A stretch of 39,655 nucleotides of DNA from Nocardioidaceae bacterium (lineage in GTDB: Bacteria; Actinomycetota; Actinomycetes; Propionibacteriales; Nocardioidaceae), in the NCBI GenBank assembly GCA_025927595.1, contig JAICLD010000003.1, forward strand, positions 1-39,655. The letters run 5' to 3'. Shown here piece after piece: positions 1-39,655 of the stretch. Both the position numbers and the translations under genes were made by a program. Numbering within the stretch: position 1 is the stretch's first letter; the number at the start of each line of letters is the position of its first letter. The notes below the pieces were generated by a model. It was not told the origin of the DNA. It saw only the letters and a list, made by a program, of their open reading frames with translations, and searched no databases.

Positions 1-1
1 C

Positions 2-133
2 CAGGCCTCCGCCCCGCCGTCACCGTCGCGCCGACCCACGCGCCCCACCCGCGGCTCCCGCGAGCGGCGCCTCGCCGGAAAGGCGCAGCGGGGCCGGACC
101 AAGGCGCTGCGGCGGCGGCCTCCCACTGACTGA
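2..133 (+). CDS. arfB: ArfB-like peptidyl-tRNA hydrolase, C-terminal tail (partial)
   Basis: The frame is open from the left edge to a TGA at 131-133 and has no start in the window, so only about 43 C-terminal residues are visible. They are strongly basic and contain RPTRPTRGSRERRLAGK followed by QRGRTKALRRRPP. This matches the C-terminal tail of ArfB/YaeJ proteins, which pairs a release-factor-like GGQ hydrolase domain with a basic tail that enters the empty mRNA channel of stalled ribosomes. The GGQ domain lies outside the window, so the call rests on the tail alone. The other two plus-strand frames give Ala/Pro-rich sequence without family character. An unrelated basic C-terminus cannot be excluded. 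Confidence 0.68.
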   Translation, partial: QASAPPSPSRRPTRPTRGSRERRLAGKAQRGRTKALRRRPPTD

Positions 134-282
134 CCGGCCCGAAGTGACCATGGACGGGATGACCCGGTTGCTCCTAGGGTGTCCGTTCAGGCAGCCGTCG
201 GCGGACGTTCGGCGGTCGCCGCAGTCGTCCGCCGAAGCGCCGTGTGGGGGCACACGGTCCGGCGGTCCAGGGGGAGGGCACC

Positions 283-525
283 ATGTCGCAGCATCTCGGC
301 GACCCCACGGTCGCACCGAGGGTCGAGCGCCGCCGCCGGCGCGAGCTCGCCACCGGCGCTGCGGCGGTCGCCGTCCGGGCCGCCGTGCACCCGGCGCTGA
401 GGCCGGCCGAGGACGGTCGCGGGGTGGTCGCGGACCTCGCGCGCCCCGGCACGGTCCCGCCGCAGCGCGACCCGCTCCCCCAGCACCTGCCACGGCACCT
501 GCCGGGCGCGCCGCCGGCCCGGTGA
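283..525 (+). CDS. small hypothetical protein
   Basis: An 80-residue ORF starts at an ATG preceded by a good ribosome binding site (GGGGGAGGG, 271-278). All but about five of its codons end in G or C, the coding signature of the neighbouring genes. The protein has an Arg-rich patch (RVERRRRRE) near the N-terminus, an Ala/Val stretch that could be a short helix, and a Pro/Arg/His-rich tail. I recognise no family. It lies between the ArfB-like tail and the convergent hrpA, about 45 bp from the hrpA stop. A TAGGGT -10-like box at 175-180 could drive it with a leader of about 100 nt. It could be a chance ORF in GC-rich DNA. Confidence 0.45.
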   Translation: MSQHLGDPTVAPRVERRRRRELATGAAAVAVRAAVHPALRPAEDGRGVVADLARPGTVPPQRDPLPQHLPRHLPGAPPAR

Positions 526-540
526 GCCGGCGCCCGGCAG

Positions 541-564
541 CTGACCGGTCCCACCGGCCGTCAG
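541..564. terminator. candidate bidirectional terminator hairpin
   Basis: CTGACCGG and CCGG..GTCAG can pair across a TCCCA loop, with a 3-nt bulge (GCC) on the 3' side. The hairpin sits between the convergent small ORF (ends 525) and hrpA (ends 571), where a shared terminator is expected. There is no T-tract on either strand, so support is structural only. Confidence 0.3.
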
Positions 565-570
565 CGGTCG

Positions 571-3500
571 CTACAGCGCGTCGAGGGCCTTGCGGATCCG
601 CGTGTCGGAGACCGGGTACGCCGTCCCGCGGGCCTGGTCCCACAGCGAGACGCGGTACTCCTCGAGCATCCAGCGCACCCGCGTGAGCCCGGCGTCGGAC
701 GGTCGGCCCTCGGGCAGTGCCGCCACCCGGTGCAGGTAGGCCTCCTGCAGCGGAGCGACCCGGTCCATCAGCTGCCGGTCCGTCGCGACCTGCTGCCGAT
801 GGCCGGCCAGCCGCTCGCGACGGGTCCGGACCGCTGCCAGGTAGCGCGGCAGCGCTCGGAGCTGGGCGACGCCCACGTCGGAGACGAAGCCGCGGTGCAC
901 CAGGCGCCCGACCTGCGCCTTCATGTCCGCCAGCGCGGGCAGCAGCGGCAGCTCCGCGGAGCCGGTGAGCGACCGCTCGACGTCGCGCCACTCGCCCAGG
1001 ACCCGGACCACTTCGTGCAGCACCGCCGTCGTGGTGCTCGCGAGCTCGGTGCGGACCGCCGCGGCGAGCGCGTCGAAGCCGCGCTCGTCCCAGGCGACGC
1101 CGTGCCGCTCGACGAGGGCGTCGACCGCGGCCGCGACGCAGTCGTCGAGCAGCGCGGCCGTCGACGGGTACGGCGACCCGGCCAGCCCGAGCTTCTCGGC
1201 GTTCGACAGCCCGTCGGCGAGCCGGCGCGCGGGTGAGGGCAGCCGGAGCAGCAGCAGCCGGCGCAGCCCCAGGCGGTGGGAGGCGTCCTGCTCGGCCGGG
1301 GACCCGAGCACGCGGACCCCCACCGTGCTGCCCTCGTCGACCAGGGCGGGGAAGCCGCGGACCTCGTGGCCGGCGCGGGAGCGGGCGAGCTCCCGGGGCA
1401 GCTCGCCGAAGGTCCAGCGGGTCTGCCCGGACGCGTCGAGCCCGGCCTCCGCTGCCGCGTCCGCCATCGCCTCGGCGAACCGGGGCCGCAGCGGCGCCCG
1501 CAGCTCGTCGAGGTCCTTGCCGGCGGCCACGACCCCGCCGTCGTCGGCCACCACCCGGAACGTCGGCCGCAGGTGGTCGGGGACCTTGGACCAGTCCCAC
1601 GCCTCGCGCGGCACCGCCACCCCCGTGCGCGACCTCAGGAACCGCTCGAGCGCGTCGAGCAGCGGCTCCTCGCCGGGTGACGCGGCGGTCAGGAAGTCCG
1701 CCGCGACGTCGGGCACCGGCACGAAGCTGACCCGCAGCTGCTTGGGCAGGGACCGGACCAGGGCCACGACGAGGTCGTGCCGCAGCCCGGGCACCTGCCA
1801 GGTGAACGGCTCGGGCTGGACCTGGTTCAGCAGCGGGACCGGTACGTCGACGGTGACCCCGTCCTCGGCGGCGCCCGGCTCGAACTGGTAGCGCAGCGGC
1901 AGCCGCAGGTCTCCCTCGCGCCACTCGTCGGGGTAGTCCTGCTCGGTGACCGCGTCCGCCGACCCGGTGACCAGCATCGCCGGGTCGAACGTCAGCAGCT
2001 CGGGGTCGTCGCGGCGGGCCCGCCTCCACCAGGTGTCGAAGTGGGCGCCCGAGACCACCTCCTCGCTGACGCGCTGGTCGTAGAAGTCGAACAGCGTGTG
2101 CTCGTCGACGACGATCCCGCGCCGCCGGGCGCGGTGCTCGAGCTCCTCCGCCTGCTCCAGCAGCTCCCGGTTGCGGACCAGGAACGGGTGCCGCGTGGAC
2201 CACTCTCCGTAGACGAGCGCGTGCCGGAGGAACAGCTCCCGGCTCAGCCCCGGGTCGACCCGCCCGTAGGGCACCAGGCGGTCGGCGACCAGCGGGACGC
2301 CGTACAGGGTGACCCGCTCGCGGGCCACGACGGAGGCGCGCCTGCGGGACCAGTGCGGCTCCGCGTAGGCCCGCTTGACGAGGTGGGCGCCGAGCTCCTC
2401 GGCCCACTCCGGGCGGATCGCGGCGTTGACGCGCGCGTAGAGCCGTGAGGTCTCCACCAGCTCCGCGGCCATCACCAGCGACGGCTGCCTCCGGAACAGC
2501 CCGGACCCGGGGAAGATCGAGAACCGGGTGTTGCGGGCGCCCAGGTAGTCGCGGCTCTCGGGGTCCCGCAGCCCGATGTGGGAGAGCAGGCCCGACAGCA
2601 GGGCCTGATGGATCCCGTCCCCGTCGGGCTCCTCGTCCGCACGCGGCGCCTTGGGGACGGTGAGGCCCAGCTGCTTCGCGGTGCGGCGCAGCTGGGACTC
2701 CAGCTCCTGCCACTCGCGGACCCGGAGGTAGTTGAGGTACTCCGAGCGGCACATCCGCCGGAACGCGCTGGAGGAGAGCGAGCGCTGCTGCTCGCGCAGG
2801 TAGCGCCAGAGGTTCAGCCAGGTGAGGAAGTCCGACGTCTCGTCCTTGAACCGGGCGTGCTGTTGGTCGGCCTGGGCCCGCTTGTCGGCCGGGCGCTCGC
2901 GCGGGTCCTGCAGCGACAGCGCCGCGGCGATCACCAGCACCTCGCGCAGGCAGCCCCGTCGGTCGGCCTCGACGACCATGCGCGCCAGGCGCGGGTCCAC
3001 CGGCAGCGCGACCAGCTGGCGGCCCAGGCGGGTGAGTCGCCCGCCCGTCAGCGCGCCCAGCTCCTCGAGCAGCTGCACGCCGGCGCGGACGTCGCGCTGG
3101 TCGGGAGGGTCCACGAACGGGAACCGCCCCACCTCCCCGAGGCCGAGGGCGGTCATCTGCAGGATCACCGACGCGAGGTTCGTGCGCAGGATCTCGGGTT
3201 CGGTGAACTCCGGGCGGGAGGCGAGGTCCTCCTCGCTGTAGAGCCGGATGCAGATCCCCGCCTCGACGCGGCCGCAGCGGCCGGCGCGCTGGTCGGCCGA
3301 GGCCTGGCTGACCGGCTCGATCGGGAGGCGCTGCACCTTCGTGCGGGTGGAGTAGCGGGAGATCCGGGCCAGGCCGGCGTCGACGACGTACCGGATGCCG
3401 GGGACGGTCAGCGACGTCTCGGCCACGTTGGTGGCGAGCACGACCCGACGGTCGGTGTGGGGCTCGAAGACCCGGTGCTGCTCGGCCGACGAGAGCCTCG

Positions 3501-4473
3501 CGTAGAGCGGGACCACCTGGAACGACGCCCGGCCGCTGCTCCTGGGGTCGGCCACCCGGTCGAGCACGTCGGCGGTGTCGCGGATCTCCCGCTCGCCGGG
3601 GAGGAACACCAGGATGTCGCCGGGACCCTCCGCGACGAGCTCGCGGACGGCCTCGACGATCGCCTCGGTCTGGTCGCGGGTGACCGGCTCCCCCTCGGCA
3701 TCGACGACGGGCTCCTCGGAGCCCTCCTCGACCAGGGGCCGGTAGCGGACCTCCACGGGATACGTGCGACCCGACACCTCGACGACCGGTGCAGGGCGGC
3801 CGTGCGCGTCGGCGAAGTGCCGCGCGAAGCGCTCGGGGTCGATGGTCGCGGAGGTGATGACGAGCTTGAGGTCCGGTCGGCGCCGAAGCAGCCGCTTGAG
3901 GTAGCCGAGCAGGAAGTCGACGTTGAGGCTGCGCTCGTGCGCCTCGTCGATGATGATCGTGTCGTAGGCCGAGAGCATCCGGTCGTGCTGCAGCTCGGCG
4001 AGCAGGATGCCGTCGGTCATCACCTTGACCAGCGTGTCCCTCGACGAGTGGTCGGTGAACCGGACCTGGTAGCCCACCGCCTCCCCGAGCGGGCGACCGA
4101 CCTCCTCGGCGATCCGCTCGGCGACGCTGCGGGCCGCTATCCGCCGCGGCTGGGTGTGCCCGATGATGCCGTCGACGCCCCGGCCGAGCTCGAGGCAGAT
4201 CTTCGGCAGCTGCGTGGTCTTCCCCGACCCCGTCTCCCCCGCCACCACGACGACCTGGTGGTCGCGGATGGCGGCCGCGATGTCGTCGCGGCGCTGGGTG
4301 ACCGGCAGCTCCGGCGGGTAGCGGATCTCCGGCACGAGAGCGCGGCGGCGCTCGACCTCCGCCGCCGCCAGTCGTCGAGGATGTGGCGGAGTACGGCGGG
4401 CAGGCCGCCGTCGCCCGGAGCGACGGTCCCGCCGGTCCGGGCTCTCCCGCTCCCGTGCGCTCGCCTGCGACAT
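571..4473 (-). CDS. hrpA: ATP-dependent RNA helicase HrpA (DEAH-box)
   Basis: This 1300-residue protein has the full length of the bacterial HrpA family, DEAH-box 3'-5' helicases that unwind RNA and, in E. coli, act on stalled or collided ribosomes. Visible motifs are Walker A GETGSGKT (residues 79-86), DEAH at 176-179, TSAT (motif III) and QRAGRCGR (motif VI). They are followed by the helicase-associated region and a long C-terminal HrpA-specific domain. The first 45 or so residues are basic and disordered-looking, as is common in actinobacterial members. The ATG at 4473 is chosen because it is the first start after the divergent promoter region; a TAGACT box on the minus strand at 4483-4488 lies 9 nt upstream, so the mRNA may have almost no leader. 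It is divergent from the response regulator. Confidence 0.95.
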   Translation of the reverse strand: MSQASARERESPDRRDRRSGRRRPARRTPPHPRRLAAAEVERRRALVPEIRYPPELPVTQRRDDIAAAIRDHQVVVVAGETGSGKTTQLPKICLELGRGVDGIIGHTQPRRIAARSVAERIAEEVGRPLGEAVGYQVRFTDHSSRDTLVKVMTDGILLAELQHDRMLSAYDTIIIDEAHERSLNVDFLLGYLKRLLRRRPDLKLVITSATIDPERFARHFADAHGRPAPVVEVSGRTYPVEVRYRPLVEEGSEEPVVDAEGEPVTRDQTEAIVEAVRELVAEGPGDILVFLPGEREIRDTADVLDRVADPRSSGRASFQVVPLYARLSSAEQHRVFEPHTDRRVVLATNVAETSLTVPGIRYVVDAGLARISRYSTRTKVQRLPIEPVSQASADQRAGRCGRVEAGICIRLYSEEDLASRPEFTEPEILRTNLASVILQMTALGLGEVGRFPFVDPPDQRDVRAGVQLLEELGALTGGRLTRLGRQLVALPVDPRLARMVVEADRRGCLREVLVIAAALSLQDPRERPADKRAQADQQHARFKDETSDFLTWLNLWRYLREQQRSLSSSAFRRMCRSEYLNYLRVREWQELESQLRRTAKQLGLTVPKAPRADEEPDGDGIHQALLSGLLSHIGLRDPESRDYLGARNTRFSIFPGSGLFRRQPSLVMAAELVETSRLYARVNAAIRPEWAEELGAHLVKRAYAEPHWSRRRASVVARERVTLYGVPLVADRLVPYGRVDPGLSRELFLRHALVYGEWSTRHPFLVRNRELLEQAEELEHRARRRGIVVDEHTLFDFYDQRVSEEVVSGAHFDTWWRRARRDDPELLTFDPAMLVTGSADAVTEQDYPDEWREGDLRLPLRYQFEPGAAEDGVTVDVPVPLLNQVQPEPFTWQVPGLRHDLVVALVRSLPKQLRVSFVPVPDVAADFLTAASPGEEPLLDALERFLRSRTGVAVPREAWDWSKVPDHLRPTFRVVADDGGVVAAGKDLDELRAPLRPRFAEAMADAAAEAGLDASGQTRWTFGELPRELARSRAGHEVRGFPALVDEGSTVGVRVLGSPAEQDASHRLGLRRLLLLRLPSPARRLADGLSNAEKLGLAGSPYPSTAALLDDCVAAAVDALVERHGVAWDERGFDALAAAVRTELASTTTAVLHEVVRVLGEWRDVERSLTGSAELPLLPALADMKAQVGRLVHRGFVSDVGVAQLRALPRYLAAVRTRRERLAGHRQQVATDRQLMDRVAPLQEAYLHRVAALPEGRPSDAGLTRVRWMLEEYRVSLWDQARGTAYPVSDTRIRKALDAL

Positions 4474-4557
4474 GACCGGCCCAGTCTACGGACCGGCTCC
4501 CCGACGGACCCGGTCCGGCAGGCGCTCGTCGAGGGTCGACCTCCCCGTCCCCTTGCT

Positions 4558-4575
4558 TCACAGGCTTCTCACAGG
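4558..4575 (+). promoter_or_regulatory. TCACAGG-N4-TCACAGG direct repeat, candidate PhoP-type binding site
   Basis: Two identical heptamers, TCACAGG at 4558-4564 and 4569-4575, are spaced 11 bp start to start, about one helical turn. OmpR/PhoB-family regulators typically bind head-to-tail sites with this spacing. The M. tuberculosis PhoP consensus, as I recall it, is TCACAGC-N4-TCACAGC, so each half differs at one base. The repeat lies 44 bp upstream of the ATG of a PhoP-like regulator, which suggests autoregulation. Binding is inferred, not shown. Confidence 0.6.
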
Positions 4576-4618
4576 AGGCTCCCACCGTTCCCATGACCGA
4601 GCAGGCGATCCTGGGACC

Positions 4619-5350
4619 ATGCCACTCGCGAGCTCCTCCCCCGCGCTGACGCGTCCCGACGGCTCGGCCCTGCGCGTGCTCGTCGTCGACGACGAGGTCA
4701 ACATCGCCGAGCTGATCAGCATGGCGGTGCGCTACGAGGGGTGGGAGCCGTGCGTCGCCCACACCGGCAGCAAGGCCGTGAGCGCCGCGAAGGACGCCCG
4801 CCCCGACGCGGTCGTGCTCGACGTCATGCTGCCGGACTTCGACGGCATGGAGGTGCTGCGCCGGATGCGGGGGCTGCACCCCGACGTACCCGTGCTGTTC
4901 CTGACCGCGCGGGACTCCGTCGAGGACCGGGTCCTCGGTCTCACCGCCGGCGGCGACGACTACGTGGTCAAGCCGTTCAGCCTCGAGGAGGTCGTCGCGC
5001 GTCTGCGGGCGCTGATGCGGCGGGCCGGAGCGACCGACCGCCGTCAGTCCAACCGGCTGAGCGTCGGGGACCTCACGCTCGACGAGGACAGCCACGAGGT
5101 GTTCCGCGCGGGCGAGGAGATCCGGCTGACCGCGACCGAGTTCGAGCTGCTGCGGTTCCTCATGCGCAACCCGCGCCGGGTGCTCTCCAAGCCGCAGATC
5201 CTCGACCGGGTGTGGAACTACGACTTCGGCGGGCAGGCCAACGTGGTCGAGCTCTACATCTCCTACCTGCGCAAGAAGGTGGACGCCGGCCGGGAGCCGA
5301 TGATCCACACCATGCGCGGGGCGGGGTACGTCCTGAAGCCGGCCGAGTGA
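4619..5350 (+). CDS. PhoP-like OmpR-family response regulator
   Basis: A 243-residue two-domain response regulator. The receiver domain (about 18-132) has the acidic pair D24/D25, phospho-acceptor D68 (VVLDVMLPD), switch T96 (LFLTARDS) and K118 (DDYVVKPFS). The C-terminal winged helix (about 148-240) ends RGAGYVLKP, as OmpR/PhoB proteins do. The wording around K118 (KPFSLEEVVARLRALMRRAG) and VWNYDFGG resembles mycobacterial PhoP. The ATG at 4619 is preferred over an upstream in-frame extension that runs back into the hrpA promoter and adds non-conserved sequence. The sensor kinase begins 7 bp after the stop, so the pair is co-transcribed. The TCACAGG direct repeat upstream suggests self-control. 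PhoP-like is my best subfamily call; TcrX/TrcR-type relatives are possible. Confidence 0.92.
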   Translation: MPLASSSPALTRPDGSALRVLVVDDEVNIAELISMAVRYEGWEPCVAHTGSKAVSAAKDARPDAVVLDVMLPDFDGMEVLRRMRGLHPDVPVLFLTARDSVEDRVLGLTAGGDDYVVKPFSLEEVVARLRALMRRAGATDRRQSNRLSVGDLTLDEDSHEVFRAGEEIRLTATEFELLRFLMRNPRRVLSKPQILDRVWNYDFGGQANVVELYISYLRKKVDAGREPMIHTMRGAGYVLKPAE

Positions 5351-5357
5351 GGCTGTC

Positions 5358-6920
5358 GTGACCCGGCGGCTGGTCCCGACGTCCCTGACGGGACGGCTGG
5401 TCGCCACGCTCGTGACGGTGGTGGTGCTGGCCTCGGTCCTCCTCGGGGTGCTGACCAGCCTCGCCACCCGCACCGTGCTCTACGGCCAGCTCGACGAGCA
5501 GGTGGAGCACGCGGTGGGCCGCTCCCTGCATCGGGACCCGGGCGACCCGCGGCTGCCGTTGACCGACGACGACAGCGGGCTCGACGACCGCGGACCCGGC
5601 GCCGGCGACCCGGTGGGCACCGTCAACGCCTTCGTGACCGGGGGCCTGTCGACCGGCCAGGTGCTCGGCGACAACGGCCCCGAGGATCTTGGCAGGGCGG
5701 CGCTGCGGCGCCTCGGCGCGGTGCCGACCGACGGCCGGGTCCACGAGGTCGACCTCCCCGGACGCGGCAGCTTCCACGTGGAGGCGCGCTCCGACGGCGC
5801 CGGCACCGTCGCCGTCGCCGGCCTCTCCACCCATGACGTCCAGGACGCGATCGGCACGCTGCTGCTCTGGGAGGTCGTGCTCGCCCTCGCGGCGGTGCTG
5901 CTCGCGGCCCTGAGCGGCCTGTGGCTGGTGCGACGGCAGCTGCGGCCCCTGCGCCGGGTCGCCGCCACCGCGCACCAGGTGTCCGCGCTGCCGCTCTCCA
6001 GCGGCGAGATCGGCACGACGGTCCGGGTCCCGGACTCGCTGACCGACGAGCGCACCGAGGTCGGTGCCGTCGGCGCGGCGCTGAACGCCCTGCTCGCGCA
6101 CGTCGAGCAGGCGCTCGACGAGCGGCACCGCAGCGAGCAGCAGGTGCGCCAGTTCGTGGCCGACGCCTCCCACGAGCTGCGGACCCCGCTCTCCACGATC
6201 CACGGGTACGCCGAGCTGAGCCGGCGCACCCAGCCCCCGGACGCCGACCGGCTCGCGATCGCGATGGGCAAGGTCGAGGTGGAGGCCACCCGGATGTCGA
6301 GCCTGGTGCAGGACCTGCTGCTGCTGGCACGTCTGGATGCCGGTCGGCCGCTGGCCCGGGACGAGGTCGACCTCACCAGGCTCGTGCTCGAGACCGTCGG
6401 CGACGCAGGGGTGGTCGCCCCCGGTCACCGCTGGCTGCTCGACCTCCCCGACGAGCCGCTGGAGGTGACCGGGGACGAGCAGCGGCTGCACCAGGTCGTC
6501 ACCAACCTGCTCAACAACGCACGCCGGCACACACCCCCGGGCACGACGGTGGGCATCGCCGTCAGTGTCGACGGGGACGACGTACTGCTCGACGTCACCG
6601 ACGACGGCCCCGGCATGCCGCCGGAGCTGGTGCGGACGGCGTTCGAGCGCTTCTCGCGCGGCGACTCCTCGCGCACCCGCCAGTCCGGTGGCGCCGGGCT
6701 CGGCCTGTCACTGGTCCAGGCGATCACCACCGCCCACGGCGGCACCGTCTCCGTCGAGTCCGGGCCCGGCCTCACCCGCTTCGAGGTGCGGCTGCCGGCT
6801 CGGCCGCGCCACCGACGCGGCGGCCAGGTTGTGGCCGATGACCGCTCGTTTCGGACTGGGACGCTGCAGGGATCGGCCACAAGCCGGCCGTTGGACCGGG
6901 ATGGGCCACCGTCGGTTTGA
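5358..6920 (+). CDS. sensor histidine kinase (PhoR-like), partner of the upstream regulator
   Basis: A 520-residue membrane kinase with a GTG start 7 bp after the regulator. TM1 is at about 11-34, an extracytoplasmic sensor of about 130 residues follows, TM2 is at about 165-190, then a HAMP linker. The HisKA dimerisation helix carries phospho-acceptor H272 in ADASHELRTPLSTIHGY. The HATPase domain shows the N box (NLLNNARRHT), G1 (DVTDDGPGMP) and G2 (GAGLGLSLVQAI). The conserved fold ends at RFEVRLPA; some 40 further residues form a basic, unconserved tail. The sensor is acidic (LTDDDSGLDDRG), which could suit metal or pH sensing as in PhoQ/PhoR-type kinases, but the ligand cannot be told from sequence. 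Confidence 0.93.
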   Translation: MTRRLVPTSLTGRLVATLVTVVVLASVLLGVLTSLATRTVLYGQLDEQVEHAVGRSLHRDPGDPRLPLTDDDSGLDDRGPGAGDPVGTVNAFVTGGLSTGQVLGDNGPEDLGRAALRRLGAVPTDGRVHEVDLPGRGSFHVEARSDGAGTVAVAGLSTHDVQDAIGTLLLWEVVLALAAVLLAALSGLWLVRRQLRPLRRVAATAHQVSALPLSSGEIGTTVRVPDSLTDERTEVGAVGAALNALLAHVEQALDERHRSEQQVRQFVADASHELRTPLSTIHGYAELSRRTQPPDADRLAIAMGKVEVEATRMSSLVQDLLLLARLDAGRPLARDEVDLTRLVLETVGDAGVVAPGHRWLLDLPDEPLEVTGDEQRLHQVVTNLLNNARRHTPPGTTVGIAVSVDGDDVLLDVTDDGPGMPPELVRTAFERFSRGDSSRTRQSGGAGLGLSLVQAITTAHGGTVSVESGPGLTRFEVRLPARPRHRRGGQVVADDRSFRTGTLQGSATSRPLDRDGPPSV

Positions 6921-6961
6921 GGGGGGTCCGAGCGGGAACGGTGGGACCGGAAGGAGGGACC

Positions 6962-7108
6962 ATGGATCTGATCCTGTGGATCATCGCGGTGATCCTGGTG
7001 GTCGCCGGCATCGTGTCGATCGTGCGCGGCGGGCTGCTCTGGGGCATCGTGCTGATCATCGTCGGCCTGCTCGTCGGGCCCGGCGGCGTCAGCATCTTCG
7101 GCAAGTAG
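6962..7108 (+). CDS. small hydrophobic membrane protein with GPGG-SIF end
   Basis: A 48-residue protein made almost entirely of two short hydrophobic segments (about 3-20 and 25-40) joined by VRGG and ending in GPGGVSIFGK. The ATG has an excellent ribosome binding site (GGAAGGAGGG, 949-958 of the 6 kb block, i.e. 6949-6958). Small proteins of this pattern recur in actinobacteria and have no function known to me. It lies about 40 bp after the kinase on the same strand and may share its transcript. A hairpin follows at 7117-7139. Confidence 0.75.
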   Translation: MDLILWIIAVILVVAGIVSIVRGGLLWGIVLIIVGLLVGPGGVSIFGK

Positions 7109-7116
7109 CGCCACCT

Positions 7117-7139
7117 CGCCGTCTTCGGGGGCGAAGGCG
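7117..7139 (+). terminator. candidate terminator hairpin
   Basis: CTTCG (7123-7127) and CGAAG (7132-7136) pair around a GGGG loop, extended by CGC/GCG across a small bulge. The hairpin lies just after the small membrane protein and before the separately promoted SDR gene. No T-tract is visible. Confidence 0.3.
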
Positions 7140-7211
7140 TGGACCGGCCGGTCGCCGCCTGGCGCAGCGGCCGGCCGCTCCGACGCGCCCGGGGGTCGCG
7201 CGGCGCCCGGG

Positions 7212-7217
7212 TAGGGT
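7212..7217 (+). promoter_or_regulatory. -10 box TAGGGT of a probable leaderless promoter
   Basis: TAGGGT fits the actinobacterial TANNNT -10 pattern and ends 7 nt before the GTG of the SDR gene, so transcription would start at or next to the start codon. No Shine-Dalgarno sequence precedes that GTG, which agrees with a leaderless message. Confidence 0.55.
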
Positions 7218-7224
7218 CGCCGGT

Positions 7225-8085
7225 GTGCGGACGCTGCGGGACAAGGTCGTCGTGGTCACCGGCGCCGGCTCGGGCATCGGCCGGGCACTGGCCGTGCAGG
7301 CCGCCGTCGCCGGCGCCGTTCCCGCGCTCAGCGACGTGGACGAGCGCGGCCTGCGCGAGACCGCGGACCTGGTCCTCGCCGCCGCGGGCCGCCGACCCCG
7401 GACGGACCGGCTCGACGTGCGCGACCGGGTCGCGGTGCGCGCGTACGCCGCCGCGGTCGGCGACGGGCTGGACCGGGTCGACGTCCTGGTCAACAACGCC
7501 GGCGTCGCCCTGCACGGCGCGCTCGAGGAGGTCGGGTACGACGACCTCGAGTGGGTGATGGACGTCGACTTCTGGGGCGTCGTGAACGGGACCAAGGAGT
7601 TCCTCCCCCACCTGGCGGCCTCCGGGGACGGCTGCCTGGTCAACGTCTCGAGCCTGTTCGGCCTCATGGGGGTGGCGGGCCAGACCGCCTACTGCTCGGC
7701 GAAGTTCGCGGTGCGCGGCTTCACCGAGTCGCTGCGCCAGGAGCTGCTGCTCGCGGGCACGCCCGTCCAGGTGACCTGCGTGCACCCGGGCGGCGTGCGG
7801 ACCGGGATCGTCCGGCACGGGCGCGTCGCGGCCTCCCACGACAAGGCCGCCGTCGAACGGCACTTCGACGAGCGGCTCGCGCGCACGACCCCGGAGCAGG
7901 CCGCTCGGGCGATCTGGGCGGGCGTGCTCGCCGGTCGACCGCGCGTCCTCGTCGGTGCCGACGCCAAGGCGCTCGACGCGACGGTGCGGCTGCTCGGGTC
8001 CGGCTACCAGCGGCTCGTCACGAGGGTGATGCGGCCGACGGCTCCGCGCCCGCTGGTCCCCCCGCCACCGCCCGCAGCACGCTGA
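7225..8085 (+). CDS. short-chain dehydrogenase/reductase (SDR family)
   Basis: A 286-residue classical SDR. The Rossmann NAD(P) motif TGAGSGIGRA begins at residue 12, NNAG follows VDVLV, and the catalytic set is S in NVSSLFGL with Y156 and K160 (YCSAK). A PGGVRT segment follows, as in classical SDRs. Substrate is not predictable; homologues of this type are often annotated as acetoin or steroid-like dehydrogenases. The GTG at 7225 is chosen because MRTLRDKVVVVTG is the usual SDR opening and a TAGGGT box lies 7 nt upstream. The last 68 bp overlap, tail to tail, the end of the unknown gene on the other strand. The overlapping tail is Pro-rich (PRPLVPPPPPAAR) and beyond the conserved fold. Confidence 0.9.
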   Translation: MRTLRDKVVVVTGAGSGIGRALAVQAAVAGAVPALSDVDERGLRETADLVLAAAGRRPRTDRLDVRDRVAVRAYAAAVGDGLDRVDVLVNNAGVALHGALEEVGYDDLEWVMDVDFWGVVNGTKEFLPHLAASGDGCLVNVSSLFGLMGVAGQTAYCSAKFAVRGFTESLRQELLLAGTPVQVTCVHPGGVRTGIVRHGRVAASHDKAAVERHFDERLARTTPEQAARAIWAGVLAGRPRVLVGADAKALDATVRLLGSGYQRLVTRVMRPTAPRPLVPPPPPAAR

Positions 8086-9091
8086 CGGCGGCGGCCCGGC
8101 CCAACGGGTTCGGACGGCGGTCCGCGGGCCCCCGTCCTGTGTCCCACCAGCCGAGGGGCACGCCGAGCTGGTACCACGCCTGCGCGACCGCCGCGGCGCC
8201 GTCGAACACCCCCGCGCCGGCCCGACCGGTCGTGGGCCGCCAGCGGGTGGCCAGGACATGGGTCAGCTCCTCGGCGACCCGTCCCGGCGAGAAGTCGGCC
8301 GAGCGGAGCACCGCCGCGGCGAGGGCGCCGAGCGCGTCCCTCTCGAACCGTCCGGCCCAGCGCGGTGCCGGGTCGACGAGCGTGGACCACAGCAGCGTGG
8401 TGTCCGCGGCGCAGTCCCGTCCGAGCGGAGACCGCCGCAGCACGTCCCCCTCCGTCCGCAGGAGCCCCTGCGCGAGCAGGTGGTCCTGGAGGATCCGCAG
8501 CGGGGGCACGTCCGTTCCGGCCGCTACCCGGATCCAGGGGAACTCCTCGGTCCAGCGGAACCGGTCGTCGAGGGCCCGGACGGTGGCCAGGGGCAGTCGC
8601 CCGCCCTCGAGCCGGAGGCCGTCCTCACCCACGGCGGCCAGCAGCGCCCGGGCGGCAGCCAGCGACAGCGCCGCCCGCGCCGGGACCCGGGGCCCGCGCT
8701 CGACCGCGGCCAGCGCCGGCTGCCAGAACCGGGCGGGCACCCCGGTGAAGGCCGCGGCCCAGCGTCCGACGGAGATCGCCTGGTGGACGCGCGGGGAGCG
8801 GCACACCGCCGCGAGGTCGGGACGCCCCTCCTGCTCGAAGCGGTCACCGAGCGCCCAGGCGACCTCGTGGGGGCGTGCCTCGCCCGGCCGCTGGCCCGGT
8901 CTCTGGCCCAGCCCCTGGCCGCCGGCCGGGAGCCGCAGCGCCAGCTCGCGGGTCAGGAAGCGGCTCAGCAGGGCCGGGTCCGGCGCCGCCGTGCCACCCG
9001 CAGCGGCGCCGCCGTGACCCGCGAGCCAGTCCAGCGCGTCGAGCACGGCGATCCCGACAAGCGCCTCGCTGCTGTCCTGCGCGTCGGTCAC
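8018..9091 (-). CDS. hypothetical protein with winged-helix-like C-terminal half
   Basis: A 357-residue protein with no signal peptide or membrane segment. The N-terminal half is helical with a GQ/RP-rich linker (GQGLGQRPGQRPGEARP). The segment from about residue 160 (LEGGRLPLATVRAL, then PPLRILQDHLLAQGLLRTEGDVLRRSPLGR) resembles the C-terminal region of actinobacterial proteins annotated as plasmid pRiA4b ORF-3-like, which looks like a winged helix. This is recollection and weak. The GTG at 9091 is taken because upstream sequence is unlike protein and a CACAAT box lies about 6 nt upstream. It is divergent from acylphosphatase and overlaps the SDR gene tail to tail by 68 bp. Confidence 0.72.
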   Translation of the reverse strand: MTDAQDSSEALVGIAVLDALDWLAGHGGAAAGGTAAPDPALLSRFLTRELALRLPAGGQGLGQRPGQRPGEARPHEVAWALGDRFEQEGRPDLAAVCRSPRVHQAISVGRWAAAFTGVPARFWQPALAAVERGPRVPARAALSLAAARALLAAVGEDGLRLEGGRLPLATVRALDDRFRWTEEFPWIRVAAGTDVPPLRILQDHLLAQGLLRTEGDVLRRSPLGRDCAADTTLLWSTLVDPAPRWAGRFERDALGALAAAVLRSADFSPGRVAEELTHVLATRWRPTTGRAGAGVFDGAAAVAQAWYQLGVPLGWWDTGRGPADRRPNPLGRAAAVSVLRAVAGGPAGAEPSAASPS

Positions 9092-9133
9092 CCCCGCATT
9101 GTGGCCCGTTCCGCCCACGCGACCGAGCCCGAC

Positions 9134-9139
9134 TATCGT
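9134..9139 (+). promoter_or_regulatory. -10 box TATCGT upstream of acylphosphatase
   Basis: TATCGT matches TANNNT and would start transcription near 9146, giving a leader of about 26 nt that carries the ribosome binding site GAGGGAGG. TTCCGC at 9109-9114, 19 bp upstream, is a weak -35. The leader includes two tandem copies of GACGTCGAGG (9144-9163). Confidence 0.45.
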
Positions 9140-9171
9140 GGCGGACGTCGAGGGACGTCGAGGGAGGCGCG

Positions 9172-9459
9172 ATGGCCGGCGTCGCACAGGACCGGGTGGC
9201 CCGCGAGGTGGTCTGCCACGGGGTCGTGCAGGGGGTCGGGTTCCGCTTCGCATGCCGCGAGCAGGCGCGTGCGGTCGGCGTCGACGGGTGGGTCGGCAAC
9301 GCCGCGGACGGCACCGTCCGTGCACGCGTCGAGGGTCCGCCGGGAGCCGTCGCCGCGATGGTCGACTGGCTGGGCACCGGCCCGCGGCACGCCGACGTGG
9401 AGCGTCTCGACGTGGAGGAGGTCGCCCCCGACGGGACCCCGGGGTTCCGGGTCCGCTGA
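9172..9459 (+). CDS. acyP: acylphosphatase
   Basis: A 95-residue protein of the usual length for the family, which hydrolyses carboxyl-phosphate bonds of acyl phosphates. The signature VVQGVGFRF carries the phosphate-binding Arg, and GWVGNAADGTV carries the catalytic Asn. The ATG at 9172 follows a GAGGGAGG ribosome binding site. It is a free-standing gene between its own promoter and the convergent ThrE-like exporter, whose stop lies 4 bp away. Confidence 0.93.
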   Translation: MAGVAQDRVAREVVCHGVVQGVGFRFACREQARAVGVDGWVGNAADGTVRARVEGPPGAVAAMVDWLGTGPRHADVERLDVEEVAPDGTPGFRVR

Positions 9460-9462
9460 TCC

Positions 9463-10851
9463 TCAGCGGGGGGTCCGGCCGGCCGCGCGCCGGCGCACCG
9501 ACCGGACGCGGGTCGGGCCGACGAGCCGCGGACCGGACAGCCGGGTCTCCAGCCGGCGTGCCTCCCGCTTCAGCGGCTGGGCGAGGTACTCCCCGAAGAT
9601 CACCCCCGACGCCAGCGCGATCGCGATCGCCGCGGCGTTGATGATGGAGATGATTCCGTCCTGGCCCTCCGCCAGCAGGGTGAGGCCGCGGTAGATGGAC
9701 AGGCCCGGGAGCAGCGGCACGATCCCCGGCACCACCACGGTCAGGGGCGGCACCCGCACCCGGCCCGCGACGGAGTAGCTGACCACCCCGATCACGACGG
9801 AGGCGGTGGCCGAGGCCCAGGCGATCCCCAGGCCCCGGTCCACGACGAGGGTCAGCACCACCTGAGCGGCCGCACCCACCGCGGCGATCGGCAGCAGGCT
9901 GCGGATCGGCGCGTAGGACGCGAAGGCGAACGCCGCAGCGGCGAGAGCCGCTCCCATGGTCATGACCGGCAGGTCCGAGAGCGTCGTGGCACCGGGGTTC
10001 AGGTGTCCCAGCCTCACTCCGAGCAGCCGTCCCACGGTCAGTCCCCCGCTGACGCCGGCGATCACGCCCGCGGTGGCCAGCATCGCCTCGAGGATCCGGG
10101 CCCCTGCCGTCAACGGGTAGCCGGTCAGCGCGTCCTGGACCGCACCCATGAAGCTCACGCCGGCGAGCAGCATGATGATCCCGGCCGTGATCACCAGCGA
10201 CGGCGACATCCGGGCGCCGACCGCCGCCGCCAGCACCGCGATCAGCGTCGCGAAGAAGCCGCCGGCCACCTGCTGGTAGAACCCGGGCCACCGACGGCGC
10301 GACATCTCCCGCTGGATGAGGTCGACGCCCATCGAGGCACCGGCGGCGATCAGCGCCACCGAGCCCTCGCCGCCGACGAGCAGGCCGGTCCCGCCCCCCA
10401 TCACGCCGTACCCGAGGGTGACGGCCCAGCGGGGCAGCCGGTGGCCGGAGGAGACGATCCGGGCAAGCCGGGAGCGGGCCTCGTCCCGGCCGACCCGGCC
10501 GGCGAGCAGGTCGCGCACCAGGTGGTCGACGAGGGTCAGGTCCTCGTAGTCGATCTCGCGGTGCCGGACGTGCCGCATCTGGATCAGCGCCGGCTCGTCG
10601 AAGCTGGTCTGGTGGCTCATCGCGAGCTCGGTGAAGGTCACGTCGGCCGTGGCCCCGCGCAGGCCGCAGCCGTGCGCGACGTTGAGCATCGTCGCGGCGA
10701 CGTCGGCGGCGCCGGCCCCGGACGAGAGCAGCATCTCCCCGACGCGCAGCGCCAGGTCCAGGGTCTTGTAGATGTCGCGGGTGTCCTTCGGGGCAGGCTC
10801 GGCGGCGCCCGTGCCGCCGGCCCCCGCCGCTGCGCTCTGCTGCTTGACCAT
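9463..10851 (-). CDS. threonine/serine exporter family protein (ThrE-like)
   Basis: A 462-residue membrane protein. The N-terminal cytoplasmic part (about 30-160) contains ALRVGEMLLSSGAGAADVAATM and the TFTELAMSHQTS region typical of the ThrE N-terminal domain (DUF1212). About ten membrane helices follow, covering both ThrE halves in one polypeptide as in Corynebacterium ThrE, with VVPGIVPLLPGLSIYRGL in the second half. The C-terminus is basic. Members export threonine and serine with proton-motive force. The ATG at 10851 gives the usual short hydrophilic leader; a longer frame upstream is Arg/Gly-rich non-coding sequence. It lies downstream of dinB on the same strand with a 121-bp gap. Confidence 0.9.
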   Translation of the reverse strand: MVKQQSAAAGAGGTGAAEPAPKDTRDIYKTLDLALRVGEMLLSSGAGAADVAATMLNVAHGCGLRGATADVTFTELAMSHQTSFDEPALIQMRHVRHREIDYEDLTLVDHLVRDLLAGRVGRDEARSRLARIVSSGHRLPRWAVTLGYGVMGGGTGLLVGGEGSVALIAAGASMGVDLIQREMSRRRWPGFYQQVAGGFFATLIAVLAAAVGARMSPSLVITAGIIMLLAGVSFMGAVQDALTGYPLTAGARILEAMLATAGVIAGVSGGLTVGRLLGVRLGHLNPGATTLSDLPVMTMGAALAAAAFAFASYAPIRSLLPIAAVGAAAQVVLTLVVDRGLGIAWASATASVVIGVVSYSVAGRVRVPPLTVVVPGIVPLLPGLSIYRGLTLLAEGQDGIISIINAAAIAIALASGVIFGEYLAQPLKREARRLETRLSGPRLVGPTRVRSVRRRAAGRTPR

Positions 10852-10868
10852 CGCGGTACCAGTGTGAC

Positions 10869-10885
10869 GGCCGGGGGCCCCGGCC
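10869..10885 (-). terminator. GC-rich perfect hairpin between dinB and the exporter gene
   Basis: GGCCGGGG and CCCCGGCC are perfect 8-bp arms around one G. The palindrome lies in the 121-bp gap after dinB and before the exporter start. It could end the dinB transcript or be part of the exporter leader. No T-tract follows. Confidence 0.3.
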
Positions 10886-10972
10886 CGCGAGCCGACCGGA
10901 CGGCCGCGGGCGTGGGCTTGCTCACCCGACGACCCGCTCCCTCCCGCATCGTCTGCGGTCGCGGCGCGACGA

Positions 10973-12052
10973 TCACCCGCCCGACAGCAGACGAACCGGA
11001 GGGGGCATCTCCGCGCGGACCCCCACGAGGCGGACCGCACGGGACCGGTCGAAGCGGTCCAGCAGCCCCACGGCCGCCTCCGCGAGCTCGGCCGGGTCGG
11101 AGGTCGGCGCCGGCAGCGTCCGGCTGCGGCTCCGGGTCTCGAACGGCGCGTACCGCAGCTTCAGCCCGACCCGGACCGCGGGCCGGCCCTCCGCCGCGAG
11201 GTCGGCGGCCACCTGCCGCGCCAGCCCGCGTACGGCGTCGGCGACCCCGTCCCAGTCGACGAGGTCGTGCTGGAACGTCGTCTCGCGCCCGTGCCCCCGT
11301 GCGACGTACGGGGTGGCGTCGACCGGCGAGGAGTCCACGCCCCGACCGAGGCGCCGGTACCAGGGCCCCATCGTCGGGCCGAGCCGCTCGGCCAGCAGGG
11401 TGGTGTCGGCGGCAGCCAGGTTCGCGACGGTGCGGATCCCGAGCTCCTCGAGCCGGCGCGCGGTCCTGCGGCCGATCCCCCACAGCGCGTCGGTGGGCCG
11501 CTCCCCCATCTCGTCGAACCAGGTCCGGCTGCTGATCCGGTAGACCCCGCGCGGCTTGCCGAAGTCGGTGGCGATCTTGGCCTGCAGCTTGTTGTCGCCG
11601 ATCCCCACCGAGCAGTGCAGCGCGGTCGCCTCGAGGACGGCCGCGCGGACGTCGCCGGCGAACGCGACCGGGTCGTCGGTGCGGACCGCGAGGAAGGCCT
11701 CGTCCCAGCCGAGGACCTCGACCGGGACCCCGAGGGAGCGCAGCGCGGTCATCACGTCGGCGGAGGCGGCGTCGTACGCCGGCTTGTCCACCGGCAGGAA
11801 GACCGCCTCGGGGCAGCGGCGGGCCGCCGTGCGCAGTGGCATGCCCGAGCGCACCCCGCTCGCGCGGGCCTCGTAGGAGGCGGTCGAGACGACGCCGCGC
11901 TCGGTCGGGTCGCCGCGGCCTCCGACGACGACCGGGAGCCCGGCCAGCTCCGGTCGGCGCAGCACCTCCACCGCCGCGATGAACTGGTCGAGGTCGACGT
12001 GCAGCACCCACTCGCGCGGGGGTGCCGGCTCCTCCGGCTCAGGGGCGCCCAC
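10973..12052 (-). CDS. dinB: DinB2-type Y-family DNA polymerase IV
   Basis: A 359-residue translesion polymerase lacking a beta-clamp tail of the usual QLxLF form. The palm motifs are HVDLDQF (metal ligand D20) and GWDEAFL (D117, E118). The text around them (EWVLHVDLDQFIAAVE, then VVVGGRGDPTERGVVSTASYEAR) matches mycobacterial DinB2 rather than DinB1. The residue at the steric-gate position, Phe13 in E. coli DinB, is Ile25 (codon 11978-11980). DinB2 of M. smegmatis has Leu there and, as I recall, readily inserts ribonucleotides. The GTG at 12052 is used; a CAGGAT box lies 6 nt upstream, suggesting a leaderless message. It follows the metalloprotease gene by 36 bp. Confidence 0.93.
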   Translation of the reverse strand: MGAPEPEEPAPPREWVLHVDLDQFIAAVEVLRRPELAGLPVVVGGRGDPTERGVVSTASYEARASGVRSGMPLRTAARRCPEAVFLPVDKPAYDAASADVMTALRSLGVPVEVLGWDEAFLAVRTDDPVAFAGDVRAAVLEATALHCSVGIGDNKLQAKIATDFGKPRGVYRISSRTWFDEMGERPTDALWGIGRRTARRLEELGIRTVANLAAADTTLLAERLGPTMGPWYRRLGRGVDSSPVDATPYVARGHGRETTFQHDLVDWDGVADAVRGLARQVAADLAAEGRPAVRVGLKLRYAPFETRSRSRTLPAPTSDPAELAEAAVGLLDRFDRSRAVRLVGVRAEMPPPVRLLSGG

Positions 12053-12088
12053 GCCCCCATCCTGCCCGAGCCGACGCCCCCGACCGGC

Positions 12089-14326
12089 TCAGCTGATCCT
12101 GACGAACCCGCTGTGGGTGCCCAGGTGCACCGCCTCGCCCGGGAACACCCAGCGGTACCAGGTCCGGCGGGTGGGCCGGACCAGCCGGCTGACGCCGCCG
12201 TGCGGTCCGGTCCGGGACCGCACGACCGTGACCCACGGTGCGCCGTCCCGGGTGCGGCGCTGCAGGGTCACGGAGGCGTCGCGGACGGTGCTGCCGCTCA
12301 GCGTCCGCAGCGTCGCGCCGACGAGGTGGTGGGTCGGCCGGTGCACCTCCAGCCGCACCGTGACCTTGACGTACGTCGAGCCGGACACCGACGCGCGGAA
12401 GCCGGTGCTGCCCGGGGAGGAGAACCGGACCCATCCGGCCCGGTGGTCCTCCAGGCGCACCGACACCTGCCCGGTGGCGCCCGAGGTCGGACGCGACAGC
12501 GTGGACCAGGACCGCGACCCGCGCCAGCGCACCTGCGCCAGGACGGGCCGGCGCGCCAGCGGGTGCCCGGCGGAGGTGCGCAGCACGGCGCTGACCACGC
12601 CGCTCCTCAGCCGCGGCGTCGTCCACGACGTCACCGTCGACGGGGCGACGCTCGGGGTCGGAGCCGGCTCGTCGGCGTTGACCCGGACCGTCGCCGCGCC
12701 GGTCACCTGCTGGCCGTCGCCCTGGGTGACCACCACGCGGACCGGCAGCGAGCGGGTGGTCGCCGCGGAGGGACAGGTCACCGTCGTCGCGGCGTCGGCG
12801 GGCGACTCGACCGCGCAGTCGTCGGCCTGCCACCGGTAGCCGAGGTCGGTCCCGGTCGCGGCCACGTGGACCGTGAACGGCGTGCCGGCGGCGACCGCCT
12901 CGGGCGCGGTGACGACCGCGGTCGGCGCGGGAGCGGTTCTGACCGTCACGAACGCGGTGCCGGCACCGCCGCCGCCGCTGCCGGCCTCGATCGCGTGCGC
13001 GGTCACTGCGACCGGGCCGGTCACCCCCGCGGGGCACACCAGCGCGGCCGTGTCGGACGTCGCGGTCTCCGACCCGGGCGTGAGCGCGCACCGGGGCTCC
13101 GACGCGGTCCAGGACCAGCTGACGACGCGCGAGGACGCCGCGCTGAACGTGACCCGCCGGCCGCTCAGCGCGTCGCTCGCGGACGCCGTGACGCTCACGT
13201 CCGGGGCCGGGACCGTCGCTGCCACCGTGTCGAGGAAGCTGGAGTCCGCGACGTTCCAGTGCGACGCGAGGAAGCTGCCGGGCGCCGGGTCGGTGCTGAA
13301 GTAGTCGTCGTGCCCGCAGTCGAGGAGCTGGTCCTGGGCCGGTGGGCAGGCCTGGCGCATCGCGATGCCGGAGGAGTCGTCGTAGCACATGATGTCGAAC
13401 TCGTCCGAGCAGTGCCCGTTCGTCGTGGCGTGCGGGGCGCCGGGGAGCACGCCGCCGAGCGTGTGGGTCAGCTCGTGCGCCGCCGTCGAGTGGTCCGAGG
13501 ACCAGCACGGCGCGTCCACCCGGGCGTACGACGCATAGACGCCGTCGTTCTCGTTGTGGGTCGGGGACGGGTCGTCGTACAGCGTGCCCACGCCGCAGAG
13601 CCGGTCGGAGTCGGCGAACATCAGGTAGTGGCGGTCGGTCCTCTTGTAGCCCATCGCCTTGACGGCGGCGATCGTGGTCCAGACGTCGGAGTCCAGGGAC
13701 CCCTTCGGGACGGCGACGTCCTTGATCACCGGCAGGCAGTCGGCGGTGTGCACCCAGCGGACCCGGCGCTCGCCGCCGGTCTGGCGGGCCGAGAGCGCGA
13801 AGACGTCGTCGACGTTCGCCACCTCGTTGCGGAGGACCGGCTGCACGCTCGCGAAACGGTCGACCCGGCTCGCGTCGTGCAGGTAGAGCACCTGCACCCG
13901 GAGGCCGTCCGTGCCGGTGCCGCTGCACGAGGGCGCGACGTGCTGGGTCAGCGTGCGGATCACGGAGGGCCCGACCGGCGAGGCGGGCCCGGTCGGGATC
14001 GGGTCGCCGGCGGAGGCCGGCGCGGCGAGCCGCAGGTCGACCCGGGCCCGCAGGGTGCCGGTGTCCGTGGCGCTCGCCGCGCCCGCACCCGGGGACGGCG
14101 AGACACCGGGCGGCGGCGGGTCGTCCTGCACGGGCACGAGGTCCTGCGGCGCGCCCACGACGCCGACCGCGCCGGCTTGGCCGATCGGGTCGGCCGCACC
14201 GGCCGCCGAGGACACGGCGGCGCCGGCCGCCGTGACGGACCCGGCGGCGGTCAGGACGGTCGCGACCACCCCGACGACCGCGGTGACGGACATCAGGCGC
14301 ATGCGCGGCCAGCAACGCGACGCCAC
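12089..14326 (-). CDS. secreted zinc metalloprotease with Ig-like C-terminal domains
   Basis: A 745-residue exported protein. The signal peptide lies in residues 1-45, with basic start MASRCWPRMR and an Ala/Val core ending near AGAADP. The catalytic domain (about 120-370) has HELTH (H284, E285, H288) followed by TLGG, and a Met-turn-like DIMCYDD (M313). The strict metzincin third His would be at residue 294, which is Leu; H299 (GAPHATT) or H305 may supply it. Six or more Cys suggest disulfides. Beyond 370 come PKD/Ig-like domains (GRRVTFSAASS, SWSWTASEP) and two Ig-like repeats near the end. The GTG at 14326 follows GAGGAGGG. It neighbours GH25 lysozyme on the same strand, 95 bp away. Confidence 0.82.
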   Translation of the reverse strand: MASRCWPRMRLMSVTAVVGVVATVLTAAGSVTAAGAAVSSAAGAADPIGQAGAVGVVGAPQDLVPVQDDPPPPGVSPSPGAGAASATDTGTLRARVDLRLAAPASAGDPIPTGPASPVGPSVIRTLTQHVAPSCSGTGTDGLRVQVLYLHDASRVDRFASVQPVLRNEVANVDDVFALSARQTGGERRVRWVHTADCLPVIKDVAVPKGSLDSDVWTTIAAVKAMGYKRTDRHYLMFADSDRLCGVGTLYDDPSPTHNENDGVYASYARVDAPCWSSDHSTAAHELTHTLGGVLPGAPHATTNGHCSDEFDIMCYDDSSGIAMRQACPPAQDQLLDCGHDDYFSTDPAPGSFLASHWNVADSSFLDTVAATVPAPDVSVTASASDALSGRRVTFSAASSRVVSWSWTASEPRCALTPGSETATSDTAALVCPAGVTGPVAVTAHAIEAGSGGGGAGTAFVTVRTAPAPTAVVTAPEAVAAGTPFTVHVAATGTDLGYRWQADDCAVESPADAATTVTCPSAATTRSLPVRVVVTQGDGQQVTGAATVRVNADEPAPTPSVAPSTVTSWTTPRLRSGVVSAVLRTSAGHPLARRPVLAQVRWRGSRSWSTLSRPTSGATGQVSVRLEDHRAGWVRFSSPGSTGFRASVSGSTYVKVTVRLEVHRPTHHLVGATLRTLSGSTVRDASVTLQRRTRDGAPWVTVVRSRTGPHGGVSRLVRPTRRTWYRWVFPGEAVHLGTHSGFVRIS

Positions 14327-14365
14327 CGGTTCAGTCCCTCCTCGTGGTCCGTGAGCCTCCGAGGA

Positions 14366-14383
14366 GGTATCGGCCTCGATACC
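14366..14383. repeat. 18-bp inverted repeat upstream of the metalloprotease
   Basis: GGTATCGGCCTCGATACC has perfect 7-bp arms around a 4-bp centre. It lies in the 95-bp gap between the GH25 stop and the metalloprotease GTG, about 40 bp before that start. It could be a regulator site or a hairpin ending the lysozyme transcript. CCTCCGAGGAGG beside it can also fold. Confidence 0.5.
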
Positions 14384-14421
14384 CGGACACTTGAGGCTTC
14401 ACGGTTCGGCGTCGGGACGGC

Positions 14422-15831
14422 TCAGTGCGGGCGCACGGTGAGGTAGCTGCTGGTGCGCGGGCTGACCTGGCTGCTGCCCGAGACGACCGCCTTCCACACC
14501 CGCGCCACGCGGGGGTGGATCGTCACCGAGTGCCAGCCGGTCGGCGCGAGGCTGGTGCACCGGCCGACGAGGATCCACCGGCCGCCCTGCAGCGAGCGCT
14601 TGTAGTAGCTGACGACCTGGCCGGCCATCCCTCCGGACGCCGACGTCACGTGGCCGTAGAGCATGAGGGCGTGCCCCCGGGCGACCGTCCGGTGCTCGGG
14701 GCGGAGGTCGACCGCCACCGTCGTACGGACCGGCGCCAACGGCACCGTCGAGGAGACCGCGGCCGCGTAGACCGGGCCGCCGACGAACCGCGCCTGGTAG
14801 GAGGCGGCCGCCGTGGCGGTCGCCGTCAGCGTGAACGCCCCGGCCGCGTCGGTCTTCGCGCCGTCCACCTGGGTCCAGGTGCCGCCGGGGGCGGCCTGGG
14901 CCCAGAGCGTGACCGGGCGCCCGGCGACCGGCGCCGGCGCGGCGGCGGTGCTCAGCGTCCCGGCGAAGGTGGCGGTGGACCCGACGGTGGGTGCCGTGAC
15001 GGGCGGGGTCAGCGACAGCGTGGTGGCCGCGCCGGTGGGCACCGTCGTGCCGCCTCCCGCGGGGCCGCCGGAGCCGCCGGTCGCGTTGGCGAGCAGCGCG
15101 AGCTGCTTGCTGCTGCCGTTGAACCGGTTCATGTCGACCTTGCCGGCGATGCCGTCGACGTGGCCGCTGCTGGTGCGCTGCCAGAACGTCCAGGTCTTCC
15201 AGCCGCCCGGCACGAGGGGGCTCCCGGTGGTGTAGTGGGCGATCCAGAGCGGGTAGTGGGTGAACGCGGTGCTGTTGCCGACGTGGTCGATCCAGAAGTA
15301 CGGCGAGCAGTAGATGATCGGGGTGCGGCCGGTGAGCCGCTCGGTGGTCTCCAGCCAGGTCGCCACCCAGGAGCGCAGCGACGAGGAGGACAGCCCTCCG
15401 GTGGCCTCGAGGTCGAGGACCGGCGGCAGGTCGCCCTTGTCGGAGAACCGGCCCGCCTTGGCGACGAAGTACCGTGCCTGCGCCTCGGCCGACCCGACGC
15501 TGGGCCGGGCGAAGTGGTAGGCCGCCCGGTAGATGCCGGCCTGCTCGGCGCCGTCCCAGTTCTTCCGCAGCAGCGGGTCGGTGTAGTACGTCCCCTCCGT
15601 GGCCTTCATGAACGCGAACGTCACGTCGTCGGAGCGGACCTTGCTCCAGTTGACGGTTCCCTGCCAGTGCGAGACGTCGACCCCGTCGGCGTACGCGACC
15701 GCCGAGGCGACCAGGGCCGCGAGCGCGGTGAGGACGACGACGGCCGGGCGGACGACGCGGGCGGCGCGATCGGCGGTACGGCGTGGGGCGGACGGCGCAG
15801 GGGCGCGCAGCAGGGCAGGGCGACGGGACAC
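14422..15831 (-). CDS. secreted GH25 lysozyme (1,4-beta-N-acetylmuramidase) with Ig-like tail
   Basis: A 469-residue exported muramidase. A long basic N-region (1-28) precedes a hydrophobic core at about 29-47 and a likely cleavage near AYA-DG. The GH25 domain (about 49-245) starts DGVDVSHWQG (D52), with catalytic D140 and E142 in PPVLDLE and the late motif KVDMNRF. A Gly/Pro linker near 250-265 leads to two Ig-like domains resembling those ending the neighbouring metalloprotease. GH25 enzymes cut peptidoglycan glycan strands. The GTG at 15831 is preceded by GGAGGA. A TAGCCT -10-like box at 15895-15900 (minus strand) would give a leader of about 57 nt. Confidence 0.93.
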   Translation of the reverse strand: MSRRPALLRAPAPSAPRRTADRAARVVRPAVVVLTALAALVASAVAYADGVDVSHWQGTVNWSKVRSDDVTFAFMKATEGTYYTDPLLRKNWDGAEQAGIYRAAYHFARPSVGSAEAQARYFVAKAGRFSDKGDLPPVLDLEATGGLSSSSLRSWVATWLETTERLTGRTPIIYCSPYFWIDHVGNSTAFTHYPLWIAHYTTGSPLVPGGWKTWTFWQRTSSGHVDGIAGKVDMNRFNGSSKQLALLANATGGSGGPAGGGTTVPTGAATTLSLTPPVTAPTVGSTATFAGTLSTAAAPAPVAGRPVTLWAQAAPGGTWTQVDGAKTDAAGAFTLTATATAAASYQARFVGGPVYAAAVSSTVPLAPVRTTVAVDLRPEHRTVARGHALMLYGHVTSASGGMAGQVVSYYKRSLQGGRWILVGRCTSLAPTGWHSVTIHPRVARVWKAVVSGSSQVSPRTSSYLTVRPH

Positions 15832-15986
15832 GAGGGTCCTCCGAGACTCCCGGGGCCGTGGGGGGAACGGCCCGCTCTCGAACAGGGCTCTGGCAGGCTA
15901 ACCCGCGGCCGTCGGCGCCCGGGGCGGAACGCCGAGATTGGCGACGGCCGGGCAGCCGCCTGGTCGAGGGCCCGTCACGGACTCGC

Positions 15987-16826
15987 TCAGGGAGCCGGAG
16001 GGGTCGCCCCGTCGGTCGGCGTGGCCGAGGGGGTCTCGCTCGCCGTCGGGCTGGGCACCGGCGTCGGCGACTCCGTGGCGTCCGTCGGGGACGGGGTCGG
16101 CGTCAGCTGGGTGGGGGTGGGCGTGGGTGCCTCGGTCGACGGCTCCTGGCCGGGCACGGCCGTGCTCGTGGACGCCTGGGGGCTCTCGCTCGAGGTGCCC
16201 GACGCCGTCGGGCTGGGGCTGGTGGTCGGCGCCGGGGTCGGGGTCGGCGTGCGCTTGCCACCCCCACCACCGGTGAGCCCGGACAGGGACGTGCGGGTGG
16301 TGGCGCTGCTGCCGCCGGTGTAGGACGAGACCGCGCGGCCGCCGATGAGCTCGAAGGCGGTGATCGCCACCATCGCGACGACGAACGCGGCGCCGGCCGC
16401 CAACGAGATCCGCTTCCACGGCAGCGCGACCAGGCGGTCCTTCCAGGTCGGCACCTCGACCCCCGCCGCGGCCCGACGGAGCTCGTCCTCGGCCGCGTCC
16501 AGCTCGTCGCTGGCCCGCGCGATCCGGGCCTCCGAGCGCGTGCCGTCGTCCACGGTCGCGGTGGCCCGGCCCAGCTGCGAGCGGGCCTGCGCCACCCGGC
16601 GGGCGGCTGCGGCCTGGGCGGCCGAGACCCCCTGCTTGCTGACGTCGATGCCGCGCGAGAACAGCGCGTTCCCGAGGGTGATCACCACGCTGCCGAGGGC
16701 GGCACCGATCACCGTGCCCGCGGCGCCGAGGGTCGACAGCAGCACCGCCGAGACCATGGCGGCCAACGCACCCGCCAGCACCTTCACCCAGTCGACGGTG
16801 GGCTGCCGTTCCTGCTGCTCACTCAT
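15987..16826 (-). CDS. two-helix membrane protein with Ser/Thr/Pro-rich tail
   Basis: A 279-residue protein of unknown function. Residues 17-55 form a Gly/Ala-rich hydrophobic region that can cross the membrane as a hairpin. Residues 65-140 are Ala/Arg/Glu-rich and likely coiled coil (ARRVAQARSQL, RASDELDAAEDEL). A second membrane segment lies near 150-172 (LAAGAAFVVAMVAITAF). A poly-Gly linker (GGGGGKR) follows, then about 80 residues of Pro/Thr/Ser repeats (PTPTPAPTTSPSPT) typical of wall-spanning or glycosylated linkers. The ATG at 16826 is chosen because the upstream frame crosses a divergent promoter; AATACT lies 8 nt upstream. It may be anchored with its tail in the wall, beside GH25 lysozyme. 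Confidence 0.75.
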   Translation of the reverse strand: MSEQQERQPTVDWVKVLAGALAAMVSAVLLSTLGAAGTVIGAALGSVVITLGNALFSRGIDVSKQGVSAAQAAAARRVAQARSQLGRATATVDDGTRSEARIARASDELDAAEDELRRAAAGVEVPTWKDRLVALPWKRISLAAGAAFVVAMVAITAFELIGGRAVSSYTGGSSATTRTSLSGLTGGGGGKRTPTPTPAPTTSPSPTASGTSSESPQASTSTAVPGQEPSTEAPTPTPTQLTPTPSPTDATESPTPVPSPTASETPSATPTDGATPPAP

Positions 16827-16903
16827 CGATGTCGAGTATTGCGGACGGTCCTCCCAACCCTGGCACCACGGCGTCGTGAGTCCCACCACAGCACACTGGA
16901 GAC

Positions 16904-18004
16904 ATGCGAGCGGTGACCTTCGAGCAGTACGGCGTCGAGCCCACGGTCCGCCACGTCCCGGAGCCGTCGTGCCCGCCGGGCGGGGTCGTGGTCCGGGTGG
17001 GCGCGACCGGTGTGTGCCGCTCCGACTGGCACGCCTGGATGGGCCACGACCCGGTGCCCCTCCCCCACGTCCCCGGCCACGAGCTCGCCGGGACGGTCGC
17101 CGAGGCGGGCCCTGGGGTGCGCCGCTGGCGCGTCGGCGACCGGGTCACCGTCCCGTTCGTCTGCGGCTGCGGGCGCTGCGAGTGGTGCCGCGCCGGGGAG
17201 GCCCAGGTGTGCCCGGACCAGACGCAGCCCGGGTTCACCGGGCCGGGGTCGTTCGCCGAGCTGGTCGCCCTGCACGCCGCCGACACCAACCTGGTCCGGC
17301 TCCCCGACAGCCTCGACGACGTGACGGCGGCCTCCCTGGGCTGCCGGCTCGCGACCGCCTACCGCGCCGTGGTGACCCATGGTCGGGTCCGGCCCGGTGA
17401 CCGGCTCGCCGTGCACGGCTGCGGGGGCGTGGGCCTGTCCGCGGTCCTCGTGGGCGTCGCGCTGGGCGCCCGGGTGGTGGCGGTGGACGTCTCCGCGGCC
17501 GCGGCCGCGCGGGCCCGTGCGCTGGGTGCCGAGGCGGTCGTGGTGGCCGACCGTGCCGGGCACACCGCTGGTGGCGGCGACGTCGTGGCCGCGGTGCGCG
17601 ACCTGACCGACGGCGGCGCGCACGCGAGCCTCGACGCGGTCGGCAGCCCGGCCACCGCGGTCGCCTCCGTGCGGTCGCTGCGCCGCCGCGGCCGGCACGT
17701 GCAGGTCGGCCTGCTCCTCGGCGACCGGGCGACGCCGCCGCTGCCGATGGACCTGGTCGTCTCCCACGAGCTGGAGGTGCACGGCTCGCACGGCATGCCC
17801 GCGCACCAGTACCCCGAGCTGCTCGACCTCGTCGCCTCCGGCCGGCTCGACCCCGCCCTGCTCGTCGGGCGGGTGGTCGGGCTCGACGAGGCGCCGGCGG
17901 CGCTCGCGGCGATGAGCGCGCCACCGGGCGCACCGGGCGCACCGGGCGCACCGGGCGCACCGGGCGCACCGACCAGCGTGGGGATGACCGTCGTACGCCT
18001 CTAA
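16904..18004 (+). CDS. zinc-dependent alcohol dehydrogenase (MDR family)
   Basis: A 366-residue medium-chain dehydrogenase. Catalytic zinc ligands are in GVCRSDWHAW and PGHE. The structural zinc set is CGCGRCEWCRAGEAQVC, four closely spaced Cys. The NAD(P) fold shows HGCGGVGLSAV followed by VVAVDVS. Substrate is not predictable. Near the C-terminus, where relatives run directly from ALAAM to GVTVV, this protein has (Pro-Gly-Ala)5 encoded by a perfect 9-bp tandem repeat. The ATG at 16904 has GGAGA upstream and a CACACT -10-like box (16892-16897) ending 6 nt before it. It is divergent from the Ser/Thr/Pro-rich membrane protein, 77 bp apart. Confidence 0.9.
   Translation: MRAVTFEQYGVEPTVRHVPEPSCPPGGVVVRVGATGVCRSDWHAWMGHDPVPLPHVPGHELAGTVAEAGPGVRRWRVGDRVTVPFVCGCGRCEWCRAGEAQVCPDQTQPGFTGPGSFAELVALHAADTNLVRLPDSLDDVTAASLGCRLATAYRAVVTHGRVRPGDRLAVHGCGGVGLSAVLVGVALGARVVAVDVSAAAAARARALGAEAVVVADRAGHTAGGGDVVAAVRDLTDGGAHASLDAVGSPATAVASVRSLRRRGRHVQVGLLLGDRATPPLPMDLVVSHELEVHGSHGMPAHQYPELLDLVASGRLDPALLVGRVVGLDEAPAALAAMSAPPGAPGAPGAPGAPGAPTSVGMTVVRL
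17924..17968 (+). repeat. 9-bp tandem repeat, five perfect copies, inside the dehydrogenase gene
   Basis: Five identical copies of CCGGGCGCA run in frame and encode (Pro-Gly-Ala)5. Identical copies imply recent slippage; as the unit is three codons, length changes would not shift the frame. Confidence 0.95.
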
Positions 18005-18005
18005 C

Positions 18006-18233
18006 GCCGAGTCGGCGCGTCCACAACACCCCAACCCCGTCGAGTCGGCGCGTCCACAACACTCTGCCGGCGGCTTCTCCGGACCTCAGGTCTAGGAACG
18101 ACCAGGCGTGCGCTGTGGAGGAGCCGACTCGGCACCCCGGAGGCGCTGTGGAGGAGCCGACTCGGCACCCAGGAGGCGCTGTGGACGAGCCGACTCGACA
18201 CCCCGGAGGCGCTGTGGACGAGCCGACTCGGCG
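18006..18233. repeat. array of 33-bp repeats in head-to-head orientation
   Basis: Two units with the core reading CGAGTCGGCGCGTCCACA begin at 18006 and 18039. After a 52-bp gap, four units of the reverse-complement core TGTGGACGAGCCGACTCG begin at 18110, 18143, 18176 and 18209. Spacing is exactly 33 bp within each group. Each core holds a dyad, GCCGA-C-TCGGC, intact in all but two copies. The intervening DNA has a second dyad, GACCTCAGGTC (18082-18092). The array fills the 258-bp gap between convergent adh and SNF2 helicase genes. Between units the non-core bases are also alike, unlike CRISPR spacers. It may act as a terminator or protein-binding array; the function is unknown. Confidence 0.9.
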
Positions 18234-18262
18234 GGGAAGGGAAGGGACGGGGTGGGGAGGCG

Positions 18263-21200
18263 TCAGGCGTCGAACAGGGCGCGTACGTCGTCGGCGCCGA
18301 TCGGTGCGGCCATCAGGGCGTCGTCGTCGACGACCCGGGCGAACAGCGCCGCCTTGCGGGCCTTGAGCGCCATCACCTTCTCCTCGATCGTGTCGGTGGC
18401 GACGAGCCGGTACACGAAGACCTGCCGCCGCTGACCGATCCGGTGCGTGCGGTCCACGGCCTGGGCCTCGACGGCGGGGTTCCACCAGGGGTCGAGCACG
18501 AACACGTAGTCGGCCTCCACCAGCGTCAGCCCGACCCCGCCGGCCTTCAGGCTGATCAGGAACACCGGGTCGTCGCCGCTGCGGAACCCCTCGACGACGT
18601 CGGCCCGGCGCCGGGTGCGCCCGTCGAGATAGCTGGAGCCGATCCCCTCTGCCGCCAGGCGCTCCCGCACCCGGCGGAGGAACGTCGTGAACTGGCTGAA
18701 CACCAGCGCCCGGTGCCCCTCGGCCGCCAGCTCGAGCAGGTGGTCGACGAGCACGTCGACCTTGGCCGAGCCGATCCCGGCGTACGCCTCGTCGACGAGC
18801 GCCGCGTCGAGGCTGAGCTGACGCAACCGGGTCAGCGACCGGAAGATCGCGATCCGGTGCCGCTCGAAGTCGTCCACGAGCCCCAGCACCGCCTGCCGCT
18901 CGCGCTGGAGGTGGGTCTCGTAGACCGCACGGTGCCGCGGCGTCAGCGTCACGTCGAGGACCTGCTCCTGCTTGGCGGGCAGGTCGGCGGCGACCGTCTC
19001 CTTCGTCCGGCGCAGCAGGAACGGCCGGACCCGCTGCCGGAACCGGTCGAGGACGGCCCGGTCGCCGAGCCGCTCGACCGGGTTCGCGACGAGCTCCAGG
19101 AACCGCTGCGGCCACGGGTACAGGCCCGGCGCGACGATCGAGAGCAGCGACCACAGCTCCATGAGCCGGTTCTCCATCGGCGTGCCGGTCACCGCCAGCC
19201 GGAACGGTACGTCGATCCGCCGCACGGCCTGGTAGGTCTTGCCGTGGTGGTTCTTGACCGTCTGCGCCTCGTCGAGCACCAGACCGCCCCACGCCGCGTC
19301 GGCGTACGCCTCCTGCTCGAGCCGGAACAGCGTGTAGGACGTCACGACCACGTCGGCGCCCTCGCGCACCTCGGCGACGGTCGTGCCGCGCCTGGCCTGC
19401 GACTCGGTCACCGTGCGGACCTCGAGCCCCGGGGTGAACGTCGCGGCCTCGCCGGCCCACGTCGCCACGACGCTGGTCGGCGCCACCACGAGGAACGGGC
19501 CGGCGCCGTGCGCCCGGGCATGGGCGACGAGCGCGAGGGCCTGCAGGGTCTTGCCGAGTCCCATGTCGTCGGCGAGGATCCCGCCGAGCCCCGTCTGCCA
19601 CAGGTAGGCCAGCCAGCGGAACCCGTCCCGCTGGTAGCCGCGCAGCGTCGCCTCGAGCCCGACCGGCTCGATGTCGGGCAGCGCGTCGAGGCTGCGCAGC
19701 GCCTGCGCCGCGTGCACCCAGCGCGCGGCCTGCTCGTCGACGAGACCGATCTCGGCGAGCTCGTCCCACAGGTGCAGGTCGTGGTGGCCCACCCGGACCC
19801 CGCTCTCGGGCTGCTCGCGAAGCTCGGCGGCGGCGGCCACCAGGCCGGCCAGGTGGGCGAGCTCGGGCCGGTCGATGCGCAGGTGCCTGCCGTTGCGCAG
19901 CACCACCCGGTCCATGCCCCGCGTGAGCGCCTCGAGCACCTGGGCGAGCGCGACGGGGACGCCGTCGACGGTGATCTCGACCTCGAGGTCGAGCCAGTCG
20001 GTGCGCGGGTCGTCCGCGGGGCCGGAGGGGGCCGCGAACCGGACCACGGGCGTGCCGGTCAGCTCCCGGTAGTCCGGCCGGGCGCCGATCTCCTCGACCT
20101 CGACCTGCTCGCTGAGCCCGGGCAGGAGCTGCTCGGCGAACAGGACCGCGTGGGCGTCCTCGAAGACCCGCTCGTCCTCTAGACCGAGCTCGCGGCGGTG
20201 GTCGTAGCAGAGGTGGTAGGCCTGCTCGTCGTCGAGGACGAGCGCGTCGAGCAGCTCGCGCTCGCGGTCCCGCCTGCGCACGCCGCGGAACCCGCGCGAC
20301 TCCGAGAGCCGGTAGACCCGGTCGTCGGAGCCGACCCGGTAGCGCCAGGTCCACGCCGTCCGCACCTCGTCCGCGGCCACCCAGGTGACGCTCAGCACGA
20401 GCCGCGGCTCCACGGGCACCGGCACGGCGACCGAGCCGTCGCTGGAGCCGACCGGGACGTGGCGGTGCAGCCGGGGCAGGTACTCGCTCACCAGGTCGTC
20501 GCGGTCGGCAGCAGGCACCACGAGCGGCTCGCCGCGGACCAGCAGCCGCCGGACCGCCGGACCGGGCGGGACCGTGAGCGCCGCCAGCCGGACCGACCAG
20601 CGGCTTCCGTCGGCGTCCCAGAGGGCGACCGTCCAGCCGCCCTGCCCCAGCACGTCGAGGTCCTCGGCGGCGTACCACTCCTCCTCCGTCCGGACGCCGA
20701 GCCGCAGGCGGGCGTCGCCGTCCCCGGCACCGGCCACGTCGAGCCGCAGCGTCACCGGGTCGTGCAGGTCGACCGAGGACAGCCCCGGGCCGGGCACGAG
20801 AGCGAGGCCGGCCTCGACGCCGCGACGCAGCAGCCGGGCCTCGTCGGGACCGAAGGAGCCGAGGGGCAGGTACGGGTCGGAGCCGGCGTACAGCTGGCGG
20901 GACGCCGCCCGGTGCGCCGAGAGCAGGTCGTTGAGGGCCAGGACCTGCTCGGGCGGGTGCCCGCGCCGGTCCAGGTAGGGCACCTCGCTCCAGGAGACCC
21001 CGGTGCGGACCCAGTTGTCCCGGGCGCCCCGGCGCAGCGGGCGCAGCCTCAGCGTGCCCCGGGCCGGGGTCGCGCTCGAGGTCCAGCCGCGGTAGCCCCG
21101 CGACGGCGCCCTGAGGTCGACCTGGAGGGCGAGCGGGTGGCCGGGGGCCTCCGCCGCGCGCTCCGCGCCCTCGTCCAGCTCGTCGAGCAGCGAGGACAGC

Positions 21201-21556
21201 TGCCGCTCCCACCGCCGGGCCGGTCCCCCGCCGGCCGGCGCCTCACGCGCCTGCTCGTCGCGAACCGTGAGCAGCAGCGCGACCGCGTGCTTGCAGCCGT
21301 CACCGACGGGACAGCTGCACCGGCCCAGCACCCACACCCCCTCCCCGTCGAGACCGACGCTGAGGTGGACGGTGTACGGCGCGCTGCGGGACCCGCTCAC
21401 GGTCCCGCGGATGTCGAGGTCGCCGTCGCCGTCGAGCTCGTGGACGCAGGACAGGACGTTGCCGCGGCGCAGGTAGTCCCAGGCCCGGTCCAGCGTCGGC
21501 GTCCCGTAGCGGCGGCGCAGGTCCTCGTCGGCGAGCAGCGAGGAGAGGTCCACCAT
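18263..21556 (-). CDS. SNF2/Swi2-type helicase with SWIM zinc finger
   Basis: A 1097-residue protein. The SWIM zinc finger has C80, C82, C88 and H90 (CSCPVGDGCKH). A long central region of unknown fold follows. The helicase starts near residue 640: DDMGLGKTLQAL (Walker A), LVLDEAQTVKN (motif II as DEAQ), VTGTPMENRLMELWSLL (motif III) and DRTHRIGQRRQVFVYRL (motif VI). Bacterial proteins with this layout are SNF2-family translocases, probably remodelling protein-DNA complexes. The ATG at 21556 lies 7 nt after a TAGGCT -10 box on the minus strand (21564-21569), so the message is likely leaderless. The longer frame upstream runs into the divergent promoter. The gene ends beside the 33-bp repeats. 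Confidence 0.93.
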   Translation of the reverse strand: MVDLSSLLADEDLRRRYGTPTLDRAWDYLRRGNVLSCVHELDGDGDLDIRGTVSGSRSAPYTVHLSVGLDGEGVWVLGRCSCPVGDGCKHAVALLLTVRDEQAREAPAGGGPARRWERQLSSLLDELDEGAERAAEAPGHPLALQVDLRAPSRGYRGWTSSATPARGTLRLRPLRRGARDNWVRTGVSWSEVPYLDRRGHPPEQVLALNDLLSAHRAASRQLYAGSDPYLPLGSFGPDEARLLRRGVEAGLALVPGPGLSSVDLHDPVTLRLDVAGAGDGDARLRLGVRTEEEWYAAEDLDVLGQGGWTVALWDADGSRWSVRLAALTVPPGPAVRRLLVRGEPLVVPAADRDDLVSEYLPRLHRHVPVGSSDGSVAVPVPVEPRLVLSVTWVAADEVRTAWTWRYRVGSDDRVYRLSESRGFRGVRRRDRERELLDALVLDDEQAYHLCYDHRRELGLEDERVFEDAHAVLFAEQLLPGLSEQVEVEEIGARPDYRELTGTPVVRFAAPSGPADDPRTDWLDLEVEITVDGVPVALAQVLEALTRGMDRVVLRNGRHLRIDRPELAHLAGLVAAAAELREQPESGVRVGHHDLHLWDELAEIGLVDEQAARWVHAAQALRSLDALPDIEPVGLEATLRGYQRDGFRWLAYLWQTGLGGILADDMGLGKTLQALALVAHARAHGAGPFLVVAPTSVVATWAGEAATFTPGLEVRTVTESQARRGTTVAEVREGADVVVTSYTLFRLEQEAYADAAWGGLVLDEAQTVKNHHGKTYQAVRRIDVPFRLAVTGTPMENRLMELWSLLSIVAPGLYPWPQRFLELVANPVERLGDRAVLDRFRQRVRPFLLRRTKETVAADLPAKQEQVLDVTLTPRHRAVYETHLQRERQAVLGLVDDFERHRIAIFRSLTRLRQLSLDAALVDEAYAGIGSAKVDVLVDHLLELAAEGHRALVFSQFTTFLRRVRERLAAEGIGSSYLDGRTRRRADVVEGFRSGDDPVFLISLKAGGVGLTLVEADYVFVLDPWWNPAVEAQAVDRTHRIGQRRQVFVYRLVATDTIEEKVMALKARKAALFARVVDDDALMAAPIGADDVRALFDA

Positions 21557-21563
21557 GGCGGTC

Positions 21564-21569
21564 AGCCTA
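21564..21569 (-). promoter_or_regulatory. -10 box TAGGCT of a probable leaderless promoter
   Basis: On the minus strand TAGGCT ends 7 nt before the ATG of the SNF2 helicase gene. TCGACA lies 15 bp upstream as a possible, rather close -35 box. Confidence 0.55.
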
Positions 21570-21654
21570 GAGAGCCGCACCCCCTGTCGAGCGGCCGCCG
21601 TGTTGACCGGTGGGGCAGGCTGGTCGCGAAGGCGCCGCCGACCGGAGGGCATGC

Positions 21655-23082
21655 ATGGTCACACCGATGGACCCGACCTCGAGCGGCTTCCTGTTCGCGG
21701 AGAGCCGCGCTCAGCCGATGCACGTCGGCGGCCTGCAGCTGTTCCGGCGCCCGGAGGGCTCGCGCCGCACCTTCGTCAAGGACCTCTACCAGGAGATGCT
21801 GACCTTCGACGACGCCGCGCCGCTGTTCCGCCGGGTGCCGCACCGGTCCCTCGCGACGGCCGGCGCGTGGACCTGGGCCGAGGACGACCAGCTCGACCTG
21901 GAGTACCACGTCCGGCACAGCGCCCTTCCCAAGCCGGGTCGGGTCCGCGAGCTGCTCGAGCTGTGCGGGCGGCTGCACAGCACCCGGCTGGCCCTCGAGC
22001 GGCCGCTGTGGGAGCTGCACCTCATCGAGGGGCTGCGCGACGGCCGGGTCGCGGTCTACACCAAGATGCACCACGCCCTCGTCGACGGCGTCTCGGCGAT
22101 GCGGCTGCTCCAGCGGGTGCTGTCGACCGACCCCGAGGAGACCGGCGTCGCTCCGATGTGGTCCGCCGAGCACGCGCCCTCCCCGCGCGCGGAGCCCCGT
22201 CGCGCCGTCGACCCGGTCCCCGGCGCGGAGGAGCCCGGCCCGTGGGGGCTGCCGGCCGGGTCGCTCCGCTCCGCGCTGGAGCTCGCCTCGGAGGCGGCGG
22301 GACTGCCGGGGGCGCTGGGCCGGACGCTCGCGCGCGGGGTGCGCAACGAGACCTCCGCGGTGTCGCTGTACGCCCCGCGCACGCTGCTCAACACGCGGAT
22401 CACCGGCGCCCGGCGCTTCGCGGCCCAGGACTGGCCGATGGAGCGGATCCGCGGGGTCGGCCGGGCCACCGGGACCACGGTCAACGACGTGGTCCTCGCG
22501 ATGTGCAGCGGCGCGATGCGCACCTACCTCGACGAGCTCGGCGGGCTGCCGGACTCCTCCCTGGTGGCGATGGTCCCGGTGGCGCTGCGGGCCCGCGGCG
22601 CCCAGGTGGCCTCGGCCCGTGGGGGCAACGCCGTGGGGGCGGTGATGGTGCGGCTCGGCACCGACGAGGCGGACCCCGCGGACCGCCTGGAGGTGGTGCA
22701 CCGCTCGATGGTGTCGGGCAAGCGGGCGCTCGGGGAGATGACCCCGGCGCAGATCCTGGCGACGAGCGCGCTCGGCCTGGCGCCGGCCGTGCTCGGTCCG
22801 ATGCTGCGGCTGTCCGGCGTGACCCGGCCGCCCTTCAACCTGGTCATCTCGAACGTGCCGGGCCCTCGCCGTCCGCACTACCTCAACGGCGCGCAGCTGC
22901 AGGGCATGTACCCGCTGTCGATCCCGATCCACGGCATGGGCCTGAACATCACCTGCACGTCGTACGACCAGAGGCTGGGGTTCGGGCTCACCGGCTGCCG
23001 GAGGACGGTGCCGCACCTGCAGCGGCTGCTCGGTCACCTCGACCACGAGCTGGACGCGCTGGAGCGGGCCGCGGGCGCGTGA
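21655..23082 (+). CDS. wax ester synthase/diacylglycerol acyltransferase (WS/DGAT)
   Basis: A 475-residue enzyme transferring acyl groups from acyl-CoA to diacylglycerol or fatty alcohols, giving storage lipid. It opens with the family signature DPTSSGFLFAE and PMHVGGL, has PLWELHLIEGL, the active-site motif HHALVDG (139-145), NDVVLAMCSGAMR, and SNVPGP late in the chain. Length is typical. The ATG at 21655 has GGAGGG 5 nt upstream; another ATG at 21667 is a weaker choice. It is divergent from the SNF2 helicase. Its last 95 bp overlap, tail to tail, the gene for a siderophore-interacting protein. Confidence 0.94.
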   Translation: MVTPMDPTSSGFLFAESRAQPMHVGGLQLFRRPEGSRRTFVKDLYQEMLTFDDAAPLFRRVPHRSLATAGAWTWAEDDQLDLEYHVRHSALPKPGRVRELLELCGRLHSTRLALERPLWELHLIEGLRDGRVAVYTKMHHALVDGVSAMRLLQRVLSTDPEETGVAPMWSAEHAPSPRAEPRRAVDPVPGAEEPGPWGLPAGSLRSALELASEAAGLPGALGRTLARGVRNETSAVSLYAPRTLLNTRITGARRFAAQDWPMERIRGVGRATGTTVNDVVLAMCSGAMRTYLDELGGLPDSSLVAMVPVALRARGAQVASARGGNAVGAVMVRLGTDEADPADRLEVVHRSMVSGKRALGEMTPAQILATSALGLAPAVLGPMLRLSGVTRPPFNLVISNVPGPRRPHYLNGAQLQGMYPLSIPIHGMGLNITCTSYDQRLGFGLTGCRRTVPHLQRLLGHLDHELDALERAAGA

Positions 23083-23935
23083 CCGAGCGGCTCCGCTCGG
23101 ACTCCTCGATCGCGGCGTCCCGGTCCCGCCTGCCGGCCCGCCGGCCCTCCTCGTCGACCCCGAGCCGCCAGTAGCCGGAGACCGAGAGCCGCTTGAGGCC
23201 GAGCCCGCGCTCGACCCGCAGGTAGTGGCGCAGCCGCCGCACGGCAGCGGCTTCACCGTGCACGAACGCGTGGACGTCGTCGCCGGCCCACGGCAGCGCG
23301 GTGACCGCCTCGACGAGACGGTCGCCGGGCCTGCGGCCGCCCTGGTGCACCCAGTGGACCCTCACCGCGGGCGGCGGGTCGAGGGCGACCTCGTCCTCGG
23401 GACCCGGCACCTCGAGGACCGCGTCCCCGACGGCGTGCCTCGGGAGCCGGGACAGCGCGACCCCCACCGCGGGCAGCGCGCTGGCGTCCGCCGCCAGCAG
23501 GTGTCGCGAGGCCTGGGGATCGGGCCGGTAGCCGCCGCCGGGGCCGAGGAGCAGCAGCTCGTCGCCAGGGGTGGCGGACAGCGCCCAGGGCCCGGCCAGC
23601 CCGGCGGTCCCGTGCACCACGACGTCGAGGGTCAGCTCCAGGGCCGACGGGTCGAGGTGGCGGACCGTGAGGGAGCGCAGCCGCGGCCCGAGGTCCCGCG
23701 GCGAGGCGTCCCGCACCGCGTCCAGGTCGACCCACGGTCCGCCGTCCACGCGGGGCAGCGGGCGCGGCACCTCCGGCGGCACGAACACGAGCGTGACATA
23801 GGCGTCGGCGTACGGCGACGGCTCCAGCCCGGCCAGCGCGGGACCCCCCACGACGACCCGTCTCACCGACGGCGTCAGCCATCGGCTCCGCACGACCTCG
23901 ACGAGCCTGGCGTGACGACGACGTGCGGCGGGCAT
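22988..23935 (-). CDS. siderophore-interacting FAD-binding protein (ViuB-like)
   Basis: A 315-residue flavoprotein of the family that reduces ferric siderophores in the cytoplasm to release iron. FAD/NAD(P)H features are RSLTVRHLD (usually RxYTVR), VVVHGTAGLAGPWALSATPGD, LLLGPGGGYRPD and a late SGYWRLGVDEEGRRAG. The family fold normally stops soon after GYWR-G-DEE; here about 45 residues of Arg/Ala/Pro-rich sequence follow. These lie largely in the 95-bp overlap with the WS/DGAT gene, suggesting read-through of an ancestral stop. The ATG at 23935 has AGGAG 4 nt upstream. No siderophore genes are visible nearby. Confidence 0.88.
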   Translation of the reverse strand: MPAARRRHARLVEVVRSRWLTPSVRRVVVGGPALAGLEPSPYADAYVTLVFVPPEVPRPLPRVDGGPWVDLDAVRDASPRDLGPRLRSLTVRHLDPSALELTLDVVVHGTAGLAGPWALSATPGDELLLLGPGGGYRPDPQASRHLLAADASALPAVGVALSRLPRHAVGDAVLEVPGPEDEVALDPPPAVRVHWVHQGGRRPGDRLVEAVTALPWAGDDVHAFVHGEAAAVRRLRHYLRVERGLGLKRLSVSGYWRLGVDEEGRRAGRRDRDAAIEESERSRSVTRPRPAPARPARGRGDRAAAAGAAPSSGSR

Positions 23936-24054
23936 GCGGCTCCTGGCTCGGTCGTGGGTGCGCTGCGACGACGCCGAGCGTAGCGGCGCAGGGCACGCCG
24001 GGCGCGCCGGAGGGACGCCTCGCGGCGGTCGCCGCGACCGGGCGGCGGGGTCGC

Positions 24055-25086
24055 TCAGGTCCGCGGCTCCTCCGCGTCGACGTCGTCGGCTGCCGACGTG
24101 CCGTCGTCTCGGCCACGGTCGGTGAACGTCACCCGGACCCGCTGGAAGCCCTTGTAGCGCTGGGCTTTGGCGTAGCCGGCGTAGGCACGCCGGTCCGCCT
24201 CCGTCAGGCTGACCGCGTCGGTGAACGGGGTCAGCAGCGCCCGCGGGTAGAGGTGGCTGTGCAGCACGACGTTGATCTCGAGGCCGACCACCCACATCGT
24301 GGCCGCGATGTAGAGCAGCGCCACCAGACCGAGCACGACCGCGAAGATCGCGTTCATGTCGCTGGCGCGGGACACGACGTGGCTCACGTAGGTGCCCCCC
24401 GCCAGCTGCAGCAGCTGCCACATCACGGCGACCGCCACACCACCGGGAAGCGACGACCTGAACGACTGCCGGCGCAGGGCGACCAGCCGCATCATCAACG
24501 ACAGCACCAGGGCGTTGAGCGCCAGCGACCCGAGCGAGAACAGCAGCCGGATCCACCGGTCGACGTCGGAGCTGATCACGTCGATGTGGCTGGCGATGCT
24601 GGTCAGGACGGTGACCGCGAGCACGGTCAGCCCGGCGAGCAGCAGGAGCGCCAGGCTGCTGACCCTGCTGAGCAGGGGGTTCAGCCGGTTGTTGCGCGGC
24701 ACCGCCCACGTGGCGTTGACCGAGTTCTGCGCGGCCTGTCCCAGCCCCACGACGCCGTACAGCGCGGTCAGGCCGCCGACGAGCACCGCCGAGGTGCTCC
24801 CGCGGATCCCGCCGGGCTGGCCGAGCTGGGTGCCGACGATCGGGAACTGGCTGAGCGCCGAGGTCAGCACCTCCTGCTGCAGCCTCTCGTTGCCCTGCAG
24901 CACGAAGCCGAGGACCGAGGACGCGATCAGCAGCAGCGGGAAGATCGCGATGAAGGCGTAGTAGGTGATGACCGCCGCGAGGTAGCCGCCCTGGTCGTCG
25001 CTGAACTTGTAGACGACCGCGAGCGGAACGGCGACGACGGGCCGCCGGCGCTGGAAGTGGTCGACGCGGTCGACGAGCCCGGGCAC
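24055..25086 (-). CDS. YihY/virulence factor BrkB family membrane protein
   Basis: A 343-residue integral membrane protein with about six helices. Family features include AVVYKFSDDQGGYLAAVITYYAFIAIFPLLL near the N-terminus, LQGNERLQQEVL, and a late YIAATMWVVGLEINVVL. The C-terminal 60 residues are hydrophilic and acidic. The family was once called ribonuclease BN, wrongly; its role is not settled. I place the start at the GTG at 25086 (PGLVDRVDHFQ), 6 nt after TACGGT (25093-25098, minus strand). An upstream GTG at 25203 in the same frame would add 39 Gly/Ala/Arg-rich residues. It is divergent from the riboswitch-controlled NlpC/P60 gene. Confidence 0.9.
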   Translation of the reverse strand: MPGLVDRVDHFQRRRPVVAVPLAVVYKFSDDQGGYLAAVITYYAFIAIFPLLLIASSVLGFVLQGNERLQQEVLTSALSQFPIVGTQLGQPGGIRGSTSAVLVGGLTALYGVVGLGQAAQNSVNATWAVPRNNRLNPLLSRVSSLALLLLAGLTVLAVTVLTSIASHIDVISSDVDRWIRLLFSLGSLALNALVLSLMMRLVALRRQSFRSSLPGGVAVAVMWQLLQLAGGTYVSHVVSRASDMNAIFAVVLGLVALLYIAATMWVVGLEINVVLHSHLYPRALLTPFTDAVSLTEADRRAYAGYAKAQRYKGFQRVRVTFTDRGRDDGTSAADDVDAEEPRT

Positions 25087-25158
25087 GGACACACCGTACG
25101 TCGTGGGGGCCCGGCCGCGGATCCGTCGGTTCCGCCGCGCGGCGGGCCCTGCGGCGCC

Positions 25159-25164
25159 TACGCT
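25159..25164 (+). promoter_or_regulatory. -10 box TACGCT, candidate promoter of the riboswitch transcript
   Basis: TACGCT fits TANNNT and would start transcription near 25171, giving a leader of about 250 nt that contains the whole aptamer. A strong inverted repeat, GTGTCGGC-N6-GCCGACAC, follows at 25166-25187. No convincing -35 box is seen. Confidence 0.35.
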
Positions 25165-25249
25165 CGTGTCGGCACCGGCGCCGACACCTGGCCCGGCCGC
25201 CACCTCAGTCCCCGCCGCACGGCGGGGCCGCCCGGCCCACGCCGAAGCC

Positions 25250-25415
25250 CGTCATGGCAGCCGGACGACCCGAGCGCACCATCGCAGCAGGCGGGCACGG
25301 ACGACCCGAGCAGCACGGCGTGGCAGCGGCCACGCCTCGGGGTGAAGCCACCAGGCGGTGGCCGGGCACTTCGGGCCCGAACCCGACAGGACATCGTTCG
25401 CAGGCGCTGCCGAAG
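25250..25415 (+). ncRNA. c-di-AMP riboswitch (ydaO-yuaA type)
   Basis: The leader keeps the conserved ydaO blocks in order. GACCCGAGCAG is followed by a variable hairpin (GGCGTGGC/GGCCACGCC). Then come GGGGTGAAGCC, GGGC-ACTTC-GGGCCCGAACCCGACAGG and TTCGCAGGCG. These align by eye with B. subtilis ydaO (GGGGUGAAUCC, AGCCCGAAUCCGUCAG, UCGUAAGCG). An outer P1 stem is visible, GGCAGC (25256-25261) with GCTGCC (25406-25411). The P1 3' strand abuts a GAAGG ribosome binding site, so ligand-stabilised P1 could hide it. In known cases c-di-AMP turns expression off, and in actinobacteria the class often precedes NlpC/P60 and Rpf genes, as here. Confidence 0.88.
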
Positions 25416-25424
25416 GGCCCCGCC

Positions 25425-25898
25425 ATGCCTGGCACCGCGACCACGTCCTCCGTCCTTCGCCGGCTGCTCGTGCACGCCGTCGTCGTCCTCGCCGTCGTGG
25501 CGTCGACCGCCCTGGTCGGCTCGACCGGCGCCGACGCGCTGACCCGCCACCAGCGGCACCGGGTGCTGCACGTGGCGGCCTCGAAGCAGGGCACCCCCTA
25601 CCGCTACGGCGCCACCGGCCCCAAGGCGTTCGACTGCTCCGGCTACACCCGCTGGGTGTTCGCCAGGATCGGCAAGCGGCTCCCGCGCACCTCCCGGGAC
25701 CAGTCGAGGGCGGTGCGGCACGTCCGCGCCCGCCACCGGCGCCTCGGCGACCTGGTGTTCTTCTCCTCCCACCACCGCGTCTACCACGTCGGGATCTACG
25801 CCGGCCACGGCCGGATCTGGAACGCCCCGCACACCGGGGCGCGGGTCCGCCGGGAGCGGCTGTGGACGCACGCGGTCAGCTACGGCCGGGTGCGCTGA
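25425..25898 (+). CDS. secreted NlpC/P60 peptidoglycan endopeptidase
   Basis: A 157-residue exported cell-wall hydrolase. The signal peptide spans 1-38 (RRLLVHAVVVLAVVASTAL core, cleavage near GADA). The NlpC/P60 domain starts near residue 44: TPYRYGATGPKAFDCSGY with nucleophile C71, then RLGDLVFF and catalytic H121 in HVGIYAG. The third polar residue is likely N133 or H136 (IWNAPHTG). Such enzymes cut peptide stems of peptidoglycan. The ATG at 25425 lies 10 nt after the riboswitch; an ATG at 25254 in the same frame falls inside the aptamer and is rejected. The protein is a bare catalytic domain with no wall-binding module. Its expression is probably set by c-di-AMP. Confidence 0.92.
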   Translation: MPGTATTSSVLRRLLVHAVVVLAVVASTALVGSTGADALTRHQRHRVLHVAASKQGTPYRYGATGPKAFDCSGYTRWVFARIGKRLPRTSRDQSRAVRHVRARHRRLGDLVFFSSHHRVYHVGIYAGHGRIWNAPHTGARVRRERLWTHAVSYGRVR

Positions 25899-25922
25899 CC
25901 CCCTTCGGCGTCGAAGCCGGCG

Positions 25923-27878
25923 TCACCGCCGGAGCCGCAGTCCGCTCGCGCGCACGACCGGTCGACGGACGGCCGCCTCGAGCGCGGGACGGCTGCCGAC
26001 GACCCGCAGGCGGTGCTGCGCGCGGGTCGCCCCGGTGTACAGCAGCTCGCGGGTGAGCAGCGGCGAGCCCGCCGGTGGCAGCACCAGGGTGACGGCGTCG
26101 TACTGCGAGCCCTGGCTGCGGTGCACCGACATCGCGTGCAGGGTCGTGACGTCGGCCAGCCGGCCCGGAGACAGCAGGTCCACGACGCCGTCGCGCAGGA
26201 ACGCCGCGCGCGGGCGACCGCCGGCCGCCACGACCACCCCGGTGTCCCCGTTGAACAGCCGCAACCGGTAGTCGTTGCTGGTCACCAGGAGTGGACGGCC
26301 GACGTACCAGCGTCCCTCGGCGGCGTACCCGGGCACCGCCGCGCGCAGCCAGCCCTCGACCCGCTCGGTCCACTGGCCGACCCCGAACGGCCCCTGACGG
26401 TGCCCGCACAGCAGCTGGTGCGCGGCGAGCCGGCGCAGCGCCTCGGCGCCGTCGCCGGCGGCCGCCGCCTCGTGCAGCGCGGTCCCCGCGGCGACGACCT
26501 GCTCGCGCAGCGACGCGAGCGACGCCCCGTCGGGGACGCTCCCGTCGGGGACCTCGACGAGCTCGACGCGGTCCCCGCCCCGCTCCAGCACCTCGCGTAC
26601 GGCGTCGGGGTCCCCGGCGCGGACCGCGGTGGCGAATGCCGCGATGTCCCCGGCGAACCGGTGCACCCGCGAGAGCCGGACCACGCCCCGGCCCAGCACC
26701 GCCGCGCGCTCGTCGGCGTCGAGGTCGGCGAGGTCGCGTGCCCCCGGACCCCCGGTGGCCGTGCCGGCCGCCGGCAGGCCCGGTGCGCCCCGGGGCGCGT
26801 CGCGCAGCACGAGGTCGCCGAGGACCGCACCGGCCTCGACGGAGGCGAGCTGGTCGGGGTCCCCGACGAGCAGCAGCCGGGCGTCCGGGCGCAGCGCGTC
26901 GACCAGCCGCGACATCAGCGTCAGCGACACCATCGAGGCCTCGTCGACGACGACCACGTCGTGCGGCAGCCGGTTGTCGCGGTCGTGCCGGAACCGGGTC
27001 CGCGAGTCCGGCCGACGGCCGAGCAGCCGGTGCAGGGTGACCGCCTCCAGCGTGCCGACCCGCCGCCGGTCCTCCTCGCCGACACCGGCCAGCGCGGCCG
27101 CAGCCGCGGTGGTCAGCCGCTTCGCGGCGACGGCCGTGGGTGCCGCCAGCGCGACCCGCAGGCCGCCGCCGGCCTGGTCCTGGAGCACGGCGATCAGCCG
27201 GGCCACCGTCGTGGTCTTCCCGGTGCCGGGGCCCCCGGCGAGCACGCTGACCCAGCGGTGCGCGACCACGACGGCGGCCAGCCGCTGCCGGTCCGGGCCT
27301 TCGCCGGGGAACAGCCGGTGCACCGCCCCCGGCAGCCGGTCGGCGTCGACCTCCGGGCCGGGCCGCAGCGCAGCCTCGTCCAGCACCGTGGCGATCCGCT
27401 GCTCCTGGCGCCAGTAGCGGTCGAGGTAGAGCAGCGACCCCCGCAGCCGCAGCGGCCGCGCTGCGTCACACCCCGTGCCGGGCCCGGTGTCGGGCCCGGT
27501 GTCAGGCTCCCTGTCGGGCCCCCTGTCCGGTCCCGTGTCGAGCCCGGTGGCGACCAGCGGGCTCGCCTCCAGTGCCGAGAGCCAGGCCGGCTCCTCCGGC
27601 CAGGGCAGCGCGGCGAGGGCGGCCGCGTCGACGTCCTCGACCGCGGTGGTGGCGCGGGCCTGCGCCACGTCGAGGCACACGGACCCGGCGCGCAGCGCAC
27701 GGACCGTCAGGGCCGCCGCGAGCAGCACCCGCTCGTCGGGCTCGTCGCCCAGCCGGCCCAGCCGGGCCGCGACGTGCACGTCGGCGGCGCCGAGGACGCC
27801 GGCGTCGTTGAACGTCCGCAGCAGGCCGTCCGCGCGGCGTACCCGCTGGACGTCGTGGGGGTCGGCCACCTGGGTCAC
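25923..27878 (-). CDS. recD: exonuclease V subunit alpha, RecD
   Basis: A 651-residue 5'-3' helicase subunit of RecBCD. Walker A is GGPGTGKTTT (about 215-224), motif II VVVVDEAS, and late motifs are VTSNDYRLRLFNGDTG and MSVHRSQGSQYD followed by LLYTGATRA. The N-terminal region (1-110) contacts RecBC in relatives. Residues about 112-137 are an extra Gly-Pro-Asp-rich tract encoded by degenerate 12-bp repeats. The GTG at 27878 overlaps the recB stop by four bases (GTGA), so translation is coupled. An upstream frame to 28007 lies within recB and is not used. It is the last gene of recC-recB-recD. Confidence 0.94.
   Translation of the reverse strand: MTQVADPHDVQRVRRADGLLRTFNDAGVLGAADVHVAARLGRLGDEPDERVLLAAALTVRALRAGSVCLDVAQARATTAVEDVDAAALAALPWPEEPAWLSALEASPLVATGLDTGPDRGPDREPDTGPDTGPGTGCDAARPLRLRGSLLYLDRYWRQEQRIATVLDEAALRPGPEVDADRLPGAVHRLFPGEGPDRQRLAAVVVAHRWVSVLAGGPGTGKTTTVARLIAVLQDQAGGGLRVALAAPTAVAAKRLTTAAAAALAGVGEEDRRRVGTLEAVTLHRLLGRRPDSRTRFRHDRDNRLPHDVVVVDEASMVSLTLMSRLVDALRPDARLLLVGDPDQLASVEAGAVLGDLVLRDAPRGAPGLPAAGTATGGPGARDLADLDADERAAVLGRGVVRLSRVHRFAGDIAAFATAVRAGDPDAVREVLERGGDRVELVEVPDGSVPDGASLASLREQVVAAGTALHEAAAAGDGAEALRRLAAHQLLCGHRQGPFGVGQWTERVEGWLRAAVPGYAAEGRWYVGRPLLVTSNDYRLRLFNGDTGVVVAAGGRPRAAFLRDGVVDLLSPGRLADVTTLHAMSVHRSQGSQYDAVTLVLPPAGSPLLTRELLYTGATRAQHRLRVVGSRPALEAAVRRPVVRASGLRLRR
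27471..27542 (-). repeat. degenerate 12-bp tandem repeats inside recD
   Basis: About six units of 12 bp, of the type CCCGGTGTCGGG on the plus strand, encode repeated Gly-Pro-Asp-Thr/Arg in RecD. Copies have diverged at one to four positions. They fall between the N-terminal domain and the helicase core. Confidence 0.8.
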
Positions 27879-30800
27879 GTCGCGGCCCCCGAGCCGCCCG
27901 CCGCACCCGCCAGCAGCGCCGACAGGTCGACCACGAGCCCCGGCGGCGGCGACCACGAGAACACGCCGCACGTCATCGTGTCGACCACCGGCGTGTCCGG
28001 ACCGCACATGCCGCGCAGGAACAGGTAGAGCACCCCGCCGAGGTGGACGGCGGGGTCGTAGCCCGCGTGCCGCCAGCGCAGGTAGCGGTGCAGCGCCACG
28101 GAGTACAGCAGCGCCTGGAGCGGGTAGTGCGCCTCCCTCATGGCCGCGGCCATCGCGGCCGGTCGGTAGTCGTCCGAGGTCAGCTCGTCCCCGCCGAGCC
28201 AGTTGGTCTTGTAGTCGACGACGACGTAGCGGGGGCCGCCGTCCTCACGCAGCCGCAGGACCGTGTCGATGCTGCCGTTGAGGAAGCCGCGCAGCCGTCT
28301 GTCGGCCAGCAGGGGGACCGCGAGGTCGTCGGCGTAGCGGCGCAGCGGGTCGTCGGTCGGCAGGTGCCGGCGCAGCACCTCGGCCACGTCCCCCACATGG
28401 GCACCTCCCACGGGCCGGTCGCCGCCGGCCAGCGGCAGCTCGAAGCCGAGCTCGTCGAGCCGGTCGCCGCGCGCCACGTCGACCAGCCGGCGACCGCCGG
28501 CCAGCGGCCCGAGCGGGGTCAGCAGGGCCGGCAGCAGCGCGTCGGCGAGCTCCTCCGGACCGAGCCCGGCGACCGCGGCGGCACCGGCCCGGTCGGCCTC
28601 GCGTGCCAGCTCCGCGCGCAGGTCCTGGCCGGCGAAGTCGGTGTGCTCGAGGACCGCGTGCACCAGCGTCCCGACGTCGGCACCGCGGGGGACGCCCACC
28701 ATCGGGGACGGCAGCGCCATGCCGGTCACGGTCCCGCCGTCAGGGGTCCCGGCGGGCGCCACCTCGACCTCGTCGACCGTCCCGGGCTCCTCGACCTCGC
28801 TGGTGACGCCCGCCGGGGCCGCCTCGTGCAGGCCCGCCGTCAGCCCGGAGTACGACGTCCGGGTCCACGTCGAGTCCAGCACCCGGTCGAAGGCGCGCAC
28901 GCCGAGGTCGGGGACCGCCTCGACCGGGGGCGTCCAGCGCCGGGTCTCCGGCACCGACGTCTCCACCACGATCCGGTCGCCGGAGCGGGCGGCGAGCTCC
29001 TCCAGCCGCGCGCGAGCCTTGTCGTCGGACCAGACCCGGACCGGGTCCTCCAGGACACCGTCCGGTGACCGGGTGCCGAAGAGCAGCCGGTGCAGCGGCC
29101 CGCCGACCGTGTTCGACGTCGGCGCCCAGTGCGTGACGACCTGGGCGGAGGCGCGGGTCAGCGCGACGTAGGCCAGCCGCAGCGCCTCGCCCGCGTCCTC
29201 CTGCGCGTGGCGCTCCCGGCGGGCGGCGTACCCCTCCCCCGACGGACCGCCGACGTCGAGGACCCGGGTGCCGGCGTCGTCGTGCAGCAGCAGCGGGTCC
29301 GGTGTGCGCGGCACGAACCGGTCCCAGAGGAAGGGCGCGTAGACGACCGGGAACTCCAGCCCCTTGCTGCGGTGGACGGTGACGACCTGGACCGCGGCCG
29401 CGTCGGACTCCAGGCGGCGGCTCCGCTCCTCGGACTGGTCGGCGGCCGCCTCGGTGACCCGGCGCTGGAGCCACTCGACCATCGAGGCCACGCCGAACCG
29501 GCCCACGGCGGCCGCGGCGTGCAGGACCTGCCCGACGTGCCGCAGGTCGGTGAGCAGCCGCTCGCCGTGCTCGCCGGCCAGCACCCGCGGGACCATCGCA
29601 CCGGCGGCGGCCTCCAGCAGCGCGGCGACCCCGCGCCCGGACAGCAGCTCGGCCCAGCCGTGCAGGGTGGCGGTGAGGTCGTCGAGGGAGGCGTCGGCGT
29701 CCGCGGCGGCCAGCCGGTCCGGGGTCCAGCCGACGAAGCTGGTGAGGGCGGCCGCCCGGACGAGGCCGGTGCGCTGGGGCTGGGCGAGCGCGCTCAGCAG
29801 CGTCACCCAGTCCTGGGCGGCCTCGGAGCCGAAGACGCTCGAGGTGCCGGTCAGCACGACCGGCACGCCGGCCGCCGCGAGGGCGTCCCGGACGGAGACG
29901 GCGTCGCGGTTCGCCTGCACCAGCACCGCCACGTCACCGGGGCGCAGCGGGCGTGCGCGGGCGCCGTCCCGCAGCGTGGCCCCCGACGCGAGCAGGGACA
30001 CGACGTCGCCCGCCACGTCGCGGGCCACCCAGGACCGCACGGCGTCCACGCGCAGCAGCGCGTCCTCGCCCGGGGTGACCAGGTCGCGCTCGACGACACG
30101 GACCCGGAGCGGCGCGCCGGCCGGGGCGCCCTCCAGCCGCGGGCCGGAGCGCGCCGCGGCCACGGGGTGCACCCGGATCCGCTCGTGGCCCAGGGCCACC
30201 CCGCCCATCACCTGCTCCAACGCCTCCACCAGCGGCGCGTCGCTGCGCCAGTTGGTGCCCAGCGTGCGGGTCCGGCCGGCCGAGCCGGTGGCAGCCAGGT
30301 AGGTGACCACGTCGGCACCGCGGAAGGCGTAGATCGCCTGCTTGGGGTCCCCGATGAGCACCAGGGTGCGGTGCCCGTGGAAGGCGCGCTCGAGGATCTC
30401 CCACTGCACCGGGTCGGTGTCCTGGAACTCGTCGACCATCACGACCGCGTAGCGCCTGCGGACCCGGGCGCGCGCGTCCGCACCGGTCTCCGGGTCGGCC
30501 AGGGCGTCCCGCAGGTGCACGAGCAGGTCGTCGTAGTCCATCAGCCGGCGCCGGCGCTTGCGCTCGTCCACCTCCTCGCGGACCCGCTCGGCCAGCCGGC
30601 GCCGCAGGTCGGCCTCGGAGTCCGGCGCCGCCCCACGCGGCGCGAGCACCGCCTGGCGGTCGGACACCGCCTGGAGCCCGATCCGGGCGGCCACGTCGGG
30701 TGCGAACGGCGGCGTGGGGCTCGCAGGTCCGCCGTAGGCCCGCACGTACAGGTCGCCGACGACCTCGGCCGTCACGTCGGCGACGGACTCGGTGAAGGTG

Positions 30801-31234
30801 AGCTCGGGGTCGACGTCGGCGGCCACGCCGAGTCCGGTCAGCATCTGCTGGCAGAAGCCGTGGGTGGTGGCGATCGTCGCGGCGTCGAAGTCGGCCAGTG
30901 CCTGCCGCAGCCGCTGCCGGCGCAGGGCCACCGCCTCGTCCGGTCCGGCCGCCAGCAGCGCGGTCACCGGCTCCTCGCCGGCCCGGGCCGCCGCGGGGTC
31001 CGCCAGCGCCGCAGCGGTCGCGACGAACCGCTCCCGGACCCGCTCCCGCAGCTCCACGGTCGCCGCCCGGCCGAAGGTCACCAGCATCAGCTCGTCGACG
31101 CGCGCGTGGCCCTCGGCGACGTAGCGCACGGCCAGCGTCGCGATCGTGTGCGTCTTGCCGGTGCCCGCGCTCGCCTCGAGCACCGTGGTGCCCTCGGGCA
31201 GCGGGCCGCGGGGATCGAAGACCGGGGCGTCCAT
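27875..31234 (-). CDS. recB: exonuclease V subunit beta, RecB (UvrD-type helicase and nuclease)
   Basis: A 1119-residue protein, near the usual RecB length. The N-terminal helicase has Walker A ASAGTGKTHT (21-30), VVMVDEFQDTDPVQW (motif II), LIGDPKQAIYAFRGAD (motif III), VVTVHRSKGLEFPVVY (motif V) and LAYVALTRA (motif VI). The C-terminal RecB nuclease shows RYVVVDYKTNWL, with the catalytic D and K, and an AHYPLQALLYSVAL segment. RecB is the 3'-5' motor and the only nuclease of RecBCD, which trims double-strand ends for RecA. The ATG at 31234 overlaps the recC stop by one base (TGATG), implying coupled translation. Confidence 0.95.
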   Translation of the reverse strand: MDAPVFDPRGPLPEGTTVLEASAGTGKTHTIATLAVRYVAEGHARVDELMLVTFGRAATVELRERVRERFVATAAALADPAAARAGEEPVTALLAAGPDEAVALRRQRLRQALADFDAATIATTHGFCQQMLTGLGVAADVDPELTFTESVADVTAEVVGDLYVRAYGGPASPTPPFAPDVAARIGLQAVSDRQAVLAPRGAAPDSEADLRRRLAERVREEVDERKRRRRLMDYDDLLVHLRDALADPETGADARARVRRRYAVVMVDEFQDTDPVQWEILERAFHGHRTLVLIGDPKQAIYAFRGADVVTYLAATGSAGRTRTLGTNWRSDAPLVEALEQVMGGVALGHERIRVHPVAAARSGPRLEGAPAGAPLRVRVVERDLVTPGEDALLRVDAVRSWVARDVAGDVVSLLASGATLRDGARARPLRPGDVAVLVQANRDAVSVRDALAAAGVPVVLTGTSSVFGSEAAQDWVTLLSALAQPQRTGLVRAAALTSFVGWTPDRLAAADADASLDDLTATLHGWAELLSGRGVAALLEAAAGAMVPRVLAGEHGERLLTDLRHVGQVLHAAAAVGRFGVASMVEWLQRRVTEAAADQSEERSRRLESDAAAVQVVTVHRSKGLEFPVVYAPFLWDRFVPRTPDPLLLHDDAGTRVLDVGGPSGEGYAARRERHAQEDAGEALRLAYVALTRASAQVVTHWAPTSNTVGGPLHRLLFGTRSPDGVLEDPVRVWSDDKARARLEELAARSGDRIVVETSVPETRRWTPPVEAVPDLGVRAFDRVLDSTWTRTSYSGLTAGLHEAAPAGVTSEVEEPGTVDEVEVAPAGTPDGGTVTGMALPSPMVGVPRGADVGTLVHAVLEHTDFAGQDLRAELAREADRAGAAAVAGLGPEELADALLPALLTPLGPLAGGRRLVDVARGDRLDELGFELPLAGGDRPVGGAHVGDVAEVLRRHLPTDDPLRRYADDLAVPLLADRRLRGFLNGSIDTVLRLREDGGPRYVVVDYKTNWLGGDELTSDDYRPAAMAAAMREAHYPLQALLYSVALHRYLRWRHAGYDPAVHLGGVLYLFLRGMCGPDTPVVDTMTCGVFSWSPPPGLVVDLSALLAGAAGGSGAAT

Positions 31235-34200
31235 CAGTGCATCGCCTCGTGCTCGAGCAGCGGCCCGAAGACCTGACGGGCGAGCTGGCCGAACCGGTGC
31301 GGCTCGTCGTCGTACGGCTCTGCGGGCCGCGGACCGCCCAGGCCCAGGAGGTGCCGCAGCGGCACCTCCCCCCAGACCCGGACATGGGCGGGGTCGTCGA
31401 ACTCGCCGAAGGCGCCGCCGTCGCGCCGGGACGTGCGCCACTGCTGCGCCGCCCGGGCCTCCGCGGCCCGGGGCGGACCTCCCCGGCGCCGCACCTCGGC
31501 GTAGGCGCACGAGCTCCTCGGCGCCAGCGGCAACGGCTCGCGCAGCCCGGCGGCACGCAGCCGGACCAGGGTCTCGAGCAGCTCCAGGGCGACCTCCGGC
31601 GCCGGCCCGGCCAGCGCGGACATCGCCGGCCCGTCGGGACCACGCCCCACGGTGGCCGCACACCAGGACGGGCCGGGGCGCCCCGACGCCAGGGCCAGCA
31701 GCTGGACCCACGCGCGGACCCGGTGCTTGGCGGCGAGCCGGGAGTACTCCACCCGCACGACCCGGTCGCCTCGGACGCCCGGCACCGTCCCGGACACCCG
31801 CGGTCCGCCGGGGAGGTCGACCGTCACGTCGACCGCCGCCGAGGGGCCGGCGCGCAGGCCGCTGGTGCGGCCGACCAGGACCTCGACCTCGTCGGCGACC
31901 GGGTCGAGCACCGCGGCGCCCAGCGCCCCGGGCGGCAGGTCGCCGCGCAGCCGCTCGGCGCGGACCGCCTCGGCCCTGCCCACCCCGGTGAGACCGCTGC
32001 GCAGCAGCCGGTCGCCGACCCCCCAGCGCTCCAGCGGCCCCAGCTCCACCGCGATCGCGTCGGGCTGCTCCTCCAGCTCGCGCAGGAGCGTGAGGTCGAG
32101 CCGCTGGCGCAGGAACCCGCGCACCGGCGCCTCCAGGAACTCCACGAGCTCCGGCAGCGTGACGAGGTCCGCGGGCGCCGGCTCGGCGAGGGGGCCGCCG
32201 AGGAACGGCGGCCGTGGACGCCGGGGGGCGAGCATCGACCGGGCGCCGGCGTACGACGCGCGGTCGAAGCTGAACGGTCCCGGCAGCCCCAGGGCGCCCG
32301 CGGAGAACGCGCGCGGGTCGAACGGCTGGAGCGGGTGCCGCACCACGACCCGGGAGCGGTCCTCCTGCCGCGGGAGCATCCGGTGCACCACGTCGAGCAG
32401 CTCGCCGAGCGGCACCGCCGGCGGCCGGACCGCGCCGGTGCGCTCGTCCGCGCCGCTGTAGAGGAGCACCAGGCTCTCCTCGGCCGCCAGCATGGCGTCC
32501 AGGAACAGCTGCCGGTCCTCCGAGCGCGGGTCCCGCTCGCCGACCAGCGGGGTGCGTCCCACGACGTCGTCCCCGTCGAGCCGGGTGCTGCGAGGGAACA
32601 CCCCGTCGTCGAGGCCGAGCAGCACGACGACCCGGTGCGGCACCGACCGCATCGGGACCATCGTGCAGATCGTCAGGTGCCCGGTCCGGAAGCCGGCGCG
32701 CGTCGGCCGGCCGCGCAGCCGGTCCGCGAGCAGCGCCCGCACGTCGCCGAGGCGGAGCGGGACGCGGTCCGCGCGCGGCCCGGCGGCGGTGAGCGCGTCG
32801 CTCAGCTGCCGTCGCGCCTCGACCAGCTGCCACTCCTCGCGCGGCGCGACGTCGGTGAGGTCGCGGACGGCCGTCACGAGCACGTCGACCCAGGCGGCGA
32901 GCGGCTGGTCCCCGGAGAGGGCCGCGACCGTGGCCGCCAGCCGGTCGAGGAGCTCGGCGAGCCGTCCTGCCAGGTCGACGTCGCCGCTGTCCACGTCGTC
33001 CAGCGGCAGGGCGGGACCCAGCGTGCGCAGACCCTCCTCGTCCATCGCGGCGCCCACCAGCACCCGGTCGAGCCCGGCGCGCCAGGTGTTCTGCGCCACG
33101 CCGTCGAGCCGGTAGGGCACCCGGGCCTCCCGGTCCAGCCCCCAGCGCACGCCGCTGCGGCGGACCCAGTCCCCGACCAGCTCCAGGGCGTCGTCGTCGA
33201 GACCGAACCGGCGGCGCACCGGCGGCATCGCGGCCAGGTCGAGGACCTCCGACGCGGTCAGCCGGGCGTCGGCGAGCTCGAGGAGCCGGGCGACGACGGT
33301 CAGCACCGGGTTCGTCTGCCGCAGCGACCGGTCCGCGAGCCGCATCCGCAGCCGGTGCCCCGGGTGCGGCACGTCCGTCCCAGGGCGCTCGAGAGGCTCG
33401 CCCAGGTCCTCGAAGGCGGCGTGGATCAGCGGCGCGTAGGCCTCGATGTCGGGGCACATCACCACGACGTCGCGCAGCTCCAGCGACGGGTCGTCGGCGA
33501 GCAGGCCGAGCACCACCTCACGCAGCACCTCGACCTGACGCTGCCGGCCGTGGCAGGCGTGCACCTGGAGGGAGCGGTCGCGGGGGTCGAGCTCGACGGG
33601 GCCGGGGTCGCGGTCCTCGCGCACGTCGCGCTGCAGCGCCGCGAGCAGCGTCCGGCCGGTGCCGGTGAGCGCCGGCAGGTGCTCGTCGAGGGTGGCCGGG
33701 TCCGTGGTACCGGTCGCCACCAGCCTGACCTGCAGCTCGCGCGCGTCCCGGCCGCAGGAGCGCAGCAGCGGGTGCCGCGGCGACCCGGCGGTCGGGTCCT
33801 CCCGCCGCGGCACCGAGCGCTCCGGCCCCTCCAGCGCGGCCTCGGGACGTCGGTCGACGGTAGTCGCGGCGAGGGCGCCGACGCGCCGCCAGAGCACGTC
33901 GGAGGGGTGCGGCAGCCACAGGTGCACGTCGCGGTGTGCCGCCAGCGCCCGGACGACCGCCAGCTGCTCGGTGGTGAGACGGGTCGGGCCGAACAGCGAG
34001 ACCCGGGCCGGCAGGTCGAGCACCTCCGGCTCCCGCACGAGGCGCTCGCAGGCGGGCGTGAGCCGCTCGGCGGGGCTCGGCGTGCCCAGGGCCGCCCGGA
34101 CCCGGCGCCACAGCTGCGCCTGCCACGACAGGTCGCCGGCGAGCGTGCCTCCCGCGCCGTCGGCGTCACGGCCCGCCGCCCACTCCCGCAGCATGGCCGG

Positions 34201-34659
34201 CCGCTGGGCGGCGTACGAGGCGAAGAGCGCGGCGAGCTTCTGGGCGACCGCGACCCGGCGGCTCGGCTCGGGTCGTCCGCCGAGCACGCCGAGGTGCCGG
34301 GAGAGCGTCGTGCACCACGGCTCGCCGCGGCATGCGTCGGTGACCTCGAGCAGCGCCCAGGTCAGCCGACGCTCGGACCACGGGTCGTCACGGGGGTCGA
34401 CGCCGGTGCCCGCGACGAGGGCCTCGGTGACGAGGCGGGCGGGGCTCGGGAAGAGCAGGTTCGCGCAGATGCCGTCACTGCCGAGGTGGCCGGTGCCCAG
34501 CCGAGCCGACAGCGTCTGGGTGACCCACCGCTCGACCCCCTTGGAGGGCACCGCGACGATCTCCGGCGTGAACGGGTCATCGGGGACGTCGGCGAGCAGC
34601 CGTCCCAGCCCCTGCACGAGCGCGTCCGCGCGCTCGGACCGGTGCAGCTGCAGCGTCAC
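31234..34659 (-). CDS. recC: exonuclease V subunit gamma, RecC
   Basis: A 1141-residue protein of the inactive-helicase RecC family. It opens TLQLHRSERADALVQGLGRLL, followed by VAVPSKGVERWVTQTLSARLG, both family signatures. GHLTICTMVPMRSVPHRVVVLLGLDDGVFPR and LVLLYSGADERTG mark the second half. RecC holds RecB and RecD together and, in E. coli, reads Chi. The helicase motifs are degenerate, as expected. The GTG at 34659 follows GGGAGGGA. A TAGGGT -10 box (34690-34695, minus strand) gives a leader of about 25-30 nt. It is first of the recC-recB-recD operon, with cupin upstream. Confidence 0.95.
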   Translation of the reverse strand: MTLQLHRSERADALVQGLGRLLADVPDDPFTPEIVAVPSKGVERWVTQTLSARLGTGHLGSDGICANLLFPSPARLVTEALVAGTGVDPRDDPWSERRLTWALLEVTDACRGEPWCTTLSRHLGVLGGRPEPSRRVAVAQKLAALFASYAAQRPAMLREWAAGRDADGAGGTLAGDLSWQAQLWRRVRAALGTPSPAERLTPACERLVREPEVLDLPARVSLFGPTRLTTEQLAVVRALAAHRDVHLWLPHPSDVLWRRVGALAATTVDRRPEAALEGPERSVPRREDPTAGSPRHPLLRSCGRDARELQVRLVATGTTDPATLDEHLPALTGTGRTLLAALQRDVREDRDPGPVELDPRDRSLQVHACHGRQRQVEVLREVVLGLLADDPSLELRDVVVMCPDIEAYAPLIHAAFEDLGEPLERPGTDVPHPGHRLRMRLADRSLRQTNPVLTVVARLLELADARLTASEVLDLAAMPPVRRRFGLDDDALELVGDWVRRSGVRWGLDREARVPYRLDGVAQNTWRAGLDRVLVGAAMDEEGLRTLGPALPLDDVDSGDVDLAGRLAELLDRLAATVAALSGDQPLAAWVDVLVTAVRDLTDVAPREEWQLVEARRQLSDALTAAGPRADRVPLRLGDVRALLADRLRGRPTRAGFRTGHLTICTMVPMRSVPHRVVVLLGLDDGVFPRSTRLDGDDVVGRTPLVGERDPRSEDRQLFLDAMLAAEESLVLLYSGADERTGAVRPPAVPLGELLDVVHRMLPRQEDRSRVVVRHPLQPFDPRAFSAGALGLPGPFSFDRASYAGARSMLAPRRPRPPFLGGPLAEPAPADLVTLPELVEFLEAPVRGFLRQRLDLTLLRELEEQPDAIAVELGPLERWGVGDRLLRSGLTGVGRAEAVRAERLRGDLPPGALGAAVLDPVADEVEVLVGRTSGLRAGPSAAVDVTVDLPGGPRVSGTVPGVRGDRVVRVEYSRLAAKHRVRAWVQLLALASGRPGPSWCAATVGRGPDGPAMSALAGPAPEVALELLETLVRLRAAGLREPLPLAPRSSCAYAEVRRRGGPPRAAEARAAQQWRTSRRDGGAFGEFDDPAHVRVWGEVPLRHLLGLGGPRPAEPYDDEPHRFGQLARQVFGPLLEHEAMH

Positions 34660-34689
34660 GCTTCCCTCCCGTGTCGGCCGGACGCCGCG

Positions 34690-34695
34690 ACCCTA
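34690..34695 (-). promoter_or_regulatory. -10 box TAGGGT of the recCBD operon
   Basis: On the minus strand TAGGGT lies 30 nt upstream of the recC GTG in the 107-bp gap after the cupin gene. It has the same hexamer and flank (TAGGGTCGC) as the promoter of the SDR gene at 7212. No clear -35 is seen. Confidence 0.45.
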
Positions 34696-34766
34696 TCCGC
34701 GACGACCGACAGGAACGGTGGGCCCGGTCGAGCGCGACCGGACCGGACGGGCGCGCCGGCCGCGGC

Positions 34767-35105
34767 TCAGGAGGGCAGCCGGTTGGCGACCGTGAGCAGC
34801 ACGGCGGAGTCCTCGAGCGCGGTGAGGTCGTGACGCTGCGGCGGGATGACCAGGTAGTCGCCCTCGCCGCCCTCCCAGCTCGTCTCCCCGGCGCGCAGGC
34901 GGACCCTTCCGGCCAGCACCAGCAGCGTGGCCTCGTCCGGGCTCTCGTGCTCGTCGAGGGCACGGCCCTCCGCCAGCGCGATCAGCGTCTGGCGCAACGG
35001 GTGCTCGTGGCCGCCGTGGACCGTCGCGGCGCTGCGGCCACTCGAGGCGTCGCGGGCCACCGCCAGGTGCTCCTGCACGAGCGAGGTCAGGGAGAGTCCC
35101 TCCAT
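34767..35105 (-). CDS. small cupin-domain protein
   Basis: A 112-residue single-domain cupin. HEHPLRQTLIALAEG and LDEHESPDEATLLVLAGRVRLRAG form the first cupin motif, and GEGDYLVIPPQRHDLTALEDSAVLL the second. The His/Glu positions that would bind a metal (HES, RHD) are partly kept. Function is unknown; such proteins can act as small sensors or isomerases. The ATG at 35105 has GAGAGGAA 9-12 nt upstream. It lies 55 bp downstream of marR on the same strand and may be co-transcribed with it, so it may belong to the amide module. Confidence 0.85.
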   Translation of the reverse strand: MEGLSLTSLVQEHLAVARDASSGRSAATVHGGHEHPLRQTLIALAEGRALDEHESPDEATLLVLAGRVRLRAGETSWEGGEGDYLVIPPQRHDLTALEDSAVLLTVANRLPS

Positions 35106-35160
35106 GGGTGCTGTTCCTCTCGTCCACGACGGGCGCCGGCGGCGCCGTACCGGGCCGACC

Positions 35161-35613
35161 CTACGCGGGCTCCCGGCTCCCCCGGCCGGCCGCCCGTTCC
35201 TCCTGCGGCCGCAGCAGCCCGTCGTAGCGCCGTCGCCACGCGGGGTCCGCGGCCAGAGCCTCCTCGTGGGCCTGCACGAGCGCCGAGAGCCGCGTGAGTC
35301 GCACCCGGCCCTGCCGGGACAGGTGCACGCTCACGCGACGGCCGTCGCGGTCGGACTGGCGTCGGTAGACGGCGCCGGTGTCGGTGAGCGCGTCCACCAC
35401 GCGGGTGAGGGTGGGCTGGGCGATCAGCAGGGAGGCCGCGAGCTCCCCCATCAGGTGCCCCTCGCCGTCGCCGAGGGTGCGCAGCACCCGCCACTGGTCG
35501 AGCGTGCAGCCGTCCTCGGCGAGCGCCCGGGACAGCCCCGCGGCGGCGTGCCGCTGCGCGACGGTCAGGCGTTCCACGAGCGAGGGCCCGATCTCCTCGT
35601 CCCGACCCACCAC
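35161..35613 (-). CDS. MarR-family transcriptional regulator
   Basis: A 150-residue winged-helix regulator. The HTH spans about 55-80 (MGELAASLLIAQPTLTRVVDALTDTG) and the wing is RRQSDRDGRRVSVHLSRQG, the standard MarR D-x-R-R pattern. MarR proteins bind palindromes as dimers and are released by small ligands. The GTG at 35613 has GAGGGAG upstream; a second GTG follows directly. It is divergent from the AmiC-like gene, 44 bp apart, and the two -10 boxes overlap. The 18-bp palindrome at 36757-36774 is the best candidate target, by position only. It probably controls amide uptake and hydrolysis. Confidence 0.92.
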   Translation of the reverse strand: MVGRDEEIGPSLVERLTVAQRHAAAGLSRALAEDGCTLDQWRVLRTLGDGEGHLMGELAASLLIAQPTLTRVVDALTDTGAVYRRQSDRDGRRVSVHLSRQGRVRLTRLSALVQAHEEALAADPAWRRRYDGLLRPQEERAAGRGSREPA

Positions 35614-35642
35614 TCATCTCCCTCGAACGCCGGTGAGCCGGG

Positions 35643-35650
35643 AGCATACT
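35643..35650. promoter_or_regulatory. overlapping divergent -10 boxes (AGCATACT)
   Basis: Read on the plus strand, CATACT (35645-35650) ends 7 nt before the GTG of the AmiC-like gene, fitting a leaderless start. On the minus strand the same bases give TATGCT (35648-35643), placing the marR start about 23 nt before its GTG. The two boxes share four bases, so both promoters cannot be open together. Confidence 0.5.
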
Positions 35651-35657
35651 CGGCGGC

Positions 35658-36743
35658 GTGAGGATCGAGGCGGTGCTGACCGACCCGCTCGAGGCGCAGC
35701 TGGCGTCCCCCCGTCCCGGTGGCCGGGGGCTCCGGGTGGGGCTGGCGGTGCCGCAGTCCGGTCCCCTCGGGATGATCGGCCCCTCCGCCGTCGACGCGGC
35801 GCTGCTCGCCGCGCACGAGGTCAACGTCGCCGGCGGCGTCCGAGGCGCGTACGTCGACCTGGTGCTCGTCGATGCCGGACGCGATCCCGCCACCGTGGCC
35901 GAGCAGGTGCGCCGGCTCTGCCTCGCGGGCGCGCTCGACGCCCTCGTCGGCTTCCACACCAGCGACGTGCACCGGGCGCTCGAGGCGACGGTGGGCGGCC
36001 GGACGCCGTACGTCTTCACCCCGCCGCACGAAGGCGGCCGACGACGCCCGGGCGTGCTCTGCCTCGGTGCCGACCCGACCCGGCAGCTGCGCGCGGCGGT
36101 CGGCTGGCTGGGCGCCGAGCACGGCCTGCGACGGTGGGCGCTGGTCGGCAACGACTACATCTGGCCGCGCAGCGTGCACCGCAGCGCCCGGCCGCTCGTG
36201 CGCGACGCCGGCGCCGAGGTGGTGCTGGAGCGGCTCGTCCCCCTCGGGGGCGTCGCGTCGCGCACCGACCGGCTCGTCGACGACCTGCGCGCCAGCCGGG
36301 CGGACGCGCTGCTGCTGAGCCTCGTCGGACGCGACCTGGTGACGTTCCACCGGGCGCTGCACGGCTCGGGGCTGGACCGTCTGCTGGTCCGGCTGTCCGG
36401 GGCGCTGGAGGAGAACGGGCTGCTCGCCGGGGACGGGGACCGCACCGGCACGCTGTACGCCTCGATGCCGTCCTTCGCCTCGATGACCGACGACCGGCAC
36501 CTGGGCCTCGTCGAGCGGCACGCGGCGCTGTTGGGGCCACGGGCGCCGGTGCTCGACACCTACGCCGAGGGCGTCTACGACGGGCTGAGGCTGGTCGCAC
36601 GGCTCGCCACCGAGGGCGCCTTGCGGCCGGACCGGCTGGTGGCCGCTGCCGCCGGCTCCCCCGACGTCGCCCACGCGCGCCGGGTGCACCTGGCCAGGGC
36701 CGACGGCCTCGCGCTGACCGTCGTGCCGGACATCGCGTCCTAG
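35658..36743 (+). CDS. AmiC/UrtA-like periplasmic-binding-fold protein, probably a cytoplasmic amide sensor
   Basis: A 361-residue type I periplasmic-binding-fold protein. LRVGLAVPQSGPLGMIGPSAVDAALLAAHEVNVAGGV is the usual opening of branched-chain amino acid/urea/amide binding proteins. GNDYIWPRSVHRSARPLVRDAGAEVVLERLVPLG closely follows Pseudomonas AmiC. There is no signal peptide or lipobox, and no ABC permease or ATPase genes nearby, so it is unlikely to serve a transporter. AmiC itself is a cytoplasmic amide sensor. The GTG at 35658 lies 7 nt after a CATACT box. It is divergent from marR and upstream of an amide permease and amidase. It could act through MarR; AmiR has no counterpart here. 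Confidence 0.87.
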   Translation: MRIEAVLTDPLEAQLASPRPGGRGLRVGLAVPQSGPLGMIGPSAVDAALLAAHEVNVAGGVRGAYVDLVLVDAGRDPATVAEQVRRLCLAGALDALVGFHTSDVHRALEATVGGRTPYVFTPPHEGGRRRPGVLCLGADPTRQLRAAVGWLGAEHGLRRWALVGNDYIWPRSVHRSARPLVRDAGAEVVLERLVPLGGVASRTDRLVDDLRASRADALLLSLVGRDLVTFHRALHGSGLDRLLVRLSGALEENGLLAGDGDRTGTLYASMPSFASMTDDRHLGLVERHAALLGPRAPVLDTYAEGVYDGLRLVARLATEGALRPDRLVAAAAGSPDVAHARRVHLARADGLALTVVPDIAS

Positions 36744-36756
36744 CACCGCGCGGCAG

Positions 36757-36774
36757 TACTTCCATGTGGAAGTA
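36757..36774. promoter_or_regulatory. 18-bp palindromic operator candidate over the permease promoter
   Basis: TACTTCCATGTGGAAGTA has perfect 8-bp arms around TG. It covers TTCCAT (36760-36765), which lies 17 bp upstream of the -10 box TACGCT (36783-36788), so a bound protein would block the -35 region. Arm length and spacing fit a dimeric MarR-type regulator, and such a gene lies 1.1 kb away. Confidence 0.7.
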
Positions 36775-36788
36775 GTTGGCCCTACGCT
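36760..36788 (+). promoter_or_regulatory. promoter of the permease-amidase operon
   Basis: TTCCAT and TACGCT are separated by 17 bp. Transcription would start near 36795, giving a leader of about 30 nt that ends in GAGGACCGC before the permease ATG. The -35 box is inside the palindrome. Confidence 0.5.
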
Positions 36789-36825
36789 TCCCCTCGTTCC
36801 GCCACAGCAAGGGATCGAGGACCGC

Positions 36826-38235
36826 ATGACCGAGTCACCCACGCACGACATCGAGCAGTACGGCTACCACCAGGAGCTGCACCGGTCGCTCTCCTTCGGC
36901 GACCTCCTCGTCTACGGCCTGGTGTTCATGGTGCCGATCGCACCGTTCGGGATCTTCGGCGGCGTGTTCCAGGGATCCGGCGGCATGGTCGCGCTGGCCT
37001 ACGCCATCGGCATGGTCGCGATGATGTTCACCGCGCTGTCCTACTCCCAGATGTCGCGGGCGTTCCCGATGGCGGGCTCGGTCTACACCTACGCCGGTCG
37101 CGGGATCGCGGCGCCGGTGGGCTTCCTGTCGGGCTGGATGATCCTCCTCGACTACGTCCTGGTGCCGGGGCTCCTGTACCTGATCGCCGGTGTCGCGATG
37201 AACACCCTGTTCTCCTCCATCCCGGTGTGGGCGTGGCTGGTCGGCTTCGTGGTGCTGAACACCGCGGTGAACTACGCGGGCATCGAGCTCACCGCCAAGG
37301 TCAACAAGGTGATGCTCGTGGCGGAGCTGATCGTGCTGGCGATCTTCATCGTGATCGGGATCGTCGCCCTGGCCCAGGGCAAGGGTCGTGGCTTCGACTT
37401 CACGCCGATCTACAACGGCGACACGTTCTCGCTGTCCCTGGTGTTCGGCGCCGTGTCGATCGCCGTGCTGTCGTTCCTGGGCTTCGACGGCATCTCGACG
37501 CTGGCCGAGGAGAACAAGGACTCCTCGAACGCCATCGGCAGGTCGATGGTGGCCGCACTGCTCCTGGCCGGGGTGCTGTTCATCGTGCAGACGTGGGTCG
37601 CGTCGCTCCTGGTGCCGCACCCGGGCCGGCTGATCAGCCAGGGCGACCCCGGCGGCACCGCGTTCTACGACGCCGCGGCCGTGGCGTCCGGTGCGTGGCT
37701 CGCCAAGGTCACGGCTCTGGCCACGGCCATCGCCTGGGGGTTCGCCAACTCGCTGGTCGCCCAGGCGGCGACGTCCCGGCTGCTCTACGCGATGGCCCGC
37801 GACCGCCAGCTGCCGTCCTTCCTCGCGAAGATCCATCGGACCAAGGGCGTCCCGGTGAACGCCACGCTGCTCGTCGCGGTGGTCTCGCTCGTGCTGGGGC
37901 TGTACTTCGACAGCCGCGACGACGGCATCTCGCTGCTGAGCACACTGGTCAACTTCGGCGCGCTGACGGCGTTCCTCGCGCTCCACGTCTCGGTGGTCGT
38001 CCACTTCGTCGTCCGGCAGGGCAGCAGCAGCTACGTCAAGCACCTCGTCGTACCCGTCATCGGCTTCGTGATCCTGGCGTACGTCCTGGTCAACGCCCAG
38101 CTCCAGGCCAAGTGGCTCGGCCTGATCTGGTTCGCGGCCGGCCTGCTCGTGCTCGCGATCCTCGTCGCGCTCGGCCGGCGGCCCGACCTCACGCTCGACG
38201 ACAGCGCCCCCACCAGCCACCAGGAGGCCCGATGA
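36826..38235 (+). CDS. APC-family amino acid/amide permease
   Basis: A 469-residue secondary transporter with about 12 membrane helices. SLSFGDLLVYGLVFMVPIAPFGIFGGVFQGSGG and LSYSQMSRAFPMAGSVYTYAGRGI are APC family features of helices 1-3. SFLGFDGISTLAEENKDSSNAIGRSM marks helix 6 and its loop. Substrates are amino acids, polyamines or related amides; the adjoining amidase suggests a short-chain amide or formamide-yielding compound. The ATG at 36826 has GAGG upstream; an in-frame ATG at 36766 lies within the palindrome and is rejected. Its stop overlaps the amidase start (ATGA), so the two are coupled. Confidence 0.92.
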   Translation: MTESPTHDIEQYGYHQELHRSLSFGDLLVYGLVFMVPIAPFGIFGGVFQGSGGMVALAYAIGMVAMMFTALSYSQMSRAFPMAGSVYTYAGRGIAAPVGFLSGWMILLDYVLVPGLLYLIAGVAMNTLFSSIPVWAWLVGFVVLNTAVNYAGIELTAKVNKVMLVAELIVLAIFIVIGIVALAQGKGRGFDFTPIYNGDTFSLSLVFGAVSIAVLSFLGFDGISTLAEENKDSSNAIGRSMVAALLLAGVLFIVQTWVASLLVPHPGRLISQGDPGGTAFYDAAAVASGAWLAKVTALATAIAWGFANSLVAQAATSRLLYAMARDRQLPSFLAKIHRTKGVPVNATLLVAVVSLVLGLYFDSRDDGISLLSTLVNFGALTAFLALHVSVVVHFVVRQGSSSYVKHLVVPVIGFVILAYVLVNAQLQAKWLGLIWFAAGLLVLAILVALGRRPDLTLDDSAPTSHQEAR

Positions 38236-39245
38236 CCGAGGTCCGCTCGCTGCACCCGGCGCCGGACCAGTACGCCTACGCCTTCGGCGGCCGCGAGCCA
38301 CTGCTGACCGTGGCCCCGGGCACGGTCGTCGAGCTGTCGACCGAGGACTGCTTCGCCGGCAACGTCCGTGGCGTCGACGACCTGCCGAGCCGGGTCTGCA
38401 CGTTCCCGTTCCTCAACCCGGTGACGGGGCCGATCGCGGTGGAGGGCGCCGAGGTCGGCGACACCCTCGCAGTGCACTTCGTCGAGATCGTGCCGTCCCG
38501 GGACTGGGCCGCCTCGAGCACGTTCCCGCACTTCGGGGCGCTGACCACGACGCACGCGACCGCGATGCTGCACCCGGCCCTGGAGGAGCGGGTGTGGATC
38601 TACGAGCTCGACGCCGCCACCGGCACCTGCCGGTTCCGGGCGCGCCGCTCCGACCTGACGGTGGAGCTGCCGATGGACCCGATGCACGGCACGGTCGGCG
38701 TCGCGCCCGCCGCCGGCGAGGTCACGATGAGCATCACGCCCGCCGCGCACGGCGGCAACATGGACACCCCCGAGATGCGCGCCGGCGTCACGGCGTACTT
38801 CCCGGTCAACGTCCCCGGCGGGATGCTGTCGATCGGAGACGGCCACGCCCGTCAGGGCGAGGGCGAGGTCTGCGGCACCGCCGTCGAGGCGGCGATGCAC
38901 ACCGTCGTCGTCGTCGACCTCGTAAAGGGTCAGGCGCCGGTCTCCCCGCGGATCGAGAGCGACGGGTTCCTGATGACGACCGGGTCCGCGCGGCCGCTCG
39001 AGGACGCCTACCGGATCAGCCAGCTGGACCTCGTCGGGTGGACCGGCTCGCTGCTCGGCCTCGAGGAGCTCGACGCCTACCAGCTGGTGAGCCAGGCGGG
39101 CCTCGCTCCCGCCGGCAACGTCGTGGACACCAACTACACGATGGTCGGCAAGCTGCCGAAGTCCGTCCTGGGCGAGGCCAAGGCGTACGACGGGCTGCAC
39201 GAGGTGCTCCGCGGCGTCGCCGCGGAGTACCTCGCCTCCCGCTGA
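38232..39245 (+). CDS. acetamidase/formamidase family amidohydrolase
   Basis: A 337-residue enzyme that hydrolyses short amides to ammonia and the carboxylate. Family features are FAGNVRGVDDLPSR near the N-terminus, NPVTGPIAVEGAEVGDTLAVHF, PHFGALT, PMHGTVGVAPAAGEV, PAAHGGNMDTPEM, YFPVNVPGGMLSIGDGHARQGEGEVCGTAVE and the late VDTNYTMVG. FGALT and GDGHA line the metal site in relatives. The ATG at 38232 overlaps the permease stop by four bases and has CAGGAGG upstream. With the permease it forms an uptake-and-hydrolysis pair under the palindromic operator. It is a nitrogen-scavenging enzyme by inference. Confidence 0.94.
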   Translation: MTEVRSLHPAPDQYAYAFGGREPLLTVAPGTVVELSTEDCFAGNVRGVDDLPSRVCTFPFLNPVTGPIAVEGAEVGDTLAVHFVEIVPSRDWAASSTFPHFGALTTTHATAMLHPALEERVWIYELDAATGTCRFRARRSDLTVELPMDPMHGTVGVAPAAGEVTMSITPAAHGGNMDTPEMRAGVTAYFPVNVPGGMLSIGDGHARQGEGEVCGTAVEAAMHTVVVVDLVKGQAPVSPRIESDGFLMTTGSARPLEDAYRISQLDLVGWTGSLLGLEELDAYQLVSQAGLAPAGNVVDTNYTMVGKLPKSVLGEAKAYDGLHEVLRGVAAEYLASR

Positions 39246-39266
39246 CCGCCCTCGGGTCCGTCCGGG

Positions 39267-39655
39267 TCAGCCGTCCGCGGGGTCGCTCGGGTCCGCGGGG
39301 TCGGTCGGGCCCGTGCTGTCGCCGGTCGCCCCGCCGTCGAGGACCGTCTCGACCGCCTCCAGCGCGTCGGACGCCGAGGCCAGGTCCGCCCGGACCCCCC
39401 GCATGAGGGACAGGGGTCCGGCCGCGCGCACCGCCAGGGCCTTCGCGACCGCCGACGACACGAGCGCGTCGGCCTCGTCGGCGGCCGTGCGGCCGGCGGT
39501 GACGTCGTGGTCGGTGACCGCGTCCAGGGCGGCCAGGTCCTCCGCGACCGTGGCGCGCAGCGCGGCGGCGCGGCGCAGGGCGCTGAGCACCTGGGCGTAG
39601 ACCTCGGGGTGCAGGCCGTGCAGGTCCTTGGTCACCGCCCGTAGGTCGAGCGTGC
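39267..39655 (-). CDS. hypothetical protein, start possibly outside the window (partial)
   Basis: The frame stays open from the TGA at 39267 to the right edge, so the start may be beyond the window; a GTG at 39635 would give 122 residues. The visible part is helical and Ala-rich (YAQVLSALRRAAALRATVAEDL, ADEADALVSSAVAKAL), rather like coiled coil, and ends in a Pro/Asp/Gly-rich tail (STGPTDPADPSDPADG). No membrane segment, signal or family motif is recognised. It is convergent with the amidase gene, 21 bp apart. Confidence 0.6.
   Translation of the reverse strand, partial: TLDLRAVTKDLHGLHPEVYAQVLSALRRAAALRATVAEDLAALDAVTDHDVTAGRTAADEADALVSSAVAKALAVRAAGPLSLMRGVRADLASASDALEAVETVLDGGATGDSTGPTDPADPSDPADG

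Follow-up and report, generated by a model that had tools for sequence, protein, structure and literature searches.

We identified a gene cluster in the genome of a Nocardioidaceae bacterium (GCA_025927595.1, contig JAICLD010000003.1) that probably encodes a self-contained amide-response switch, in which a MarR-family regulator would repress a permease-amidase operon through a palindromic operator and a ligand-bound, AmiC-like receptor would relieve this repression. The cluster occupies positions 34,767–39,245 of the analyzed stretch of 39,655 nt (the window) and comprises, in this order, genes for a cupin (−), the MarR regulator (−), the AmiC-like protein (+), an APC permease (+), and an FmdA/AmdA-type amidase (amd; +) (Table 1). 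All five genes lie at or near the coordinates given in a first-pass annotation of this DNA, and profile searches confirmed its family assignments with matches above the curated cut-offs: Cupin_2 (27.5 bits; cut-off 27.2), MarR (PF01047; 49.5 bits; cut-off 24.6), Peripla_BP_6 for the AmiC-like protein (182.9 bits; cut-off 31.7), AA_permease (PF00324; 131.3 bits; cut-off 24.6) together with AA_permease_2 (130.8 bits), and FmdA_AmdA (PF03069; 99.6 bits; cut-off 27). The amidase also matches the putative acetamidase/formamidase 5ubu (E = 3.8e-69), and the AlphaFold2 model of MarR (pLDDT 92.8) shows an ordinary MarR fold, with E. coli MarR (3voe) as its top structural match (Z = 16.6). The cupin, suggested earlier as a further part of the module, lies inside its coordinates, but tblastn (E ≤ 0.01) found no relative in any homologous locus, and we therefore rejected it as a member.

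Table 1 Features of the predicted amide-response locus (positions in the window).
Feature	Position	Strand	Description
marR	35161..35613	−	Winged-helix MarR-family regulator, GTG start, 150 aa
amiC −10 box, predicted	35645..35650	+	CATACT, 7 nt ahead of GTG start
amiC-like sensor gene	35658..36743	+	Type I binding-protein fold, 361 aa, GTG start
Palindromic operator, putative	36757..36774	.	TACTTCCATGTGGAAGTA, between amiC and permease
Permease-amidase −10 box, predicted	36783..36788	+	TACGCT, 8 nt past operator
APC-family permease	36826..38235	+	ATG start; presumed importer of amide-like substrate
amd	38232..39245	+	Acetamidase/formamidase-family hydrolase; ATGA overlap with permease stop

The N-terminus of the AmiC-like protein is polar (VRIEAVLTDPLEAQLASPRPGGRG) and lacks a signal peptide, and no ABC genes are present from marR through the amidase, as the first-pass annotation had described. 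On these two grounds we rejected an exported transport protein, and the sensor is predicted to be cytoplasmic. Its structural model (pLDDT 94.3) is closest to urea and amide receptors, namely the urea-binding protein 8tg1 (Z = 37.7) and acetamide-bound AmiC (1pea; Z = 37.4, rmsd 2.4 over 333 residues, 22% identity in the structural alignment). The sensor and AmiC have the pocket residues S102, Y167, P170, E125, and G126 in common, whereas H100 and W169 align with Tyr in AmiC; pocket positions differ from UrtA as well. These differences from AmiC count against our model, and because of them the ligand may not be acetamide. It is possible, and compatible with the proposed wiring, that inducer and substrate are another amide- or urea-like nitrogen compound and that ‘acetamidase/formamidase’ is merely a family name. 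Scores far under the NCBIfam cut-offs point in this direction, both for the amidase against the formamidase equivalog model (NF045496; 65 bits, cut-off 500) and for the sensor against the urea-transporter (UrtA) model (106 bits, cut-off 493). Arguing for a simple amide or urea are the nearest folds and the neighbors of related sensor genes, which include amidases, AmiS/UreI transporters, and urease.

The first-pass annotation had proposed surveying the marR/amiC/APC/amidase neighborhood, and we found it conserved. Among the 80 best amiC relatives, which were collected by amiC alone and span 34–79% identity in Actinomycetota and Pseudomonadota, marR adjoins amiC in 79 (77 divergent, 2 convergent), the remaining locus being limited by its contig; the pairing is therefore not due to chance. 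amiC, apc, and amd are all present in 54 of the 80 loci, 53 of which have a divergent marR, and the permease gene is kept between amiC and amd in homologous loci. The same marR/amiC pair is carried by annotated plasmids and persists in homologous loci where transporter and enzyme differ. An ABC transporter in homologous loci had been named as a finding that would refute the module; such genes occur in distant relatives only, where they and an exported second binding protein are added alongside marR/amiC instead of replacing the pair. The exported paralogues from these operons bear Tat or lipoprotein signals, whereas the MarR-paired sensors are without signal peptides. In a phylogenetic tree, the MarR-paired sensors form one clade (branch support 99/98), with ANTAR-paired, ArsR-paired, and exported relatives on the opposite side of this branch; in a nitrile hydratase locus (L197), the AmiC-like gene adjoins one of ArsR type and falls outside the clade. 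It may be, although we hold this more tentatively than the reading of the single locus, that these cytoplasmic binding proteins of the amide/urea type, a distinct clade spread widely across Actinomycetota and Pseudomonadota, are ligand-dependent anti-repressors that directly contact a dedicated MarR. No description of a MarR-AmiC pair emerged from a text search of the literature, a negative of little weight, as its coverage takes in few subscription papers.

A part of the locus absent from the first-pass annotation, which we regard as key, is the perfect 18-bp palindrome between amiC and the permease gene. Within its own genome, 36,757–36,774 is the sole site with 0–1 mismatches to ACTTCCANNTGGAAGT. 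Of 59 loci, 49 carry the pattern CTTCCANNTGGAAG (≤ 2 mismatches) ahead of the permease gene, compared to 0 of 59 for a control pattern, and 44 of the 49 operator-bearing loci have a TANNNT −10 box 7–9 nt downstream. Given this spacing, the operator covers the −35/spacer region of the predicted permease-amidase promoter. In five loci the permease-amidase pair is inverted, with the operator still upstream of the permease. Among 149 genomes of the family, all seven with a close amiC ortholog carry a site with ≤ 2 mismatches just after amiC, and the exact operator is found in four of these seven versus three of the 142 others (Fisher p = 6e-5); none of the module genes lie near the five stray operator sites in family genomes. 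A permease-amidase pair lacking marR-amiC (L165) has no operator. Another locus (L166) has the operator upstream of permease-amidase on a short contig without marR/amiC and counts against our model, although the contig seems to carry the remnant of an insertion. At phylum scale, the exact 14-mer is present in 71 of 396 evenly sampled genomes, among which an amiC ortholog (E ≤ 1e-75) was found only in the window's own; the 14-mer alone is therefore not specific, and its position is the evidence.

MarR is the predicted binder of this conserved palindrome at a conserved promoter. Operator position 3 varies together with a residue at the start of the MarR recognition helix: it is T in 26 of 26 cases for H/G and in 9 of 28 for Q/A/P (counts uncorrected for phylogeny), and one such switch occurs within Blastococcus (L078). 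Autoregulation is common among MarR proteins, and the lack of this operator type in the marR-amiC gap also counts against our model. We dropped MarR autoregulation through such a site, the gap containing a conserved −10-like box (C[AG]TACT) instead. CATACT occurs in 47 of 56 gaps, usually 6–9 nt ahead of the start codon, and most of the remaining gaps have CGATACT or CGATACG; the amiC mRNA is probably leaderless.

We propose that MarR, transcribed divergently from amiC, binds the palindrome and, sitting on the −35/spacer region, blocks the permease-amidase promoter, while the receptor would be made from its own promoter, free of operators of this type. A small amide-like ligand would enter the cell and load the cytoplasmic receptor, which would then displace MarR from the DNA, probably by contacting it directly. 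This anti-repression would allow production of permease and amidase until the ligand is consumed. The same wiring could in principle operate with MarR as an activator, or with the empty receptor as a co-repressor that the ligand frees, following AmiC-AmiR logic. We consider such a reversed sign unlikely. A site over the −35 box, which is centered near −40 and suits class II activation, fits an activator as well, a point that counts against our model, and in Pseudomonas acetamide releases AmiC, which acts as a negative partner (PMC5259723). Placement over the −35 half of a promoter is, however, typical of MarR repression, and a review of the M. smegmatis acetamidase regulon lists AmiA as a negative and AmiC and AmiD as positive regulators (PMC12719403).

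The first-pass annotation had left two outputs side by side, signaling through MarR and ligand buffering. Under the latter, MarR itself would sense the amide or its product and the AmiC-like protein would merely be a buffer or carrier tuning free ligand. Small molecules are usually bound directly by MarR proteins, to which ligand sensing is generally credited, and the ordinary fold of our MarR model fits this expectation. We nevertheless regard this explanation as rather improbable: the sensor keeps its pairing with MarR even where enzyme and transporter differ, and MarR distances appear to track amiC rather than amd (partial correlations, uncorrected for phylogeny, of 0.66 for marR-amiC given amd and 0.10 for marR-amd given amiC). 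Pseudomonas AmiC, moreover, signals by letting go of its partner AmiR (PMC5259723, PMC13209695). Signaling through MarR is the better supported output, since the pairing survives the replacement of transporter and enzyme, and the operator goes along with marR/amiC. Least probable is that the palindrome is bound by a regulator from another part of the genome, such as an IclR- or GntR-family protein, while MarR/AmiC control something else: MarR as the binder is a prediction and its own gap lacks the site, but the palindrome is almost confined, within the family, to genomes and places with marR-amiC, is missing from L165, and covaries with the MarR recognition helix.

Binding proteins normally serve transporters, the classic example of one co-opted for sensing inside the cell being AmiC. 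If our model is correct, it describes a second way to wire a binding-protein receptor to gene expression, with DNA-binding repression replacing RNA antitermination. Since MarR proteins are usually seen as their own ligand sensors, a MarR under a protein receptor would be unusual. An entire MarR-paired clade further suggests that such receptors repeatedly took different output partners (ANTAR, MarR, and, in L197, ArsR). With its conserved 18-bp operator, the idea lends itself to direct testing, and the operator could be used in actinobacteria as a compact building block for amide-inducible expression.

Among known systems, UrtA urea-binding proteins share fold and family with the sensor, but are exported and work with an ABC transporter, in contrast to the polar N-terminus and the lack of ABC genes between marR and amd described here. 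In the nitrile hydratase clusters of Rhodococcus rhodochrous J1, NhlC/NhlD and NhhC/NhhD each combine an AmiC-like positive regulator with a helix-turn-helix protein (NhlD being ArsR-like) at amide-induced genes; the enzyme here is not a nitrile hydratase. The Mycobacterium smegmatis acetamidase resembles our locus, by description, in being amide-inducible and controlled by one negative regulator as well as by additional positive ones (PMC12719403), but has a third regulator, AmiD, and an AmiS gene. Pseudomonas aeruginosa AmiC-AmiR (amiEBCRS) likewise places a cytoplasmic amide receptor of the same binding-protein fold beside an amidase operon. We rejected an AmiR partner here, in line with the first-pass annotation: the sensor gene is flanked by MarR and APC genes, and ANTAR matches were found only on other contigs, the one examined being a receiver-ANTAR response regulator. 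A simple scan of 35,560–36,900 found no terminator-like site; this region holds a −10 box and the operator instead. With AmiR absent and no terminator found, the locus reads as a variant of the AmiC principle and not as AmiC-AmiR itself, one in which the receptor is predicted to work with MarR and a DNA operator in place of an ANTAR antiterminator, the enzyme is of the FmdA/AmdA type, and the transporter is an APC permease.

All five genes named by the first-pass annotation (cupin, MarR, AmiC-like protein, permease, and amidase) are present and match their families, with the permease and amidase genes overlapping by ATGA. At the equivalog level, the sensor falls short of the UrtA model (106 of 493 bits) and the enzyme of the formamidase model (65 of 500 bits); substrate names are therefore family names only. 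The source genome (2.9 Mb assembly, 82% complete; closest named relative among the loci, a Nocardioidaceae MAG) encodes a second FmdA_AmdA enzyme on contig C287 (locus L132, 1890-2888; 54% identical) that adjoins a short-chain dehydrogenase, without marR/amiC or the operator within the 5 kb examined. The cupin, an orphan between marR and the RecC-like gene, had been suggested as a further part of the module. We rejected this because no relative occurs in any homologous locus, and it may be a mere neighbour.

Features of the proposed amide-response module and flanking reading frames
Feature	Position	Strand	Remarks
RecB-like (VLEASAGTGKTHTIATLAVRYV) and RecC-like	27875-34659	minus	long reading frames before the module, by eye
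Small cupin	34767-35105	minus	curated cut-off only barely exceeded
MarR regulator	35161-35613	minus	family match above curated cut-off
AmiC-like protein	35658-36743	plus	family match above curated cut-off
Candidate operator TACTTCCATGTGGAAGTA	36757-36774		perfect palindrome between amiC and permease
APC permease	36826-38235	plus	ATG start; family match above curated cut-off
Acetamidase/formamidase-family enzyme	38232-39245	plus	family match above curated cut-off
Short reading frame	39267-39635	minus	past amidase; no Pfam/NCBIfam match

The first-pass annotation had called for a survey of this neighbourhood, and its conservation was borne out. Using the amiC protein alone as query, we fetched 80 loci and sought marR by profile search in all frames. 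It adjoins amiC in 79 of them (77 divergent, 2 convergent); the sole exception, L071, is a contig-limited match holding just part of amiC. AmiC, permease, and amidase occur together in 54/80 loci, with the permease-amidase pair inverted in five of the 54. Distant members keep marR-amiC and exchange the enzyme and transporter: AmiS/UreI and amidase in Rhodococcus gordoniae, an aliphatic amidase in R. jostii RHA1, AmiS, aliphatic amidase, and acetate-CoA ligase in Mycolicibacterium arabiense, urease and ABC genes in Pleomorphomonas, and amidase and ABC genes in Caballeronia and Paraburkholderia. In a tree of 43 proteins, a single branch (99/98) separates all 31 MarR-paired sensors from the ANTAR-paired, ArsR-paired, and exported proteins; assuming a root outside them, the MarR-paired sensors would form a clade. 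A Paraburkholderia largidicola plasmid (L088, 2718-4572 and 5337-8743) carries both wirings in one place, an ANTAR-type pair with an acetamidase/formamidase gene beside a MarR-type pair with an amidase, with urea-type ABC genes at both. At another locus (L197, 1550-6473), the AmiC-like gene adjoins an ArsR-type regulator, a third kind of partner for this receptor fold. Genes for amidase and nitrile hydratase run divergently from this AmiC-like gene and are followed by an aldoxime-dehydratase-like gene.

The candidate operator has no other close match in the source genome. Upstream of the permease, CTTCCANNTGGAAG with up to two mismatches was found in 49/59 loci and a reversed control pattern in 0/59; most remaining loci have a related palindrome (e.g. 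TCTTTTCATCTGAAAGGA). A TANNNT box starts 7-9 nt past the operator in 44 of the 49, and the -35 region and spacer therefore fall inside it. This is the usual repressor layout, although the operator could still act as a class II activator site. In four Pseudonocardiaceae loci (L011, L013, L024, L028), a second, imperfect copy precedes the first by ~15 bp on its upstream side, an arrangement that would suit tandem binding of two MarR dimers.

Several comparisons tie this putative repressor site to marR-amiC. The exact site occurs in 7 of 149 genomes of the family, four of them among the seven with a close amiC ortholog (Fisher p 6e-5), each time ~20-30 bp past amiC; in the remaining three amiC genomes, a site with two mismatches occupies the same place, and none of the four genes lies near the five stray exact sites. 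One permease-amidase pair without marR-amiC (L165; 78% and 84% identical) has no such operator. On a short contig (L166), the operator is kept upstream of the permease-amidase operon, where an apparent transposase remnant (2980-3463) stands in place of amiC. One MarR residue where the recognition helix starts covaries with operator position 3 (H/G with T, 26/26; Q/A/P with T, 9/28), including one change inside Blastococcus (L078), and MarR distances track amiC given amd (0.66) and hardly amd given amiC (0.10); being uncorrected for phylogeny, both tests are supporting evidence rather than proof.

For an AlphaFold2 model of the sensor from a 38-sequence alignment (pLDDT 94.3), the nearest solved structures are 8tg1, a urea-binding protein (Z 37.7), and 1pea, acetamide-bound AmiC of Pseudomonas (Z 37.4). 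The sensor lacks a signal peptide. Relatives with ABC genes and an exported second binding protein provide an internal control for cytoplasmic location, since Tat/lipoprotein signals (MDRRTFIKSSGA..., MAISRRSLLKNS..., ...VVMTACGARTGED) are seen on the second protein and not on the MarR-side protein. The marR-amiC gap lacks the operator. A box conserved there, C[AG]TACT, in most cases precedes the amiC start codon by 6-9 nt and suggests a leaderless amiC message outside control by this operator. On this view, sensor and regulator would be kept at a basal level, with the output operon switched.

We propose that MarR would occupy the permease-amidase promoter until the receptor in the cytoplasm signals the presence of an amide-like ligand, whereupon repression would be relieved and permease and enzyme produced. 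Contact between receptor and MarR is inferred, as are its sign and the ligand. The initial idea that the AmiC-like protein signals through MarR or buffers ligand is partly supported. One kind of precedent is found in R. rhodochrous J1, where NhlC/NhlD and NhhC/NhhD each join a positive regulator resembling AmiC to an HTH protein. Two others are the M. smegmatis acetamidase system, with AmiA negative and AmiC and AmiD positive (PMC12719403), and AmiC-AmiR, where acetamide binding to AmiC frees AmiR (PMC5259723). The module falls outside the AmiC-AmiR system; it is a variant in which an AmiC-type receptor has MarR as its probable partner, together with a defined predicted operator.
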